A stretch of DNA of 64,000 nucleotides from Clostridiales bacterium. GTDB lineage: Bacteria; Bacillota; Clostridia; Saccharofermentanales; Saccharofermentanaceae. Below are positions 1 through 64,000 of the stretch, piece by piece. Under the pieces are notes generated by a model. It was not told the DNA's origin. It ran no database searches and saw only the letters and a program-made list of their open reading frames with translations. How positions within the stretch are numbered: position 1 is the first letter of the stretch; the number at the start of each line of letters is the position of its first letter. The position numbers and the translations under genes are program-made. The stretch covers positions 1 through 64,000 of the forward strand of contig JAFWFV010000026.1 in the NCBI GenBank assembly GCA_017515465.1, written 5' to 3'.

Positions 1-188
1 AGACATATTCACTACATTTGTATTGAGCACACTTAAAAAGGTGCGTTACTGTGATCTTTCAAGCCGGGCGGCGATCCCGATCTTCGGATTATCAGTCAAA
101 GTCTAGGAAATAGCCCAATATTCGGACAGCATTATTAGTAAAATGTATATAGGTAGTAAGATCATTGAGTAGAAAAGAGGGAAGATGC
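1..188. other. Upstream non-coding stretch
   Basis: No convincing gene, RNA or terminator is visible in these bases. They contain the ribosome binding site (AGAGGGAAG, about 175-184) of the small gene that follows. The end of any preceding gene lies outside the window or is not recognisable here. Confidence 0.4.
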
Positions 189-458
189 ATGACAGATAAG
201 GATTTTACTGTTTATAGAGAACGATATGTAACACTTTCAGGGTCGATCAGAGGTGGATGTCTTCATCTGGAATCATTTGTATACGGTGAGGATTATGACA
301 GCGAGAAGTACTATGATTTCTCTCAGGAGGATACTGATAAGCTGTTCGGTCTCATCCCGTTTGATGATTTCATTAACTCTTTAAGAAGCGGCCATTTGAT
401 CTGGATGGAGCAATTCCTTGAAGATAATGATATCCATCCTAAGACTTTTTGTTATTAG
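189..458 (+). CDS. Small acidic hypothetical protein (89 aa)
   Basis: I do not recognise this family. The ATG at 189 is chosen because a GAGGGAAG-like ribosome binding site lies just upstream; a TTG at 165 in the same frame has none. The product is acidic and aromatic-rich (for example GEDYDSEKYYDF followed by SQEDTDKLF), has no signal peptide or membrane segment, and ends in CY. It is probably cytoplasmic. It stands alone, with an 87-base gap before the next gene. A small immunity-type or regulatory protein is possible but nothing in the sequence shows it. Confidence 0.6.
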   Translation: MTDKDFTVYRERYVTLSGSIRGGCLHLESFVYGEDYDSEKYYDFSQEDTDKLFGLIPFDDFINSLRSGHLIWMEQFLEDNDIHPKTFCY

Positions 459-545
459 AAAACCGACATCCATGCAACATTTATCGGTTCCTGATTGTAC
501 CTATAGCAAATGGCTATAAAACTAGCATAAGACAGGAGCGTAGAT

Positions 546-1532
546 ATGAGTTCAGGAACCAGATCAGGGATCAAGACGGCTATTATCATCATAGCGGCAG
601 GTATTGTGGTTTTGGCAATTGCCGCAGTACTGGCAATAAATGCATTAATCCATTCACGGATTGACATACCGTTCATTCCCGATAAGCAGGAGAACGGGGG
701 ATATGCAACAGATTATCCTCTCTATAACGGCCAGAAGGCGAGCCGAGTATATGGAACGTGGTGTGTGGAAAAGTACATTGGCAAGGATGATGGTGTAGTT
801 TATCTTACCGCCTGGAATTCAGGCAAGAAGGAGTCGATGGCTGATTATATCAGAGTCCACGTTTACGATACTGCGGAAATAGCGCGTGACAGATATGACA
901 GGATCTACGACACGTATAAGCAGTACGGTGATTACGGCTGGGAAGAGGGCGACGGATGGTTTACTGCCATGGAACCTAATGTTTGCGATGCATCGATCCG
1001 GAGCATAACCAGGCTTAAGGACAACGTTATCTTATATGCGGAAATAGAGATAACAGGTGAGTGGGGCGTGGAACCGGATATGGAACCTGTGGAACCCGTG
1101 CCTTTATCGAAAGATCCTGCGAGCAGCAATTTTGACCGTTCTCTGCTTAAGGACTATGTGATCAACCATGCAGGAGAGGTCAGATCTTACATTATTAACG
1201 AAGTGCTCAGGGATCAAAGCGCTGTCAAGCCCGATAGTAATGTGAATGTTACAGACGGATATATCGCTATTATCTGCAATGAGTACAGGGATATGGTCTA
1301 CAAGACCTATATCTACAAGGCAGCTGTCAGGTATAAGTATATCAATACTGTCTCACTCGTTTCATCTTCAGGGCAGTCAGCCGGACGGGAGATGGTTGAC
1401 AGCAACGGTATGCTTGAAAGCCTGGAGGAGGTTGTAGGAGTTGCTGAACAGTTCAATTCTGCAGGCTATGTCAAATATCCGGGTGACAGCAGGGAATACT
1501 CCATAGATGATCTTTTGAAGAATGATCTGTAA
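546..1532 (+). CDS. Membrane-anchored hypothetical protein (328 aa)
   Basis: The protein has a short cytoplasmic N-terminus, one strong membrane segment (about residues 8-34, rich in Ile/Ala/Val) and a long extracytoplasmic part with many Tyr, Asp and Glu. There is no Cys lipobox, so it is a type II signal-anchored protein rather than a lipoprotein. The start ATG follows an AGGAG sequence at about 533-537. The ectodomain contains a segment around residues 75-100 (VCVEKYIGKDDGVVYLTAWNS-like region) and a C-terminal part around 235-300 resembling beta-strands; I do not know the fold. It may be a sensor or solute-binding accessory, but that is a guess. Confidence 0.7.
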   Translation: MSSGTRSGIKTAIIIIAAGIVVLAIAAVLAINALIHSRIDIPFIPDKQENGGYATDYPLYNGQKASRVYGTWCVEKYIGKDDGVVYLTAWNSGKKESMADYIRVHVYDTAEIARDRYDRIYDTYKQYGDYGWEEGDGWFTAMEPNVCDASIRSITRLKDNVILYAEIEITGEWGVEPDMEPVEPVPLSKDPASSNFDRSLLKDYVINHAGEVRSYIINEVLRDQSAVKPDSNVNVTDGYIAIICNEYRDMVYKTYIYKAAVRYKYINTVSLVSSSGQSAGREMVDSNGMLESLEEVVGVAEQFNSAGYVKYPGDSREYSIDDLLKNDL

Positions 1533-1569
1533 CCATACTGGAGCTGATAGACACCCCCGGAGCCGTATG

Positions 1570-1600
1570 TTAACATAACCCTGTAACGATTGGGTATATA
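1570..1600 (+). promoter_or_regulatory. Possible promoter for the GH3 gene
   Basis: TTAACA at 1570-1575 (5 of 6 to the -35 consensus) and TATATA at 1595-1600 are separated by 19 bases, slightly long for a housekeeping sigma promoter. It would start a transcript about 45 bases before the GTG start at 1650. Confidence 0.35.
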
Positions 1601-1637
1601 CAGTCCTGTGAGTCAGCATCATACAGGATTATTGATC

Positions 1638-1652
1638 AAGGAGCCCGGTGTG
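1638..1652 (+). promoter_or_regulatory. RBS that fixes a GTG start for the GH3 gene
   Basis: AAGGAG at 1638-1643 lies 6 bases before GTG at 1650-1652. This choice also puts the basic N-terminus of a normal lipoprotein signal peptide right after the start. An in-frame start at 1590 would add 20 residues with no membrane-targeting logic. Confidence 0.75.
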
Positions 1653-3464
1653 TATCACAAACGGATATTAGCGACAGTCATTTCAGCGGCCATGCTCGTC
1701 ACGTCATTAACTTCCTGTGGCGAGGCTGATTATGTAGGAACAGCGGACTCTGTCAGGGAGGAGTACCTCACGATGACTCCCGAAGAGATCGTTGCCAGCC
1801 TGACACTGGAACAGAAAGCAGCACAGATGGTTCAGCCTGCAGTTTACAATGTGTCAGAATACGATATGTTGAACAACGATTACGGAAGCATCCTGTCCAC
1901 GCCTGGCAGTCTCAGTGCAGCCGGTTGGAGAGAACTGGTCGATGGGTATCAGAGTGCAGCATTGGATTCGGAGGCAGGCATTCCTTATCTCTACGGACAG
2001 GATGATGTGCACGGGGTCAATTACTGCCTTAATGCAGTGTATTTCCCGCATAACATCGGTGTTGGAGCAGCTAATGATGAGGAATTGTGCTATCAGCTGG
2101 GTCTCATTACCGCAGACGAAGCGAAACTGTGCCATATGCTGTGGAACTTCTCTCCCGTAATAGCACAGTCTGCAGACCCCAGGTGGGGCAGAACATACGA
2201 GTCATATGGTTCGGATCTGGATCTTATCACCAGACTGAGCACGGCCTATACACGCGGTCTTATTGACGGCGGACTGATAGCATGTGCCAAGCACTTTCTG
2301 GGTGACGGTAATGTTGTTTTCGGTACGGGAGAAGCGGATATGCTCATAGACAGGGGTGATGCACAGCTTACTGATGCTCAGATCGATGAACTCCTGGCTG
2401 TATATCAGGCGCAGATCGATGCCGGTGTGCAGACGATAATGATCAGTCACTCTTCTCTTAATGGCGTCAAGATGCATGAGAATGGCGAATACATCATGAG
2501 GCTTAAGAATGAGATGGGCTTTGAAGGCTTTATCGTAAGTGACTGGAATTCCGTTCAGAATACAAGTGCATCCACATACGAGGAGCAGGTGATCAACGGA
2601 ATCAATGCCGGTATCGACATGCTCATGGAGGTCGATCTCTTTGATGAGACCAGACAGATAATCGTTGAAGCAGTCAATAACGGGGACATATCTGAAGATC
2701 GTGTTAATGATGCAGTTACCAGGATAATCAAGGTCAAGATGGATGCGGGCATTTTTGCAGACCCTCTCTGCGAGAACCTTGAGACCGTACAGCAGGAGAC
2801 CGGTTCTGATGAATACAGGAAAGTTGCAGAGGAACTGGTCGAGAAGAGCCTTGTACTGCTCAAGAATGATAATGATATCCTTCCTCTGCAGGCAGGCACG
2901 AAAGTCTATATCACAGGACCTGCAGCAGATAATGCACAGGCTCAGTGCGGCGGCTGGACCATTAGCTGGAATTCCAGTCCTTCAAAGGACATCGAAGGAG
3001 TAACCTCGATAATGGATGCTTTTGAGCTTTATGCAGACGAATATGGTATTGAAGTGATCACAGATCCATCCCGCGCCTCAGAAGCGGATGTAGTCCTGCT
3101 TTGTGTTGGAGAACAGGCATATGCCGAGTGGAACGGCGATACTGAAGACCTTCAGCTCTGCGGAAGCCTGGGTCTTGCGGGGAATGCCGAAGCAATAGAT
3201 GAAGCAACATCTCTAGATAAGCCTGTGGTTACTCTCATAGTTGCAGGCAGACATGTTATCCTCGATCCTGATGATGTCAGCGGCTGGGACAGCATCGTAA
3301 TGTGTTATCTGCCGGGATCTGAAGGAAAGGGGATCTCCGATGTTCTTTGTGGTTGTGCTGACTTTACGGGCAGGCTGCCTTCCCCGTGGTACGGATCTGT
3401 TGATCAGATAGGAACAGACGATTGTGTTTATGAGGCCGGATATGGCCTGTCTTATCCTGAATGA
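1650..3464 (+). CDS. Glycoside hydrolase family 3 lipoprotein (beta-glucosidase type)
   Basis: This is a secreted, lipid-anchored GH3 enzyme likely to release glucose from beta-glucans or oligosaccharides. It has a signal peptide ending in lipobox LTSC (Cys about residue 23). The (beta/alpha)8 domain shows GIPYLYGQDDVHG, the Lys-His pair at about K214-H215 (AKHFLGDG) and the nucleophile motif FIVSDW with Asp about residue 298. The second, alpha/beta sandwich domain has VGEQAYAEWNGD, which matches the loop carrying the acid/base Glu in barley ExoI-like enzymes, and ends with PGSEG and GYGLSYP. At 604 residues it has both catalytic domains but no C-terminal fibronectin-type domain. Start is GTG, supported by AAGGAG. 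Exact substrate cannot be told. Confidence 0.92.
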   Translation: MYHKRILATVISAAMLVTSLTSCGEADYVGTADSVREEYLTMTPEEIVASLTLEQKAAQMVQPAVYNVSEYDMLNNDYGSILSTPGSLSAAGWRELVDGYQSAALDSEAGIPYLYGQDDVHGVNYCLNAVYFPHNIGVGAANDEELCYQLGLITADEAKLCHMLWNFSPVIAQSADPRWGRTYESYGSDLDLITRLSTAYTRGLIDGGLIACAKHFLGDGNVVFGTGEADMLIDRGDAQLTDAQIDELLAVYQAQIDAGVQTIMISHSSLNGVKMHENGEYIMRLKNEMGFEGFIVSDWNSVQNTSASTYEEQVINGINAGIDMLMEVDLFDETRQIIVEAVNNGDISEDRVNDAVTRIIKVKMDAGIFADPLCENLETVQQETGSDEYRKVAEELVEKSLVLLKNDNDILPLQAGTKVYITGPAADNAQAQCGGWTISWNSSPSKDIEGVTSIMDAFELYADEYGIEVITDPSRASEADVVLLCVGEQAYAEWNGDTEDLQLCGSLGLAGNAEAIDEATSLDKPVVTLIVAGRHVILDPDDVSGWDSIVMCYLPGSEGKGISDVLCGCADFTGRLPSPWYGSVDQIGTDDCVYEAGYGLSYPE

Positions 3465-3534
3465 TTCTGGGAGGGAAGCAGTATTTATATGAAACTTCGA
3501 AACAGGCGATTAAGTAACAATGAGGATGGTGTCT

Positions 3535-4770
3535 ATGGCTAGGAGATTTTCTTTAATAATGGTATTTGCTCTTCTGCTTTCTTCATTTATGTTGTTGTCA
3601 GGCTGCAGCAATGCTGATGAAGGGTTGAAATACTATGAACTGACTGATGCTTCTTTGTATCAGTTTATGGAGGACTATGAGGGCCCTGATGATGCTTATC
3701 TGTGTGTTGTTGAGGAATATGCCGAGGCTGAACTGACGGTCCCTTCAACATACAAGGGCAAGCCGGTCGTTGCAGTATCCTCCGGGACCAACAACATGTC
3801 ACAGGCAAACGTTAAGGAACTAATCCTTTCTGAGGGAATAATGTATGTTGATTCAGGTTTTTCTGGATATAAGAATCTCACCAGCGTTTCTTTCCCAAGT
3901 TCTCTTGTGGGAGTATATACATCATTTAATGGATGTAATTCTCTCAAATCGCTGGAGTTCCCCGGTAATGTTACTATCAAGTACAGCTTCTCACGTTGCA
4001 GCAATCTTGAAAGTATAGTCTACAGAGGAAGTTCAAATGAGATCTCTGATGACAGCTATCTGGCAGATCCTAAGCTGCCCGGATCCCCTGATTATGCACC
4101 CGACGGTGGAACTGCAACTGAAACTACAAGAGTTACTGAACCTGAAATGAATGAATATGATTACAACATGCTGATGGAAGAGGTTCAGAGTACAGGTTCT
4201 GATTGGGCAGAAGGCATCATGGAACGCGCCATTGCTGCTCTGGTTGATTCCGGTGATGTTTCAGGCACCACTCTTGATGGTAAGAAGATGTTTGCTTTCG
4301 ATGGCGACAATGGAGCGGCATTTACCGGTGATGAAGCCCGGGATCGATATACATCTGATTTTGAGCGGGATGGAGCTGTTATCTGCGGTAAGTATTATTA
4401 TTCTGATGATTCTTTCCTTTTCAGTTTGTATTTGAGGCCTTTTAATGCGGATCCTGATCTGTCTGACTATGATTTTATCGACGTTTCAACGAACTCATGC
4501 GTCGATTCTTTTGCGGGAACGACCGATGAATGCAGATACCTGATCGTAGTTATGGGTGTGGTTTCTGATGTTGACGAGGAGTTTTACATGGGAGGGATTG
4601 ACCGTGAGACGGTATCGACAGAAGTCCTCATAATCGATGTGGATAGTGAAGAGATCGTTCATATTGAACACATCGGTGTCAGCAGACCCGGTACAACCGC
4701 ACAACGTCCTGTTGGAAACATGCTTGAAGCAGATGCTCTGGAATATGTAAGGACGGTCTGTTCGCAGTAA
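3535..4770 (+). CDS. Lipoprotein with a leucine-rich (BspA-like) segment (411 aa)
   Basis: A signal peptide ends in LLSGC, a good lipobox, so the protein should be anchored to the outer face of the membrane. Residues roughly 60-165 contain LRR_5-like repeats (VKELILSEG, LTSVSFPSSLVGV, LKSLEFPGN). A Thr/Glu-rich linker follows and the C-terminal half (about 200-411) is a separate domain I cannot name; its end has a LIIDVDSEEIVHIEH strand pattern. The ATG at 3535 is preferred because GAGG lies 9 bases upstream; ATG at 3520 in frame is an alternative. The function may be surface binding. Its neighbour at 5080 is a lipoprotein of similar size and may share the C-terminal domain. Confidence 0.75.
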   Translation: MARRFSLIMVFALLLSSFMLLSGCSNADEGLKYYELTDASLYQFMEDYEGPDDAYLCVVEEYAEAELTVPSTYKGKPVVAVSSGTNNMSQANVKELILSEGIMYVDSGFSGYKNLTSVSFPSSLVGVYTSFNGCNSLKSLEFPGNVTIKYSFSRCSNLESIVYRGSSNEISDDSYLADPKLPGSPDYAPDGGTATETTRVTEPEMNEYDYNMLMEEVQSTGSDWAEGIMERAIAALVDSGDVSGTTLDGKKMFAFDGDNGAAFTGDEARDRYTSDFERDGAVICGKYYYSDDSFLFSLYLRPFNADPDLSDYDFIDVSTNSCVDSFAGTTDECRYLIVVMGVVSDVDEEFYMGGIDRETVSTEVLIIDVDSEEIVHIEHIGVSRPGTTAQRPVGNMLEADALEYVRTVCSQ

Positions 4771-4805
4771 ATTGATCCTCAGGATGATGTTTGAATAAAT
4801 GAGTA

Positions 4806-4835
4806 TTGTGAGCAAGAGAATGCGTTTGTTATAAT
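4806..4835 (+). promoter_or_regulatory. Promoter with extended -10, no gene directly behind it
   Basis: TTGTGA (4806-4811, 4 of 6 to consensus), an 18-base spacer and a perfect TATAAT (4830-4835) preceded by TGT, the extended -10 form. The nearest downstream start codon of a convincing gene is at 5080. Confidence 0.6.
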
Positions 4836-5007
4836 GCCCCCTTGCATGTGGCGCAAATACTGACATGGATCTCTCCATTTAAGTATAATTCCATTACCTG
4901 AGGTACAGGAGTGGCAATAGGACAGTGTGCGGCACAGAGTGCATTTTTGCACTTAAGACATCTTTCGGCTTATTTTTTTGTTGAAGTCATGACCGCTAGC
5001 CGCGTTT

Positions 5008-5037
5008 TTCAAGTGATGACAGTTTTTCTGTTATAAT
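5008..5037 (+). promoter_or_regulatory. Promoter for the lipoprotein gene at 5080
   Basis: TGTTATAAT at 5029-5037 is a perfect extended -10. The -35 candidate TTCAAG (5008-5013, spacer 18) is poor, as is common when an extended -10 is present. The expected transcript starts about 35 bases before the ATG. Confidence 0.55.
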
Positions 5038-5079
5038 ATATAAGTCGGTGAGACAGATGAAGAAGAGTGAGGAAATGCT

Positions 5080-6330
5080 ATGAGGAGAAGACTCTCAGTA
5101 TTGTTGATATTCTGCATTTTGTCGAATCTGCTGATGTTTTCAGGCTGCGGCAAGAGTTTTACAGGTCCGTACGCAGCTCAGCTTGAAGCAGCTTCCCGTT
5201 TGAGTTCTCTGAAGAATGATGACAAGTCGCAAATGGTGACTTTTTATGAGTCTTATAACCGAAAGGATTACTTACCTTTGGAAGATTGTCCCGCTCTGGT
5301 CTTGACTATCAAGAACATTAATAAAGTGGATGAAGTTGTTGAAAGGGTTAAGGAAGAGTTCGCAGGTATTGATGTGCCATGGCTTGTTGTTGAGGATTTT
5401 GAAGATCTCGTTCTTGATGATCTGAAAGATAATGACTTTGCATCCCTCGGTATCGTAATCACCAAATGCACATCCTCTGAAATAACCTTCCACTATTCTC
5501 CTCCGATTGATGAGATCGATAATCTTACGAGGCTTGGACCTGCCAGAATTCCGGATGATGATGCTGCAGATTATGATATTCTTCCTGATGTTGAAGAACT
5601 TATCCTTTGCAACGAACTGTTCTGGCTTGATAAATGCCCAAATGTGGAGAAATTGAATATTGTTGCTGATTCAGGATCTGTTCTTGAAATACTGATAGAT
5701 CCGTCAAAAGTTATCTGTATCCCTTCGCTGAATGAGATTACGGTTGACGAATCATCTTTGGGTAAAGCTGTTGCATATGCTCTCTTTATGGATAATCCGC
5801 AGATAGTGACCATCAATGGCGAGAATGCGGACTCTTTCGATTTTACAGGCGGTCTTGAAGGCGCCGGACTGGATCGGTTTAATCAAGCTGTACTCCGTTA
5901 CAAAGCAGACAGGATAGATCTGTCAGGATTTACACAGATATCTTCTGATGATGCGGTATTGCACGGAGCAGTGACTGTCGTCGGATATGATGGTGCAGAA
6001 GAAGCATCCCAATATAATTCTCTGTCACGCTACCTCACAGAAGAAGAACTGTCACACATATCGCAGAGCGGTGATCTCGGGGACACGGTTATAAGACTTA
6101 CGACTGAAGAACAAGTGGACGGAGGCTATTCCGACGGCAGAGCGTCCTATGAGCTCAGTGTATATATGGAAGTGATAGATCTGCAAAGCAGGACTGTTAC
6201 GGAGAGGACACGCATTCAGCGTAATTCCGGGTCTGCAGTTATTTCGAATGGAACAGGAAGCAGAAGAGGTCAGTTTTCTGTCGAAAGATTTTGCGCAACC
6301 CTCTCTGAACTGATGGCAAGATCATACTGA
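5080..6330 (+). CDS. Hypothetical lipoprotein (416 aa)
   Basis: The N-terminus is a classical lipoprotein signal (basic MRRR, hydrophobic core, lipobox FSGC at about residues 20-23). The mature part is acidic, with no membrane segment. Around residues 90-250 there are leucine/isoleucine strands spaced like a degenerate leucine-rich repeat (VEELILCNELFWLDKC, VEKLNIVADSG, SLNEITVDESS), which would suit a surface-exposed solenoid. The last 100 residues form another domain ending VYMEVIDLQSRTVTERTRI. I do not recognise a family. Its size and layout mirror the lipoprotein at 3535-4770, which suggests a duplicated or co-functioning pair, although it has its own promoters. Confidence 0.72.
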   Translation: MRRRLSVLLIFCILSNLLMFSGCGKSFTGPYAAQLEAASRLSSLKNDDKSQMVTFYESYNRKDYLPLEDCPALVLTIKNINKVDEVVERVKEEFAGIDVPWLVVEDFEDLVLDDLKDNDFASLGIVITKCTSSEITFHYSPPIDEIDNLTRLGPARIPDDDAADYDILPDVEELILCNELFWLDKCPNVEKLNIVADSGSVLEILIDPSKVICIPSLNEITVDESSLGKAVAYALFMDNPQIVTINGENADSFDFTGGLEGAGLDRFNQAVLRYKADRIDLSGFTQISSDDAVLHGAVTVVGYDGAEEASQYNSLSRYLTEEELSHISQSGDLGDTVIRLTTEEQVDGGYSDGRASYELSVYMEVIDLQSRTVTERTRIQRNSGSAVISNGTGSRRGQFSVERFCATLSELMARSY

Positions 6331-6362
6331 TCTGATTATCTGATCAAAAACAAAGGAGCCCT

Positions 6363-6387
6363 CACTTCACCATGCGGAGTGCCTTTT
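6363..6387 (+). terminator. Weak candidate terminator
   Basis: CACTTC (6363-6368) can pair with GGAGTG (6376-6381) around a 7-base loop with one G-U pair, followed by CCTTTTA. The stem is short and the T run only four bases, so this is tentative. Confidence 0.3.
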
Positions 6388-6470
6388 ATATTATCCGGAG
6401 CAGTTGACATATCCTTCATTCTGAGTTTTAATCTCAAAGGTTATTTTTTATATTATCTGGAGAATATAGT

Positions 6471-6932
6471 ATGGCAGCAGACGTTAAGTTTAGTGTTAAA
6501 GAGGCGGTTAATAATCAGATCCTGACTCCTGTTAGCGTAAGCGAGGAACTTGAACAGGAGTTTATCAAGAAGTCCAGGAGTGCAGCCTGGAAACTTCTTC
6601 CGTTATCGATAATCGTGAGTGTGGTAGTTCTTGCAATTATCATACTGGTTATCTATTTTCTGAGGTTTGCGATCATCAGTACTCTGGCACTGATAAGTAT
6701 CGGATATCCTGCTTTTGCTGTTTATAATATCGTATCGACGTCCAAAGCGATCAAGAAGCATGACTATGAGTTCCTGTCCTGCGAGATAGTAGGCAAGGAT
6801 GACAACGGATACAGGGTCAGGGGACTGGAGGCGCACGCTATTACGCCCCTGATCGGCAAAAAGGAATATAACCCCGGCGAGCAGGTAATAGTTGCAAGAT
6901 TAAACGATGAGTTGAGCCTGATCTCAGAGTAA
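6471..6932 (+). CDS. Small membrane protein, two helices and a C-terminal beta domain (153 aa)
   Basis: Residues about 42-65 and 68-88 are two adjacent membrane helices connected by a very short turn. The C-terminal 55 residues (YEFLSCEIVGKDDNGYRVRG and then GKKEYNPGEQVIVARL) look like a small beta-barrel or OB-like domain on the cytoplasmic side, by the positive-inside rule (K/R near TM ends). The start ATG follows GGAG at about 6459. I do not know the family. It sits alone between lipoprotein and hydrolase genes. Confidence 0.65.
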   Translation: MAADVKFSVKEAVNNQILTPVSVSEELEQEFIKKSRSAAWKLLPLSIIVSVVVLAIIILVIYFLRFAIISTLALISIGYPAFAVYNIVSTSKAIKKHDYEFLSCEIVGKDDNGYRVRGLEAHAITPLIGKKEYNPGEQVIVARLNDELSLISE

Positions 6933-7030
6933 AAGATGCATCTTGCCGTCAATTATTGCATCTTGCCTTCTGGAGTATTGTGATCGCGGATGATATGCCA
7001 TATAACTGACCTCAGGAAAGGCGGTGCAAT

Positions 7031-8356
7031 ATGGCATATTTACTTTTGATCGTTTTATTGATAACGGAGACCGGTTTCTCCGTATTTGAACTCACCCGAA
7101 CAACTGTTAAGCGTGAGTGGACTCCCAAGCGTGTCCTGGTGAATGGGGTTCAACTTGGGATATTCCTTCTCATGACCCTTCTACCGGGTATCGACTTCGG
7201 ATTCAGGTTTACTGCTCTTCTTATAGTCCTGATCCTGAGACTTGTGGTTTCCGGGATATTTGCTTTGGCTTACCGTAAGAACGATTCGCAAAAGAAAAAG
7301 GCTGCTATTGTTTTCAGCGCATTGATCAGCGTTGTCCTCATAGCTGCTAATATGCTTCCTGCGTTCATGTTTTCGGATTATCATGGACGCCCTTTGACAG
7401 GTGAATATGAGGTCGTGGAAGATCAGATAATACTTACTGATACTTCCAGAACAGAGAAATTTGAAAATGACGGATCCTGCAGGGAGATACCCGTTCATTT
7501 CTACTATCCCGATGATTCTTCCATCGCAAGTCACAGTCTGCCCCTTGTTATATTCTCCCATGGTGCGTTCGGATATTACCAGAGCAATGCATCAGCATAT
7601 ATGGAACTTGCCAGTCACGGGTATGTTGTGGCCAGCCTGGATCACCCTTACCATGCGTTCTTTACTGAGGATTCATCAGGCAAGCTTATCACTGTTGATC
7701 CTGAATTCATCCGGACTGCCATGTATGTCGGTGGAAATGATAACGATATGAGCGAAGATGAACTCTTCGGTATCACTTCAAAATGGATGGAGCTTCGTGA
7801 GGCTGACGTGAATTTCGTTATCGACGAGCTGAAGGCGGGAACATATGAACAGGAGTGGGGAAGGATGATGGATACCGGCAGGATAGGATTGTTCGGACAC
7901 TCCCTGGGAGGTGCGACGATGGTAACAGTAGGCAGGAGGGATGACGTTTCTGCGGTAATAGACATCGACGGTTCGATGCTCGGTGAACAGACCGGAGTAG
8001 CAGACGGGATGCCTGTAGTAAACGAGGAACCTTATACAACACCTCTGCTGTCTATAGATAACGACGAACACCACCTGAGCAGGATAGAGGCCTATGAAAC
8101 TGGATATGCCTATACCAATAATGTTATACTTGATAACGCAACAGAAGGCTTCAGCACGTATTTCAGAGGCGCGGCTCACATGGATCTTACGGATCTTCCC
8201 CTGTTCAGCCCTTTCCTGGCGGGAATGCTGAATACGAGCGAGAGTTCGGTCGACCATGAGGAGTGCATCGATACTCTTAATGCTCTCGTGCTTAAGTTCT
8301 TTGACTGCTATCTTAAAGGAGAAGGCGGATTTGCCGTAAACGAGTACTATCTTTGA
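7031..8356 (+). CDS. Membrane-bound alpha/beta hydrolase, PAF-acetylhydrolase-like (441 aa)
   Basis: Four N-terminal membrane helices (about residues 1-20, 40-55, 58-80, 93-115) are followed by an extracytoplasmic alpha/beta hydrolase domain. The nucleophile elbow is GHSLGG with Ser about residue 291; VIFSHGAFGYYQSN and SLDHPYHAFF resemble the oxyanion-hole and following strand of platelet-activating-factor acetylhydrolases, and a late His lies in RGAAHMDLTDL. The predicted reaction is ester hydrolysis of a lipid or acylated substrate; the substrate is unknown. A strong RBS (AGGAAAGGCGG) precedes the ATG. Its stop overlaps the start of the LytTR gene (TGATG), so hydrolase, regulator and DUF3021 protein are one translationally coupled unit. 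Confidence 0.85.
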   Translation: MAYLLLIVLLITETGFSVFELTRTTVKREWTPKRVLVNGVQLGIFLLMTLLPGIDFGFRFTALLIVLILRLVVSGIFALAYRKNDSQKKKAAIVFSALISVVLIAANMLPAFMFSDYHGRPLTGEYEVVEDQIILTDTSRTEKFENDGSCREIPVHFYYPDDSSIASHSLPLVIFSHGAFGYYQSNASAYMELASHGYVVASLDHPYHAFFTEDSSGKLITVDPEFIRTAMYVGGNDNDMSEDELFGITSKWMELREADVNFVIDELKAGTYEQEWGRMMDTGRIGLFGHSLGGATMVTVGRRDDVSAVIDIDGSMLGEQTGVADGMPVVNEEPYTTPLLSIDNDEHHLSRIEAYETGYAYTNNVILDNATEGFSTYFRGAAHMDLTDLPLFSPFLAGMLNTSESSVDHEECIDTLNALVLKFFDCYLKGEGGFAVNEYYL

Positions 8357-8802
8357 TGGATATTGAGATAAAGACCATAGACAAGGACAGACAGGAGTAT
8401 ATAGAGATCGGCTGCTGGCGCGTTGATGAGCGTGTCAATGAGATCGTGCGCTTTGTCAAGCTGAAACAGGGCAGCGTCGAAGCTTATAAGGACGAGAAAC
8501 GCTACCGGATCCCACTTGCGGACATTCTCTACATTGAAGCCGTTGACGACAGGTGCTTCATATACCTGACGGATGATTGCTTTGAGTCCAGGAAAAGGCT
8601 TTACGAGTTTGAATCCATTCTGCCGGCAGAGCACTATATCCGTATCTCCAAATCGGTCGTGGTAAACCTGATGAAGATCGTTCAGATCAAGCCTGCACTT
8701 AACGGCCGTTTCCTGTGCCATCTCGTAAACGGTGAAAATGTCATAGTCTCAAGAAAATACGTGCCTGACCTTAAGGCCAGATTAAGTGGTGATACAAAAT
8801 GA
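8356..8802 (+). CDS. LytTR-family DNA-binding regulator (148 aa)
   Basis: Residues about 35-145 match the LytTR DNA-binding domain: RYRIPLADILYIEAVDDRC, then LYEFESILP, the RISKSVVVNL block and a final GENVIVSRKYVPDLK. No response-receiver domain is present, so this is the stand-alone LytTR type normally paired with a DUF3021 membrane protein, as here. It probably regulates its own operon, including the hydrolase; the operator cannot be assigned. The ATG overlaps the hydrolase stop codon (TGATG) and lacks its own strong RBS, in line with reinitiation. Confidence 0.9.
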   Translation: MDIEIKTIDKDRQEYIEIGCWRVDERVNEIVRFVKLKQGSVEAYKDEKRYRIPLADILYIEAVDDRCFIYLTDDCFESRKRLYEFESILPAEHYIRISKSVVVNLMKIVQIKPALNGRFLCHLVNGENVIVSRKYVPDLKARLSGDTK

Positions 8803-9239
8803 AAGACAGGATCAAGGATATACTGGGCAGTTTCTTTATAAGCGTTACCCTGATCAACGTTGCCATGCTGGTGCTGGGAAGTATCCTTATGCCTCAGCAG
8901 CAGTTCGGTTACGAAGTGTTCATCTATCCTCTCATATACGGCGTTATCGGCATCATTCCCGCTGTCATAGTGCGTGAGGGTAGGGAGCTTTCCGTAAAGC
9001 AGATGATCATACGTCATGTGATCCAGATGCTGCTGACCGTTGTCCTGCTCCTGGCCTTTATGTTTGGCGGAAGAACGGTCGACCGCGAATTGTTGATCAT
9101 TGCTGCCAGCGTCGCTGTAAGCGTAATGATCATCTATGCCGGGGTAGTCGTCATCAGCTGGTTCCTGGACAAGAAAACTGCAGACAGGATGACCGAGGAT
9201 CTGATCAGATTTCAGGAAAGGCAGAATTCCGGGCTCTGA
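8799..9239 (+). CDS. DUF3021 family four-helix membrane protein (146 aa)
   Basis: Four membrane segments (about residues 10-30, 38-56, 69-90, 98-120) with short loops and a charged C-terminal tail (DKKTADRMTEDLIRFQERQ). This matches the DUF3021 family, which is habitually encoded next to LytTR regulators and is thought to modulate them at the membrane. The ATG overlaps the LytTR stop (ATGA). What it senses is unknown. The 180 bases after it, up to 9420, show no clear gene or strong terminator. Confidence 0.85.
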   Translation: MKDRIKDILGSFFISVTLINVAMLVLGSILMPQQQFGYEVFIYPLIYGVIGIIPAVIVREGRELSVKQMIIRHVIQMLLTVVLLLAFMFGGRTVDRELLIIAASVAVSVMIIYAGVVVISWFLDKKTADRMTEDLIRFQERQNSGL

Positions 9240-9420
9240 TTTATTGAACACAATCATTACAATGTGTTGCCCGTTTATGCTAATCGTACAAAAACCCGTA
9301 AATGCATCTGTCATTTATCGTCAACAGGCTGATTTACAAGGATTCCGAATTGAATAGAATGGGAATTGCAAACAGGGTGTTTGCAACATTTATCTAGATG
9401 GAATCTGGAGGGAACAAGAA

Positions 9421-10323
9421 ATGAAAACTGTTAGAAAGATCCTTGCAATTGCCGTAGCTGTCATGATGATGAGCTTCGTATTTACCGCTTGCAGCACGAT
9501 CGAGGAGGAAGTCCTCGGTGATTGGACAGTCAGCACGATCAACGGAATGACACGTGACCAGTATGCGGAAACTGTCAATATGCCTTCACTGAGACTGGCT
9601 CTCAATCTCAAGCTTGAGCCTGATAAGGCAACGATCTCCAGTGTGGACGGTGTTCAGGAATATCAGGTGGAGTACACATCTGAGAACGCTGAGCTCCTGA
9701 GAGACGGTAATGCGGCAGGTACTATCGCATATAACAAGGATGCACAGACCCTTACGATACAGAACAGCTCTTTGTCAGGCGGTTCGGTCGTTGAGTATGT
9801 ATTTGTTAAGGGTACAACAGACCTGTCAGAATGGGGCCTGCCTGAGGATACTTCCGGTCTTACAGGCGCAGACTACGGTGAGCGTTCAGAAGAAGACATG
9901 ATGAGAGATGAGATGAACAACGGTTATTCCGGTTCTGATTACGGTGAGATGTCTGAGGACGAACTGAACAGCGGTGAAGGCAACAACGCAGGCTTCACGG
10001 GCAGGGACTATGGCGAGCTCGATCCTGACGAGATGGCAAACGGCAACGGTAATTTGGCAATTACAAATACCAACACCAACAGGAACAACAACACAGCAGC
10101 TGGAAACGGCGGTACAGGCAGCAATTCAGGCCTCACAGGCAGGGATTATGGTGAGCGTACCGAGGAGGAGCTGGCACAGGACGGTATCTACATCGACTAT
10201 GGTGAAGGAAACAATGCAGGATATACCGGCAGAGACTATGGTGAGCGTACCGAAGAGGACATGATGAGAGATGAGATGAATAACGGCTACACCGGAAGAG
10301 ATTACGGTGAAGGCGAGGGCTGA
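9421..10323 (+). CDS. Lipoprotein with a repeated DYGE-motif acidic tail (300 aa)
   Basis: A lipoprotein signal peptide ends in FTAC. Residues about 30-135 form a compact beta-rich domain (LGDWTVSTING, then LKLEPDKATISS, QEYQVEYTSEN, SVVEYVFVKG) that looks lipocalin-like but is not recognised. From about residue 146 to the end the protein consists of seven spaced copies of a motif G-[LYF]-[TS]-G-x-DYGE, most followed by RTEED, MSEDE or LDPDE, separated by Asn/Gly linkers (NTNTNRNNNTAAGNGG). The tail is highly acidic. It could bind cations or serve as a flexible surface display. A clear RBS (GGAGGGAAC) precedes the ATG. The next lipoprotein gene follows after 25 bases. Confidence 0.8.
   Translation: MKTVRKILAIAVAVMMMSFVFTACSTIEEEVLGDWTVSTINGMTRDQYAETVNMPSLRLALNLKLEPDKATISSVDGVQEYQVEYTSENAELLRDGNAAGTIAYNKDAQTLTIQNSSLSGGSVVEYVFVKGTTDLSEWGLPEDTSGLTGADYGERSEEDMMRDEMNNGYSGSDYGEMSEDELNSGEGNNAGFTGRDYGELDPDEMANGNGNLAITNTNTNRNNNTAAGNGGTGSNSGLTGRDYGERTEEELAQDGIYIDYGEGNNAGYTGRDYGERTEEDMMRDEMNNGYTGRDYGEGEG
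9856..10320 (+). repeat. Degenerate in-frame repeats coding DYGE modules
   Basis: Seven copies of a roughly 14-codon unit encoding variants of GxTGRDYGERTEED. The two copies near 10140 and 10230 share long identical stretches such as TATGGTGAGCGTACCGA, implying recent duplication or gene conversion. Confidence 0.75.
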
Positions 10324-10348
10324 ATGCTCAGTAAAGGAGATAAAGGTT

Positions 10349-11125
10349 ATGAAGAAGACATTATTGGTAACTGCCGCACTCTGTATCGCTGTTATGGCAG
10401 CAGGTTGCAGCAAGACAGAAGAGTCATCATATGCAACAACGATGGATACGACTGCTGAGACAGCTGCCTCTGAGACTGAGATCTCAGATGAGACAGAGGG
10501 AACAGAGACTCCCGCATCCCAGCATGATGTCGTGGTAGAGGATCAGTCCGTAACGACGCTTTCAGATGAAACGGGTGACTACTCTTCAACGATTCCCAAG
10601 CTCATAGTCGATGGTCAGGAAGCAGAATCCATCAACTATGAACTTAAGAGCACACTGACTGAAAAGTACAGCATGGAAAAGGATGCCAATTCAGGTTACG
10701 TAACAGGTTACGAGATGCGTTATGCCTGGGGCGTAAAGGATAACATCGTATCCATCGTTGTTATCGCTGGTTATATCGGCGATGATGGTGCAGATTATGC
10801 AGTATTCAATTATGATCTGGACAATCTGACTGCCCTTAGCGGTGATGAGGTCGTAGAAAGACTTGATATGTCTGTTGATGAGTTCTTCGACAGTGTAGCA
10901 AACGTATACAGGACATATTGGGAAAATGAGCCCTGGCTCGGTGAGGCGTATAATGACATGCTCGACAGGAGTATCTCCGTCATCGACTTTGAACACGTAA
11001 AGCCTTTCATTACTCCTTCCGGACATACGGGCTTTGCAGGATACATCTACACACCTTCGCAGTCAGCAGAAGGTTATGCATGCTTCGACATGGATGACTG
11101 TGTCCGCGAGGGATTTGCAGGCTGA
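10349..11125 (+). CDS. Lipoprotein with a DUF3298/RsiV-like domain (258 aa)
   Basis: Start ATG at 10349 is set by AAAGGAGA at 10333-10340; a frame-extended start at 10307 overlaps the previous gene and would bury the signal peptide. The signal peptide ends in lipobox MAAGC. A Thr/Ser/Glu-rich linker (about 22-75) leads to a globular domain where the arrangement PKLIVDGQEAESINYEL, then a central strand region, then LTALSGDEVVERLDMSVDEFF resembles the DUF4163 plus DUF3298 pair of RsiV/PdaC-type proteins. That resemblance is from pattern memory. It probably shares a transcript with the DYGE lipoprotein and is closed by the terminator at 11148. Confidence 0.75.
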   Translation: MKKTLLVTAALCIAVMAAGCSKTEESSYATTMDTTAETAASETEISDETEGTETPASQHDVVVEDQSVTTLSDETGDYSSTIPKLIVDGQEAESINYELKSTLTEKYSMEKDANSGYVTGYEMRYAWGVKDNIVSIVVIAGYIGDDGADYAVFNYDLDNLTALSGDEVVERLDMSVDEFFDSVANVYRTYWENEPWLGEAYNDMLDRSISVIDFEHVKPFITPSGHTGFAGYIYTPSQSAEGYACFDMDDCVREGFAG

Positions 11126-11147
11126 TCCTGACTCTTGTGACTATACA

Positions 11148-11178
11148 CCCGGAGCATGTCTGTGCTCCGGGTTTTTTA
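11148..11178 (+). terminator. Rho-independent terminator
   Basis: CCCGGAGCA (11148-11156) pairs perfectly with TGCTCCGGG (11163-11171) around a 6-base loop and is followed by six Ts. It ends the two-lipoprotein transcript. This is the clearest simple terminator in the window. Confidence 0.93.
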
Positions 11179-11227
11179 TTGTCAGAAAGTGCGCCCTGCA
11201 TTATGATTAGTAATTGAGGTGATAACT

Positions 11228-11872
11228 ATGTCTAAGAAAAGAGTTTTATGTTATGGAGATTCTCTCACATGGGGATTTGATCCTGATACCAGAACACGTT
11301 TCGGTGAGGATTCCAGATGGCCGAGAGTGATGGGACAGATATTGGGAGACGGATATGAGATCATCGAGGAGGGCCAGAATGGCAGGACTATCGCAACTGA
11401 TGACCCTGCTGAAGGTGAGAAGAACGGACTGAAATATATAGGCCCCTGCCTGGAGAGCCATACGCCGCTTGATACCGTGATAATCATGCTGGGATCTAAT
11501 GACTGCAAGCGTAAGTTCTCTTATTCTGCTATGGATATCGCAGGCGAGATGCAGATCATGCTGGAGAAGATCAAGCAGTATAACGAATTCAGATGCCAAA
11601 GCAGTTTCAGGATCATCCTGGTTTCTCCTCCTGTCATTTCTGATGCGATCAGGGATTCCTGGTTAGGGGACAGCTTCGGTTATGAGAATGCCTGCAGGGT
11701 ATCATCTGAGCTGGCAGGATGGTATGAACAGCTGTCTAAGATGTATGATACCGGTTATATCAATGCAGCAGAGCATGTTAAGGCCAGTGATTCCGACGGA
11801 TGTCATATGGACAGTGATAACCAGAGGATACTGGGCAGGGTCATAGCACAGTATATACTGGATAGATCATGA
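11228..11872 (+). CDS. SGNH-fold esterase/lipase (214 aa)
   Basis: A GDSL-type hydrolase with block I GDSLTWG (Ser about residue 12), the block II Gly in GQNGRT, block III GSND, and a C-terminal catalytic dyad in SDGCHMDSDN (Asp and His). The N-terminal FDPDTRTRFGEDSRWP pattern is typical of bacterial arylesterase-like members such as the TesA/aryl esterase SGNH group. No signal peptide, so it acts in the cytoplasm. The ATG at 11228 is preferred over GTG at 11219 because the GTG is part of the GAGGTG ribosome binding site. Its stop overlaps the SpoU methyltransferase start (ATGA). The substrate is unknown. Confidence 0.9.
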   Translation: MSKKRVLCYGDSLTWGFDPDTRTRFGEDSRWPRVMGQILGDGYEIIEEGQNGRTIATDDPAEGEKNGLKYIGPCLESHTPLDTVIIMLGSNDCKRKFSYSAMDIAGEMQIMLEKIKQYNEFRCQSSFRIILVSPPVISDAIRDSWLGDSFGYENACRVSSELAGWYEQLSKMYDTGYINAAEHVKASDSDGCHMDSDNQRILGRVIAQYILDRS

Positions 11873-12699
11873 ATATCACTGAGATCAGAGACATAAATGC
11901 CGTTGAATTAGATGCATTTGTCAGGGCAACCGAGCCCCAGCTCAGGAGGCAGGGTGTCTTTCTGGCTGAGAGTGCAAATGTCATCCTCCGTGCTCTGGAA
12001 GCAGGATGCGAACCCGTCCGGATGCTTATTGAGACGGAACGCATAGATGCTGAAGCCAGACCCGTATTTGACGCTATAGAACAGATCTTTGGCAGGGACA
12101 GACTGGATCAGCTTCCCGTATATTCCGTACCCAGGGAGATAGTAACGGGCATAACAGGGCATCATCTGGTCAGAGGACTGTGGATGATGATGGCAAGAAA
12201 GCCGGAACTCACAGTCTCTGACTTTTGCCGTGATAAAAAGCGCATTGCCGTTCTGGTCGATGTGGTAAATCCCGTAAATGTAGGCGCCATCTTCCGTTCC
12301 GCGGCGGCTCTGGGCATGGATGGTGTCCTTCTCAGCCATAAGTCAGTGGATCCACTGACCAGGAGGGTAGCCAGAGTGAGCATGGGGACCGTCTTTCAGA
12401 TACCATGGGCAAGAGCGTCAGAGGAGGATATGGACGGGGCAGCTCTTACCGGCATCCTGCATTCATTCGGGTTTAAAACAGTAGCAATGGCTCTAACGGA
12501 GGATTCCACGAATATCGATAATGATGAGATCAGGGCCAATGAGAAGGTGGCAGTGCTCCTAGGTACAGAGGGGACGGGACTTCCTCGTGATGTTATATCT
12601 GCAAGTGATTACCGTGTGATGATACCCATGCATCATGGTGTTGATTCGTTAAATGTTGCTGTTGCCAGTGCCATCAGCTTCTGGGAAATATTGAAGTGA
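11869..12699 (+). CDS. SpoU/TrmH-family RNA 2'-O-methyltransferase (276 aa)
   Basis: The C-terminal SPOUT domain shows the trefoil-knot motifs: VVNPVNVGAIFRSAAALG (motif 1), LLGTEGTGLP (motif 2) and VMIPMHHGVDSLNVAVASAI (motif 3, SAM binding). An N-terminal substrate-binding domain (about residues 1-100) of the SpoU_sub_bind type begins RRQGVFLAESANVILRALEAG. It should methylate a ribose in rRNA or tRNA with S-adenosylmethionine; the site cannot be deduced. It is translationally coupled to the SGNH gene (ATGA overlap). The stop is 6 bases before the cstA promoter -35. Confidence 0.92.
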   Translation: MNITEIRDINAVELDAFVRATEPQLRRQGVFLAESANVILRALEAGCEPVRMLIETERIDAEARPVFDAIEQIFGRDRLDQLPVYSVPREIVTGITGHHLVRGLWMMMARKPELTVSDFCRDKKRIAVLVDVVNPVNVGAIFRSAAALGMDGVLLSHKSVDPLTRRVARVSMGTVFQIPWARASEEDMDGAALTGILHSFGFKTVAMALTEDSTNIDNDEIRANEKVAVLLGTEGTGLPRDVISASDYRVMIPMHHGVDSLNVAVASAISFWEILK

Positions 12700-12704
12700 A
12701 ACTT

Positions 12705-12733
12705 ATAACAGGAACTTGTTCCTGTGCTATAAT
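12705..12733 (+). promoter_or_regulatory. Promoter of the CstA-type gene with embedded palindrome
   Basis: ATAACA (12705-12710, 4 of 6), a 17-base spacer and a perfect TATAAT (12728-12733) in the extended form TGC-TATAAT. The expected start point near 12740 lies after the longest open frame start (12716), so translation should begin at ATG 12776. Confidence 0.65.
12708..12725. promoter_or_regulatory. Perfect 8+2+8 inverted repeat, candidate operator
   Basis: ACAGGAACTTGTTCCTGT is a perfect dyad with a 2-base centre. It overlaps the end of the -35 and fills the spacer up to the extended -10 TG, the standard position for a repressor site. No T run follows, so it is not a terminator. Confidence 0.6.
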
Positions 12734-12775
12734 CAATCAATATATCGTAACTTATACTGGCAGGTTGCTATTATC

Positions 12776-14215
12776 ATGGTATCATTTGTTATTTCTCTGG
12801 TGGTGCTGGTCCTGGGATATTTTTTATATGGCCGGCTTACTGAAAAGGTCTTTGGACCCGACGATAGAAAGACGCCTGCGATCGCCATAAATGATGGCGT
12901 TGACTGTGTCCCGATAAAGACGTGGAAAGCCCTTCTGATCCAGCTTTTGAATATTGCAGGTACCGGTCCCATATTCGGTGCGCTGATGGGTGCATGTTTC
13001 GGCCCCGTCGTATTCCTCTGGATAGTTTTCGGTTCCATATTAGGCGGTGCTGTTCATGATTATATGAGCGGAATGATCTCCGAGAGGAATAACGGTGCTT
13101 CGATCGCAGAACTTTCAGGTATCTATCTCGGCAAGCCTGCGCTTTACGTCATGCGTGTCTTCTCCGTCCTTCTCCTGCTGCTGACCGGAACTGTATTTGT
13201 AAACAGTCCTGCGACGCTTCTGGCGGATCTCACGGATAATGCCGTCAGTACCGGTATATGGATAGTGATAATACTTGTCTATTATGTGCTGGCGACACTG
13301 CTTCCCATCGACAAGGTGATAGGCAGGTTCTATCCGGTATTCGGCGTAATACTGATCGTTATGGCGCTATCGATCGCAGGAGGCATCATGCTCCTTCCAC
13401 AGTATGAGGTCCCTGAGGTCTCGCTCAGCAACCTTAATCCCACCGGGCTTCCGATCTGGCCGTTCATGTTCATAACTGTAGCCTGCGGAGCCATCTCGGG
13501 ATTCCATGCGACCCAGTCGCCTATGATGGCCAAGTGCATTACCAGTGAGAAGGAGGGACGCAAGGTGTTCTACGGCGCGATGCTGATAGAATCCGTTATC
13601 GCTCTCATCTGGGCTGCTGCAGGCGTTGCTTTCTATGGCAGTACGCAGATGCTGCAGGGTGCACTTACGGACCTGGGACAGTCGGGCGTTGTATATGATA
13701 TCAGCACAAATATGCTTGGCAGGTTCGGAGGCGCTCTGGCGATCATTGGCGTTGTAGTATGTCCCATTACATCCGGCGATACCGCCTTCAGGAGTGCCAG
13801 GCTGATACTGGCTGAATGGACGAAGCTGGATCAGAAGAAGATCCGTTCCAGGCTAATTATCACCGTTCCTCTGCTGGGGGTCAGTGCAATCCTTACCCAG
13901 ATCGATTTTAATATCCTGTGGAGATACTTTTCATGGAGCAACCAGACACTGGCGACGATAGCTCTGTGGGTTTGCACTGCATATCTTATCAAGAGCGGCA
14001 GGAAACATGTGTATCTGCTCCTTACAGCTATGCCTGCTACGTTTATGACTGCCGTTTCGGTCACATATATCATCATTGCAGACGAAGGCTTCAGACTGCC
14101 GGAAGAGGTCGGATATCTGACCGGCATCGCAGTCGCACTGGCGATGTTCGTTAATTTTGTTACCATGTATGTAAAACATAACAAAGTCCATGTCAGACGC
14201 AGAAGGGGTAAATAA
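12776..14215 (+). CDS. cstA: CstA-family carbon starvation/pyruvate transporter (479 aa)
   Basis: A polytopic membrane protein with roughly 13-14 helices. Family signatures seen are NIAGTGPIFGALMGACFGPVVFLWIVFGSI-type region (about residues 62-90), HDYMSGMISERN, GFHATQSPMMAKCI and the late block ITSGDTAFRSARL. At about 480 residues it is the short CstA form common in Clostridia. CstA proteins carry pyruvate or peptides in enterobacteria; the substrate here is an inference. The start ATG at 12776 fits the promoter; an AGG at about 12761 is a weak RBS. A perfect palindrome in its promoter suggests repression control. A small zinc-ribbon gene follows 55 bases later. Confidence 0.88.
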   Translation: MVSFVISLVVLVLGYFLYGRLTEKVFGPDDRKTPAIAINDGVDCVPIKTWKALLIQLLNIAGTGPIFGALMGACFGPVVFLWIVFGSILGGAVHDYMSGMISERNNGASIAELSGIYLGKPALYVMRVFSVLLLLLTGTVFVNSPATLLADLTDNAVSTGIWIVIILVYYVLATLLPIDKVIGRFYPVFGVILIVMALSIAGGIMLLPQYEVPEVSLSNLNPTGLPIWPFMFITVACGAISGFHATQSPMMAKCITSEKEGRKVFYGAMLIESVIALIWAAAGVAFYGSTQMLQGALTDLGQSGVVYDISTNMLGRFGGALAIIGVVVCPITSGDTAFRSARLILAEWTKLDQKKIRSRLIITVPLLGVSAILTQIDFNILWRYFSWSNQTLATIALWVCTAYLIKSGRKHVYLLLTAMPATFMTAVSVTYIIIADEGFRLPEEVGYLTGIAVALAMFVNFVTMYVKHNKVHVRRRRGK

Positions 14216-14225
14216 TGGTACACAT

Positions 14226-14250
14226 GTTCCGCTATAATGATGGCAGGAAC
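14226..14250 (+). promoter_or_regulatory. TATAAT flanked by GTTCC and AGGAAC half-sites
   Basis: GTTCC (14226-14230) and AGGAAC (14245-14250) face each other around TATAAT (14233-14238). The half-sites are the same as those of the cstA palindrome at 12708-12725 but further apart. No good -35 is visible. It may be a second site for the same regulator or coincidence. Confidence 0.3.
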
Positions 14251-14270
14251 TGACAAAGGAGGCTGCGGTC

Positions 14271-14477
14271 ATGGGCAGGAACAGAGAGAGCAGAGCTAAA
14301 TGGATCAGACATTCCCATCTCTTCAGAGGCGATACATATGAATGCTCGCGCTGTGGTTATACGGCCGGCAGCAGGCAGGAGAGGTGCCCGGAATGTGATT
14401 CCCTGATGACCGGGGACAAATATGATCCACAGTGGGTTGATGAACTGGAGATGTTCGACGCAATATTTGACGATTGA
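14271..14477 (+). CDS. Small zinc-ribbon / rubredoxin-like protein (68 aa)
   Basis: Two knuckles, CSRCGY and CPECDS, spaced by about 16 residues, form a single zinc- or iron-binding ribbon in a basic then acidic 68-residue protein. A strong AAAGGAGG RBS precedes the ATG. Such proteins occur as stand-alone small metal-binding proteins; rubredoxin proper has CxxCGY...CPxCG, which this partly resembles, so an electron carrier cannot be excluded, but the second knuckle ends in Asp-Ser rather than Gly. It directly follows the CstA-type transporter. Confidence 0.75.
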   Translation: MGRNRESRAKWIRHSHLFRGDTYECSRCGYTAGSRQERCPECDSLMTGDKYDPQWVDELEMFDAIFDD

Positions 14478-14504
14478 TTCCGATTAGTGTCGTATCTGAT
14501 TCTA

Positions 14505-14513
14505 TGCTATACT
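14505..14513 (+). promoter_or_regulatory. Extended -10 element
   Basis: TGCTATACT just after the zinc-ribbon gene, about 35 bases before the next ATG. The -35 region is poor. Confidence 0.4.
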
Positions 14514-14542
14514 TCTGATATCAGGTATCGGAGGATCTTTGT

Positions 14543-15622
14543 ATGGCATTTGCTTCAATGTTTCTGCTGGTGGTATTTTTTATCATCATCATCGGTGCTG
14601 TATCGTTCCTGATCGGTCTGATACTGTTCATTATAGGCCTTGCCAATAAGAAAAAGGTGCAGAAACAGAACAGGAAATGGCCTTTCGTCCTGATCATCAT
14701 CGGTGTTCTCATAATGGCGCCTTCTGTCATATCAACGATCGCATTCTCGATATTCGCTGCCTCACAGTCCTATAACTCAGAACATATGCTGGAGAAATAC
14801 GATTCCGTTCCTGAATGCTGGATGAATGAATCTGTATTTGATACGCAGGCATCAGAACAGGCTGTAAATGCACTTCTCATGGCTGCAGAGAACGGGGACA
14901 GGGATGAGTTCGTAGAAAACTTCTCCGAATATGCTCAGGACAGGGATGGGTTTGACGACAGTATCGACGCTTTTCTCGCGGCATACCCCGGGAATCTCTC
15001 CATAGAGAACATGACCAGAACAGGAAATGGCGGTGTTTCAGACATTCCTTCCAATACCCGTTGGTCATCTATGGATTACAGAGGCTTTATAGACGGGGAA
15101 TACTACAGGATCTTTATTACATTCTGCTATGACAGCGACGGAGATACAGATTATGTTGGTGTCAGTTCATTCATGATCTTCAATGTCGGTGGAGCTGCTG
15201 AGTATTACTACGGTGATGATGATGTGATCACCAAGAGCAGGAGAGATGAGCTCATAGTGTGCTACCTTCCTGATAGTGATGAGGTCAATGCCAGATTGAT
15301 AGACTGGCAGCCCTGTCTGTGGCAGCCCTCTGACGGTCCCGTTCTGACCACGGAGGAGATGAGAGAGGCTTTCAGACAGTATGACACGATACAGGAGGCC
15401 ATAGACGCCGGAGTCATAGGTAATCCTAATTCCAATCCCGTATACAAAAATGATGATGGCAGCATCGTTCCATCCAATGATTTCTATTACGAGCTGCAGC
15501 CTGTTGACGGTGAGGCCAGATATGCCAGGTTCCGTACAACCGGAGGCCTTACCGGCAGGATCATTGATTGCGTGGAATATACCGAAACATCGGGCGACTA
15601 CGATAATTATATTGTTCGCTGA
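14543..15622 (+). CDS. Membrane protein with extracytoplasmic domain (359 aa)
   Basis: Two hydrophobic helices (about residues 7-34 and 47-72) separated by a basic loop (KKKVQKQNRKW), then a long soluble part rich in Asp, Tyr and Asn facing out. The soluble part contains an NTF2-like or DUF-type alpha/beta pattern (AVNALLMAAENGDRDEFVENFSEYAQD), which resembles the DUF4878/SnoaL-like fold, but this is a guess from composition. GGAGG lies 7-12 bases before the ATG. No partner can be named. Confidence 0.65.
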   Translation: MAFASMFLLVVFFIIIIGAVSFLIGLILFIIGLANKKKVQKQNRKWPFVLIIIGVLIMAPSVISTIAFSIFAASQSYNSEHMLEKYDSVPECWMNESVFDTQASEQAVNALLMAAENGDRDEFVENFSEYAQDRDGFDDSIDAFLAAYPGNLSIENMTRTGNGGVSDIPSNTRWSSMDYRGFIDGEYYRIFITFCYDSDGDTDYVGVSSFMIFNVGGAAEYYYGDDDVITKSRRDELIVCYLPDSDEVNARLIDWQPCLWQPSDGPVLTTEEMREAFRQYDTIQEAIDAGVIGNPNSNPVYKNDDGSIVPSNDFYYELQPVDGEARYARFRTTGGLTGRIIDCVEYTETSGDYDNYIVR

Positions 15623-15634
15623 AGGCCCGGCAGA

Positions 15635-15643
15635 TGGTATAAT
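15635..15643 (+). promoter_or_regulatory. Extended -10 promoter element
   Basis: TGGTATAAT, a perfect hexamer in extended form, 35 bases before the ATG at 15678. TTGTTC at 15612-15617 is a possible -35 but the spacer of 20 is long. Confidence 0.55.
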
Positions 15644-15677
15644 ACGTCTATCAACAATAACAGAGGATTATGATCAA

Positions 15678-17150
15678 ATGACTTTAACTCTCAGCCTTAG
15701 CAACCTGATAAATGTCCTGTTCATAGCGGCAGGTCTGGGTATATGCGGCATGAGCTTCATTCATGTCGGGTCAGGTATGCACATTCCCAAAGAGGTAAAG
15801 AAGTATTTTCAGTTATTCTTTACACTCATAAACACTTATATCTCCATGCATCTGTTAAGGATGCTGATGGAGGGGCATACTGATAATATCAATGTTATCG
15901 GGATAAGAGTAGTAACTTTCATAGAATTCCTTGTTTCAGGATTCATGATCTATCTGCTTTCACTTTTGATACTGTATATTGCAGATCCCGGCAAGAGCGG
16001 GAAGCTGATCAACCGGCTGTTCCTCATCCTTCTCCTGATACACACGGCAGGGCTCATTGTTGCACAGTTTACGGGATTCTATTACGGTTTCGATGAAAAC
16101 AACGTCTACAGCCGCGGTCCCGGCTATCCGTGTTCCAATGTCATGCATATCCTGATGCTTGCGCAGAATATCTTTCTTCTCGTCAGATACAGGTCAAAAT
16201 TCAATAAAAAGCTTGCAACTGCATTGTGGATCTATCTGATCACGCCTATCCTGGCTATAGTTCTTCAGATATTCTTTAAGGATATCCAGTTCGTTATCCT
16301 GGCTACGGTCATGTCGGCAGCAATACTGTACTATGCGATCATCAGGATACAGACAGAGAGGTATGAGGATCAGCAGAAGGAGAAGCACCGCCTGGATACG
16401 GAGCTTTCCATGGCGACCAGGATACAGGCAGATACGCTTCCTAATATCTTCCCGGCATTCCCTGAGAGGGATGATTTTGATATTTATGCGTCCATGACGC
16501 CTGCCAAGGAGATCGGAGGCGATTTCTATGATTTCTTCCTGATCGATGATACTCACCTGGGAATAGTAATGGCTGATGTGTCAGGCAAGGGCGTTCCGGC
16601 GGCTCTGTTCATGATGGTATCCAAGATCCTCATTCAGAATATCGCCATGATGGGAAATAACCCGGCCGAGACCCTGAAGTATGTAAACAACCAGCTCTGT
16701 TCCAATAATCCGGAGGAAATGTTCGTTACGGTATGGTACGGATGTCTTGATCTGGAGACGGGCATCCTGGATGCGGCTAATGCAGGCCACGAGTTCCCGA
16801 TGTTCAAGAATCACGGAGAGCGCTTCGAGATCATTCAGGATAAGCACGACTTCGTCATCGGAGGGATGGAGGGTTCCAAATATACCTCTTATTCCATCAA
16901 GATGGATCCCGGATCCAAGCTGTTTATCTATACAGACGGCGTTCCTGAAGCAACAAATGCCGATGGAGAACTGTTCGGTACGGAAAGACTCGTAAAAGCT
17001 CTCAGGGAAGCAGAGAGCAGATCTCCCAAGCAGATCCTCGAACATGTAAATGATGTCGTTCAGGACTTTGTAAAGGAAGCCCCCCAGTTCGATGATCTTA
17101 CCATGCTCTGTATCGAATACAAGGGAGCACAGATCAGGAGACACGGATAA
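15678..17150 (+). CDS. RsbU-like membrane PP2C (SpoIIE-domain) serine phosphatase (490 aa)
   Basis: The first 225 residues contain six to seven membrane helices; a coiled segment (QTERYEDQQKEKHRLDTELSMATRIQADTLP) links them to a SpoIIE/PP2C domain. The phosphatase motifs are IGGDFYDFF, MADVSGKGVPAALFM and PQFDDLTMLCI, with all metal-binding Asp residues in place. Such proteins dephosphorylate anti-sigma-factor antagonists; no partner-switching genes are nearby. The ATG at 15678 is chosen because it follows GAGGA and the promoter; a longer frame from 15450 would overlap the previous gene by 170 bases. The next gene begins right after the stop codon. Confidence 0.92.
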   Translation: MTLTLSLSNLINVLFIAAGLGICGMSFIHVGSGMHIPKEVKKYFQLFFTLINTYISMHLLRMLMEGHTDNINVIGIRVVTFIEFLVSGFMIYLLSLLILYIADPGKSGKLINRLFLILLLIHTAGLIVAQFTGFYYGFDENNVYSRGPGYPCSNVMHILMLAQNIFLLVRYRSKFNKKLATALWIYLITPILAIVLQIFFKDIQFVILATVMSAAILYYAIIRIQTERYEDQQKEKHRLDTELSMATRIQADTLPNIFPAFPERDDFDIYASMTPAKEIGGDFYDFFLIDDTHLGIVMADVSGKGVPAALFMMVSKILIQNIAMMGNNPAETLKYVNNQLCSNNPEEMFVTVWYGCLDLETGILDAANAGHEFPMFKNHGERFEIIQDKHDFVIGGMEGSKYTSYSIKMDPGSKLFIYTDGVPEATNADGELFGTERLVKALREAESRSPKQILEHVNDVVQDFVKEAPQFDDLTMLCIEYKGAQIRRHG

Positions 17151-17151
17151 T

Positions 17152-17640
17152 ATGAGTGATATGGACTTCCGTCCGATGAGACGTTTTAAGCAGCAGATCA
17201 GTGAGGAAAAATGCATAGAGATCCTGGAGACTCAGCCCAGAGGCATACTGTCTATGATAGGTGACAATGGATACCCATACGGCATTCCTCTCGATCACTG
17301 GTATTCCGCTTCAGACAATAAACTCTATTTCCATTGTGCAAAGGAAGGTCATAAGCTGGATTCCATCGTTAAGTGTGACAAGGTCAGCTACTGCGTAATG
17401 GATGAGGGATTCCGCCGGGAAGGGGAGTGGGCCCTTAACATTAACAGCGTTGTCGTGTTCGGCAGGATGAAGATAGTCACAGATGAAGACAAAAAACGTG
17501 AGATCTGCTCTAACATAACCCGCAAATTCACTTCTGACGAGGAGTATCTCAAAAAAGAACTTGTCAATGCTTTCCCGAGAGTATGTTGTCTGGAACTTAC
17601 CATCGAGCACATGACAGGGAAACTCGTTAACGAATCTTGA
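17152..17640 (+). CDS. Pyridoxamine 5'-phosphate oxidase-like flavoprotein, NimA type (162 aa)
   Basis: A split-barrel FMN-binding protein. The N-terminal stretch FRPMRRFKQQISEEKCIEIL, followed by GILSMIGDNGYPYGIPLDHWYS and KLYFHCAKEGHKLDSI, matches the family that includes nitroimidazole reductases. It may reduce nitro compounds or quinones, or store flavin; resistance to drugs cannot be inferred. The ATG at 17152 comes 1 base after the stop of the phosphatase and has AGGAG at 17136-17140 inside that gene, so the two are co-expressed. Confidence 0.85.
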   Translation: MSDMDFRPMRRFKQQISEEKCIEILETQPRGILSMIGDNGYPYGIPLDHWYSASDNKLYFHCAKEGHKLDSIVKCDKVSYCVMDEGFRREGEWALNINSVVVFGRMKIVTDEDKKREICSNITRKFTSDEEYLKKELVNAFPRVCCLELTIEHMTGKLVNES

Positions 17641-17714
17641 TTATTATTAACACTTTATACACATGATTTGAGATAAAATATCCTCTAGAGAATCAAATCT
17701 TTTGGAGGTATGAA

Positions 17715-18944
17715 ATGTCTTCGATCAAACAGGAAGCATCCAGATGCCTTAAATGTAAGAATGCCCGCTGTGCGGCGCATTGCCCTGTATCGACTCAGAT
17801 CCCCCTGATCACGGAAATGTTCCTGAACGGTGATATCAGGAAAGCAGGGGAGATGCTGTTCCTCAACAATCCTCTGTCTGCTGTGACATCCGTAATATGT
17901 CCGCATGAGAGGAACTGCACAGGACACTGTGTGCTTGGGATCAAGGGTTCTCCCGTTGAGTTCTACCGTGTTGAGGAGTATATTTTCAGATTCTATCTGG
18001 AGACCATGGATATTCCCGAGATCGAGAAGAACGGGATCAAGGTCGCTGTGGCAGGCGCAGGCCCTGCAGGCATTACAATGTCTCTGCTCCTGCTTCTCAA
18101 AGGTTATGACGTAACCCTGTTCGAATCCCAGGATAACATAGGCGGAGTTCTCAGGTACGGCATTCCGCCTTTCAGGCTGCCCAGGGATCTTCTGGACATG
18201 TACAAAGACATAATGATCAGGATGGGGCTGCATTTCAGGCCTAATACCAGGATAGGTGCGAACATCATGATAGAGGATCTTTTCCCGGACGGATATAAAG
18301 CCATATTCGTATCCACGGGTACCGGCAGACCCAACAAGCTCGGGCTTTTGGGCGAGACCCTGGGTCATGTCCATTTTGCCGTGGACTACCTCAAATCCCC
18401 TGAGGCATTTAATCTGGGAAATAAGGTCGCCATAGTCGGAGCAGGCAATGTTGCCATAGATGCAGCCAGGACTGCGATCAGGCGCGGTCATTCACATGTT
18501 ACGATACTTCACTTTATGGGATATGATGATATGTCTGCAAATCACGACGAGATCGAGATGGCAGAACTGGACGGTGTCGAATTCGTCCATTATGCCCAGG
18601 CTGTCAGGATCCTTGAAGATGCAGTCAGGTGCGTCAGGGTCAGAAAGATAGAGAATGAAGACGGCAGTGTTTCCTTTGAAGAGGACTATACTGAGACTTT
18701 CGATGTGCCTGCCGAATCAGTTATCATTGCCATCGGACAGGGCCCCGGTGCGGATATCAGGACATCGGGAGTAAAACTGACCCAGAAAGGCCTGTTTGAT
18801 GTTAATGAGTGGGGTGAGACGGATACTCCCGGCGTATTTGCTGCAGGAGACATCGTTTCGGGCCCCAAGACAGTTGTGGATGCCGTGGCATTTACAAAGA
18901 AAGTATTTGGCAGGATGGAAGAATATCTGGAAAAGAATGCCTGA
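17715..18944 (+). CDS. GltD-like NAD(P)-dependent oxidoreductase, glutamate synthase small subunit family (409 aa)
   Basis: The N-terminal about 100 residues carry cysteines for two Fe4S4 clusters (CLKCKNARCAAHCP and CPHERNCTGHC). The FAD dinucleotide fold begins VAGAGPAGI, the NAD(P) fold shows VGAGNVAIDAAR, and GVFAAGDIVSGPKTVVDA is the FAD-binding close. It lacks about 50 residues compared with GltD of glutamate synthase, and no large-subunit gene is present in the window. It is probably an NAD(P)H:acceptor reductase; the flavodiiron gene 60 bases downstream is a candidate partner. RBS TTTGGAGGT precedes the ATG. Confidence 0.88.
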   Translation: MSSIKQEASRCLKCKNARCAAHCPVSTQIPLITEMFLNGDIRKAGEMLFLNNPLSAVTSVICPHERNCTGHCVLGIKGSPVEFYRVEEYIFRFYLETMDIPEIEKNGIKVAVAGAGPAGITMSLLLLLKGYDVTLFESQDNIGGVLRYGIPPFRLPRDLLDMYKDIMIRMGLHFRPNTRIGANIMIEDLFPDGYKAIFVSTGTGRPNKLGLLGETLGHVHFAVDYLKSPEAFNLGNKVAIVGAGNVAIDAARTAIRRGHSHVTILHFMGYDDMSANHDEIEMAELDGVEFVHYAQAVRILEDAVRCVRVRKIENEDGSVSFEEDYTETFDVPAESVIIAIGQGPGADIRTSGVKLTQKGLFDVNEWGETDTPGVFAAGDIVSGPKTVVDAVAFTKKVFGRMEEYLEKNA

Positions 18945-19003
18945 CAGTGGAGTATAATAGTCTTACTGGCGGTTATTTAGATTAATATACGGAGGACCAT
19001 AAT

Positions 19004-20797
19004 ATGTTTATCAGCAGCGATATCACCTACATCGGCGTTAACGACCACAATATAGATCTCTTCGAGGGTCAGTACGTTGTGCCCAACGGAATGGCATATA
19101 ATTCCTACGTCATCCTCGATAACAAGGTAGCCGTAATGGATACGGTAGACAGGAATTTTACTCATGAATGGCTTGATAACCTGGACCATGCCCTCAATGG
19201 CAGGAAGCCTGATTATCTGGTCGTCCAGCATATGGAGCCCGATCACTCGGCCAACATAGAGAGTTTCATGAAGAACTATCCCGATGCCACGATCGTATCT
19301 TCCTCCAAGGCTTTTACGATGATGAAGAATTTCTTCGGAACAGAATATGAGGACAGGAGGATCGTTGTTGCAGAAGGCGATACCCTCGAACTCGGAACGC
19401 ATACACTCTCATTTGTTGCTGCTCCTATGGTCCACTGGCCTGAGGTCATCATGACATATGACAGCAAGGACAAGGTATTATTCTCCGCTGACGGATTCGG
19501 CAAGTTCGGAGCTCTTGACGTTGAGGAGGAGTGGGCATGTGAAGCCCGCCGTTACTATATCGGCATTGTCGGTAAATACGGAGCCCAGGTCCAGGCCGTT
19601 CTGAAAAAGGCTGCCAATCTGGATATCGCGATCATCTGCCCTCTGCATGGACCTGTTCTGACGGGAGATCTGACGCCTTATATATCCCTCTACGACACAT
19701 GGTCATCCTATTCCGTTGAGACTGAAGGCATAGCTGTTTTCTATACATCCGTCTACGGACATACAAAAGATGCGGTTATGATGCTGGCAGATAAGCTCAA
19801 GGCTAACGGCTGCCCCAAGGTGGTCGTAAATGACCTGGCCAGGGAAGACATGGCCGAATGCGTCGAGGATGCATTCAGGTACGGACGTATCGTTCTGGCC
19901 ACCACTACATATAATGCCGATATCTTCCCGTTTATGCGTGAATTCATCGAACATCTCACTGAGAGGGGATTCCAGAACAAGACCGTTGCCATGATCGAGA
20001 ACGGATCATGGGCTCCTCAGGCCATCAAGACCATGAGATCCATGCTGGAAAAGTCGAAGAACATCACTTATACGGACAACAACGTCAAGATCATTTCTGC
20101 CCTCAACGATGAGTCCAAGGCTCAGGTGGAGGCGCTGGCAAATGAACTCTGCCAGGACTATCTGGCACAGAAAGAGGACACTGCGAACAAGAATGATCTG
20201 TCTGCCCTGTTCAATATCGGATACGGACTCTACGTCGTTACATCCAATGACGGCAAAAAGGATAACGGTCTCATCGTTAATACCGTTACCCAGGTTACCA
20301 ATACTCCTAACAGGGTAGCTGTTACGATCAACAAGCAGAACTATTCCCATCATGTCATCAAGCAGACCGGCATGATGAACGTCAACTGCCTGTCAGTTGA
20401 GGCTCCGTTCAAGGTGTTCGAAACTTTCGGATTCCAGAGCGGCAGAAATGCAGAAAAGTTTGCCGGCGGCGAGAATAACCTCCGCTCTGACAACGGACTG
20501 ATATTCCTCTCCAAGTACATAAATTCCTTTATGTCACTCAAGGTTGAGGATTATGTCGATCTGGATACCCACGGCATGTTCATCTGTTCCGTTACTGAGG
20601 CACGTGTATTGTCAGACAAGGATACAATGACCTATACATATTATCAGGACAAGGTAAAGCCCAAGCCGGAGACAGAAGGCAAGAAAGGCTATGTATGTAA
20701 GGTCTGCGGATATGTTTATGAAGGCGACGAGCTTCCGGATGACATCGTATGTCCTCTGTGCAAGCATGGAGCCGCAGATTTTGAGCCTATCGGCTGA
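19004..20797 (+). CDS. Four-domain flavodiiron protein: diiron core, flavodoxin, flavin reductase, rubredoxin (597 aa)
   Basis: Residues 1-250 are the metallo-beta-lactamase-like diiron core with H76-x-E78-x-D80-H81 (HMEPDH) and further ligands in VHWPEV, SADGFG and PLHGP. Residues 255-395 are a flavodoxin-like FMN domain (FYTSVYGHTKDAV). Residues about 405-545 are a flavin reductase-type split barrel (NIGYGLYVVTSNDGKKDNG and MMNVNCLSVEAPF). The last 45 residues are a rubredoxin (CKVCGYVYEG and CPLCKHG). The enzyme reduces O2 to water and/or NO to N2O in the cytoplasm. Carrying both flavin reductase and rubredoxin on one chain is uncommon. GGAGG precedes the ATG. A TATAAT at 18953-18958 may give it its own promoter. 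Confidence 0.93.
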   Translation: MFISSDITYIGVNDHNIDLFEGQYVVPNGMAYNSYVILDNKVAVMDTVDRNFTHEWLDNLDHALNGRKPDYLVVQHMEPDHSANIESFMKNYPDATIVSSSKAFTMMKNFFGTEYEDRRIVVAEGDTLELGTHTLSFVAAPMVHWPEVIMTYDSKDKVLFSADGFGKFGALDVEEEWACEARRYYIGIVGKYGAQVQAVLKKAANLDIAIICPLHGPVLTGDLTPYISLYDTWSSYSVETEGIAVFYTSVYGHTKDAVMMLADKLKANGCPKVVVNDLAREDMAECVEDAFRYGRIVLATTTYNADIFPFMREFIEHLTERGFQNKTVAMIENGSWAPQAIKTMRSMLEKSKNITYTDNNVKIISALNDESKAQVEALANELCQDYLAQKEDTANKNDLSALFNIGYGLYVVTSNDGKKDNGLIVNTVTQVTNTPNRVAVTINKQNYSHHVIKQTGMMNVNCLSVEAPFKVFETFGFQSGRNAEKFAGGENNLRSDNGLIFLSKYINSFMSLKVEDYVDLDTHGMFICSVTEARVLSDKDTMTYTYYQDKVKPKPETEGKKGYVCKVCGYVYEGDELPDDIVCPLCKHGAADFEPIG

Positions 20798-20803
20798 TGT
20801 GAA

Positions 20804-20824
20804 ACAGGAGGAGGGGGCATTTTG
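20804..20824 (+). promoter_or_regulatory. RBS that fixes a TTG start for the HD-GYP receptor
   Basis: An unusually strong purine tract with GGAGGAGGGGG precedes TTG at 20822-20824. Downstream ATG codons come after the signal peptide, so the TTG is the likely start. Confidence 0.7.
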
Positions 20825-23800
20825 AACAGTACCATATTACGCAGAATATGTTCCCTGGCGGTAACGGTCAGTTTTGTTTCCATGTTTGCCATGGGAATAT
20901 CGGCTGAGGATTCACAATATCAGCCGTCATTTGATCCTACTGACCGGAATGCAAACTACGGAGCGGTTCTGTATGACAATACTAACGGACTCCCCACATC
21001 TGAGGCAAATGACATTACACAGACGTCAGACGGTGCACTGTGGATCGGCAGTTACAGCGGTCTTATCCGTTTTGACGGCTCTCACTTCGAGAGGATGGAT
21101 TCAACGGTAGGCATCACCAGTGTTACGACACTCCATGCTGACAGCAGGGACAGGATCTGGATCGGTACAAACGATAACGGCGTCGTCCTTTTCTACAACA
21201 ACGGACTGGTCAAATACGGTATCGAAGACGGACTCAGGTCAATATCTATCAGATCCATCGTTGAGGATCACAGCGGCAATATCTACGTAGGAACAACAAA
21301 GGGTATCGTCGGATTTACTCCTGATGGCACTCTGGTTGATATCGACTCCGCTGATATCAATGATGCCTATATCAGACAGCTCGTGGTGGGTGAGGATAAT
21401 GTGGTCTACGGCATCACGCTCAACGGTTCTGTAGTTACACTCTCGGATCTGGCAGTTACCAGCTTCCACAGCCATACTGAATTAGCTGACGATGGTGCCA
21501 ACATCAGATCGATACTGCCTGATTCGGATAATCCGGGATATGTATATCTTGGTGATGAGCATTCAGAGATCTATCACGTAAAGCTGGGAGAGAAGATCGA
21601 TATAGCCCACTCCTTGCCGGTTGCCCCTCTGGCACATGTCAATTCCATCGACAGGATCGGTGACAAGCTCTGGATATGCAGTGATGATGGTATCGGAGTC
21701 ATGGATATCGCAACGAGGCATCTGAGCGTTATCAGTAACATTCCGATGCAGAATTCCATCGAGAACATGATGATCGATTATCAGGGCAACTACTGGTTCA
21801 CGTCGTCCCGCCAGGGTCTGATGAAGATCGTTCCCAACCAGTTTGTTGACGTTTTCAGCAGATGCAATGTTGAACCTTCAGTAGTAAATACGACATGTCT
21901 ATATGACGGGAAGCTCTTTGTAGGAACTGATACCGGACTTGTTGTGATCTCAGGAGGAAAACAGCTTCATGATCTGCCTTTTGACCATGCCAGAAAAGCC
22001 TCGGGTGAGGATCTTGACTGGTTCGATCTGATCCAGGTGCTGAAAGGGGTCAAGATCAGATCAATTGTTAAGGATAATGAAGGCAACATGTGGATATCGA
22101 CCTTCGGATCCCAGGGCCTGCTCTGCTTTGACGGCCGTGAACTTGTATGTTATGACATGGATTCAGGTATGCCTTCCGAAAGGGTCAGAACGGTGATCGA
22201 GCTTTCTGACGGTTCTTATGCCGTGGCTTGTACAGGTGGTGTAGTCAGGATCAATGACGGTGCCATAACTGATATATATGACAGGGACAGGGGTATCAGC
22301 ATTAACGAAGTTCTCACTGTGTGCGAAGCAAAGAACGGAGATATACTTGTGGGTACTGACGGCGGAGGATTAGACGTGATCAGTCCTGACGGCAGCATCA
22401 GGCACATAGGTGTATCCGACGGGCTGTCATCCGAAGTAATAATGAGGATCAAAGCCGATTCCACAGAGAATGTATACTGGCTCGTTACCAGTAATTCTAT
22501 CTCCTATCTCGATAGTGACTACAATGTCCATACGGTCAGCAATTTCACGTATTCCAATAATTTCGACCTCTACGAGAACAGGACCGGATATCTGTGGGTG
22601 CTCAGCAGCAACGGTATCTATGTCGTCCCGAAGAGTGAATTGTTTGCCAATGAGACGATATCTCCGGTGTTCTACAACATGGATAATGGAATGTCATGCA
22701 TTACCACATCCAATTCCTACAGTGAGATCACTGATTCTGGAGACCTTTATATTTCTGGAACCACCGGTGTTTCCAGGGTCAATGTCAACAGCAAGATGGT
22801 GGATGTTCTGTCTCTTAAGATGAACGTGCCTTATATCGAAGCTGACGGGGAACTGCTCTTTGCAGGTGAAGACGGATCCTTCAGGATCGACTCGTCTGTT
22901 CAGAGGATAACCATCTATCCTTTCGTTTATACATATTCGCTGGTAAATCCCCAGATCTCCTACAGGCTCGATGGTCAGGAGGCAGAAGGTACCACGGCGA
23001 GCTGCAGTGATCTTTCTCCTGTGGTATTTACCAATCTCAAGGGCGGAGAATACTCCTTTGAGATGAAGCTGACTAATCCCGCAGGTGCATATGAGAGTGA
23101 TTATGCCGTCAAGATAGTCAAGGAAAAGGCTTTCCATGAATATGTAGCCTTCTATATTATTATTGCCTTGATGGTGATCGGAGTGGTAGCGCTTCTCGTC
23201 AGCCTTATTTTCCGCGGACAGATCAGAAAGTATGAGAAGAGGGCGGAGGAGAACAAGAAACTCATCCGTGAGATCACAGAGGCTTTTGCAAAGACGATAG
23301 ATATGAAGGACAAGTATACGAACGGCCATTCCTCGAGAGTTGCCGAGTATACCGTAAAACTTGCCCGTGAACTGGGCTACGATGAGGAGACACTGGAGAA
23401 GTACCGCAACATAGCTCTTCTCCATGACATCGGCAAGATAGGCATTCCCATGGAGGTGCTGAATAAGAACGGCAAGCTCACTGACGAGGAATATGCCTGC
23501 ATCAAGTCTCATACGACACTTGGTCACGACGTTCTAAACGGCATCAGCATCATGCCTGAACTGTCGATCGGCGCCGGGTCCCACCATGAACGTCCTGACG
23601 GAAAGGGTTATCCCGAAGGCCTCAAGGGTGATGAGATACCCAGAGTCGCACAGATCATTGCAGTTGCAGATACCTTCGATGCGATGTATTCAGACAGGCC
23701 TTACCGTAAGAGAATGAACTTCGACAAGGCAGTATCGATCATCAAGGACGTATCAGGAACTCAGCTTACTGCAGATGTTGTAGATGCTTTCCTGAGGCTT

Positions 23801-23902
23801 GTAGACAAGGGAGAGTTCCGCGCACCTGATGATGTAGGCGGCGGAACCTTCGATGATATCAACAACATCCACAAGAAGTTTGATGAGGGCGGAAAGTCTT
23901 AG
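20822..23902 (+). CDS. Beta-propeller receptor with HD-GYP output domain (1026 aa)
   Basis: Architecture: signal peptide (1-28), about twelve two-component-propeller blades (LWIGSYSGLIRFDG, IWIGTNDNGVVLF, ILVGTDGGGLDVI and others), a Y_Y_Y domain (about 690-760), one membrane helix (about 775-797) and a cytoplasmic HD-GYP domain (about 825-1010). The HD dyad (H868-D869 in LLHDIGKIGIP) and the HHERPDGKGYP signature are intact, so it is a predicted cyclic-di-GMP phosphodiesterase. Reg_prop/Y_Y_Y sensors are best known from Bacteroidetes hybrid two-component systems that bind carbohydrates; here the histidine kinase is replaced by HD-GYP. The stop codon overlaps, on opposite strands, the stop codon of the next gene. 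Confidence 0.9.
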   Translation: MNSTILRRICSLAVTVSFVSMFAMGISAEDSQYQPSFDPTDRNANYGAVLYDNTNGLPTSEANDITQTSDGALWIGSYSGLIRFDGSHFERMDSTVGITSVTTLHADSRDRIWIGTNDNGVVLFYNNGLVKYGIEDGLRSISIRSIVEDHSGNIYVGTTKGIVGFTPDGTLVDIDSADINDAYIRQLVVGEDNVVYGITLNGSVVTLSDLAVTSFHSHTELADDGANIRSILPDSDNPGYVYLGDEHSEIYHVKLGEKIDIAHSLPVAPLAHVNSIDRIGDKLWICSDDGIGVMDIATRHLSVISNIPMQNSIENMMIDYQGNYWFTSSRQGLMKIVPNQFVDVFSRCNVEPSVVNTTCLYDGKLFVGTDTGLVVISGGKQLHDLPFDHARKASGEDLDWFDLIQVLKGVKIRSIVKDNEGNMWISTFGSQGLLCFDGRELVCYDMDSGMPSERVRTVIELSDGSYAVACTGGVVRINDGAITDIYDRDRGISINEVLTVCEAKNGDILVGTDGGGLDVISPDGSIRHIGVSDGLSSEVIMRIKADSTENVYWLVTSNSISYLDSDYNVHTVSNFTYSNNFDLYENRTGYLWVLSSNGIYVVPKSELFANETISPVFYNMDNGMSCITTSNSYSEITDSGDLYISGTTGVSRVNVNSKMVDVLSLKMNVPYIEADGELLFAGEDGSFRIDSSVQRITIYPFVYTYSLVNPQISYRLDGQEAEGTTASCSDLSPVVFTNLKGGEYSFEMKLTNPAGAYESDYAVKIVKEKAFHEYVAFYIIIALMVIGVVALLVSLIFRGQIRKYEKRAEENKKLIREITEAFAKTIDMKDKYTNGHSSRVAEYTVKLARELGYDEETLEKYRNIALLHDIGKIGIPMEVLNKNGKLTDEEYACIKSHTTLGHDVLNGISIMPELSIGAGSHHERPDGKGYPEGLKGDEIPRVAQIIAVADTFDAMYSDRPYRKRMNFDKAVSIIKDVSGTQLTADVVDAFLRLVDKGEFRAPDDVGGGTFDDINNIHKKFDEGGKS

Positions 23903-24642
23903 CCATCTAATACTGTTGTTTCAGGCTGGGGACATGTGCTTTCGTCGGCATAGAGCACGCAGATCCCCGTGTCTCTGTGGTATTCGATGTAATTGCCCTT
24001 ATCGTTTTCTATGTGCCTGACGGTTCCGTCATCTGTTCCTTCGGGGAGTTCTATTTCTGCATCAGGATCGTAGTTATAACACAGATAAGCTCTGACACCG
24101 AACGAATCGAGCATTATCCCGTCAAACTGCTGTTCTGTCATCCTGATCAGATAGATCATGACCTCGTGGTCGCCGTCATCATCCTTATTGGGTACTATCT
24201 TCGAAGCTTCGACACCTGTATTGAAATAACTGCCGTACTGTGAGCCATCATCGAAGAGTGCGAGACCGGCCATGGCTTTGCCCAGGTATTTGAGGTCGCA
24301 CAGGCTGTATTTCTGTTCGTATAGTTCCTCTGCCATCTTTCTTACTGCAGGATCTTCCACCTGATCAGGCAGAAGGGGGATATAACCTGCTCCCTGAGCC
24401 TCATCTGCTATTCCGAAATTACAGGTTGAGACAAACTGAGAACCGTCACCGTCGTCAATATGGTATACGGACGTGTCTGATGTTTCTGCAGTTGTGCTGT
24501 CAGTGATGACATCCGGTTCCGACGGTATAGTGATGGAGGTGACGGATGAGGTCTCGCTTGTATATTCCTGCTTTATACCTGTGCATCCTGTCAGCATCAT
24601 ACCTGCAATAAGCACCATGATCATCGTGTGTCTGCTTTTCAT
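23899..24642 (-). CDS. Hypothetical lipoprotein (247 aa), only minus-strand protein gene
   Basis: The gene reads right to left. A signal peptide ends in MLTGC, giving a diacylglycerol-anchored lipoprotein. A Ser/Thr/Glu linker follows (about 25-55) and the rest has no recognised domain; it contains QQFDGIMLDSFGVRAYLCYNYD and ends VLYADESTCPQPE. AAGGAG (minus strand, 24652-24657) lies 9 bases before the ATG. Its TAA stop at 23899-23901 overlaps the TAG stop of the HD-GYP gene at 23900-23902, so both transcripts must run into each other's coding DNA or end inside it. Confidence 0.75.
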   Translation of the reverse strand: MKSRHTMIMVLIAGMMLTGCTGIKQEYTSETSSVTSITIPSEPDVITDSTTAETSDTSVYHIDDGDGSQFVSTCNFGIADEAQGAGYIPLLPDQVEDPAVRKMAEELYEQKYSLCDLKYLGKAMAGLALFDDGSQYGSYFNTGVEASKIVPNKDDDGDHEVMIYLIRMTEQQFDGIMLDSFGVRAYLCYNYDPDAEIELPEGTDDGTVRHIENDKGNYIEYHRDTGICVLYADESTCPQPETTVLDG

Positions 24643-24833
24643 TGTCTTGTTCTCCTTGATCAGCTTGATGATCTCATATTACATGTGTGATGTGTTTGTT
24701 CTGCAATTGAGATGTGTACAAGTTGTAAAATTTTGATTTTTATTTATTGGATTACTCGTGCCGTTGTGACATTGAAATAAAACTGATGTTGTGATAATTT
24801 AGTCAAGGAATATATATTTGAGGTACCATTTTA
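24643..24833. other. Divergent intergenic region
   Basis: This AT-rich stretch separates the minus-strand lipoprotein gene and the plus-strand leucine-rich gene. On the plus strand an extended -10 TGTGATAAT (24790-24798) with TTGAAA or TTGTGA upstream (spacer 15 or 23) is a possible promoter. On the minus strand a TG-TAATAT with TTGCAG upstream is possible. None is strong. Confidence 0.35.
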
Positions 24834-26375
24834 ATGATAAAAGCACATAGAAAATCAAAACCAATGCCCCCGCTGGCAAAGGCGTTATGGGTATTGTTTG
24901 GCGTAATAATGGCAGCTGCAGGCGTTGGGGCCTGCATCTTCTGCACACTGGTCCTGGCCGGACACAAGGGTAACATAGGCCAGTGCAAGTGGGAACTCGA
25001 TGAGACGGGAACACTGGTCATCAGCGGTCAGGGTTCTACCTCCGGTGTAGCGGATATGACCATCGGTGTTACCAAGATCAGCCGTGACGACATTCTCCGC
25101 GTTGAGATCAGGGAGGGCGTAACTGATATCCCTGCCAAGGCTTTTGACGGCTGTGATTTCCTTCAGTACGTATCCATCCCGTCTTCTGTTGAGACAATAG
25201 GCGATTATGCCTTTACCAGATGCGGCAATCTTGCTGCCATCGAGGTATCTCCCAATAATCAGAACTACTGCTCCATCGACGGTGATCTTTACGATAAGAA
25301 CGTTACAAAGCTGATAACATATGCTTCCGGCAAGGAGGAGGTTACTGAGTATACTTTCCCTGAGACTGTAACATCAGTAGGCAATGAGGCTTTCCATTCA
25401 TCTATCTATCTGCAGACCGTCAATATCGGCAAGGATATCTCTGATCTGGGCAATTTCGCGTTCTACGACTGCTGGAACCTGGCTAATGTGAACCTCGATC
25501 CCGAGAACGCATATTATCTTTCTGATGAAAATGTATTATATAACCCTAATAAGACAGAGCTTATCTACTATGCTCCCGGCAACATCAACACAGAGTTCAA
25601 AGTTCCCGGTACGGTCAGGGTCATCTCTAACGGCGCATTCTGCAATGCGGCCTATCTCGAGAACATCACGCTCCCCAGCAAGCTCAAGAGGATCGGAACT
25701 GCTGCATTCAGCGGATGCAGCATGCTCGGATCGCTTCAGATCCCTGAGGAGTGCCTGCATATCGGAGACGGTATCCTGGCATACTGCGGCAATCTGGCCA
25801 GTGTCAGCCTGCCTTCAGGAATGGATTCGATCCCCAGGAACATGTTCTGGGGCTGCACTTCCATAACGGATATCGACATCCCTGATGGTGTTACATCTAT
25901 AGGTGATGGAGCTTTCGCATGCTGCAGGTCACTTGTAAGTATCGATATTCCCGCTGAGGTTATTTCAATAGGCAACAACGCCTTCGGTTTCTGCGACTGT
26001 CTGACATCCGTCGATCTGCCTGATGGCATAGACAAGATTGACGATTATGCGTTCAGCAACTGCTCAGGACTCACTGAGATCGTGATACCCGCAAATGTTG
26101 CGTCCATTGGGTATGCATCATTCAGAGGATGTACAGGTCTTACTGAGGTTACTGTACCCGATACGGTTGCATCCATCGGAGATTATGCATTCTACGGCTG
26201 TTCCAACATCAGGTCTTTCACGATCGGTTCGGGAGTAAAGAGCATCGGAATAGGTGCATTTAACGGATGCACCGCACTTTCTGACGTATCTCTGGCATCA
26301 GGCCAGGCCGGTTGGGACAAGATCTCCGTCGGCAAGGAAAATGAGCCTCTTACGGCAGCAGTAAAGTCCAAATAA
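24834..26375 (+). CDS. BspA-like leucine-rich repeat (LRR_5) surface protein (513 aa)
   Basis: An N-terminal signal-anchor helix (about residues 14-42) leads to an ectodomain made of about 15-18 repeats of about 23 residues with the pattern I-x-x-xAF-x-x-C-x-x-L-x-x-V-x-I-P (for example VTSIGDGAFACC and LTSVDLPDGIDKI). The repeat region starts near residue 90 after a beta-rich domain (CKWELDETGTLVISGQG). Such proteins bind host or carbohydrate ligands or are structural cell-surface solenoids. No lipobox or LPxTG motif is seen, so attachment is by the N-terminal helix. The next gene is topoisomerase, 99 bases on. Confidence 0.88.
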   Translation: MIKAHRKSKPMPPLAKALWVLFGVIMAAAGVGACIFCTLVLAGHKGNIGQCKWELDETGTLVISGQGSTSGVADMTIGVTKISRDDILRVEIREGVTDIPAKAFDGCDFLQYVSIPSSVETIGDYAFTRCGNLAAIEVSPNNQNYCSIDGDLYDKNVTKLITYASGKEEVTEYTFPETVTSVGNEAFHSSIYLQTVNIGKDISDLGNFAFYDCWNLANVNLDPENAYYLSDENVLYNPNKTELIYYAPGNINTEFKVPGTVRVISNGAFCNAAYLENITLPSKLKRIGTAAFSGCSMLGSLQIPEECLHIGDGILAYCGNLASVSLPSGMDSIPRNMFWGCTSITDIDIPDGVTSIGDGAFACCRSLVSIDIPAEVISIGNNAFGFCDCLTSVDLPDGIDKIDDYAFSNCSGLTEIVIPANVASIGYASFRGCTGLTEVTVPDTVASIGDYAFYGCSNIRSFTIGSGVKSIGIGAFNGCTALSDVSLASGQAGWDKISVGKENEPLTAAVKSK

Positions 26376-26405
26376 TCCTTGATATATCAGGCTTGTTCAA
26401 TAAAG

Positions 26406-26434
26406 CCTTTACATAGTAAAGGTTATGTTATAAT
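26406..26434 (+). promoter_or_regulatory. Topoisomerase operon promoter with overlapping palindrome
   Basis: TTTACA (26408-26413), a short spacer of 15 and a perfect extended -10 TGTTATAAT (26426-26434). The -35 is inside a perfect inverted repeat CCTTTAC-ATA-GTAAAGG (26406-26422), which could be an operator or the stem of a weak terminator for the preceding gene. Confidence 0.5.
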
Positions 26435-26474
26435 TATCTCTAGATTGTTTGTTTATGGGGGTTTTAATTGATCC

Positions 26475-28472
26475 ATGTCAGCTAAGAAAGCTTACGGCAA
26501 CGAGAGTATTTCCATGCTCAAGGGAGCAGACAGAGTCAGGAAACGTCCTGCCGTAATATTCGGCTCGGATAACCTGGAGGGCTGTATCCATTCATTCTTC
26601 GAGATCCTTTCCAATTCTATTGATGAAGCCAGGGAAGGATACGGAAATCAGATAATAATCACCAGGTTCAAGGATGGTTCCATCGAGGTCGAGGACTTCG
26701 GCAGAGGAATCCCTCTGGACTTTAATACCAAGGAGAACAGATATAACTGGGAACTGGTCTACTGCGAGCTTTATGCAGGCGGCAAATACCTGAACAACAG
26801 CGCAGGAGATTACGAATACTCCCTGGGACTCAACGGCCTCGGCGCATGTGCTACACAGTATGCTTCAGAGTACTTTGACGTTACAGTTATGCGTGACCAT
26901 ACAAAGTACCAGATGTCCTTCCGCAAGGGTGAGCCCGTTACAGAACTCATGAAGGAACCCTACAGGTTCAAGAGGACCGGAACGATCCAGCGCTGGAAGC
27001 CCGATTCTGAGGTCTTTACCGAGACATTCATACCTCTGGACAGCTTCAAGGAGATAATCAAGCGCCAGTCTGTAGTCAACAGCGGCATCGAGTTCATCCT
27101 CAAGGATGAATACTCAGGAGAGGAATTTCACTATCTCTACAATGAGGGTATCAAGGGTTATTGTGACGAACTGTCTGACATGCGCGGCTTTACGGATTCG
27201 TACTATTTTACAGGTGAGGGCAAGGGCAGAGACAGCGATGACAGGGACGAGTACAAGGTCAAGGCCGAGGTATCTTTCTGCTTCAACAATGAGATCAATG
27301 CCATGGAGTATTACCACAACTCCTCATTCCTCGAGCATGGCGGCTCTCCTGACAAGGCCGTGAGATCCGCATTTCTGAGCGAGATAGACAAGCAGATCAA
27401 ATCCAGGGACAAGTACAAGGCCAATGAGGCCAAGATCACGTTCCAGGACATTGCCGATTCGCTGATCGTAATAACAAATACATTCTCTACACAGACTTCT
27501 TATGCCAACCAGACAAAGAAAGCTATAAACAACAAATACATTCAGGATTTCATGACCCAGCTCATCAGGAACAATCTGGAGATCTGGTTCATCGAGAACA
27601 AGCAGGCAGGCGACAAGGTTGTCGATCAGGTCCTGGTCAACAAACGTTCCAGAGAGAATGCCGAAAAGACCAGGGTCAATATCAAGAAAAAGCTCATGGG
27701 CTCCATTGATATCAACAACAGGATTAAGAAGTTCGTCGACTGCAGGAGCAGGGATGCCGGCATCAGGGAGCTCTACATCGTAGAGGGTGATTCAGCTCTC
27801 GGTTCCGTCAAGATGGGCAGGGACGCCGAATTCCAGGCCGTAATGCCCGTCAGAGGTAAGATCCTGAACTGTCTCAAGGCCGATTACGCCACCATATTCA
27901 AGAGCGAGATCATCACCGATCTGCTCAAGGTCCTGGGCTGCGGCGTTGAGATCAACGACAAGCATAACAAGGATATCAGTGCATTTAACATCGACAATCT
28001 CAGATGGAACAAGATAATAATCTGTACCGATGCCGATGTTGACGGATTCCAGATCAGGACTCTCATCCTGGCCATGATCTACAGGCTTACTCCGACCCTG
28101 ATCGAGACGGGTCATGTGTATATTGCAGAGTCACCTCTCTTTGAGATCACATACAGGCCCAAGGGCAGGAAATCCGACGATGAGGAGACATTCTTTGCCT
28201 TTAACGAAAAGGAAAAGGCCGAGATCCTGGCTAAATACGATAATTCACAGCTCAACATCCAGAGATCCAAGGGTCTTGGTGAGAACGAGCCCGAGATGAT
28301 GTGGCAGACCACGATGAACCCCAAGACCAGACGTCTCATCAAGGTATGCCCTGAGGATGCCAGAAAGACTGCAGAGATATTCGATCTGCTCCTGGGTGAC
28401 AACCTGGCTGGACGTAAGCTCCACATTGAACAGGATGGCCATCTGTATCTGGACATGCTCGATATTGGATAA
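26475..28472 (+). CDS. parE: Type IIA topoisomerase B subunit (ParE-like, 665 aa)
   Basis: GHKL ATPase region with a Bergerat-fold Asn-Ser-x-Asp-Glu equivalent (ILSNSIDEA), a G1 box EDFGRGIPL, a G2 box GLNGLGA and the QTKKAINN lysine. TOPRIM motifs are VEGDSALGS (Glu about 437) and CTDADVDG (Asp about 519 and 521), and GKILN is conserved. The C-terminal QRSKGLGE is the usual ending. The mutant-like RPAVIFG in place of the usual RPGMYIG and ALGS in place of AGGS mark a divergent clade. It supplies ATP hydrolysis for strand passage; partner is the next gene, 15 bases downstream. ParE versus a second GyrB cannot be decided without the rest of the genome. Confidence 0.9.
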   Translation: MSAKKAYGNESISMLKGADRVRKRPAVIFGSDNLEGCIHSFFEILSNSIDEAREGYGNQIIITRFKDGSIEVEDFGRGIPLDFNTKENRYNWELVYCELYAGGKYLNNSAGDYEYSLGLNGLGACATQYASEYFDVTVMRDHTKYQMSFRKGEPVTELMKEPYRFKRTGTIQRWKPDSEVFTETFIPLDSFKEIIKRQSVVNSGIEFILKDEYSGEEFHYLYNEGIKGYCDELSDMRGFTDSYYFTGEGKGRDSDDRDEYKVKAEVSFCFNNEINAMEYYHNSSFLEHGGSPDKAVRSAFLSEIDKQIKSRDKYKANEAKITFQDIADSLIVITNTFSTQTSYANQTKKAINNKYIQDFMTQLIRNNLEIWFIENKQAGDKVVDQVLVNKRSRENAEKTRVNIKKKLMGSIDINNRIKKFVDCRSRDAGIRELYIVEGDSALGSVKMGRDAEFQAVMPVRGKILNCLKADYATIFKSEIITDLLKVLGCGVEINDKHNKDISAFNIDNLRWNKIIICTDADVDGFQIRTLILAMIYRLTPTLIETGHVYIAESPLFEITYRPKGRKSDDEETFFAFNEKEKAEILAKYDNSQLNIQRSKGLGENEPEMMWQTTMNPKTRRLIKVCPEDARKTAEIFDLLLGDNLAGRKLHIEQDGHLYLDMLDIG

Positions 28473-28487
28473 GATCAGGAGACATAT

Positions 28488-30752
28488 ATGGCTGGTAAGA
28501 GAAAGAAGACAGAAGAAAAGAACAGTGATTCATTAAAGGCGAGACTGACGGATAATACCCTGGCAGACATGCCTGCAGTTGATCAGCCCATTACCGAGAT
28601 GCTGGAGATCAACTACATGCCCTATGCGATGAGCGTCATCGTATCCAGAGCGATCCCCGAGATCGACGGATTCAAGCCGTCCCACCGCAAGCTTCTCTAT
28701 ACGATGTACAAGATGGGCCTCCTGAACGGCAACAGGACCAAATCCGCCAATGTAGTCGGCCAGACGATGAAGCTCAATCCTCATGGCGATCAGGCCATAT
28801 ACGATACCATGGTCAGGATGACCAGGGGCAATGCCGCACTGCTCCATCCTTATGTCGATTCCAAGGGTAACTTCGGTAAGCAGTATTCCAGGGACATGCA
28901 GTGTGCTGCCCCCAGATATACCGAGGTCAGACTGGAAAAGATATGCGGCGAGATCTTCAAGGGGATAGACAAGAATGCCGTCGACATGGTTGATAACTAC
29001 GACGGGACACTCAAGGAACCCGTCCTGCTTCCCACGACGTTCCCTGCGATACTGGTCAACAGCAACCAGGGTATCGCTGTCGGCATGGCATCCAATATCT
29101 GCTCTTTCAACCTGGCAGAGGTCTGTGCCGCTACCGAGGCATACCTCAAGGACAAGGAATGTGATCTGCTGGAGTACATGCCCGCGCCTGATTTCTCCGG
29201 CGGCGGACTCATCCTCTACGACAGGGAGCAGATGAAGCAGATCTACGAGACCGGCAAGGGCTCTATCCCTATCAGGAGCAAATACACCATAGACAAGAAG
29301 AACAATCTCATTGAGATCACCGAGATCCCGTATTCCACCAGCTCCGAAGCCATAATCGACAACATAGCTGAGCTCGTAAAGGCAGGCAAGGCCAAGGAGA
29401 TCGCGGATATCAGGGACGAGACCGACCTGGACGGCCTCAAGATAACCATCGACTGCAAGAGGGGAACGGATCACGAGGCTCTCATGACCAAGCTGTTCCG
29501 TTTTACAAAGCTCCAGGATACATTTGCATGCAACTTCAACATCCTGATCAACGGATCCCCCAGGGTCATGGGAGTCAGGGAGATCATTGACGAATGGCTG
29601 AAGTGGAGGAGACTCTGCATAACCAGGGAACTGGAATTCAATCTGAACAAGATGAAGAAGCAGCTCCACCTCCTGGACGGTCTGGCTGCCATCCTGCTGG
29701 ACATTGACAAGGCAATCAAGATCATCCGCAATACCGAACTGGAAGAAGACGTCGTACCTAACCTGATGAAGGGCTTTGACATCGACAAGGAACAGGCGGA
29801 ATACGTTGCTGAGATCAAGCTCAGAAATATCAACAAGCAGTATATCGTAAACAGGATCTCCGACCGTGACAAGCTCAAGGACGATATTGCGGACACGGAG
29901 GATCTCCTGGGTTCTCCCAGAAGGATCAATACCCTCATAGCAAAGAGCCTCAAGGATGTTTCATCCAAGTATGGCCAGCCCAGAAAGACCCAGCTCATTG
30001 CAAATGAGACAGCAGCAGTGTTCACACCCGATACGGAGATCGCTGATTACAGGCTGCATCTCATGCTCACCAGACACGGTTATCTCAAGAAGCATTCCCT
30101 GGCATCAATGAGAAATGCCGGCGAGCTCAAGACAAAGGAAGACGATGAGATCTTCCTGGGATACGAGACGGAGAACAAGAGCGAGATACTGTTCTTTACC
30201 GACAAGTGCAACGTGTACAAGGCAAAGACCTACGATTTTGCAGATACAAAGCCCGGGGATCTGGGTTACTATCTGCCTTCTGAACTGGAGATGGAAGACG
30301 GGGAGAACGTATTGTTCATGATCCCCACCACAGATTACAAGGGCAGGATCCTCATCGGATTCGAGAACGGCAAGGCAGCTTTGTTCCCTCTCAGTGTTTA
30401 CGAAACAAAGCAGAACCGTAAGAAACTGCTCAAGGGCTATTCCGATCTGGCCAGAGCCATTGCCTTCATTCCTCTCGACGATGATGAAGACCCTGATCTC
30501 GTTGCCAGATCCGACCTGAAGAAGGCCGTTGTATTCAAGGCATCCCTCGTTCCTTTCAAGACTACCAGGACAACGCAGGGCGTACAGCTCCTGGCATCCA
30601 AGAGAGGTTCGAAGATGATCGAGATCAAGCGCCTTTCGGATATCGGCATGATCGATGCAGAGTATTACCGCATACGTAAGATCCCTGCCATCGGATACTA
30701 CATCAAGGAAGAATCGTTTGAGAGCAAACAGCTTGGCTTTGAGGATCTCTAA
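28488..30752 (+). CDS. parC: Type IIA topoisomerase A subunit (ParC-like, 754 aa)
   Basis: The winged-helix DNA-gate domain has the catalytic Tyr at about residue 144 (AAPRYTEVRL), NPHGDQAIYDTMVRM and NQGIAVGMASNI. The C-terminal beta-propeller-like region (about 510-740) is short and lacks an obvious GyrA-box (QRRGGKG) motif, favouring a ParC-type decatenase. The residue at the place of E. coli GyrA Ser83 is Gln (about Q102). RBS at about 28475 (AGGAGAC); it forms an operon with the B subunit. The gene encoding a membrane deacetylase-like protein starts immediately after its stop. Confidence 0.9.
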   Translation: MAGKRKKTEEKNSDSLKARLTDNTLADMPAVDQPITEMLEINYMPYAMSVIVSRAIPEIDGFKPSHRKLLYTMYKMGLLNGNRTKSANVVGQTMKLNPHGDQAIYDTMVRMTRGNAALLHPYVDSKGNFGKQYSRDMQCAAPRYTEVRLEKICGEIFKGIDKNAVDMVDNYDGTLKEPVLLPTTFPAILVNSNQGIAVGMASNICSFNLAEVCAATEAYLKDKECDLLEYMPAPDFSGGGLILYDREQMKQIYETGKGSIPIRSKYTIDKKNNLIEITEIPYSTSSEAIIDNIAELVKAGKAKEIADIRDETDLDGLKITIDCKRGTDHEALMTKLFRFTKLQDTFACNFNILINGSPRVMGVREIIDEWLKWRRLCITRELEFNLNKMKKQLHLLDGLAAILLDIDKAIKIIRNTELEEDVVPNLMKGFDIDKEQAEYVAEIKLRNINKQYIVNRISDRDKLKDDIADTEDLLGSPRRINTLIAKSLKDVSSKYGQPRKTQLIANETAAVFTPDTEIADYRLHLMLTRHGYLKKHSLASMRNAGELKTKEDDEIFLGYETENKSEILFFTDKCNVYKAKTYDFADTKPGDLGYYLPSELEMEDGENVLFMIPTTDYKGRILIGFENGKAALFPLSVYETKQNRKKLLKGYSDLARAIAFIPLDDDEDPDLVARSDLKKAVVFKASLVPFKTTRTTQGVQLLASKRGSKMIEIKRLSDIGMIDAEYYRIRKIPAIGYYIKEESFESKQLGFEDL

Positions 30753-32627
30753 TTGAGCATAAACGTTACCGACAATGTATACATAAATAACGACGGCAAT
30801 TCCGGCGGACTGATCCACAAGATACTGGCCGCTTTATGTATCCTGTCGGTAATAGCGTCTGTTGCGGTATATTCATACGTTGAAGGCTTTGCCCAGAGTG
30901 AGAACAACGTCGTTCCTGCTTTTGAAGCAGCTCTGGGCAGGGGAGACTACGATGATGCCCTGAGCATATATAGGAGCGTTCAGGATACCGTTCTGTCGGC
31001 AAACCCTGAGGATGCAGACAAACTGACTGACGAGAACAACATGCTCGTTGAGATGGAGAACATCGTCAAGGTAAAGGTCGATGATATCTGCAGCAAGGTC
31101 AGATATAACCGTTATCAGCCCATGGCCGAGGATGTGTCTTTCCTTAACGGAATGCAGGAACTCACCTCATCACTCGTATCGTCCTGGCTAGATGATCTGT
31201 GTGCGGAATTTCTCCTGGGAACGATAGAAAAGCCGGACATCATGTTCGTATTCAATCAGATGGCCCCCATAAGCAATTTTTCCGCAATGGTTAGACCCCT
31301 CCTGTCAGAACTCGACATGATCGAGATGGCAACAGGTGACGTTCAGAATGCCGAGAGACATTTCAGCGAGGGAGATTACATCACTGCCGTAAAGACCTAC
31401 CAATCCGTCAGGGAGAGAAATACAGGTTTCGTATATGAATACGTTAATAAGAGGCTCGAAGAGATCCTGGATGTCATGTATGAACCCATGATCCAGAACG
31501 GAGAGCACATGCTCGACACATTCAGATACTATTCTGCAGAGATATTGCTGTCTGATCTGGCACAGATCTTCCCTGAAGATGCCAGGATAGCAAATGACCT
31601 CCTGACTGCTACGAGCAATACACAGGAGACAGCCGTATACAGCGGAAAAGTTGAGGTTCTCTGCGTCAGGAACCTGATCGCGGATACTGACATGGCCAGG
31701 GCAGACAATTACGGCAGTGCCGTTCTGGACAGATACCTGACTTGTGCTGAATTCGAGAACATGCTCCAGCAGCTCTATAACAACAACTACTGTTTGGTGG
31801 ATGCAGAAGGCTTGGCAGGTCTTTCCAACGACACCTATCTGGTCGAGCAGAGACTGACTGTCCCCATCGGCAAGAAGCCTCTGATAATAGTGGTTGAAGC
31901 CCTGGATTACAGCGCTTCCAGTTATGGTCAGGGACTGAACAGGAGACTGGTCCTGAACGATCAGGGTCAGGTCTGCAGCGAATACGTCAACAGTAATGGC
32001 GACCCCGTTATAAGCAGGACCAAGGAAGCGATCGGCATCCTGGATAAATTTGTAGAGGATCATCACGATTTCTCTTATGACGGTGCCAAGGGCGTGATCT
32101 CCGTCAGCGGATATGAATCATGTTTCGGATATGTGGTATCAGAAGACGAGATCGACGACAGGAATGCAGCTCTGGCACAGGTCGGATACCCCAATGTGAA
32201 TTACTCTGATGCCGAGCTGGAAGCCAACTGCGACACCGTCAGATCGATCGCTGCGGCGCTGTCTGATACGGGCTGGAAGTTCGCATCGTCAACTTACGGA
32301 TACATAAATGCCAGGGAATCCGACATGGATACCATAAAGGCTGATTTTGAGAAGTGGATGGTGCAGATCGAGCCCCTTCTGGGCGATACACACATGATCG
32401 TTTATCCCAATGGCGACTACATCTTCGGAACAGATGAACGTGCAGTCTATCTCAAGAACAACGGTTTCAGGATCTTCTTTGGCATCGGACCGAGACCATA
32501 CTACATCTACGGCGATAATTATCTCTATTACGACAGGATGATCATCAACGGCAAGGTGCTCAGAACGTCAGATCTGTCCAGATTGTTCGACGCAGATGAT
32601 GTAATAGAGTCCTTCGGGGACAATTAA
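30753..32627 (+). CDS. Membrane-anchored divergent polysaccharide deacetylase-like protein (624 aa)
   Basis: Starts with TTG directly after the parC stop, with GAGGA 7 bases upstream. Residues 24-43 are a membrane anchor. Residues about 50-270 are helical, TPR-like (ALGRGDYDDALSIYRSV, ERHFSEGDYITAVKTYQSV). The C-terminal part (about 355-610) resembles a large Firmicutes family annotated as polysaccharide deacetylase: IIVVEALDYSASSYGQG, GWKFASSTYGYIN, IVYPNGDYIF. In that family I recall a His-Thr-Trp-Gly-His pattern where this protein has Ser-Thr-Tyr-Gly-Tyr, so the metal ligands may be missing. It may thus be a cell-wall binding pseudo-enzyme. Family assignment is moderate. Confidence 0.7.
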   Translation: MSINVTDNVYINNDGNSGGLIHKILAALCILSVIASVAVYSYVEGFAQSENNVVPAFEAALGRGDYDDALSIYRSVQDTVLSANPEDADKLTDENNMLVEMENIVKVKVDDICSKVRYNRYQPMAEDVSFLNGMQELTSSLVSSWLDDLCAEFLLGTIEKPDIMFVFNQMAPISNFSAMVRPLLSELDMIEMATGDVQNAERHFSEGDYITAVKTYQSVRERNTGFVYEYVNKRLEEILDVMYEPMIQNGEHMLDTFRYYSAEILLSDLAQIFPEDARIANDLLTATSNTQETAVYSGKVEVLCVRNLIADTDMARADNYGSAVLDRYLTCAEFENMLQQLYNNNYCLVDAEGLAGLSNDTYLVEQRLTVPIGKKPLIIVVEALDYSASSYGQGLNRRLVLNDQGQVCSEYVNSNGDPVISRTKEAIGILDKFVEDHHDFSYDGAKGVISVSGYESCFGYVVSEDEIDDRNAALAQVGYPNVNYSDAELEANCDTVRSIAAALSDTGWKFASSTYGYINARESDMDTIKADFEKWMVQIEPLLGDTHMIVYPNGDYIFGTDERAVYLKNNGFRIFFGIGPRPYYIYGDNYLYYDRMIINGKVLRTSDLSRLFDADDVIESFGDN

Positions 32628-32651
32628 TGTGTTTTTTTTGATAAATAAGGC

Positions 32652-32662
32652 TATAATATAAT
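32652..32662 (+). promoter_or_regulatory. Overlapping TATAAT elements before the PH-domain gene
   Basis: Two overlapping perfect TATAAT hexamers (32652-32657 and 32657-32662) lie 40 bases before the ATG at 32703. No convincing -35 is seen; a run of eight Ts at 32632-32639 may be part of an upstream AT element. Confidence 0.4.
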
Positions 32663-32702
32663 ATTGTAGTGAAGATCTATATCTATCGTAGGGAGGTCCT
32701 GT

Positions 32703-33128
32703 ATGGCAAAACCTGACAGATTGACGCAATATGCACAGAAGGACGAGATCCTGTGGCATGACCGTAAGAGATATCTCGGACTGCCGATCTCATTTACCAG
32801 ATACAGTTTTGACGAGAACAGATTCTATCTCAGAAAGGGTTTACTGAACATAACGAATGATGAGATCCTCCTGTACAGAGTCCTCGATCTCAATCTCAAG
32901 AGGAGCCTTGGTCAGAGGATATTCGGTGTAGGAACAATAATCCTTTCCACGGCGGATCAGACGACTCCCACAATGAAGATCGAGAGTATCAGGGATTGCG
33001 AGAGAGTCTATAGAGCCCTGTCCAATATCGTTGAAAAAGAGAGAGATGAGAAGAGAGTTCTCGGTAAGGAAATGTTCGGAGCAGCCGGCTTTGACGATAT
33101 CGGCGACACAATGATGCATAACTTTTGA
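32703..33128 (+). CDS. Bacterial PH-domain protein (141 aa)
   Basis: Residues about 15-110 match the bPH_2 (YdbS/YdbT-like) pleckstrin-homology pattern: DEILWHDRKRYLGLPISFTRYSF, YLRKGLLNITNDEILLYRVLDLNLKRS and GTIILSTADQTTPTMKIESI, where IESIRDCERVYRAL is the C-terminal helix. There are no membrane segments. The role is unknown; PH domains of this class are found on membrane-associated and stress-linked proteins. It is followed by the sirtuin gene after 13 bases, suggesting co-expression. Confidence 0.8.
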   Translation: MAKPDRLTQYAQKDEILWHDRKRYLGLPISFTRYSFDENRFYLRKGLLNITNDEILLYRVLDLNLKRSLGQRIFGVGTIILSTADQTTPTMKIESIRDCERVYRALSNIVEKERDEKRVLGKEMFGAAGFDDIGDTMMHNF

Positions 33129-33141
33129 TTGAGGGGTCATT

Positions 33142-34191
33142 ATGGAAACCAGACTGGACAGATATGAAGGTGCGAAGGAAAACAAGATCAATCAGCTGCG
33201 TCAGTTGATCGAGGAATCCGATAACGTTGTATTCCTCGGAGGTGCAGGCGTCTCGACCGAGAGCGGCATCCCTGATTTCAGGAGCGGTGAAGGTATCTAT
33301 AACCAGGAGAGCGGACTTAAGTACCGTCCCGTGGACATCATCTCCCATTCATTCTTCATGGAACATCCGGATGAATTCTATGACTTCTACAAGCGTAAGC
33401 TGCTCTATCCTGATGCAAAACCCAACAAAGCACATAAGGCTCTCGTCAGGCTGGAAAAGCAGGGCAAGCTCAAGGCTACAATCACACAGAACATCGATAA
33501 CCTCCACCAGGAGGCAGGAAGTACTACGACCATCGAGCTCCACGGCTCAGTATTCCGCAATTACTGCATGGAGTGCGGCAAGAAGTTCGATCTCGAATAC
33601 GTCGTCGAGCATGAGGGTATCCCTTACTGCGACAAGTGCGGCGGCATGATCAGACCTGACATCGTATTATACGAGGAGAATCTGGAGCACCAGAACGTTG
33701 ACGGCGCTATCAAGGCGATAAAGAAAGCAGACCTGCTCATTATCGGCGGTACGTCACTGACAGTTTATCCTGCGGCAACATTTGCCCAGTTCCTCAAGCA
33801 CGACAAGGTTGTCATAATCAACAAGAGTTCAACATATCTCGACCTGCAGGCACTCCTTACCATTCATGACAGCATAGGTGATGTCCTCGACAGTGCGATC
33901 CCCAAGACCGTTCCTGACAAGAAGCCTGCTACAAAGAAGACCGCAGCAAAGAAGACAACTTCCAAGAAGACTTCCACAGCCAAGAAGGCAGATACTGATA
34001 AGAAAACATCCGCCTCCAAGAAGACAACATCTTCTGCCAAGAAGGCGACCGCTTCCAAGAAGGAGACTTCCGCCAAGCAACCTGCAGCAAAGAAACCTGC
34101 AGCAAAGAAACCTGCTGTTTCCAAAAAGGCAACAGATGCCAAGAAGCCTGCTGATAAGAAAAAGACCGGAAGCAAAAAGAGCAAGGAATGA
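33142..34191 (+). CDS. Sirtuin deacetylase with a lysine-rich histone-H1-like tail (349 aa)
   Basis: Residues 15-250 are a complete Sir2 domain: GAGVSTESGIPDFRS, TQNIDNLH, catalytic His at about 134 (LHGSV), a Zn ribbon with Cys at about 142, 145, 163 and 166, GGTSLTVYP and INKSSTYLD. It should remove acetyl or other acyl groups from lysines using NAD. From about residue 255 to 349 the chain changes completely to repeats of Ala/Ser/Thr/Pro with lysine pairs (34 Lys in 95 residues, 15 KK or KKK groups), a pattern like bacterial histone-H1 homologues. The tail should be disordered, bind DNA or RNA, and could be its own substrate. GAGGGG precedes the ATG. Confidence 0.92.
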   Translation: METRLDRYEGAKENKINQLRQLIEESDNVVFLGGAGVSTESGIPDFRSGEGIYNQESGLKYRPVDIISHSFFMEHPDEFYDFYKRKLLYPDAKPNKAHKALVRLEKQGKLKATITQNIDNLHQEAGSTTTIELHGSVFRNYCMECGKKFDLEYVVEHEGIPYCDKCGGMIRPDIVLYEENLEHQNVDGAIKAIKKADLLIIGGTSLTVYPAATFAQFLKHDKVVIINKSSTYLDLQALLTIHDSIGDVLDSAIPKTVPDKKPATKKTAAKKTTSKKTSTAKKADTDKKTSASKKTTSSAKKATASKKETSAKQPAAKKPAAKKPAVSKKATDAKKPADKKKTGSKKSKE

Positions 34192-34202
34192 TCGTCTGAC
34201 CG

Positions 34203-36089
34203 ATGAATCCCGATATCAATTCCAAGATCGAGCCTTATGATATCAGAGGGAAGGGTATAGCTGAGCTGATATCCGCCCTCGAGCATAAGAGCATAGTTTT
34301 GAGCGTTCTCCGCTTTGTTTCGTTCATCCTGATACTGGCAGGGGCAGCTCTCGGATATTTCCAGGACAGCATCATCTTTTATATAGCATCAGGTCTGTTC
34401 CTGGCTGCATTTATCGTGCTTTGCGTCATCCATTCCAAAGTAACTGAATATCTCAGGTATTCCAGTGTTTTATACTCCGTCAATTCCCAGTATATCTGCA
34501 GGATCACAGGTGACTTCGAAGGCCTTTTCCAGTCAGGGATCGAAGATGTAAAAAAGCCCGATGAAAAGGCTCTGTATGCATCTGCTTTCTGCGGCGATGA
34601 ATTCGTGGTCCACGATCATGATTACTGCGATGATCTGGACATATTCGGCAAGAAATCCATATATTCCCTGATCAATGTCTGCGAGACTGTCATGGGCAGA
34701 AAGAGACTGGCACATAAGCTGCTCTACGATCACGTGGAGGATAACCCTGCTGCCAGCATCGGAATGACCCAGGAGGCAGTAAAGGAACTGAGCTCAGACA
34801 GTGACTTTCTCCAGGAATTCCAGACAATAGCAAGGCGGGGAAGCCTCAAGATAAGTGACGAAGACATAAGGACCCTCTTTGCAGGGTATAAGGACAATAA
34901 AAAGAACTATAAGCCCGTTTATATCCTGCTGCCTCTGCTGTGGCTCATACCGGTGATCATGATGTTCATCGATGTCAGCTATGTGAGAACTGCAGTGATG
35001 GGCGTCATGGTTGTAAACCTGATATGCTGGGGCATAGGCCTGGCCAGGAACAAGGCTCTCCTGCCGTCTGGATATTCCATACGCAAGTGCAATTCCCTCT
35101 GCGAATTATATGAGACTTTGGAATCTGCGGAATTCAAGTCTGAGTACCTCTCCGGACTCGTTTCCTGCGGCAGCAAAGTTGCAGTATCTTCGCTCCTTAA
35201 GGAGCTTAAGACTATCCTGACTATATCCGATCTGAGGAGCCAGCCTTTGTTCGCGCTCCTTCTGAACCTGATATTCCCTCTGGATCATCTGATCATCGAT
35301 CTGATGAGCGGATGGAACAGAAAGCATGGGGAGCTGATCCCGAAGGTTCTTGATAACACAGGTGAGATCGAAGCTCTGATGAGCCTGGCACAGATTGCAT
35401 ATACAGCCGACGAATGCGTATATCCGGATCTGACCGGCAGCGGCGCACCTGCGGACAATGCTTATTTCTGCGGTGAGAACATCTGCCATCCCTTGCTCTA
35501 TCCTGAGACCAGGGTATCTAATTCCGTAGTTCTCGATTCCAACATAGCCCTGATAACGGGCTCTAACATGTCAGGTAAGACCACATTGATCAGAACGGTA
35601 GGCATATGCTGCCTCTTGGCATACATGGGAGGTCCTGTTCCTGCATCAAAGCTCACCCTTGGCAGGATGAGGATCATGTCCTCCATGCGAATCGTTGACA
35701 GCATCGAAGAGAATATGAGTACCTTCAAGGCTGAACTGGTCAGGATCTCAGGCATTATCGAAGCCGGAAAGAGCGATGAAGCACTGCTCTTCCTCATTGA
35801 TGAGATATTCAGGGGAACGAACTCTGACGACAGGACTGCAGGCGCCTATACTGTCCTGTCAAATCTGTCCAGGCCCCATATCTGCGGCATGATGACCACA
35901 CATGATTATTCTCTTGTTGACAAGACGGAGAATAAGCTTAAAAATATTGTTTACTATTACTTCAGCGAGAAATACGATGATACGGGGATAACCTTTGACT
36001 ACATGCTCAGACCCGGTATTTCCAGATCATCCAATGCGAAGTATCTTATGAAACTGGTGGGTATTGATAAAGGAGACGACAACGGATGA
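34203..36089 (+). CDS. Membrane MutS-like ATPase (628 aa)
   Basis: The C-terminal domain (about 425-628) is the MutS ABC-type ATPase: Walker A GSNMSGKTT (Gly about 453), RIVDSIEENMSTFKAE, Walker B FLIDEIFRGTNSDDR and a TTHDYSLVD switch. Unlike repair MutS there is no mismatch-binding domain; instead two membrane helices lie at about residues 34-76 and two more at about 240-285. Residues 110-240 and 290-420 correspond to lever and clamp-like helical parts. It belongs to the family often labelled MutS-domain V membrane protein, with unknown role. It starts 11 bases after the sirtuin stop and its stop overlaps lysA (ATGA). Confidence 0.85.
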   Translation: MNPDINSKIEPYDIRGKGIAELISALEHKSIVLSVLRFVSFILILAGAALGYFQDSIIFYIASGLFLAAFIVLCVIHSKVTEYLRYSSVLYSVNSQYICRITGDFEGLFQSGIEDVKKPDEKALYASAFCGDEFVVHDHDYCDDLDIFGKKSIYSLINVCETVMGRKRLAHKLLYDHVEDNPAASIGMTQEAVKELSSDSDFLQEFQTIARRGSLKISDEDIRTLFAGYKDNKKNYKPVYILLPLLWLIPVIMMFIDVSYVRTAVMGVMVVNLICWGIGLARNKALLPSGYSIRKCNSLCELYETLESAEFKSEYLSGLVSCGSKVAVSSLLKELKTILTISDLRSQPLFALLLNLIFPLDHLIIDLMSGWNRKHGELIPKVLDNTGEIEALMSLAQIAYTADECVYPDLTGSGAPADNAYFCGENICHPLLYPETRVSNSVVLDSNIALITGSNMSGKTTLIRTVGICCLLAYMGGPVPASKLTLGRMRIMSSMRIVDSIEENMSTFKAELVRISGIIEAGKSDEALLFLIDEIFRGTNSDDRTAGAYTVLSNLSRPHICGMMTTHDYSLVDKTENKLKNIVYYYFSEKYDDTGITFDYMLRPGISRSSNAKYLMKLVGIDKGDDNG

Positions 36090-37330
36090 GATCATTCATT
36101 GAAAAGACAGCATTTTTCGGCAACACTAGCGCAGAGCGTCTGATGGCAGAATATGGCAGTCCTCTGTACGTATATAACGAGAATATCATCAGGAATAACC
36201 TTAAGACACTGTCCGGTCTCATAACCAAGTATCCTTATGTTACCAACTACTCGATGAAGGCTAATTCCAACATGACCCTTCTCAAGATAGCACTCGAGGA
36301 AGGGATCAACGCTGATGCAATGAGTGAAGGTGAGATGAGGCTTCTGCTCAAGGCAGGATTCCCCTCTGACAGGATCTTTTTTGTTCCGAATAACGTTTCT
36401 GCAGATGAACTCAGATTTGCGATCGAAAACAACATCATGACCAGTCTCGACAGCATAGATCAGCTGGATCTTTACGGACAGCTCAATCCAGGCGGCAGGT
36501 GTGCAGTCAGGCTCAATCCCGGGGTAGGGGCAGGTCACCATGAAAAGGTAGTAACGGCAGGCAAGAATACCAAGTTCGCCATCACTGACGACCAGCTGGA
36601 TGAGCTCTTTGCCACTGCAAAGAAACATGATCTCACCACAGCAGGAATAAATCAGCACATCGGATCGCTCTTTATGGATCCCGAGCCCTTCCTGGCATCT
36701 GTCAGGAATCTCATCAACATGGCCGTCAGGTTCGACAAGCTGGATTTCATCGATTTCGGCGGCGGATACGGAGTTCCTTACCATAAGGTCTCTGAGGATG
36801 AGCAGCCTTTTGATTTCGTGACTTTCGAGAAGAAGTTTGAACAGCTCCTGGATGAGGCCGTTTTCAAGCTCGGATATACACCCCTGTTCAAGACTGAGCC
36901 CGGCAGATTTGCATTCTGCGAGGGCGGTGTCCTGCTGGGCAGGGTTCATGCTGTAAAGAACAATGCAGACAAGAGATTTGCAGGCACGGATATCGGAATG
37001 AACATCCTGGCGCGTCCCACTCTGTACGGATCCTGGCATGATGTTGAAGTCATCCACGATGACCGGGTTACTACTGATTCCCCCGAGGTTATATCTGTTG
37101 TGGGCAATATCTGTGAGACGGGCGATATCATTGCAAAGGAGAGACTCCTGCCTCACATCGAGACAGGCGATATCGTATGCGTTCTCGATGCCGGTGCTTA
37201 CGGCTACGCCATGGCTTCCAATTATAACTGCAGATTGAGACCTGCTGAGGTATTGATCACCTCCAGCGGTGACGCAAAGCTCATCAGGCGTAGAGATACA
37301 TATGATGATTTGTTCAGAAATCTTCTCTGA
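36086..37330 (+). CDS. lysA: Diaminopimelate decarboxylase (414 aa)
   Basis: PLP-dependent fold-III enzyme that makes L-lysine from meso-diaminopimelate. The PLP lysine is in NYSMKANSN (about K58), the phosphate-binding loop in FGGGYG, the acceptor region in EPGRFAFCEGG, and the active-site Cys block in GNICETGDIIAKERLLP. The C-terminal AGAYGYAMASNYN is diagnostic for this family. At 414 residues the length is normal. It overlaps the MutS-like gene by 4 bases. A carboxynorspermidine decarboxylase is an alternative for this fold but the CETGD block favours LysA. Followed by about 110 bases holding the promoter of the kinase operon. Confidence 0.92.
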   Translation: MRSFIEKTAFFGNTSAERLMAEYGSPLYVYNENIIRNNLKTLSGLITKYPYVTNYSMKANSNMTLLKIALEEGINADAMSEGEMRLLLKAGFPSDRIFFVPNNVSADELRFAIENNIMTSLDSIDQLDLYGQLNPGGRCAVRLNPGVGAGHHEKVVTAGKNTKFAITDDQLDELFATAKKHDLTTAGINQHIGSLFMDPEPFLASVRNLINMAVRFDKLDFIDFGGGYGVPYHKVSEDEQPFDFVTFEKKFEQLLDEAVFKLGYTPLFKTEPGRFAFCEGGVLLGRVHAVKNNADKRFAGTDIGMNILARPTLYGSWHDVEVIHDDRVTTDSPEVISVVGNICETGDIIAKERLLPHIETGDIVCVLDAGAYGYAMASNYNCRLRPAEVLITSSGDAKLIRRRDTYDDLFRNLL

Positions 37331-37387
37331 TAGATAGCTGAAATTTACTCATTTCATACAATTCTGCCACATTTTTGTCAAAATTTG

Positions 37388-37416
37388 TTGCCTGAAACAG
37401 TAAACTAATCTATAAT
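37388..37416 (+). promoter_or_regulatory. Promoter of the kinase-VWA-PP2C operon
   Basis: TTGCCT (37388-37393), 17-base spacer, perfect TATAAT (37411-37416). It is one of the best matches in the window. The start point near 37423 is about 20 bases before the ATG at 37445. Confidence 0.7.
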
Positions 37417-37435
37417 AAATAATTATTATTAGATT
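37407..37435. promoter_or_regulatory. Imperfect AT-rich dyad over the -10 and start site
   Basis: AATCTATAATAA (37407-37418) faces TTATTATTAGATT (37423-37435), an inverted repeat with one extra base on the right. It covers the -10 and transcription start, as an operator would, but AT-rich dyads arise easily by chance. Confidence 0.35.
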
Positions 37436-37444
37436 GGTGATACT

Positions 37445-39211
37445 ATGTCTTTGGAATTGTTGAGCGATTATAAGAATCTTATAATTGATTACTCTGTCGT
37501 CAGGGAGTTTGGCGGTACTTCCGTCTTCTTCGAACTGATGGACCGCTTGGCAACCAACGGACAGGACGTATATGTCAGCTCCGCATTTAAGCTCCTGCAT
37601 TACTGTCTAATCCATCAGGCTGACTCAAAGGATGATGCTGCTGCATCAGCAATGAAGGAACTGTGTTCCATACTCCTTCCGCTGCATAAGCTGCATTCAG
37701 TCCAGACAACAGATACATGTGAATTCATCAAGGCGATAGCTCCCATCGGGAATTGCTGCATCACACTTGCCGCTAACGGCATCTTTTATAAGAGACTGTG
37801 TGAGAAGAGACCTGCGTTCGATTGTGACATTTATGTTCTCTCATCCGCAGGAGGCAGCCTCTATCACGGCTCTGAGGAATTCTACAATGGTAATCCTTTC
37901 CCCGCGGTCAGCCCCATAGCTCTTAAGAAGACCTATCTCGATGCTGACGCCTTCTGTAATGTCGGTGACAAGGTCGTATGCGGCAATCAGAAGGTCCTCG
38001 AGCTGACCAAGAGGATCAGTTCCGGTGCCGAGGGTATGGTATTCCTTACTGATAACAAGCTCAAGGTAGCCAAGATCTACCACAGAGGCGTCATCACGCC
38101 CCTCCGCTGGAGCAAGCTTACCAAGATGGTCTCAATGGGCATCAAGAGCGCAGGCATCTGTTGGCCTCAGGATCTGATCTTCTTTAAGGGGATCCCCGTC
38201 GGCTATACAATGTATCTCGGCAAGGGCAAGACATTAGGCAACGTCTTTGACGGACCTGATGCCATGATCAACAACTTCCCCGAATGGAAGAGGGAGGATG
38301 TAGCTGCAACGCTCATCAACCTGATCGAGAAATACCTCTATCTCCACATGCATAATATCGTTGCAGGAGATATCCAGCTCAAGAACGCTCTGCTCTATTC
38401 AACTTCTGCAGTCTATCTCATTGACATGGACTCTGTTCAGGTTGGAAACCTGCCCTGTCCCGTCGGTACTGAGGAATTCACTGATCCCAGGCTCTGGGGC
38501 AGGGATTTCGCAGGCTTTGTCAGGGAACTGGAGGATGAGGATTACTCGATCGCGATGCTCGTATTCTCAGCGTTGTTCTGCGGCCTTCATCCCTACGCGA
38601 CACGTAACGGCGCAGAGACCTTGCGTGAGGAGATCCTGGAAAAGAATTTCCCTTATACCCTGGATAACAGCGATGAGGAGCATATCCCGAGAGGCGGATA
38701 TAATTTCATCTGGCAGTACCTGCCCGAGAAACTCAGGACAATGCTCTACAACACTTTCAAGCTGGGCAGGAGCTACGAGGCGCTCCAGTGGTACGAAGCA
38801 GTTCTCGAGTATAAGGAGGACCTGTCTTCCAGGAAGTACGACGATGAAGAAGCATATAAGGTATTCCCCAAGATGGATTACCACGTTACTGCAGAGGCTC
38901 AGGAAAAGATGCCCGGTGACAGGAGCCAGACTGCTCCCGGTTCCAGGAAGAGATTCTCATCCCTTGCTGAGGCTGCCAAGTATTCATCGGCCAATAATCC
39001 TTTTGCAAAGGCAGCAAACAGCGATAATCCCGGTCTTAGCGGCAGTGCATTCAGTGCACCATCGGGATTTACAAATAATGACAAACCGGTAAACGATGCT
39101 CCCAAGGCTCCCTTCGTACCAAAGGCAATGGGTAATGTTCCCCAGAACCAGCCTGACAATACGACTAGCGACGAAGAGCAGATCAAGAAAAAGAGATTCG
39201 GTCTTTTCTGA
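37445..39211 (+). CDS. Protein kinase of a TerY-P-like triad, with N-terminal alpha/beta domain (588 aa)
   Basis: Three parts. Residues 1-150 are an alpha/beta region with NLIIDYSVVREFG and later CCITLAANGIFYKRL, a layout like PIN/NYN nucleases or receiver-like folds; the name PIN is inference. Residues about 180-480 are a protein kinase: glycine-rich loop ISSGAEGMVF, VAK with Lys about 210, catalytic GDIQLKN with Asp about 309 and Asn about 314, and a DMD motif at about 327. The usual HRD His-Arg is replaced by Ala-Gly but catalytic residues are present. Residues 490-588 are a disordered Ser/Asn/Pro-rich tail ending KKKRFGLF. It begins the operon; the VWA gene follows after 28 bases. Confidence 0.85.
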   Translation: MSLELLSDYKNLIIDYSVVREFGGTSVFFELMDRLATNGQDVYVSSAFKLLHYCLIHQADSKDDAAASAMKELCSILLPLHKLHSVQTTDTCEFIKAIAPIGNCCITLAANGIFYKRLCEKRPAFDCDIYVLSSAGGSLYHGSEEFYNGNPFPAVSPIALKKTYLDADAFCNVGDKVVCGNQKVLELTKRISSGAEGMVFLTDNKLKVAKIYHRGVITPLRWSKLTKMVSMGIKSAGICWPQDLIFFKGIPVGYTMYLGKGKTLGNVFDGPDAMINNFPEWKREDVAATLINLIEKYLYLHMHNIVAGDIQLKNALLYSTSAVYLIDMDSVQVGNLPCPVGTEEFTDPRLWGRDFAGFVRELEDEDYSIAMLVFSALFCGLHPYATRNGAETLREEILEKNFPYTLDNSDEEHIPRGGYNFIWQYLPEKLRTMLYNTFKLGRSYEALQWYEAVLEYKEDLSSRKYDDEEAYKVFPKMDYHVTAEAQEKMPGDRSQTAPGSRKRFSSLAEAAKYSSANNPFAKAANSDNPGLSGSAFSAPSGFTNNDKPVNDAPKAPFVPKAMGNVPQNQPDNTTSDEEQIKKKRFGLF

Positions 39212-39239
39212 CCATCTATATAACTGAGGAGGTTCACAT

Positions 39240-39974
39240 ATGTCTGAGAATTTCAGTGCTTCGGATTTTGGCAACAGCACTAAGAGGAGATTGCCTATTT
39301 GTTTCTGTCTGGATACGTCCGGATCCATGATGGGTAATCCCATCAAGCAGCTCAACCAGGGCCTGGCCAATTTCCTTGCATCGATCAAGGCGAATGATGA
39401 CACGAGATCTGCAACTGATATATCGATAATCACATTCGGTTCTTCCGTTGAGATCGTAATGCCTTTCGGTAAGATCTCCAAGGACAAGACCCTGCCGGAG
39501 ATCTCAGCCTCAACGACTCTCACACCTATCGGTGAGGGCGTACTTACCGCACTCGAACTTCTGGATATGCGTAAGAAGGGCTACAAGGAGATGGGTATCA
39601 AGTACTATCAGCCCTGGCTCGTAGTCATTACTGACGGTGCTCCCCAGGGTCCCAATGCCATGGCAAACTATGAGACGGCCGTAAAGGCATGTAACGAACT
39701 GGAGCAGAACGATAAGCTCGTTGTTTTCAACATCGGTGTTGGTAACGGCGTTGACTTTGACCTGCTCAAGAAACTCTCGGTCAAGAGGCCCGAACCGATC
39801 TCCGTAAACTCAGCTGACTTCGGCAAGCTCTTTGAATTCCTCGGATCATCCAGCTCATCTGTCGTATCCTCAGGTATGAATGATGATGCTCTCTACAACA
39901 TCTCGACCGAACCCGAAGGTGAATCAGTAGGTGTAGATGATTTCTTCAGCTTTGTTGAGGAAGAAGGACAATGA
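39240..39974 (+). CDS. TerY-like VWA-domain protein (244 aa)
   Basis: A von Willebrand A domain with an intact MIDAS: DTSGS with Asp about 25, TPIGEG with the conserved Thr, and VITDGAPQG. It resembles the TerY family that pairs with kinases and PP2C phosphatases. No signal peptide, so it is cytoplasmic. It probably scaffolds or is modified by the neighbouring kinase and phosphatase. The tail after residue 200 is acidic and disordered with several Ser residues (SSSSSVVSSG). A strong TGAGGAGG RBS precedes the ATG; its stop overlaps the phosphatase gene start (ATGA), so their amounts are tied. Confidence 0.9.
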   Translation: MSENFSASDFGNSTKRRLPICFCLDTSGSMMGNPIKQLNQGLANFLASIKANDDTRSATDISIITFGSSVEIVMPFGKISKDKTLPEISASTTLTPIGEGVLTALELLDMRKKGYKEMGIKYYQPWLVVITDGAPQGPNAMANYETAVKACNELEQNDKLVVFNIGVGNGVDFDLLKKLSVKRPEPISVNSADFGKLFEFLGSSSSSVVSSGMNDDALYNISTEPEGESVGVDDFFSFVEEEGQ

Positions 39975-41065
39975 GCATAACCGTCGGTTCAGTAACTATC
40001 ATCGGTCAGAAGCACACCAACAGAGGCGTGCCCTGTGAGGACAACTCCATTGCAGTTGAAAAGAACGGCGTCAGCTGTGTCGTTGTTGCGGACGGAGCAG
40101 GATCCAAGCAGTATACACATGCCAGGTTCGGATCCAAAGCGTGTTGTGAAGCAATATCTGAACTGCTGACCGAACATTTCGACGCTCTTTATAACGAGAA
40201 CCGTGATGCAGCCATAAAGAGCCTGATCATTGCCAGGATCCATGTTGCTTTCGCCGACATCATCAAGGAGATGGAACTGGAATCCATCGAGCAGCTGTCG
40301 TGTACGCTGCTGTTTACTGCAGTCAAGGACAGGAGGGTCATTGCAGGTCATATCGGTGACGGACTTATTGTCGGGGTAACGACAGACGGTTTAAGCCCGC
40401 TTACTATGCCTCAGAACGATCCTGCAGGCCACACGTATTTCGTAACAGCCAATCATGCAGCGGATTACCTCAGGCTTGTTAAGACCACAACCGATAATCT
40501 GCATGCCATATGCCTCATGACAGACGGCGTTCAGGATTCCGTATACGATGAGAATTCCGGTCTGGTCAAGCCTGTTGTAGCCAGGATGGCAGAGACATTT
40601 TCATCCGGCAGGGAGTCAGGTGAAAATGAGATCAGGTCTATCCTGGAGAAGTTCATCGTAGGAGCCAGCAACACCAGCGATGATTCGTCCTTCGGTGTTC
40701 TCTATCTCGACGGAACCAAGGCTCCTGATTCATCCAAGCTCGCAGGAGCAGCAGATGCATTCCCGCGCTCTGAGGATACGTTCAAGAAACTTCAGGAGGA
40801 ACTGGTTCCCCAGGTCAAGAAGGCCAGGGACATAATCGTGGATGCGCACATCCACAAGGAGATCAATCCTTCTGAAAATGAAGAGGATCATGTTGCCAAG
40901 GGCAAGGCAGCAGAAAACGAACAGCAGGCTACAGAGACAGAGAGCCTTGTTGAAGACATTAAGGCGGCAGCCATGAAGAAGTCCAGATTGTATCTGGCGA
41001 TCGTGGTTGCTGAACTGATCGCGATCATCGGTCTCATCGCAGTACTGATCTTCGCAAACAGATAA
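39971..41065 (+). CDS. Tail-anchored PP2C phosphatase of the triad (364 aa)
   Basis: Residues about 1-260 are a PP2C_2-type Ser/Thr phosphatase with RGVPCEDNS, VADGAGS (Asp about 41), HIGDG, MTDGVQD and TSDDSSFG (Asp about 237 and 238), so the metal sites are complete. The stretch 265-335 is charged and helical. A single hydrophobic segment (about 340-362, LAIVVAELIAIIGLIAVLIF) ends the chain, a tail anchor that would hold the catalytic domain on the inner face of the membrane. It is likely to reverse the kinase. Translationally coupled to the VWA gene. Confidence 0.9.
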   Translation: MSITVGSVTIIGQKHTNRGVPCEDNSIAVEKNGVSCVVVADGAGSKQYTHARFGSKACCEAISELLTEHFDALYNENRDAAIKSLIIARIHVAFADIIKEMELESIEQLSCTLLFTAVKDRRVIAGHIGDGLIVGVTTDGLSPLTMPQNDPAGHTYFVTANHAADYLRLVKTTTDNLHAICLMTDGVQDSVYDENSGLVKPVVARMAETFSSGRESGENEIRSILEKFIVGASNTSDDSSFGVLYLDGTKAPDSSKLAGAADAFPRSEDTFKKLQEELVPQVKKARDIIVDAHIHKEINPSENEEDHVAKGKAAENEQQATETESLVEDIKAAAMKKSRLYLAIVVAELIAIIGLIAVLIFANR

Positions 41066-41078
41066 AGGGGGAATAATT

Positions 41079-41804
41079 ATGGAGGAAAATGAACGCAAGT
41101 ATGTGATACTTCCGGGAGTTCAGGTTCCCGACATGAAGACCATGAAGGAGGCATCATCTGATTTCAGTGAGCCCGGTGTCGGAGAGATAGAGATCCAGAT
41201 GCCGCGTACTTTTGATACTCCTGCAGAGGAAAAGAGACTCACACCAGATGAGATCAAGAGACTCCAGTCTCTCGGTGAGGAAGTTGCCGAGAATGAGGAG
41301 AGGATCGCCGAAGAGAGCAAGAGAAAGATGGAAGCAATAATGAGAAGTGCGGTAACGCAGTCTGCTTCCATGGATGATCTCCGTAAGACTGCCACACAGA
41401 TCGCCAGTGAGGAGAAACTCGCTGAGATCGAACAGCGTCAGAAGGAAGAGGAGGCAAAGCAGGCAGAGGAAGCTGAAAAGCAGAAGATGCGTGAGGAACG
41501 CCGTGCAATGCAGAAGAAGCAGCTTGAAGAGGCCAAGGCAAGAGCAGAAAAGCGTGCTGAGGAGGCTGCAAGTGAGCCTGTTTCTGAACCTGAAACAACG
41601 GATGCACCTGAGGCTGTTCCTGAGACGGAACAGGAACCTGCACCTGCAGAGGAGCCTGCACCTGCTCCAGAACCTGCTCCCGTACCCGAGCCTGTTCAGC
41701 CTGTAGCAGAAGCTGCTGTTGATACTGACATTGATTCTACAGGCGTCATCTCCAGTGATGAAGAGACATTTGAGGATTTCGGTGAATTCCTCGACGATAA
41801 CTGA
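41079..41804 (+). CDS. Acidic coiled-coil protein with Glu/Pro-rich tail (241 aa)
   Basis: No family is recognised. Residues about 50-165 are almost all charged helix (EEKRLTPDEIKRLQSLGEEVAE, then KQAEEAEKQKMREERRA), a predicted coiled coil. Residues 165-205 are E/P repeats (EPAPAEEPAPAPEPAP). The last 35 are acidic with Ser, Thr and Asp (STGVISSDEETFEDFGEF). It follows the phosphatase by 13 bases with a GGGGG RBS. It could be the adapter or substrate of the kinase; the acidic Ser/Thr tail would suit phosphorylation. Low-complexity composition limits what can be said. Confidence 0.75.
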   Translation: MEENERKYVILPGVQVPDMKTMKEASSDFSEPGVGEIEIQMPRTFDTPAEEKRLTPDEIKRLQSLGEEVAENEERIAEESKRKMEAIMRSAVTQSASMDDLRKTATQIASEEKLAEIEQRQKEEEAKQAEEAEKQKMREERRAMQKKQLEEAKARAEKRAEEAASEPVSEPETTDAPEAVPETEQEPAPAEEPAPAPEPAPVPEPVQPVAEAAVDTDIDSTGVISSDEETFEDFGEFLDDN

Positions 41805-41821
41805 TAGAGAAGAGTGATAAT

Positions 41822-43255
41822 ATGCCCGCCAAGAAGAGTAAAGAAGTAAAGAAGTCCAAGGAGATCATTGCAGATTTCCCCAATATGTACAAGGAAGCCT
41901 CCAAGGCAGACCTCAAGTCCTGCATGGACTTTGCCGAAGAATACAAGGCTTTCCTCGACATCTCAAAGACAGAGCGTGAATTCGTTAAGAACAGCATTCA
42001 GGCCTGCGAAGAACTGGGCTTTGTAGACATCGACAAGAAAAAGACGTTAAAAGCAGGAGACAAGGTCTATAAATCCGTAAAGGGCAAGGGCCTTGCCTGT
42101 GCCGTTATAGGAACTCATCCCTGCAGTGAAGGCTTTAATATCCTGGGAGCTCACGTTGATTCCCCCAGACTGGATCTGAAGCCCAATCCTCTCTACGAGG
42201 ACCATGAGACTGTCTATTTCAAGACCCACTACTACGGCGGCATCAAGAAATATCAGTGGACAACTATCCCTCTGGCGATCCACGGCGTCGTATATACCAG
42301 CGAGGGTAAAGAGATCGAGATCAATGTAGGTGAGGGAGAAAATGATCCCGTATTCTACATTACTGACCTGCTCATCCATCTTGGCAGTGAGCAGATGAGC
42401 AAGAAGGGTTCTGAGATCGTAACAGGCGAGGACCTCAATGTTGTGATCGGCGGTATCCCTGTCAGTGACAAGGATGCAAAAGATCCTTACAAGAAAGCTG
42501 TTATGCAGCTGCTTAATGATAAATACGGCATCGTTGAAAAAGACTTTGTTTCTGCTGAACTGGAGATCGTTCCTGCAGCCAAGGCCAGAGACGTAGGATT
42601 TGACAGGTCATATATCGCTGCCTACGGCCATGATGACAAGGTATGTGCATATCCTTCGCTCATGGCTCTGCTCGCACAGGAAAAGCCCGGCAGGACATGT
42701 GTTACCATCCTTACAGATAAGGAAGAGATAGGTTCATATTCCAACTCAGGCGCACAGTCAGCTATCTATGAGAACTTCCTGATGGAGCTCCTGGCCAAGA
42801 ACATGGGCGGCATAGACAAGTTCAACATGCTCGTTTACCGCAAGGCTATGGAGAACACCAAGATGCTCTCTACTGACGTTACTTCAGGCTACGATCCCAA
42901 GTATCCCGGTGCGTATGAGGTCAGGAATACAGCCTTTATGTCCCATGGGATCAAGATCGAAAAATATACCGGTGCCAGGGGCAAGTCCGGAAGCAGCGAG
43001 GCAAATGGTGACTTCGTATCCCAGATCGTTGATATCTTTGCAAAAAACTCCATCCCGTGGCAGACGGGAGAACTGGGCAAGATCGATGTGGGCGGTGGCG
43101 GAACCATCTCCGCATACATGGCCAAGACAGGCATGGATGTTGTTGACATCGGTATTCCCGTATGGTCCATGCATGCTCCCGTTGAGCTTATCTCCAAGAT
43201 CGACCTTTATTATCTTTATCTTGCTTATAAGGTATTCCTGGAAAACATCAAGTAA
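41822..43255 (+). CDS. M18 family aspartyl/general aminopeptidase (477 aa)
   Basis: Metal ligand motifs of the M18 family are present: GAHVDSPRLDLKP (first His and Asp), TDKEEIGSYSNSGAQS (catalytic Glu and metal-binding Glu), and a late His in VWSMHAPVE. The sequence HYYGGIKKYQWTTIPLAIHGVV is typical of bacterial M18 enzymes, which form dodecameric tetrahedra. It removes N-terminal residues from peptides in the cytoplasm. It begins 17 bases after the coiled-coil gene, and may be in the same transcript. Length is normal. Which amino-terminal residue it prefers is not visible. Confidence 0.92.
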   Translation: MPAKKSKEVKKSKEIIADFPNMYKEASKADLKSCMDFAEEYKAFLDISKTEREFVKNSIQACEELGFVDIDKKKTLKAGDKVYKSVKGKGLACAVIGTHPCSEGFNILGAHVDSPRLDLKPNPLYEDHETVYFKTHYYGGIKKYQWTTIPLAIHGVVYTSEGKEIEINVGEGENDPVFYITDLLIHLGSEQMSKKGSEIVTGEDLNVVIGGIPVSDKDAKDPYKKAVMQLLNDKYGIVEKDFVSAELEIVPAAKARDVGFDRSYIAAYGHDDKVCAYPSLMALLAQEKPGRTCVTILTDKEEIGSYSNSGAQSAIYENFLMELLAKNMGGIDKFNMLVYRKAMENTKMLSTDVTSGYDPKYPGAYEVRNTAFMSHGIKIEKYTGARGKSGSSEANGDFVSQIVDIFAKNSIPWQTGELGKIDVGGGGTISAYMAKTGMDVVDIGIPVWSMHAPVELISKIDLYYLYLAYKVFLENIK

Positions 43256-43261
43256 TGCTCT

Positions 43262-44824
43262 ATGTCGGGGAAGAATAAGAGAACAGTCGAACGCAAATTC
43301 GCGATCAAGAACAGCGTCGGTAGGATAATCATAATCGGTGCTCTCTTGATACTTCAGGTTGCGGTCCTGTTATTTGCATCTCTGTTCCTGTATTCGAAAT
43401 TCCCTCTGCTGATCTATATCATGTATGGTCTCGGACTGGTTTTCGTCATTGGTCTTAACGCCAAGGACAAGACGAATGACATCAAGCTCATCTGGGTGAT
43501 AATCATATTGTCGCTCCCGATGCTGGGCATCGTGCTCTATCTGCTGTTCCATTACTCTCCAGGTATGCATGTCATCAAGAAGAAGTTCAGGAACTCCGAT
43601 AATTCCATGATCGAGAACCTGCAGCAGGATGAAAAGACACGTCATGAGCTTGAAATTGCCGCACCTCATGAATACACGATGTTCAAATACCTCAAGGATT
43701 ATGCGTTATATCCTTTCTATACCAATACCGATACAAAGTTCTACGGTGATGCATCTGATTGCTACAAGGCAATGATCGATGACATGTGGAATGCAAAGGA
43801 ATACATCTTTCTGGAGTATCATGCTATCGAGAACAAGGAGGCTTTCGAGCCTCTGCATAACTGTCTGGCCGCAAAAGCCAGTCAGGGAGTGGATGTCAGG
43901 GTGCTTTATGATGATATCGGTTCATTCGTTTTCGTTAATCCCGATTTCAAGAAGATGCTGGAAAGCGAAGGGATAAAGTGTTCTATCTTCAATCCCATGA
44001 GCCCTCTGTTCGATGTGTTCATGAACAACCGTGACCACCGCAAGATATGTGTCATTGACGGCGAGATAGGTTATACGGGCGGGTTTAATATCGCCAACGA
44101 GTATTTTAATATCACCCATCCCTATGGCCAGTGGTTTGATACAGGCATCAGGATGGAAGGCCCTGCCGTCAAGAACCTTACTGTTATGTTCCTTTCCATG
44201 TGGGAGATCTATGATGACACCATGGATGTTATAGATGACAAATTCTTCCGTCAGGAGATCCCTGATAGGAATGGAAATGGTTTTATCGTTCCTTATGGTG
44301 ACAGCCCTCTGGATGACGAACTCACAGGAGAGAATGTTTATATCAACATACTTTATAATTCCAAAAAATACTGCTGGTTCACGACGCCTTACCTGGTCAT
44401 CTCCGAGAATATGAGAAGGGCCATCAGCCTCGCTTCCAAGCGGGGAGTAGATGTCAGGATAATCACTCCCGGCATCCCTGACAAGGTAACCGTTAACAAG
44501 CTTACAAAATCATATTATTCGTCACTGATAAATGACGGATGTAAGATATATGAATACATCCCCGGATTCATCCATGCAAAGATGTGCATCTCAGATGACA
44601 AGGTTGCGGTAGTCGGAACGATCAATATGGATTTCAGATCTCTCTACCATCACTTTGAGAATGCCGTTCTCATGTATGGAACAGACTGCATCCAGGACAT
44701 CAAAAAGTGCTTTGATGATCTTACTGAGGTATCGGAGGATGTAACTGGCAAGTTCTCGGTAAGGCCCAACGTCTTTATCCGCATCGGACGTTCGATCCTA
44801 AGGCTTGTGGCACCGATGCTGTAA
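43262..44824 (+). CDS. cls: Cardiolipin synthase (520 aa)
   Basis: Two N-terminal membrane helices (about residues 20-44 and 46-60, with a third hydrophobic segment about 75-98) are followed by two phospholipase D domains, with HKD motifs HRKICVID and HAKMCISD, each followed by the GG/GTxN context (GYTGGFN and VVGTINMD). It condenses two phosphatidylglycerols to cardiolipin and glycerol. The ATG comes 4 bases after the M18 stop with no good RBS, in line with coupled translation. This is a bona fide Cls family member; a close relative with unknown lipid substrate cannot be excluded. Confidence 0.92.
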   Translation: MSGKNKRTVERKFAIKNSVGRIIIIGALLILQVAVLLFASLFLYSKFPLLIYIMYGLGLVFVIGLNAKDKTNDIKLIWVIIILSLPMLGIVLYLLFHYSPGMHVIKKKFRNSDNSMIENLQQDEKTRHELEIAAPHEYTMFKYLKDYALYPFYTNTDTKFYGDASDCYKAMIDDMWNAKEYIFLEYHAIENKEAFEPLHNCLAAKASQGVDVRVLYDDIGSFVFVNPDFKKMLESEGIKCSIFNPMSPLFDVFMNNRDHRKICVIDGEIGYTGGFNIANEYFNITHPYGQWFDTGIRMEGPAVKNLTVMFLSMWEIYDDTMDVIDDKFFRQEIPDRNGNGFIVPYGDSPLDDELTGENVYINILYNSKKYCWFTTPYLVISENMRRAISLASKRGVDVRIITPGIPDKVTVNKLTKSYYSSLINDGCKIYEYIPGFIHAKMCISDDKVAVVGTINMDFRSLYHHFENAVLMYGTDCIQDIKKCFDDLTEVSEDVTGKFSVRPNVFIRIGRSILRLVAPML

Positions 44825-44846
44825 AATATAGAACAGGAGATATGAA

Positions 44847-46109
44847 ATGGGAAAGATCAGATTTTACAACGCAAAGATACTTACAATGAAGGATGGTTCT
44901 CTTATTGAGGGAGAACTCTGGACAGATAATGACAGGATCTCTTATATCGGTCCGTCCTGCAATAATGAAGAGTCATTTGAAAGGGAGATTGACTGCAAGG
45001 GCAATACCCTTATGCCTGGATTAAAGAATGCTCATACCCATTCAGCGATGACATTTTCCAGATCTCTGGCAGATGATCTTTCTCTCAATGACTGGCTATT
45101 CAAGGCGATATTCCCGAGAGAAGCAAAGCTTACGCATGAGCATATATACTGGTTTACAAAACTCGCTTATGCTGAATATCTGTCGGGCGGTATTACGGCC
45201 TGCTTCGATATGTATCCCAAGAGGATAGAATCGGCTAGGGCAGCAGTAGAGACAGGATTCCGTTATGTCAGTTGTGACGATGCAAACGATTTCGGAGGGA
45301 TGGATCTGCTTGAGGAGAACTATAACAAATTTAATTCTTATGATCCGCTGGTTTCTTATATCTATGGTTTTCATGCGGAATATACCACGTGTCTGGATAA
45401 CCTTAAGAGAGTCTCGGAGCTTGCCCATAAGTATGAAGCTCCGGTTTTTGCCCACATAAGTGAGACAAAAGCCGAGGTTGAAGGCTGTAAGGAAAGATAC
45501 GGCGTTACACCGGCAGTCCTTTTTGATCAGCTGGGGATCTACGATTTTGGCGGTGGTGGATTCCACTGCGTATGGTTTACGGATGAGGATATGGAATTGT
45601 TCAGTAAGAAAGGTCTCTGGTCCGTATTCAATGCATGTTCCAATCTGAAGCTGGCCAGCGGCATCACACCCGTATATAAGTTCATCGAAAAAGACATGAA
45701 CATTGCCATAGGTACTGACGGAGCAGGATCCAACAACGCTCTGTCCATGTTCAGGGAAATGTATCTCGATACCGTCCTGTCAAATGTATTGACTGATAAT
45801 GCAGCGGCTGTAGATCCATTTAAGATCCTTAAGGCTGCGACAACTGGCGGTGCGCTCTGCATGGGTCTTAATGATTGTGATGTATTGGAATCCGGCAAGA
45901 AGGCCGATATCATCATGATCGACATGAACAGACCTTCAATGCAGCCTGAAAACAACATAGTCAGGAATATCGTATATAGCGGCGATAATTCCATCGTCAA
46001 GATGACCATGATCGACGGCAGGATCCTATATGAGGATGGCAGTTTCGTATCCATCGATCTTGATGAGGTGATCCGCGAGTGCAACAGACTTAAGAAAGAT
46101 CTCGCCTGA
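44847..46109 (+). CDS. Amidohydrolase, TRZ/ATZ (S-adenosylhomocysteine / MTA deaminase) family (420 aa)
   Basis: A metal-dependent TIM-barrel amidohydrolase. Ligand motifs seen: NAHTHSAM (HxH), GFHAEYTT, FAHISETKAE and GTDGAGSNNALS (Asp). The overall pattern, with IPGxKNAHTH and SMFREMYLDTVLS, matches the 5'-methylthioadenosine/S-adenosylhomocysteine deaminase and SsnA group. Substrate uncertain: purine-derived nucleosides or other amino-heterocycles. RBS AACAGGAGA. It probably starts a new unit, since the previous gene ends 22 bases earlier. Length is normal. Confidence 0.88.
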   Translation: MGKIRFYNAKILTMKDGSLIEGELWTDNDRISYIGPSCNNEESFEREIDCKGNTLMPGLKNAHTHSAMTFSRSLADDLSLNDWLFKAIFPREAKLTHEHIYWFTKLAYAEYLSGGITACFDMYPKRIESARAAVETGFRYVSCDDANDFGGMDLLEENYNKFNSYDPLVSYIYGFHAEYTTCLDNLKRVSELAHKYEAPVFAHISETKAEVEGCKERYGVTPAVLFDQLGIYDFGGGGFHCVWFTDEDMELFSKKGLWSVFNACSNLKLASGITPVYKFIEKDMNIAIGTDGAGSNNALSMFREMYLDTVLSNVLTDNAAAVDPFKILKAATTGGALCMGLNDCDVLESGKKADIIMIDMNRPSMQPENNIVRNIVYSGDNSIVKMTMIDGRILYEDGSFVSIDLDEVIRECNRLKKDLA

Positions 46110-46115
46110 TCTGCC

Positions 46116-47837
46116 ATGAACCTGATATTCCGGTACATCGGCAAGTACAAAGCCGTTTCGGTCTTAAGCCCTGTGTTTAAACTGCTCGAAGCATGCTTTG
46201 AACTGACAGTCCCTCTGATAATCGCTGACCTGATCGATAAAGGTATAGCGACGTCTGATAACGGCCTGATTAGTTCCAGGATAGTCCTTCTGGTGATATT
46301 TGCAGTGGTGGGTTTTGCATGTGCTATTACTGCCCAGTATTTTGCCGCGTATTCTGCTAACGGGATCACAGCAGCAATCAGGGAAGACCTGTTCAGACAC
46401 ATAGAATCACTGTCCGTGGAGACCTACGAGAAGACAGGATCTGCCAGGATCATCACAGGACTCACATCTGACATCAATCAGATCTCATCGGGTATCAACC
46501 TGACCTTGAGACTTCTATTAAGATCGCCCTTCATCGTGGCAGGTGCTGCGATCATGGCTTTTGCAGTAAGCCCCAGGATGTCCCTGATATTCATCGGTAT
46601 GCTCGCTCTGCTGAGCCTGTTCATATTCCTTAACATGAAGCTGCTCATTCCTCTCAACACAAAGACGAGGGAGGCAATGGAAAAGCTCGTCACCAAGACC
46701 TCCAACGGAATTTCCGGATCAAAGGTTATCAGGGGCTTTAACAGACAGGATGATGACTGTTCTGAATTCCGCAGTATCAACGGCATTCTCAATACCCTCC
46801 AGAAGAAGACGGGCAGGGTATCAGCGCTTTTGAACCCTATAACGTTTGTCATCGTAAATATCAGCATATGCCTGCTCATATACACAGGTGCCATCAATGT
46901 ATCGCATGGTGATCTGACTCAGGGCGAGGTTGTAGCTCTCTATAATTACATGTCTCAGATCCTGGTGGAACTGATCAAGTTTGCAAATCTGATCGTAAAT
47001 GTCAGCAGGGCAGTGGCATGTGCCGGCAGGGTAGACAGATTCTTTTCTCTTCCTGCGGAGAATAAGGGAACGGCTGAACTGAATGACAGTTCCATGCCTC
47101 ACGAGATATCATTCGATCACATATCTTTCAGATATCCTGATTCGAACAATGATATCCTCAGTGATATATCATTCAGGATCGCTCCGGGAGAGAGGATAGG
47201 AATAGTCGGCAAGACGGGATCAGGTAAATCCACTCTGGTATCCCTCATGGCAGGTCTGTTAAGACCCAATGCGGGCAGCATAACAGTAGACGGGATCCCC
47301 ATGGATGATCTGACTGACAGGAGCAGATCGTCTTCCATCGCACTTAGCATCCAAAAGGCAGGACTGTTTACAGGCAGCGTCGGATATAATATCTCTTTGG
47401 ACCGTGAGGGTATAACTGATGAGATGATAAGAAAGGCATCTGAGATCTCCTGCTGTGAAGAGTTCATATCATCCCGTCCTGAAGGATACGATTACAAAGT
47501 CTATGCTCTGGGTACAGGGCTTTCAGGAGGACAGAAGCAGAGGATCAACATCGCCAGGAGCCTGGCAGGCAGACCGGGTATCCTGATACTGGATGATTCC
47601 ACGTCAGCACTGGATGCCGGAACAGAGAGAAAGTTTCTTACCAACCTGGATAACATGGATTATAAACCTACCGTGATCATGATCTCCCAGAAGATCAATT
47701 CGGTAAAGGATATGGACAGGATCATGCTGATCGAAGACGGTAAGATATCATGTTTTGCGCCTCATAAGGAACTCTATGGCATATCCGGCAGCTACCGCAC
47801 TCTGTGTGAACTACAGGGGGTGAATGTAAATGAGTAA
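46116..47837 (+). CDS. ABC exporter subunit, non-canonical Walker B partner (573 aa)
   Basis: Six membrane helices (residues 1-305) fused to an ATPase. Walker A GKTGSGKST (Gly about 365), signature LSGGQKQR and Walker B LILDD followed by STSALD: the second Asp (about D494) stands where the catalytic Glu usually is. Together with the next gene this is a heterodimeric multidrug/lipid-type exporter. The degenerate ATP site would be built from this Walker B and the altered signature of the partner. The ATG is 6 bases after the amidohydrolase stop, with no good RBS. The stop overlaps the next gene by 8 bases. The substrate is unknown. Confidence 0.93.
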   Translation: MNLIFRYIGKYKAVSVLSPVFKLLEACFELTVPLIIADLIDKGIATSDNGLISSRIVLLVIFAVVGFACAITAQYFAAYSANGITAAIREDLFRHIESLSVETYEKTGSARIITGLTSDINQISSGINLTLRLLLRSPFIVAGAAIMAFAVSPRMSLIFIGMLALLSLFIFLNMKLLIPLNTKTREAMEKLVTKTSNGISGSKVIRGFNRQDDDCSEFRSINGILNTLQKKTGRVSALLNPITFVIVNISICLLIYTGAINVSHGDLTQGEVVALYNYMSQILVELIKFANLIVNVSRAVACAGRVDRFFSLPAENKGTAELNDSSMPHEISFDHISFRYPDSNNDILSDISFRIAPGERIGIVGKTGSGKSTLVSLMAGLLRPNAGSITVDGIPMDDLTDRSRSSSIALSIQKAGLFTGSVGYNISLDREGITDEMIRKASEISCCEEFISSRPEGYDYKVYALGTGLSGGQKQRINIARSLAGRPGILILDDSTSALDAGTERKFLTNLDNMDYKPTVIMISQKINSVKDMDRIMLIEDGKISCFAPHKELYGISGSYRTLCELQGVNVNE

Positions 47838-49602
47838 AAAGAAAGCTTCTGTGATCAGCCTAAATACATTGAAGAGACTGACCGGATATTTCGGCAGGAC
47901 AGGAGCGCTTGCCGTACTGTCATTTATCCTTTCATCTGTATTTGCATTCATGTCGATGCTGATACCCTATTATGCAGGTGAGACGATAGACCTGCTGGGT
48001 CCTGATATTGGGAATAGCATGGATGCAGTTGTCAGGGGAGTCATACTGATCGCTGTAATAGCCGCAACAGGTGCCGTCTCACAGCTTATAATGCTGAGGA
48101 TCAACAACAGGATCTCCTACGACATCATAGAATCTCTCAAGAACGATGCCTACGGCAAGATCAGAAGGCTCCCGGTATCTTACATAGACAGGAACGAGAC
48201 AGGTTCTATCCAGAGCCTGGTCATTAACGACTGTGAGACTGTGGGAGACGGACTTATCCTGTTCCTCAACCAGTTCTTCTGCGGCATAGTATCGATACTT
48301 GTAACACTTGTTATAATGCTGATGCTCAACTGGAAGATCGCGCTGTACGTGATACTCTTTACGCCTGTATCATTTATCATCTCGTATCTGATCTCATCAG
48401 GGTCATACAAGTCGTTCAAAAAGAGTTCCGAGATCAGGAGCTCCCAGACGTCATACATAGGTGAGGCATGCAGCAGGTTCAGAGAAGGGAAAGTGTACGA
48501 CCTGCGTGCAAATACCGTATCTGCTTTTAATGAACTGAACGAGGAATACAGAAAGACCTCTTCTAAGGCAACATTCCTCTCGTCTATCACCAATCCTTCT
48601 ACCAGATTCGTCAATGCTCTGATATATGCGGGTGTAGCCCTGATAGGCTCTCTCAGCGTCATATCCGGCAGCATGACTGTAGGTATCATGAGTGCTCTGC
48701 TCATGTATGCCAACCAGTTCATGAAACCGTTTAATGATCTTTCCTCGGTATTTACTGAGCTGTCTGACAGCTTTGCCTGCCTGGACAGGCTGTTCCGTTT
48801 CCTGGATGAGGAGGAGATAGTTCCCGAGGAGGACACTACTCCTGAGACCATAAAGGACAAGGATAATGTCAGGATAGAATTCAGGGATGTCTCATTCTCT
48901 TATGTTAAGGGCAAGCAGGTCCTGAAAAACGTTTCTTTTGTGATCGAACCCGGACAATCTGCTGCGATAGTAGGACCTACAGGAGGCGGGAAATCCACGG
49001 TCATCAATCTGCTCCTCAGATACTATACTGTTGATTCGGGTGAGATCCTCATCAATGGCAGGAGCATCTACGACATCCCCAGGCATGAACTCAGGCAGCT
49101 GATAGGCCTGGTTGCCCAGGACAACTGGTTCAAGAACGGAACAGTAATGGAAAACATTAAATATGGAGATCCCGGAATGTCTGATGACAAAGCCTTTGAC
49201 GCAGCAGCCAGGACTGGAGCTGATTCCTTCATAGACAACCTGCCTTCCAGGTACTCTGAAGAGATCTCAGGAGACAGGGACGATATATCCGAAGGGCAGA
49301 AACAGCTCCTGAGCATTACCAGGATCATGGCATATGACCCGGAGGTCATCATACTTGACGAGGCAACATCGTCCGTTGATATCCTGACTGAGATCAGGAT
49401 CCAGAAGGCTGTAAGAGAGCTTCTTAACGGCCGCACAGGAATAATAATCGCACACAGGCTTAAAACGATCGTTGATTGTGATAAGATAATTGTTATTGAA
49501 GACGGAAGGGTAGCCGAGACGGGCAGTCACAGTGAACTGATCAGTAACGGCGGATTCTATGCCGGATTATTTGAAGCATACGGAGGACTCGGAGTTGAGT
49601 AA
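47830..49602 (+). CDS. ABC exporter subunit, canonical Walker B partner (590 aa)
   Basis: Six membrane helices then an ATPase with Walker A GPTGGGKST (Gly about 382), a Walker B LDEATSSVD with the catalytic Glu at about 511, but a signature motif ISEGQKQL in place of LSGGQ. It therefore complements the asymmetry of the preceding subunit, the same pattern seen in TM287/288 and BmrCD. GGGGGTGAATGTAAATG gives it an RBS within the preceding gene. The end overlaps the TTG start of murD by 8 bases. Confidence 0.93.
   Translation: MSKKKASVISLNTLKRLTGYFGRTGALAVLSFILSSVFAFMSMLIPYYAGETIDLLGPDIGNSMDAVVRGVILIAVIAATGAVSQLIMLRINNRISYDIIESLKNDAYGKIRRLPVSYIDRNETGSIQSLVINDCETVGDGLILFLNQFFCGIVSILVTLVIMLMLNWKIALYVILFTPVSFIISYLISSGSYKSFKKSSEIRSSQTSYIGEACSRFREGKVYDLRANTVSAFNELNEEYRKTSSKATFLSSITNPSTRFVNALIYAGVALIGSLSVISGSMTVGIMSALLMYANQFMKPFNDLSSVFTELSDSFACLDRLFRFLDEEEIVPEEDTTPETIKDKDNVRIEFRDVSFSYVKGKQVLKNVSFVIEPGQSAAIVGPTGGGKSTVINLLLRYYTVDSGEILINGRSIYDIPRHELRQLIGLVAQDNWFKNGTVMENIKYGDPGMSDDKAFDAAARTGADSFIDNLPSRYSEEISGDRDDISEGQKQLLSITRIMAYDPEVIILDEATSSVDILTEIRIQKAVRELLNGRTGIIIAHRLKTIVDCDKIIVIEDGRVAETGSHSELISNGGFYAGLFEAYGGLGVE
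49582..49597 (+). promoter_or_regulatory. RBS that fixes a TTG start for murD
   Basis: GGAGG (49582-49586) lies 8 bases before TTG at 49595-49597, inside the end of the ABC gene. An ATG at 49559 in the same frame has no RBS. Confidence 0.6.
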
Positions 49603-51085
49603 TTTAAGACTTGAGAAGTTCAAGAAATACATAAAGGGAAGAAGAGCAGCAGTCATCGGTGTAGGCATCTCCAACAGGCCTCTCATCAAATGGCTTGATT
49701 CACTGGGCGCAGATATCACCGCATTTGATGCACACGATACCGGTGAGCCGTCCATAGCCAAGGCCGTGGAAGACTTCAAGGAGATGAACGTAAAGGTCAG
49801 ATGGTCACTTGGCTCTGATTACATGAAGCCGCTGTTCGATGAGACCTTCGACATCGTATTCAAGACTCCGAAGATGAGATTTACCGTTGATGCACTGGAA
49901 TCCCAGCGCCGCAAGGGTGCCGTCCTTACAACTGAGATGGAACTGTTCCTGGATCTCTGCCCGGCAGAGACTTTCGGGATCACAGGTTCAGACGGCAAGA
50001 CGACTACGACCACCATCGTTTATGAGATCCTCAGGACTGCAGGGTATAACTGCTATCTCGGAGGTAATATCGGAACGCCTCTGCTGGACCAGATCGAAAA
50101 GATAACGCCTGAGGACAAGGTAGTCCTCGAGCTTTCATCTTTCCAGCTCCTGGGGTTGAAGAGAAGCGTTGATAATGCGATAGTAACAAACATCACGCCC
50201 AACCATCTGGATTTCCATTTTGATTATCAGGAATACATTTCCAGCAAGACCAATATATTTGCAAATCAGGGTGCAACGGGCAAGCTCGTACTGAACTCAG
50301 CCAACGACCTGACATACGACATGAGGAACATTGCACGCGGCAGGGTCTCATATTTCTGCGGTGATTCATGCGTCAATCTGAGGAACATATATAAGAATGC
50401 AGATATCGCATTCCTGGATGATGACGGATCATTATGCCTGCAGACGCCTAAGGGAATCCAGAGGATCATCGATAAGAACGATATCCTGATCCCCGGATCC
50501 CACAACGTTCAGAATTTCCTGGCAGCGATCGCATTGACGTCTGATCTTGTCAGTACGGATGACATCGTAACTGTTGCAAAGAATTTCAAGGGCGTTCAGC
50601 ACAGGATCGAATTCGTTCGTGAATTAGACGGTGTTAAGTGGTACAACTCATCCATCGATACATCTCCTAACCGTACCATCAACACCATGAATGCCCTGTC
50701 TGACAGGAACATGCATGGTGTCCTCATCTGCGGAGGCAAGGACAAACAGTGCGTATACGACGGCCTGGGAGATGCGATCCTCAAGTTCGCTGACAGGATA
50801 GTTATCTACGGATCCAATGCCAGGCTCGTTAGGCAGATCCTGGAAAAAGAAGCAGACGGCCGTAAGTACGAGGTGTTCGAGATAGAAGGCGGGGACGAAG
50901 TATACGAACTTCCCGCTACCAGAGAGAAAGCTCTTCAGAACATGACCGAAGCCGTAAACAAGGCCAGGTCATTGGCAAAGCCCGGAGACGTTGTTATAAT
51001 GTCCAGTGTTGGTACGTCATACGATCACTTCAGGCATTTCGAACATAGAGGAGATCTTTTCAAGAAGCTTGTAAATGATCTTTGA
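49595..51085 (+). CDS. murD: UDP-N-acetylmuramoylalanine-D-glutamate ligase (496 aa)
   Basis: The N-terminal Rossmann-like domain (GVGISNRPLIKWL), the ATP P-loop GSDGKTTTT, the GGNIGTPLL motif, SSFQLLG, the NITPNHLDFH block and GGKDKQCVY of the third domain are all typical MurD. It adds D-glutamate to UDP-MurNAc-L-Ala in peptidoglycan assembly. The end has SVGTSYDHFRHFEHRG where many MurDs have SPACASFDMF, a minor divergence. The start is TTG as argued under the RBS; it is about 40 residues longer than typical MurD, which fits. Translationally coupled to the exporter. Confidence 0.93.
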   Translation: MSNLRLEKFKKYIKGRRAAVIGVGISNRPLIKWLDSLGADITAFDAHDTGEPSIAKAVEDFKEMNVKVRWSLGSDYMKPLFDETFDIVFKTPKMRFTVDALESQRRKGAVLTTEMELFLDLCPAETFGITGSDGKTTTTTIVYEILRTAGYNCYLGGNIGTPLLDQIEKITPEDKVVLELSSFQLLGLKRSVDNAIVTNITPNHLDFHFDYQEYISSKTNIFANQGATGKLVLNSANDLTYDMRNIARGRVSYFCGDSCVNLRNIYKNADIAFLDDDGSLCLQTPKGIQRIIDKNDILIPGSHNVQNFLAAIALTSDLVSTDDIVTVAKNFKGVQHRIEFVRELDGVKWYNSSIDTSPNRTINTMNALSDRNMHGVLICGGKDKQCVYDGLGDAILKFADRIVIYGSNARLVRQILEKEADGRKYEVFEIEGGDEVYELPATREKALQNMTEAVNKARSLAKPGDVVIMSSVGTSYDHFRHFEHRGDLFKKLVNDL

Positions 51086-51127
51086 TGTATGATTTATCCA
51101 TAATCTGATCTGGTGGGGTGGGACCAA

Positions 51128-53488
51128 ATGAAAAGATTGTTGTCAGCCGTTATAGCGGCTTCCATGTTATTTACAGCAACTAATGTATCGATGGCAGATG
51201 ATGGATCTCCGGATACGGCCATTTCCGAAGAAACTGAAGCATCAGAGGAAACTGAAGAAACGGAAGTTGCTGAAGTAGCTGAAATACCTGAGGTTACTGA
51301 CGTTTCCGAAGCGGTTCAGGAACCTTGCGATACTGTTGAAGGAACGGGCAGCAGGTACGATGCAGATACTCATATACTGTATCTGGAGGGTGATGTTGAT
51401 CATGATGTTGTCAGTAACCTGTTAAGAGGTGTAACTGACAGCGGCATCAGTATCGTTGTTTCTCCTGCCGGCGCGACTCTGACCGGCTGCAGCAGCCTGT
51501 TCCAGTTTAATAATGATATCGTCAGCATCGATCTGACAGGCGCTATCATCTCATCAGGTGTGACGAGCATGAGCAGGATGTTCTACGGGCTGAGCAAACT
51601 GACATCTCTTGATCTCGGCGACAGCTTTGATGTCTCTAATATCACTGATATGTCCAATATGTTCGCATATTGTTCCTCACTTACTGATCTGGAACTGGGT
51701 GATGACTTTACTCCCGGCAACGCCCGTAAGATGAACGGCATGTTTGCAAATTGCAATAACCTGGAACATCTTGACTTTGGGTCGAGATTCCTCACTCTCA
51801 ATGCAACGAACATGAAGAGTATGTTCGAGTCATGCGGCAAGCTGGGATCCATTGATCTCGGTGACTGGTTCATGACATCCAAGGTCACGGACATGAGCTT
51901 TATGTTCAATGGCTGCAGCTCCCTGTCATCTCTTGATCTGGGCGACAGGTTTGATACCTCATCATGTACGGACATGAGATCCATGTTCTGTGACTGCAAT
52001 AAGCTGGAATCGGTCGATCTCGGCGACAGTTTCGACACATCAAATGTTGCAGCCATGGGAAGCATGTTCAGTAAGTGCAGTTCGCTTCAGTCTCTGGATC
52101 TGGGCGGCAGCTTCAATACCGGGAAGGTTACGGGAATGACTGCCATGTTCAGCTACTGCAGATCTCTTACATCCCTTGATCTCGGTGTTCATTTCGATAC
52201 TTCCCGTGTTAACAACATGAACAGCATGTTCTATATGTGTGATAAACTGACAAACCTCAATCTGGGCCCTGTATTTGACACCTCATCTGCTGATACCATG
52301 TCTCTGATGTTCAGAGACTGCAGTTCTTTCAGGGTTATCGATCTCGGCAATCATTTTGACGTCAGCAACGCTGAGGATATCTCCTATATGTTCATGGGAT
52401 GCAGCAAGCTGGAAAGTATATTTACAGGATGCGACTGGGATACATCCGGCATCAGGTTCCAGAACAACGTCTTTACCGGATGTACATTGCTTAAGGGAGG
52501 ATCAGGGACATCATTTGATCCTTCTGCCGTTGACAAGACATATGCCAGAATTGACGGTGGTACAGATCATCCGGGTTATTTCACCAGCCTTTCACATCTT
52601 GAAGGATATACGATATCACTTGACGGATCGGTCGGAGTAAACATGTATATGTCTCTTTCTCCTTCTATCCTGGAGTACGACGATCCCTATATGGAGTTTA
52701 CGCTTCCTGACGGCAGGGTATCACGTGTCTATCTCAAGGCTAAAGAGGGTGAGGACAGGGATCTGGCTTATGAAAAGACTGTTGAGGAAAAGCAGTGCTA
52801 TGTATTCAGCCGCCGTCTGAATGCAAAGCAGACAGGTGATGAGATCACAGCAGTATTTGTTTTTGGAAATGGTGAGTCAAGCCATACATACAGCTTCTCC
52901 GTTGAAACGTATTTTTATGCTTTACAGAGACTCATAGAAGAAGGAAAGATCGACAGTAAGTATGCGGCAGTTGCCGCATCGATGATCCTGTACGGAAAGT
53001 CTGCAAGGTGTTTCTTCGGATACAACGATTCCGGACTCGAATATAACGTGGTCAAGAATGAGATCGATATCAAATTCCAATATCTCGGATTCGATACGGA
53101 TAGAGAATATGACATGTCCCTGCTGCCTGATCAGTTGAAGTTCGTTGGCTCCACTATGGCACTTGGTTCTGAGGTATCCCTGAAGCTGTATTTTGACAAA
53201 GGCATCCTTTTTACCGGTGCAGAATGCACTAATGGAGATATCGATGTCAGGGTGGCAGATGCAGGCGGGTTCCAGACTGTTGTGCTCCGCAACATACCTA
53301 CATCCCAGCTTGACCGTGATTTCACTATCCGGATCTCAACGTCTCAGGGAAGCTTTACGGTTACTGCAAGCCCGATGGTATATTGTGCCAGTGTCATCAG
53401 GGATCAGTCCTCCTATTCAGACAGGCTTGTAACGCTCATTAAAGGGTTGGCAATCTATAATTTTTGTACCGTTTATGATATAAGGTGA
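51128..53488 (+). CDS. Secreted DUF285-repeat surface protein (786 aa)
   Basis: Signal peptide 1-23, then an acidic Glu/Thr/Val linker (about 30-65). Residues about 95-480 carry roughly 14 copies of a 25-residue DUF285 (BspA-like) repeat, MxxMFxxCxxLxxLDLGxxF (for example MSFMFNGCSSLSSLDLGD). The C-terminal half (about 500-786) has the recurring clostridial domain GYTISLDGSVGVNMYMSL, followed by a domain with TYFYALQRLIEEGKIDS. Unlike the LRR_5 protein at 24834 this family is best known from mycoplasma and gut bacteria surface proteins, so it may be an adhesin. The ATG at 51128 has GGGGTGGG just upstream. No anchor motif was seen. Confidence 0.85.
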   Translation: MKRLLSAVIAASMLFTATNVSMADDGSPDTAISEETEASEETEETEVAEVAEIPEVTDVSEAVQEPCDTVEGTGSRYDADTHILYLEGDVDHDVVSNLLRGVTDSGISIVVSPAGATLTGCSSLFQFNNDIVSIDLTGAIISSGVTSMSRMFYGLSKLTSLDLGDSFDVSNITDMSNMFAYCSSLTDLELGDDFTPGNARKMNGMFANCNNLEHLDFGSRFLTLNATNMKSMFESCGKLGSIDLGDWFMTSKVTDMSFMFNGCSSLSSLDLGDRFDTSSCTDMRSMFCDCNKLESVDLGDSFDTSNVAAMGSMFSKCSSLQSLDLGGSFNTGKVTGMTAMFSYCRSLTSLDLGVHFDTSRVNNMNSMFYMCDKLTNLNLGPVFDTSSADTMSLMFRDCSSFRVIDLGNHFDVSNAEDISYMFMGCSKLESIFTGCDWDTSGIRFQNNVFTGCTLLKGGSGTSFDPSAVDKTYARIDGGTDHPGYFTSLSHLEGYTISLDGSVGVNMYMSLSPSILEYDDPYMEFTLPDGRVSRVYLKAKEGEDRDLAYEKTVEEKQCYVFSRRLNAKQTGDEITAVFVFGNGESSHTYSFSVETYFYALQRLIEEGKIDSKYAAVAASMILYGKSARCFFGYNDSGLEYNVVKNEIDIKFQYLGFDTDREYDMSLLPDQLKFVGSTMALGSEVSLKLYFDKGILFTGAECTNGDIDVRVADAGGFQTVVLRNIPTSQLDRDFTIRISTSQGSFTVTASPMVYCASVIRDQSSYSDRLVTLIKGLAIYNFCTVYDIR

Positions 53489-53498
53489 TATGCGGCAG

Positions 53499-53516
53499 TG
53501 TTAAAATGCCCGCATG
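53499..53516 (+). promoter_or_regulatory. Possible promoter giving a leaderless MATE transcript
   Basis: TGTTAAAAT (53499-53507) is an extended -10 whose normal start point, about 6-7 bases on, would be the ATG at 53514. No RBS precedes that ATG. No -35 fits. Confidence 0.3.
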
Positions 53517-54863
53517 GATAAGAAACTGACAGAAGGAAGACCTCTATCGGTCATACTGAAGTTCATGCTGCCACTGATGGTCGGCAACATTTTTCAGCAA
53601 CTCTATAATCTGGTCGATACTGTAATAGTCGGCAAGTACGTGGGGCCTCAGGCTTTGGCTGCTGTCGGTTCTACAGGAACCATCATGTTCTTCATCATCG
53701 GCACATGTGCCGGAATGGTAACGGGTTTTTCCATAATCACCAGCCAGAAATACGGGTCGGAAGATCATGACGGAGTTAAAAGGTCTTTCACAAACGGATT
53801 GATCCTGTCGGTTATCCTCATAATCATATCTACGGCAGTTACCGTGCTCCTGATCAGGCAGATCCTGAAGCTCATGAACACTCCCGAGGATATCTTCGAA
53901 ATGGCTTACGATTACATCTCGGTCATCTGCTGGGGTATATTTGCGACTGTACTCTACAACTTCTTTTCAGCGCTTCTCAGAGCGATCGGCAACAGCACGG
54001 TCCCTCTCATATCGCTTGTAATGTCTGCCGCCCTGAACGTGGGACTGGATCTGCTCCTTATTGCCAGGTTCAATATGGGAACGGCAGGTGCAGCCTATGC
54101 CACGATAATTTCCCAGGTCGTATCAGCAATATTCTGCATTATCTACATACTTTGCAGGGTGGAAGTCCTTACTCCCGGCAGGCAGCACTGGAAACCCAAC
54201 AGATACGTTATGCATTCCGAACTGATGCAGGGGATACCGATGGCGCTCCAGACAGGCATCACTGCGTCGGGCACCATGATCATGCAGAGCGCGTTTAATC
54301 TCTTCGGATCAGTGGCAGTTGCAGGTGTTACCGCTGCCAGCAAGATTCAGGGAATAACTACTCAGGCGATGTTTACTATAGGTCAGACCATGTCTTCTTA
54401 TGTCGGACAGAATTTCGGCAAGGAGGACTATAAGAGGATCAGAGACGGTGTAAAGGCCAGTCTGAAGATCTTCATTGTCTATTCCATCGGGGCAGGGGTT
54501 GTAACATATCTTGCTCTTCCTGCGATCCTGCCCGTGTTCTTTGATCAGGGAACTGATATCGGATTATACCTGCCATGGGCCAGGACATATATCCTCGAAT
54601 GCACGACCTGCTATTTCTTCCTGTCCATGATCTTCATTTACCGCAGCTCCATACAGGCTATGGGCCACGGCTTTCTGGCAACGGTCATGGGCGTATCAGA
54701 ACTGACAGCCAGGGTCTGTGCTTCGTTCACATCAATGTATTTCAGATCATTCTACATTGCAGTAGCCGCAGATCCATTTGCCTGGGTCGTAGCAGCCTTG
54801 ATCGGATGCATCATGTTCTACCGTCTGCTGCCCAGATATGAGAAAAAGCAGGGAAATAGCTGA
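53514..54863 (+). CDS. MATE family efflux transporter (449 aa)
   Basis: Twelve predicted membrane helices with the two-fold MATE repeat. Seen are the N-terminal signature PLMVGNIFQQLYNLVDTVIVGKYVG, ALRAIGNSTVPL and the second-half equivalent GMLMQ-like region GTMIMQSAFNLFGSVAVAG. It is a cation-coupled exporter of drugs, toxic metabolites or flavins; substrate unknown. It begins 25 bases after the DUF285 gene with no RBS. Its C-terminus ends in a basic EKKQGNS. The region after it holds the tRNA-Trp terminator area. Confidence 0.92.
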   Translation: MDKKLTEGRPLSVILKFMLPLMVGNIFQQLYNLVDTVIVGKYVGPQALAAVGSTGTIMFFIIGTCAGMVTGFSIITSQKYGSEDHDGVKRSFTNGLILSVILIIISTAVTVLLIRQILKLMNTPEDIFEMAYDYISVICWGIFATVLYNFFSALLRAIGNSTVPLISLVMSAALNVGLDLLLIARFNMGTAGAAYATIISQVVSAIFCIIYILCRVEVLTPGRQHWKPNRYVMHSELMQGIPMALQTGITASGTMIMQSAFNLFGSVAVAGVTAASKIQGITTQAMFTIGQTMSSYVGQNFGKEDYKRIRDGVKASLKIFIVYSIGAGVVTYLALPAILPVFFDQGTDIGLYLPWARTYILECTTCYFFLSMIFIYRSSIQAMGHGFLATVMGVSELTARVCASFTSMYFRSFYIAVAADPFAWVVAALIGCIMFYRLLPRYEKKQGNS

Positions 54864-54931
54864 TTTGGTAGAGAAAACGGTAGTGTAAATGTTTATATTG
54901 AGCAAAACTCTACCGAAACCGATCAGATCCC

Positions 54932-55015
54932 CCCTGAAAAATAAAAATCCTTTACAGGCGATCTTTTGACGAGACCCTGAAAATGAATAAACCCTTTCCG
55001 GCGATCTTTGACGAG
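54932..55015. repeat. Imperfect tandem repeat, two copies of about 42 bases
   Basis: Copy 1 (54932-54973) and copy 2 (54975-55015) both run CCCTGAAAA, then an A-rich stretch, then CCTTT, then GGCGATCTTT(T)GACGAG. They differ by several substitutions and one base deletion. Copy 2 forms the left arm of the large hairpin, so copy 1 looks like a decayed duplicate of it. Confidence 0.8.
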
Positions 55016-55052
55016 GTGCGAAGCACCGAGGACGGAGCCGGAAAGGGTTTAT
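54987..55052 (-). terminator. Large hairpin, probably the tRNA-Trp terminator
   Basis: A perfect 16-bp stem, ATAAACCCTTTCCGGC (54987-55002) with its complement (55037-55052), encloses 34 bases that contain a smaller GGTGC-GAA-GCACC hairpin (55015-55027). It lies just downstream of the tRNA on the minus strand and also downstream of the MATE gene on the plus strand. The T run after the stem is short on both strands, so a processing or bidirectional pause role is possible. Confidence 0.6.
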
Positions 55053-55058
55053 GAATTC

Positions 55059-55133
55059 TGGCAGGGGAGACAAGATTCGAACTCGCAACCGGTGGTTTTG
55101 GAGACCACTGCTCTACCATTGAGCCACTCCCCT
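55059..55133 (-). tRNA. trnW: tRNA-Trp (anticodon CCA), CCA end encoded
   Basis: Read on the minus strand: acceptor AGGGGAG pairs with CTCCCCT, D-arm GGCTCAATGGTAGAGC, anticodon arm GTGGT-CTCCAAA-ACCAC giving anticodon CCA, and the T-arm GTTCGAATC. G then CCA follows the acceptor, so the 3' CCA is encoded. It is a complete, well-formed tRNA. Confidence 0.96.
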
Positions 55134-55150
55134 AAATTTCAACATTGGTT

Positions 55151-55179
55151 AGTTTAATTGAGAGATTGATAGATGTCAA
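55151..55179 (-). promoter_or_regulatory. tRNA-Trp promoter
   Basis: On the minus strand a perfect TTGACA (55174-55179) with a 17-base spacer and TAAACT (55151-55156, 4 of 6). The expected start is about 10 bases before the tRNA 5' end. Confidence 0.8.
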
Positions 55180-55183
55180 GTAA

Positions 55184-55212
55184 TTGTTACCTATTTTCGT
55201 GACTTATATATT
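55184..55212 (+). promoter_or_regulatory. proC operon promoter
   Basis: TTGTTA (55184-55189), 17-base spacer and TATATT (55207-55212), overlapped by a second candidate TATAAT (55212-55217). The ATG of proC is at 55253. It lies back-to-back with the tRNA-Trp promoter. Confidence 0.55.
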
Positions 55213-55252
55213 ATAATATATTGAGCTAACTATGAACCAAAGGAGAATCATT

Positions 55253-56053
55253 ATGAATATTGCAGTTATCGGTACAGGTAATATGGGCCGCGCGCTGGCA
55301 AAGGGGTTTGCCAACGGATTTGGAGATGAGGTCAGCCTCTATCTGTTTGATGTTAATCAGGATGCCTCTATCAAGGCTGCTGAGGAACTTGGAGGCAAGG
55401 CATGCTACGACGTAAAGTCCGCTGTTGAGAATGCAGATTACGTCCTGATCGCTGTTAAGCCTGTTAATTTCGATGAGGTACTGGCAGGATTTAAGAGCTA
55501 TCTCAAGCCTGATGCAGTCGTGCTTTCCATCGCTGCGGCAGTTACAGTCGACAGGATCAGACTTATTCTTGGTGAGGGCAAGCCTTTTGTCAGGATCATG
55601 CCCAATACTCCCGCACAGGTAGGATGCGGCGTTTCTGCCGTTTGTCCCGTAGGTCTTACCGAGGCTCAGACCAATACAGTAATAAAGCTCTTTGAGACAT
55701 GCGGTGAGGTTATCGTTTGCAAGGAAAAGACACTGGACAATATCGGATGTGTTTCCGGTACAGGTCCTGCATATGTAATGCTTTTTATCGAGGCTATGGC
55801 AGACGCAGCTTGTGCTCTTGGTATCAAGAGAGATGATGCTATCAAGATCGCTGCTGCTACCGTTATGGGTTCAGGCAAGCTCTGCCTCGAATCAGGCGAA
55901 CACCCTGCAGTTCTTAAGGACAGGGTATGCTCTCCCGGAGGAACGACTATTGCAGGCGTCAAGGCTCTCGAGGAGAATGGCCTCAGGAATGCCGTTATCA
56001 AGGCTGTTGATGCTGCTGCAGAGAGAACAAAGCAGATGAAGTCAGGTAACTGA
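55253..56053 (+). CDS. proC: Pyrroline-5-carboxylate reductase (266 aa)
   Basis: It reduces delta-1-pyrroline-5-carboxylate to proline. The NAD(P) fold shows GTGNMGRALA, and family motifs are AVKPVNFDEV, MPNTPAQVGCG, SGTGPAYVMLFIEAMADAA and SPGGTTIAGVKALEENG. Length is normal. The ATG at 55253 follows AAGGAG; an in-frame ATG at 55232 lacks an RBS. It heads a run of closely spaced genes (proC, rnhA, nudix, ftsK/spoIIIE, pncC, murJ), probably one transcript. Confidence 0.95.
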   Translation: MNIAVIGTGNMGRALAKGFANGFGDEVSLYLFDVNQDASIKAAEELGGKACYDVKSAVENADYVLIAVKPVNFDEVLAGFKSYLKPDAVVLSIAAAVTVDRIRLILGEGKPFVRIMPNTPAQVGCGVSAVCPVGLTEAQTNTVIKLFETCGEVIVCKEKTLDNIGCVSGTGPAYVMLFIEAMADAACALGIKRDDAIKIAAATVMGSGKLCLESGEHPAVLKDRVCSPGGTTIAGVKALEENGLRNAVIKAVDAAAERTKQMKSGN

Positions 56054-56055
56054 TA

Positions 56056-56508
56056 ATGCCGGATAACAGATTGTCCAGGGTTACGATCTATACTGACGGT
56101 GCCTGTTCAGGCAATCCCGGCCCCGGCGGCTGGGCTGCTATCCTCATGGCAGGAGGCAAGTCCAAGGAACTTTGCGGGGGCGAGGAATCCACTACCAATA
56201 ACAGGATGGAGCTCCTGGCCGTTATCAACGGTCTCAAGGCTCTGACCAGACCTTGCGAGGTGGATCTGTATTCTGACAGCGCTTATGTTGTTAATGCTTT
56301 CCTGCAGAACTGGATCGGAAAGTGGGCAAAGAACGGCTGGCGCAACAGTGCAAAGGCAGAGGTTGCCAATGTTGACCTTTGGAAGGAACTTCTCGAGCTT
56401 ACCAAAGTCCACAAGGTCAATTTCATAAAGGTAAAGGGTCACGCTGATAACGAGTTCAACAACAGGTGTGACGAACTTGCCGTAAAATGTTCTAGAGAGT
56501 TTAAGTAA
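56056..56508 (+). CDS. rnhA: Ribonuclease HI (150 aa)
   Basis: Degrades RNA in RNA-DNA hybrids. The four carboxylates are visible: D in TDGACSGNPGPGGW, E in NNRMELLAVI, D in YSDSAYVVNAF and D in NRCDELA. A His in VKGHADNEFN is also conserved. No hybrid-binding N-terminal domain, so it is the bacterial HI form. The start lies 2 bases after the proC stop. Confidence 0.95.
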   Translation: MPDNRLSRVTIYTDGACSGNPGPGGWAAILMAGGKSKELCGGEESTTNNRMELLAVINGLKALTRPCEVDLYSDSAYVVNAFLQNWIGKWAKNGWRNSAKAEVANVDLWKELLELTKVHKVNFIKVKGHADNEFNNRCDELAVKCSREFK

Positions 56509-56518
56509 AGGCACATAA

Positions 56519-57079
56519 ATGGGCAGAAACGATTGCAGTGACAGTGAATTAACCGAACAGATACTTTCCTCCAGGAAAGTATTCTCCGGCCGTGTCTTTG
56601 ACTGCGAGGTAAGACAGGTCGAACTTCACGGCGGGATAAAGGCCGAGAGGGAGATCGTCGTACATACCGGAGGAGCATGCATCATTCCTGTTGATTCTGA
56701 CCTTAACTGCTATATGGTAAAGCAGTACAGGAGCGGTGTTCAGGAGATCCTTATGGAGGTTCCGGCAGGCAAGATCGAACCTGGCGAGGATCCTATGGAA
56801 TGTGCGTCCCGTGAGATAGTTGAGGAGACAGGCTATGAGGCAGGTAAGATCGATCCTCTGGGTTATATTGTTGCAACGCCTGCTTACTGTTCTGAAAAGA
56901 TCCACATGTATCTCGGAACTGATCTCAGATTTAAGGGTGCAAATACCGATGACGGTGAATTTCTGGGAGTTACCAAGGTCCCTCTTGCTGAACTGGTCGA
57001 AATGTGTGACAGTGGAGAGATAACTGACAGCAAGACTACCGTCTGCATATATAAAGCGGCAGGGAGGTTGCTCAAATGA
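56519..57079 (+). CDS. Nudix hydrolase, ADP-ribose pyrophosphatase type (186 aa)
   Basis: The Nudix box G-x5-E-x7-REUxEExGU is present (PAGKIEPGEDPMECASREIVEETGYE). The N-terminal VFDCEVRQVELHGGIKAEREIVVHTGG is typical of ADP-ribose or sugar-nucleotide pyrophosphatases (NudF-like). It probably hydrolyses ADP-ribose to AMP and ribose phosphate, consistent with NAD turnover by the sirtuin elsewhere in the window, though no link is shown. Its stop overlaps the next gene start (ATGA). Confidence 0.92.
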   Translation: MGRNDCSDSELTEQILSSRKVFSGRVFDCEVRQVELHGGIKAEREIVVHTGGACIIPVDSDLNCYMVKQYRSGVQEILMEVPAGKIEPGEDPMECASREIVEETGYEAGKIDPLGYIVATPAYCSEKIHMYLGTDLRFKGANTDDGEFLGVTKVPLAELVEMCDSGEITDSKTTVCIYKAAGRLLK

Positions 57080-59895
57080 GTTCTAAATCCTTTGACGGCA
57101 GACAGGAAGTAACAGGTATTCTGCTGTTTTTCCTCGGCATCATACTAATGCTCATGTTCTATCTGCCTGCTGATGTAACGGGTTCCCTCGGTGCATTTAT
57201 CAAGACGCTGGGATTTGGCCTGATCGGTGTTATGGCTTACGGCATTCCTGTTCTGCTCATCTATATGGCAATCGATTATTTCTTTGAAAAGAGAGAGGGA
57301 GTATCCAAGGTCAGGGTACGTTCTGTCCTGCTCCTGATCGTATGCATATCAGCTTTCCTGTCAGTAGTATCAATGGATTTCGAGTACTTCGAAAAGATCT
57401 GTATGAACGACAATGGTACTGCATCTGCGTGGAAGGCTCTTACTAACCTGTGGGAATCAGGCCTGGACAGATCGATAATATCCAATCCCGCAGCATCTTC
57501 CAATGCGATCGCAGGCGGTCTTATCGGAGGCGGTATTGCCGTTGCACTTAACAGAGTTCTGGGCACCCTCATTGCAGGAATCGCCGTTGCAGTATTCTTT
57601 GTAGCTCAGCTGATCCTCGTTTTCCACGTGTCGATCAAGAAGTCTGCACAGAAGACTGCTAAGGTCATCAAGACACAGACCACCAGAGTCTATCAGAACA
57701 TGAACAGGGCCAGACAGGAGAGGCAGGAGAGACCTCAGGGAGGTTACTTCGGCCCTGTAGCTGGCCCTTCTCCTTTTGTAAATAACAACAAACAGGTCCA
57801 TGTTAACGCCGGCGTCAACACCGGACTCCCTAATGCTGAATACGATCCTTTCAATACCAGGCTTCCTGTAGACGGAAAATCCGGATTCATCGATGTATCT
57901 GCAAAGGAATTCGGTGCAGATACTACGCCTCATCCCGACACGCTTAACTATGGTGAGAAGACATACCATGTTCCTGAGGAGCAGAACATGGCAGATTTCT
58001 CTTACACTCCGCTTCCCAAGAATCCTCCTCTGCATAAGAAGGGAACTATGGAAGTACCTTCATTCCTGGACAACAGACAGAAGGACTTCTTTGATCTCTC
58101 TGACGATAAAACGGACAGCCGTGACGATGAAATGCCTTATGAGGTTACATCAGGTGCGAATACGACTATCAGGAGACCTAGGATCGATCCTGATTCCATC
58201 GGTCCCGTTGAGGATGATTACTCATCTTACACAGAGGAACCCCTCCCTGTAAGCCGCCCTGTCCGTGAGACCAGACCTGAACCGGTTGATGAACAGATAA
58301 CGATCAACAAAGCTAATACTCAGGACGGTTACAGCGAGACTGAAGGCCGTCTGATCGATACCAGCAAGGCAGAGGGTAACGCAACGGTCGACGTTCCGTC
58401 ACCCAGAAAGCATGTATCCAAGAAATATGCTGTATATAAGCCTGCTCCTGCCAAGCTCCTGTCTTCTGACGATAAATCAGTATCATCTGCCAATACCAAC
58501 CAGGAACTCAGGGAAAAGGCAGCAACACTCGAGGAAGCCTTGAGGAGTTTCGGCATCGAAGCAAAGGTCATCAACATAACTCATGGCCCTGCCATTACCA
58601 GGTTTGAGCTCACACTGGCTACAGGAACCAAGGTTCAGAGAGTTCTTTCGCTCCAGGATGATATCCAGATGGCAATGGCTGCTTATTCAGTCAGGATCGA
58701 GGCGCCCATCCCCGGCAAGAGTGCCATCGGCATCGAGATCCCTAATGACAAGACTCAGGCTGTCCATCTGAGAGGCCTCATCGAAGATTCCAAGTTCAGA
58801 TCTACTTCGCCTCTTACAGTTGCCCTGGGCAGGGATATCCCCGGCAAGCCCATCTACTGCGATCTGGCCAAGATGCCCCATCTGCTCATTGCAGGTCAGA
58901 CGGGTTCAGGTAAGTCCGTATGTATCAATACGATCCTGTGCAGCATCCTGTGTAAGACTTCTCCCGATGATGTCAGGCTCATAATGGTCGACCCCAAGGT
59001 CGTAGAGCTTTCCATCTATAACGGCATACCTCATCTCATTATGCCTGTCGTTACTGACCCTAAGAAGGTTTCCAATATCCTTAAGTGGGCGGTAGTCGAG
59101 ATGGAGAGGAGATACAGGCTCTTTTCTGAATCTGACGTCAGGAACCTCGACGGATATAACGAATATCTCAAGTACAACGGCGAAAAGCCATTGCCGCTCA
59201 TTCTTATAATCATCGATGAGCTTGCAGACCTCATGACCGTTGCCAGCAAGGATGTTGAGACTCAGATATCCAGACTGGCTGCCAAGGCGAGAGCTGCAGG
59301 TCTGCATCTGATCATTGCGACACAGAGACCTTCCGTTGACGTAATCACGGGTGTCATCAAGGCCAACCTGCCTTCCAGGATCGCTTTCTCCGTTGCATCT
59401 GGCGTGGACAGCAGAACGATCCTCGACCAGGTCGGTGCTGAAAAACTCCTCGGTAAGGGCGATATGCTCTATTTCCCCGGATCTGCTCCCAAGCCCGTCA
59501 GAGGACAGGGTGTATTTGTATCTGATGCGGAGGTTGAATCTATCGTATCGTTCCTCAAGAATAATTACGGATCCATGTATGATGAAGAGATCATCGACAA
59601 GGTCAACAGCGGTGTCGCGTCTGGAGAAAGTGATTCATCAACGGGCGATAATCAGGGTTCAGGTTCAGGAGAGGATGATCTCTTCGAGCAGGCTGTAGAT
59701 GTTGTCATTGAATACGGCTCTGCCAGCTCATCAATACTCCAGAGGAGACTGGGAGTTGGATATCCCAGAGCATCCAGACTTATAGACCTGCTGGAAAAGA
59801 AAGGTATTATAGGTCCTTTCGAGGGCAGCAAGCCCCGTAAGGTACTAGTTACCCAGGTCGAATGGCTGGAGATGAAAGCCAAGGGAGGCAAGTAA
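57076..59895 (+). CDS. ftsK: FtsK/SpoIIIE DNA translocase (939 aa)
   Basis: Four N-terminal membrane helices (residues about 15-35, 45-70, 85-105 and 145-190), a long charged and Pro-rich linker (about 215-480), and the motor. The motor has Walker A GQTGSGKSVCIN (Gly about 607), IIIDELADLM and QRPSVDVITG, followed by a C-terminal gamma winged-helix domain (YGSASSSILQRRLGVGYPRASRLIDLLEKKGI). It pumps DNA through the division septum. FtsK or sporulation SpoIIIE cannot be separated by sequence alone. Overlaps the Nudix gene by 4 bases. Confidence 0.93.
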   Translation: MSSKSFDGRQEVTGILLFFLGIILMLMFYLPADVTGSLGAFIKTLGFGLIGVMAYGIPVLLIYMAIDYFFEKREGVSKVRVRSVLLLIVCISAFLSVVSMDFEYFEKICMNDNGTASAWKALTNLWESGLDRSIISNPAASSNAIAGGLIGGGIAVALNRVLGTLIAGIAVAVFFVAQLILVFHVSIKKSAQKTAKVIKTQTTRVYQNMNRARQERQERPQGGYFGPVAGPSPFVNNNKQVHVNAGVNTGLPNAEYDPFNTRLPVDGKSGFIDVSAKEFGADTTPHPDTLNYGEKTYHVPEEQNMADFSYTPLPKNPPLHKKGTMEVPSFLDNRQKDFFDLSDDKTDSRDDEMPYEVTSGANTTIRRPRIDPDSIGPVEDDYSSYTEEPLPVSRPVRETRPEPVDEQITINKANTQDGYSETEGRLIDTSKAEGNATVDVPSPRKHVSKKYAVYKPAPAKLLSSDDKSVSSANTNQELREKAATLEEALRSFGIEAKVINITHGPAITRFELTLATGTKVQRVLSLQDDIQMAMAAYSVRIEAPIPGKSAIGIEIPNDKTQAVHLRGLIEDSKFRSTSPLTVALGRDIPGKPIYCDLAKMPHLLIAGQTGSGKSVCINTILCSILCKTSPDDVRLIMVDPKVVELSIYNGIPHLIMPVVTDPKKVSNILKWAVVEMERRYRLFSESDVRNLDGYNEYLKYNGEKPLPLILIIIDELADLMTVASKDVETQISRLAAKARAAGLHLIIATQRPSVDVITGVIKANLPSRIAFSVASGVDSRTILDQVGAEKLLGKGDMLYFPGSAPKPVRGQGVFVSDAEVESIVSFLKNNYGSMYDEEIIDKVNSGVASGESDSSTGDNQGSGSGEDDLFEQAVDVVIEYGSASSSILQRRLGVGYPRASRLIDLLEKKGIIGPFEGSKPRKVLVTQVEWLEMKAKGGK

Positions 59896-60371
59896 TGAGC
59901 ATTAACGACAAGGCTATGGAGATCGTCAGACTCTTAACTGAAAAAGATATGACCGTTGCTTTTGCCGAGAGCCTGACAGGCGGGATGATATCTGCAGAGT
60001 TGGTTGGAGTACCCGGTGCATCCTCGTGTTTTGACGGAAGCGTCGTTTCTTATTCCAATGAGGTCAAGCACAGACTCCTGGAAGTTGATGAAGATGTATT
60101 AAAAAACTACGGAGCCGTGTCTGAACTTTGTGCAAAACAAATGGCATCAGGAGTCAGGAAACTGATACAATCTGATATTGCCGTATCTGTAACCGGCATC
60201 GCAGGTCCTGCAGGTGGTTCTGATCTGAAACCGGTCGGAACCGTGTACATAGGACTTGCTGCAGAAGGTGTTAACCTGGCGAAGCATTTCGTCTTTGACG
60301 GGGACCGGGAGAGCATCAGGAAGCAGACGGTGGAAGAAGCCTTTAACATGGTGCTTCAGCAATTGGTATGA
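59895..60371 (+). CDS. pncC: CinA C-terminal domain nicotinamide-nucleotide amidase (158 aa)
   Basis: The whole protein is the CinA C-terminal domain: FAESLTGGMISAELVGVPGASSCFDGSVVSYSNEVK and VTGIAGPAGG with VGTVYIGLA. It deamidates nicotinamide mononucleotide in pyridine-nucleotide salvage. The N-terminal MoaB-like domain of full-length CinA is absent. Start ATG overlaps the ftsK stop (TAATG), with AGGGAGG upstream. Overlaps murJ by 4 bases. Confidence 0.93.
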   Translation: MSINDKAMEIVRLLTEKDMTVAFAESLTGGMISAELVGVPGASSCFDGSVVSYSNEVKHRLLEVDEDVLKNYGAVSELCAKQMASGVRKLIQSDIAVSVTGIAGPAGGSDLKPVGTVYIGLAAEGVNLAKHFVFDGDRESIRKQTVEEAFNMVLQQLV

Positions 60372-61975
60372 CAGAAGAACGAAAGTCTTATTTGGAGAGA
60401 AGGAGAAGCGGAATATCCTCCGCAAAGATCGCGACCTTTATCGTAATGGTCGGGCTTATCCTATCCAAAGGTTCCGGTTTTATACGTGATATCGTAGTAA
60501 GCCACAGGTTCGACAGCACATACCGTGATGCATTTACACTGGCATTTACTATCCCGGATCTTTTCTACAATCTGATCATCGGCGGTGCGGTATATTCATC
60601 CATCGCTCCTTACATGTCAGGTTCTCTTGCAGTCCACGAGGAAAAGCGCGGCGTCAGGACCATCAGCATATTCATTTCCGTTATATCTGTGGTCATGATC
60701 GTTGTATGTGTTCTCGGAACGGTGTTTTCCGGACCTTTATATCAGCTCTATGCAATGAACAAGAGCAAGATCACTCCCGAGACACTGGAGCTTGCTGCAT
60801 CTGCTTCCAAGCTGTTGTTCCCGCAGATCTTCTTTATGATGCTCGCTGCTCTTTCCATGGCTATCCTGAACGCTTACAGAAGGTTTAACCAGACTGCTCT
60901 GGCACCGTTCCTCTATAATGTCTTCGTCATTCTGGCGATATATTTCCTGGCAGGCAACTCCGAGCACAAGCTCATGCTCACAACAGGAGGCATCCTGATA
61001 GCATCAGTCATATATTTCCTCTATCAGTACATCATAGGATTTGATAAACTGAAACAGTTCAGATTCCTGTTCATTCCATCTGACAAGGAATTCCATAAGC
61101 TGTTGAGAAGGGCGCTGCCCATCATGTTCTCCACATCAGTTGTTCAGATCAACGTTATCGTTCTCAATTATTTCGCAGGAGACTTCGGCGAAGGCGTCAT
61201 CTATGCTCTCAGGAATGCATCCACCATCTGGCAGATACCCTACGGCATATTTACCGTTGCGATAAGTACGATAATGACTCCTAACATTGCAGCTTCTTTT
61301 GAGGCCAAGAGATATAAGGATACGTCGGAATACCTGTCCAACAGTCTCAGGAGTGCGCTGTTCATTGCGCTCCCCTGTGCAGGATTCATGGCTGTCATGA
61401 GCACGGATGTAGTCAAAGCGATCTATCAGTGGTCTTCGAACTATACAGATGAGAATGCATCTGCAGCAGCAGTATTCCTGGTAGGATACTGTTTTGCGAT
61501 AATCACCCATTCAGTTGTTCATCTCTATAATCAAGCCTTTAATTCCATTGGCAGGACCAAGATTCCTCTGCTCGCTGGATGTATCGGTCTCATTTCCAAT
61601 CCTCTGGTATGCATCCTTCTCAAGGGATTAGGATTAGGTCCAATATCTCTTACCATCGCATATTCCGTTACTTCCGTGCTTCAGATGCTCGTACTTCTGT
61701 TCGTTTATAAGAGGGACAAGGCTATCGCACCTCATAACGTTTTCGGATCCATATTAAAGAGCATAATCTGCATGCTCATCATGTGCATCGTAGTATTCCT
61801 GATAGATATGTTTATCCCGGGAACAGGCTCCAAGATCACGCAGCTTCTGATCATATCCGTCAAGGGACTTGTAGCTGTCATCTTCTATTTCGGATTTGCT
61901 TTCCTGTTCAAGATGGACGAGGCTACATACTGGGTAAAGTGGGTCAAGAACAAGGTTATGAGAAAGAGATCTTAA
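60368..61975 (+). CDS. murJ: Lipid II flippase, MurJ/MviN type (535 aa)
   Basis: About 14 membrane helices in the MOP superfamily pattern. N-terminal GLILSKGSGFIRDIVVSHRFDSTYRDAFTLAFTIPDLFYNL region is typical (helix 1 with conserved Arg-Asp), as are the RRALPIMFSTSVVQINVI-type stretch and YGIFTVAISTIMTP. It moves lipid-linked peptidoglycan precursor across the membrane, fitting the murD and ftsK cell-wall context. Start overlaps the pncC stop (ATGA). It ends 12 bases before the leuA promoter. Confidence 0.92.
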   Translation: MTEERKSYLERRRSGISSAKIATFIVMVGLILSKGSGFIRDIVVSHRFDSTYRDAFTLAFTIPDLFYNLIIGGAVYSSIAPYMSGSLAVHEEKRGVRTISIFISVISVVMIVVCVLGTVFSGPLYQLYAMNKSKITPETLELAASASKLLFPQIFFMMLAALSMAILNAYRRFNQTALAPFLYNVFVILAIYFLAGNSEHKLMLTTGGILIASVIYFLYQYIIGFDKLKQFRFLFIPSDKEFHKLLRRALPIMFSTSVVQINVIVLNYFAGDFGEGVIYALRNASTIWQIPYGIFTVAISTIMTPNIAASFEAKRYKDTSEYLSNSLRSALFIALPCAGFMAVMSTDVVKAIYQWSSNYTDENASAAAVFLVGYCFAIITHSVVHLYNQAFNSIGRTKIPLLAGCIGLISNPLVCILLKGLGLGPISLTIAYSVTSVLQMLVLLFVYKRDKAIAPHNVFGSILKSIICMLIMCIVVFLIDMFIPGTGSKITQLLIISVKGLVAVIFYFGFAFLFKMDEATYWVKWVKNKVMRKRS

Positions 61976-61986
61976 GACTGCGATAC

Positions 61987-62015
61987 TTGACCTTCCTATT
62001 TCTTTTTGTTATATT
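61987..62015 (+). promoter_or_regulatory. leuA promoter
   Basis: TTGACC (5 of 6), 17-base spacer, TATATT (5 of 6) with TGT before it (extended -10). Start near 62022. Confidence 0.75.
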
Positions 62016-62059
62016 GCATTTAATAATCAAAGGCGTTGAAGAGGACTAGTATCCGGTTT

Positions 62060-62292
62060 CAGTACTTACAGAGAAATGTCGGTCGGTGCGAGACATCAAG
62101 GATCTGAACTGAAGAACTCACCTCGGAGCTGTCCGGTTGAAGGATTACTGGTAGACCGGAACGTATGAGTCCCACGTTACAGGGACAGGATATCGATCAG
62201 GTGATCTGTATCCGCAAAGAGCACTCAATGGCGAGTGAAATAGAGTGGTACCGCGAACGCCCCTTCGTCTCTATGAACAGGAGAGAAGGGGC
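62060..62292 (+). ncRNA. T-box leader (leucine specifier CTC) of leuA
   Basis: Stem I features are visible: AGAGA (about 62076) and GGTCGGTGCGAGAC (about 62085), then the specifier region GAACTCACCTCGGAG where CTC (62117-62119) is the predicted leucine codon. The T-box sequence AGAGTGGTACCGCG is at 62242-62255. The competing terminator stem is GCCCCTTC (62259-62266) with GAAGGGGC (62285-62292). Uncharged leucine tRNA (anticodon GAG) should stabilise the antiterminator and allow leuA transcription. Limits of stem I are estimated. Confidence 0.9.
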
Positions 62293-62311
62293 TTATATAT
62301 TGGAGGTACAT

Positions 62312-63973
62312 ATGAATTATCAGAGATACACCAAGATCCCTGAGATCGATCTGCCGGACAGAAAGTGGCCGGGCAGGACTATCGACAAGGCACCCATATG
62401 GTGTTCTGTCGATCTGAGAGATGGTAATCAGGCTCTGGAAGTTCCGATGAATCTGGAGCAGAAGGTCAGATTCTTTGAGTTCCTCATCAAATGCGGATTC
62501 AAGACAATAGAGATCGGCTTTCCTGCAGCGTCAGAGACGGACTATAACTTCTGCAGATATCTGATCGATAAAAAGCTCATTCCCGATGATGTTGCGATAC
62601 AGGTGCTGACCCAGTCCAGGGCACATATCATTGACAAGACAATGGAAGCTGTTGAAGGAGCTCCCAATGTAGTAGTTCATCTGTATAATTCCACTTCAGC
62701 TCTGCAGAGGGATGTGGTTTTTGGCTTCGGCCGCAAGGAATGTATAGATCTGGCAGTTGATGGAGCCAGGATGATCAAGGAATTCATAGATAACGATTTC
62801 AGTGCAACCAACTGGATCCTGGAGTATTCCCCTGAGAGCTATTCATCAACGGAACCCGACTTTGCAGTTGAGATCTGTGATGCAGTAGCTGATGTCTGGC
62901 AGCCCACGCCTGACAACAAGGTTATAATCAACCTGCCTGAGACCGTGGAATATACATTGCCTAATGTCTATGCAGACATGGTCGAGTATTTCTGCAGGAA
63001 CACCAGATGGAGAGATTCCATCATCGTTTCACTCCATACTCATAATGACAGGGGAACCGGCGTTGCCGCTTCCGAGCTGGGCTTGCTGGCCGGTGCCGAG
63101 AGGGTAGAGGGCACATTATTCGGCAATGGTGAGAGAACCGGTAACGTGGACATCATTACGCTTGCCATTAACATGATGATGCAGGGAGTAGATCCCAAAC
63201 TGGATTTTTCCAACATGAATGAATGTATCGATATGTATGAGGAATGTACCGGAATGCATGTCGAACCCAGACATCCGTGGTCAGGTAAACTCGTGTTTAC
63301 TGCTTTCTCAGGGTCACATCAGGATGCCATCAATAAGGGCAAGAAGCGGATGGAAGAGAGCCATTCCGACATATGGAATGTGCCTTATCTGCCGATCGAT
63401 CCTGCAGATGTCGGCAGAGACTATGAGCCGATAATCAGGATCAATGCACAGTCCGGCAGAGGCGGCATCTCTTATGTTCTGGAACAGTACTACGGCGTCA
63501 GACTGCCCAGGAGCTTCCAGCGTGACTTCCTGTCCATCATCAAGGAAGAGACAGACAGGAACGAGACGGAGCTCATGCCCCAGCAGGTATTTGACCTCTT
63601 TGATGATTACTATATCAATGTAATGACACCTTACAGCCTGGAATCATTTACCGAGCACTCCATGAGCAACAACATAAGCCGTGTTGATGCCGTGATCTCC
63701 TATAATGGAGAGAGATGTGAGATATCGGCAGAAGGCAACGGTCTCCTCGATGCCTTTACGAAAGCATTCTCGCAGTTCACCGGTGTCGGCTTCCACATTG
63801 CAATGTATAACGAGCATGCCATGAAGTCCGGTTCCGATTCCGCCGCTATCACATATATCGAGCTCAAAAACCACGAAGATGGTAAGATATATATCGGTGC
63901 AGGTGTATCCAGTTCTGTAACAAAGTCATCAGTAAGAGCGATCATCAGTGCATATAACAGAATGATCAAATAA
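62312..63973 (+). CDS. leuA: 2-isopropylmalate synthase, type 2 (553 aa)
   Basis: First committed step of leucine biosynthesis: 2-ketoisovalerate plus acetyl-CoA. The catalytic barrel begins CSVDLRDGNQAL (metal-binding Asp) with FKTIEIGFPAAS, HTHNDRGT and EGTLFGNGERTGNVD. The C-terminal LeuA allosteric dimer domain ends with GVSSSVTKSSVRAIISAYN. This is the longer type 2 form (about 550 residues) rather than the 510-residue form. The ATG at 62312 follows GGAGG; a longer frame from 62165 is rejected. Controlled by the T-box. Confidence 0.95.
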   Translation: MNYQRYTKIPEIDLPDRKWPGRTIDKAPIWCSVDLRDGNQALEVPMNLEQKVRFFEFLIKCGFKTIEIGFPAASETDYNFCRYLIDKKLIPDDVAIQVLTQSRAHIIDKTMEAVEGAPNVVVHLYNSTSALQRDVVFGFGRKECIDLAVDGARMIKEFIDNDFSATNWILEYSPESYSSTEPDFAVEICDAVADVWQPTPDNKVIINLPETVEYTLPNVYADMVEYFCRNTRWRDSIIVSLHTHNDRGTGVAASELGLLAGAERVEGTLFGNGERTGNVDIITLAINMMMQGVDPKLDFSNMNECIDMYEECTGMHVEPRHPWSGKLVFTAFSGSHQDAINKGKKRMEESHSDIWNVPYLPIDPADVGRDYEPIIRINAQSGRGGISYVLEQYYGVRLPRSFQRDFLSIIKEETDRNETELMPQQVFDLFDDYYINVMTPYSLESFTEHSMSNNISRVDAVISYNGERCEISAEGNGLLDAFTKAFSQFTGVGFHIAMYNEHAMKSGSDSAAITYIELKNHEDGKIYIGAGVSSSVTKSSVRAIISAYNRMIK

Positions 63974-63978
63974 GGATA

Positions 63979-64000
63979 ATGAACGAAGAGAACACAAGAC
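63979..64000 (+). CDS. Start of a downstream gene, cut by the window end
   Basis: AAGGA at 63972-63976 and ATG at 63979 could begin the next gene (residues MNEENTR). The RBS spacing is short and only seven codons are seen, so it is tentative. A second leucine-pathway gene would be the expected neighbour. Confidence 0.25.

Follow-up and report, generated by a model that had tools for sequence, protein, structure and literature searches.

A conserved kinase, VWA and PP2C locus with an acidic fourth gene in the Saccharofermentanaceae: a putative membrane-tethered phosphorylation switch

Four tandem genes lie on the + strand at positions 37445–41804 of the window, the 64,000-nucleotide stretch of DNA from a rumen bacterium of the Saccharofermentanaceae that was analysed here. 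They encode, in order, a kinase (KIN), a VWA protein, a tail-anchored PP2C phosphatase and an acidic coiled-coil-type protein (CC4), with intergenic gaps of 28, −4 and 13 bases, as an earlier sequence-only reading had described in noting four tightly spaced genes on one strand. The features of the locus are as follows.

37362–37382, + strand: operator-like inverted repeat TTTTGnCA-N6-TGnCAAA, with one mismatch here, just 5' of the −35 box
37388–37416, + strand: promoter-like site TTGCCT-17-TATAAT (10/12), 28 bases 5' of the kinase ATG
37445–39211, + strand: KIN, 588 aa, YegI/TerY-P-type kinase with an N-terminal PIN-like domain and a disordered tail
37445–37900, + strand: PIN-like N-terminal domain of KIN, residues 1–152, assigned by fold and position
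37970–38824, + strand: kinase domain of KIN, about residues 176–460
39185–39208, + strand: C-terminal basic-aromatic peptide KKKRFGLF of KIN
39240–39974, + strand: VWA, 244 aa, TerY/YegL-like with a full MIDAS (Pfam, profile against YegL)
39936–39956, + strand: C-terminal acidic-aromatic motif DDFFSFV of VWA
39971–41065, + strand: PP2C, 364 aa, Ser/Thr phosphatase with a C-terminal membrane anchor (Pfam, profile against PphC)
40988–41056, + strand: predicted C-terminal transmembrane helix of PP2C, with KKSR directly before it
41079–41804, + strand: CC4, 241 aa, acidic Ala/Glu-rich fourth protein, predicted coiled-coil/disordered
41091–41183, + strand: conserved N-terminal module KYxILPGVxxPDxKxIxxAxSDFxxPG of CC4
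41754–41798, + strand: C-terminal motif SDEETFEDFGEFLDD of CC4, resembling the VWA tail motif

The promoter-like site is the best of four such sites between 36900 and 43400, a region that as a whole holds no excess of them, and its hexamers (TTGCCT/TATAAT) are seen again in near relatives (loci L122, L125 and L131), consistent with the promoter of its own that had been proposed for the set. The inverted repeat occupies the same position in the nearest relatives (L121–L125), with a looser match in L130 and L133; a pattern scan for a regulon gave counts similar to those of a reversed-pattern control, with no clear regulon elsewhere. At the other end of the set, an M18 peptidase gene starts at 41822, 17 bases past the end of CC4, and as no + strand terminator-like site was found between the two, the transcript may continue into the peptidase gene in the source species.

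KIN gives only a sub-threshold match to Pfam Pkinase (0.037). Profile comparisons align it with E. coli YegI (E = 4e-21) and with the PIN-kinase of G355 (E = 3e-72), and its AlphaFold model has a kinase fold with a pLDDT of 93 over residues 1–483; this modelled fold and the homology to YegI secure its assignment as a kinase. The catalytic residues K210, D309, N314 and D327 are present in 101/101 family homologues, in agreement with the intact active site noted before, and the HRD motif reads xGD. A PDB sequence search returned weak matches for KIN and VWA, and none for PP2C.

The N-terminal domain of KIN, modelled alone with AlphaFold (pLDDT of 93), appears to be PIN-like. The PIN domains of SMG6, SMG5, AF0591 and Utp24 are among its best fold matches (Z about 7–8.4), PIN domains make up the top Foldseek rows and most of the leading VIA rows, and the succession of strands and helices is as expected for PIN; this fold evidence has its limit in two terpene-synthase rows, unrelated to PIN, that also reach Z 8.0. 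Universal-stress-protein and methyltransferase folds matched weakly and were set aside, with PIN rows leading and the strand-helix order being that of PIN. Profile comparison with the PIN domains of canonical PIN-kinases was not significant (E = 0.55 and 0.14), and the assignment is therefore based on the fold and on where the domain lies. Of the active-site acids, D15, the first, remains; those at the EL and TxDxDL motifs are lost. At the other terminus, a membrane helix takes the place of the basic-aromatic tail in 16 of the 101 homologues, and these 16 belong to family genera other than that of the source bacterium. No CxxC pairs occur in the C-terminal part of the 101 kinases and Pfam detected neither a C-terminal zinc ribbon nor an OB-fold, the tail being low-complexity or a membrane helix.

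VWA matches Pfam VWA at 3e-15 and YegL by profile at E = 4e-32, and it is the most conserved member of the set (81% mean column identity in the alignment within the genus). The MIDAS was correctly read as intact, with D25, S27, S29, T95 and D132 invariant in the family set wherever ungapped. Its DDFFSFV-type tail is the sole instance among the 46 main genes of the window, and the strict motif D[DES]F..[FY][LMVI] is found in 82/100 VWA homologues. PP2C matches Pfam PP2C_2 at 8e-35 and PphC by profile at E = 9e-8. Both its metal sites and its tail anchor, each claimed by the sequence-only reading, recur throughout: residues E23, D24, D41, D130, D185, D237 and D238 are kept in 97/97 homologues, and the C-terminus of all 97 has a hydropathy above 1.8, predicting a membrane helix. 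With KKSR preceding the helix, the catalytic domain is expected to be cytoplasmic. By these comparisons the products of the first three genes show distant homology to E. coli YegI, YegL and PphC, and the genes form a TerY-P-type triad as had been suggested.

CC4, described beforehand as an acidic coiled-coil protein, indeed carries a net charge of −34 and matches no Pfam family. Its homologues are always acidic, vary in length from 114 to 448 aa and share a mean identity of 30% in the alignment. The strict DDFxxF motif is found in 40/96 of them and is absent from the short CC4 proteins of some genera. Among 196 genomes sampled from the class, CC4 was detected in its own genus alone; over all comparisons it was found solely within the Saccharofermentanaceae, where four other genera also carry it.

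Comparison of homologous neighbourhoods, the check proposed with the original reading, favoured a four-gene unit within the Saccharofermentanaceae. The full set, in unchanged order, was recovered from 38/38 complete loci of the genus and from 20/20 complete loci of four other genera, so that the kinase keeps its VWA and PP2C neighbours and the fourth gene is conserved with them. Of 58 sampled congeners, 55 yielded the kinase; the other three are represented by assemblies that are 64–80% complete. Wherever the contig extends far enough, the set sits 3' of sirtuin and MutS-like genes, and in L054 the operon is split by a 6 kb cassette, yet all four genes are retained. The genes 3' of CC4 differ in most relatives, and CC4 therefore marks the 3' edge of the unit. 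That the set holds one constant chromosomal position throughout the sampled genera suggests that it has become part of normal cell signalling. Genes upstream of the set, including housekeeping genes, are also conserved at the locus; the persisting gene order could partly reflect general stability of this chromosomal stretch.

We consider it probable (roughly 0.6) that the four genes work together as a single Ser/Thr phosphorylation switch, reversible and tethered to the membrane, of the TerY-P/YegI-YegL-PphC type, and that they form a vertically inherited core locus with a family-specific fourth component. In such a switch, the kinase tail would bind the inner face of the membrane, placing kinase and phosphatase opposite each other there. 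The kinase would autophosphorylate and also phosphorylate CC4 and/or VWA, and PP2C would reset the phosphorylated kinase, CC4 and/or VWA. VWA, through its metal site, may bridge the kinase to its target, and the similar C-terminal DDFxxF peptides of VWA and CC4 might compete for a common docking site. We infer the roles of CC4 and the PIN-like domain and the output of the switch: CC4 could equally be a substrate or an adapter, given its low-complexity nature, and the PIN-like domain, presumably non-catalytic, would serve as a sensor or docking module rather than a nuclease. The idea of a stand-alone phospho-signalling unit stands as regards the missing TerD and TerC genes and the membrane-anchored phosphatase. 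Stand-alone status is not in itself new, as kinase-VWA-PP2C sets without ter genes are known (E. coli YegI-PphC-YegL and anti-phage TerY-P), and the sequence-only reading overlooked the PIN-like domain, the membrane-type kinase tail, the mobile PIN-kinase relatives and the family-wide vertical inheritance.

The unit might instead comprise the first three genes only, with CC4 a passenger held by local synteny, as its poor conservation, its variable length and the retention of upstream housekeeping genes would allow. We regard this as unlikely: alone among the genes that follow the triad, CC4 is retained in 58/58 complete loci while its downstream neighbours change, its N-terminal module and acidic character are conserved, and its tail is like that of VWA in many members. 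Somewhat less likely still is a working anti-phage TerY-P system, in which infection would shift the kinase/phosphatase balance and toxic phosphorylation would halt growth, as in prophage kinase-kinase-phosphatase (KKP) modules, which work via kinase toxicity (PMC11341870). TerY-P has been reported as an anti-phage system (PMC11090510; PMC7699616), and the nearest relatives outside the family are plasmid-borne or located in restriction islands. The present set, however, keeps one fixed locus in every sampled genus, the neighbours examined are housekeeping genes and include no restriction genes, integrases or further defence genes, and the PIN active-site acids are lost; PADLOC models gave no TerY-P match, and the kinase peptide patterns used found no relatives among IMG/VR viral contigs.

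A Ter-dependent response to metal or tellurite stress, with VWA as the metal sensor, would be in keeping with the intact MIDAS and with PMC11090510, which describes TerY-P triads alongside Ter systems and proposes them as metal-sensing switches. Association of such triads with Ter, DNA-processing or restriction genes is frequent and not strictly defining. Here, in line with the absence of ter genes noted originally, TerD was not found in the whole source genome (assembly 93% complete), nor TerC in that genome or in four relatives from the family, which makes this explanation very improbable.

For the membrane-tethered switch, the most likely ancestor would be a mobile PIN-kinase/VWA/PP2C triad of defence type. 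More tentatively, and with somewhat less than even odds, we propose that the common ancestor of the family domesticated a mobile anti-phage-type triad in a single event, in which the PIN nuclease would have lost its activity, kinase and phosphatase would have acquired their membrane tethers, and an acidic fourth protein would have been added as an obligate component, yielding a core membrane signalling pathway parallel to PrkC/Stp. The locus is a candidate case of a defence module turned to ordinary signalling, detectable through the loss of PIN nuclease residues. There is no settled physiological role for TerY-P/YegI-type triads, which are known mainly from plasmids, defence islands and the weakly expressed yeg locus of E. 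coli; a family that keeps the whole set at one core locus, together with membrane anchors and a conserved fourth partner, is a tractable system in which to seek the substrate and signal of a triad.

The E. coli YegI-PphC-YegL set resembles the present one in its three homologous components, its chromosomal location, the absence of ter genes from the stretch examined, and the link of its kinase-phosphatase pair to the membrane; PMC13232886 describes YegI as membrane-bound and autophosphorylating, and PphC as dephosphorylating it. In E. coli, however, the genes run VWA-PP2C-kinase, with the kinase last instead of first; the kinase domain of YegI begins at the N-terminus, so that no PIN-like domain precedes it; PphC is smaller, at 253 aa, and has no C-terminal tail; and there is no acidic fourth gene.

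Mobile PIN-kinase/VWA/PP2C triads (Lysinibacillus pFN9B, a Paenarthrobacter plasmid, Fusobacterium vincentii, and G355, G738, G755, G513 and G759) share the kinase-VWA-PP2C order, and the kinase of G759 also ends in a membrane-helix-like stretch, while G355 has a zinc-ribbon region. Their kinases carry a canonical PIN domain at the matching N-terminal position with its acids intact, whereas here only D15 remains. These triads are scattered, on plasmids or beside restriction genes; an HTH gene precedes some of them, and nothing adjoining them matches the CC4 profile. In the kinase tree, the Saccharofermentanaceae form a clade (100/100) closer to the PIN-kinases than to the YegI type (89/82), a grouping of moderate support with long branches within.

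TerY-P triads (tellurium-linked, CoCoNuT-associated and anti-phage) likewise combine a TerY-like VWA, a PP2C and a Ser/Thr kinase, the described kinases bearing, at the C-terminus, a zinc ribbon in the CoCoNuT form or an OB-fold in the anti-phage form (PMC11090510). The Saccharofermentanaceae set differs in lacking the zinc ribbon or OB-fold as well as TerD and TerC, and in its constant core position, its additional fourth gene and its membrane tails. The PASTA kinase/Stp pair (PrkC-PrpC type) is a further membrane kinase with a PP2C partner in Bacillota, encoded at loci separate from the four-gene set: PASTA open reading frames of 716–734 aa, with a PP2C about 1–2 kb away, lie elsewhere in the genomes of family members G001, G005, G017 and G107.

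The four tandem genes described in the sequence-only reading were confirmed in this Saccharofermentans-type genome, for which the nearest named records are Saccharofermentans and Mageeibacillus MAGs, mostly from the rumen, as well as Ruminococcaceae isolates. The features are as follows.

37445–41804, + strand: four-gene unit, in tandem
First gene, + strand: KIN, kinase, 588 aa
Second gene, + strand: VWA, 244 aa
Third gene, + strand: PP2C, phosphatase, 364 aa
Fourth gene, + strand: CC4, acidic protein, 241 aa, net charge −34
28 bases upstream of KIN: promoter-like site TTGCCT-17-TATAAT

Promoter-like sites are not in excess across the region overall, and the promoter call upstream of KIN therefore rests on its position and conservation. 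An inverted-repeat-like element (TTTTGnCA-N6-TGnCAAA, 37362–37382) abuts the −35 box on its upstream side, is kept in near relatives, and is possibly an operator.

Pfam matches were clear for VWA and PP2C (PP2C_2), and that for the kinase stayed below threshold. Profile searches, using profiles made from congeners and a search space set to 5000, related KIN to E. coli YegI (4e-21), VWA to YegL (4e-32) and PP2C to PphC (9e-8). AlphaFold modelled KIN residues 1–483 with a pLDDT of 93 and a kinase fold on the C-terminal side, and the catalytic or metal-site residues of all three proteins are invariant across ∼100 family homologues. As YegI is reported to autophosphorylate and to be dephosphorylated by PphC (PMC13232886), the enzymatic core is plausible.

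All sampled congeners except three incomplete assemblies gave a kinase match (55 of 58). VWA occurs in 22 sampled genomes from four further Saccharofermentanaceae genera, with no match in other families of the order at E ≤ 1e-10. All four genes keep an identical order in every complete locus of the genus (38/38) and of other genera (20/20). The unit sits 3′ of sirtuin and MutS-like genes, often with lysA too, whereas the genes 3′ of CC4 vary in most relatives, making CC4 the 3′ edge of the conserved stretch. Across 196 sampled class genomes the CC4 match is restricted to its own genus; short CC4 forms in other family genera score weakly, and distant relatives may therefore go undetected. The sirtuin homologue is the usual upstream neighbour across the family and varies in length, here (33142–34191) carrying a long repetitive C-terminal tail rich in lysine, alanine and serine. 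In one species (locus L054, 2061–8075 in genome G053; also seen in L169), a self-contained 6 kb cassette lies between VWA and PP2C with all four unit genes kept; by its translations, the cassette encodes a response regulator, a histidine kinase, an ABC permease and an ATPase.

The N-terminal domain of KIN, modelled alone with a pLDDT of 93, gave PIN domains and PIN-containing proteins among its leading Foldseek matches, and the PIN domains of SMG6 (Z 8.4) and SMG5 (8.1) headed the VIA list. Two unrelated terpene synthase chains also reach Z 8.0, so we hold the predicted PIN-like fold with moderate confidence; it is backed by a Pfam PIN_4 domain at the equivalent position in kinases of relatives outside the family. 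The PIN signature (D..., EL, TQDxDL) is intact in those relatives, only D15 is kept in the KIN family, and direct profile comparison of this domain with canonical PIN domains was not significant.

Beyond the family, a single genome in the class samples (G355) closely matches both kinase and VWA, and its locus holds HTH-PIN and PIN-kinase-zinc ribbon together with two VWAs and PP2C amid restriction genes; the phylum sample added five scattered genomes with relatives. The order kinase-VWA-PP2C also occurs on plasmids of Lysinibacillus and Paenarthrobacter, and VWA-PP2C-kinase in E. coli and on proteobacterial plasmids, where in one case the first gene is annotated merely as hypothetical. In a kinase tree with long branches, the Saccharofermentanaceae kinases form a single clade (100/100), closer to PIN-kinases than to YegI types (89/82). 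Genome G738 (L231, 7801–14936) has two tandem PIN-kinases, then two VWAs and PP2C, a duplicated TerY-P arrangement. On Lysinibacillus capsici plasmid pFN9B (L236, 12442–13098), a fourth gene directly follows the kinase-VWA-PP2C set; by eye it is unrelated to CC4, and has a short C-terminal J-domain-like stretch (HPD).

A hydrophobic C-terminal helix is present in 97/97 PP2C homologues. Among the kinases, 16/101, from other Saccharofermentanaceae genera, end in a membrane helix, and nearly all the rest, KIN included, have a basic-aromatic C-terminal peptide instead (for example KKKFFGLF or GLFGKFKKGLF). The two kinds of kinase tail replace each other at the same position, suggesting that both may serve membrane attachment. 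Most probably, the membrane-tethered kinase and phosphatase would set the phosphorylation state of a partner, with VWA bridging via its metal site and CC4 being the likeliest candidate for partner or scaffold. In this scheme gene content, homology, intact sites, tails and conservation are observed, and membrane binding by the kinase peptide, the substrate, docking and the physiological output are inferred. VWA (DDFFKF, 82/100) and CC4 (DDFSEFL, strict form 40/96) end in similar motifs, which suggests a common docking site.

The triad is not simply a PrkC/Stp (PASTA kinase and PP2C) system, as PASTA-bearing ORFs with an adjoining PP2C occur elsewhere in genomes of family members. In the window's own genome, the unit's PP2C is the sole PP2C_2 match, and the PrkC-length PASTA ORF with PP2C present in four relatives (G001, G005, G017 and G107) was not seen, reflecting either loss or an assembly gap. 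The proposed stand-alone signalling unit is partly supported: such triads were already known, and the novelty lies in the fixation across the family, the additional gene CC4, a degenerate PIN-like domain and the twofold membrane link. VWA, PP2C and kinase are common to TerY-P and this unit, whereas the C-terminal zinc ribbon or OB-fold reported for TerY-P kinases (PMC11090510) is missing here, as are Ter genes. The unit would work like a TerY-P/YegI triad, and is best classed as a variant.
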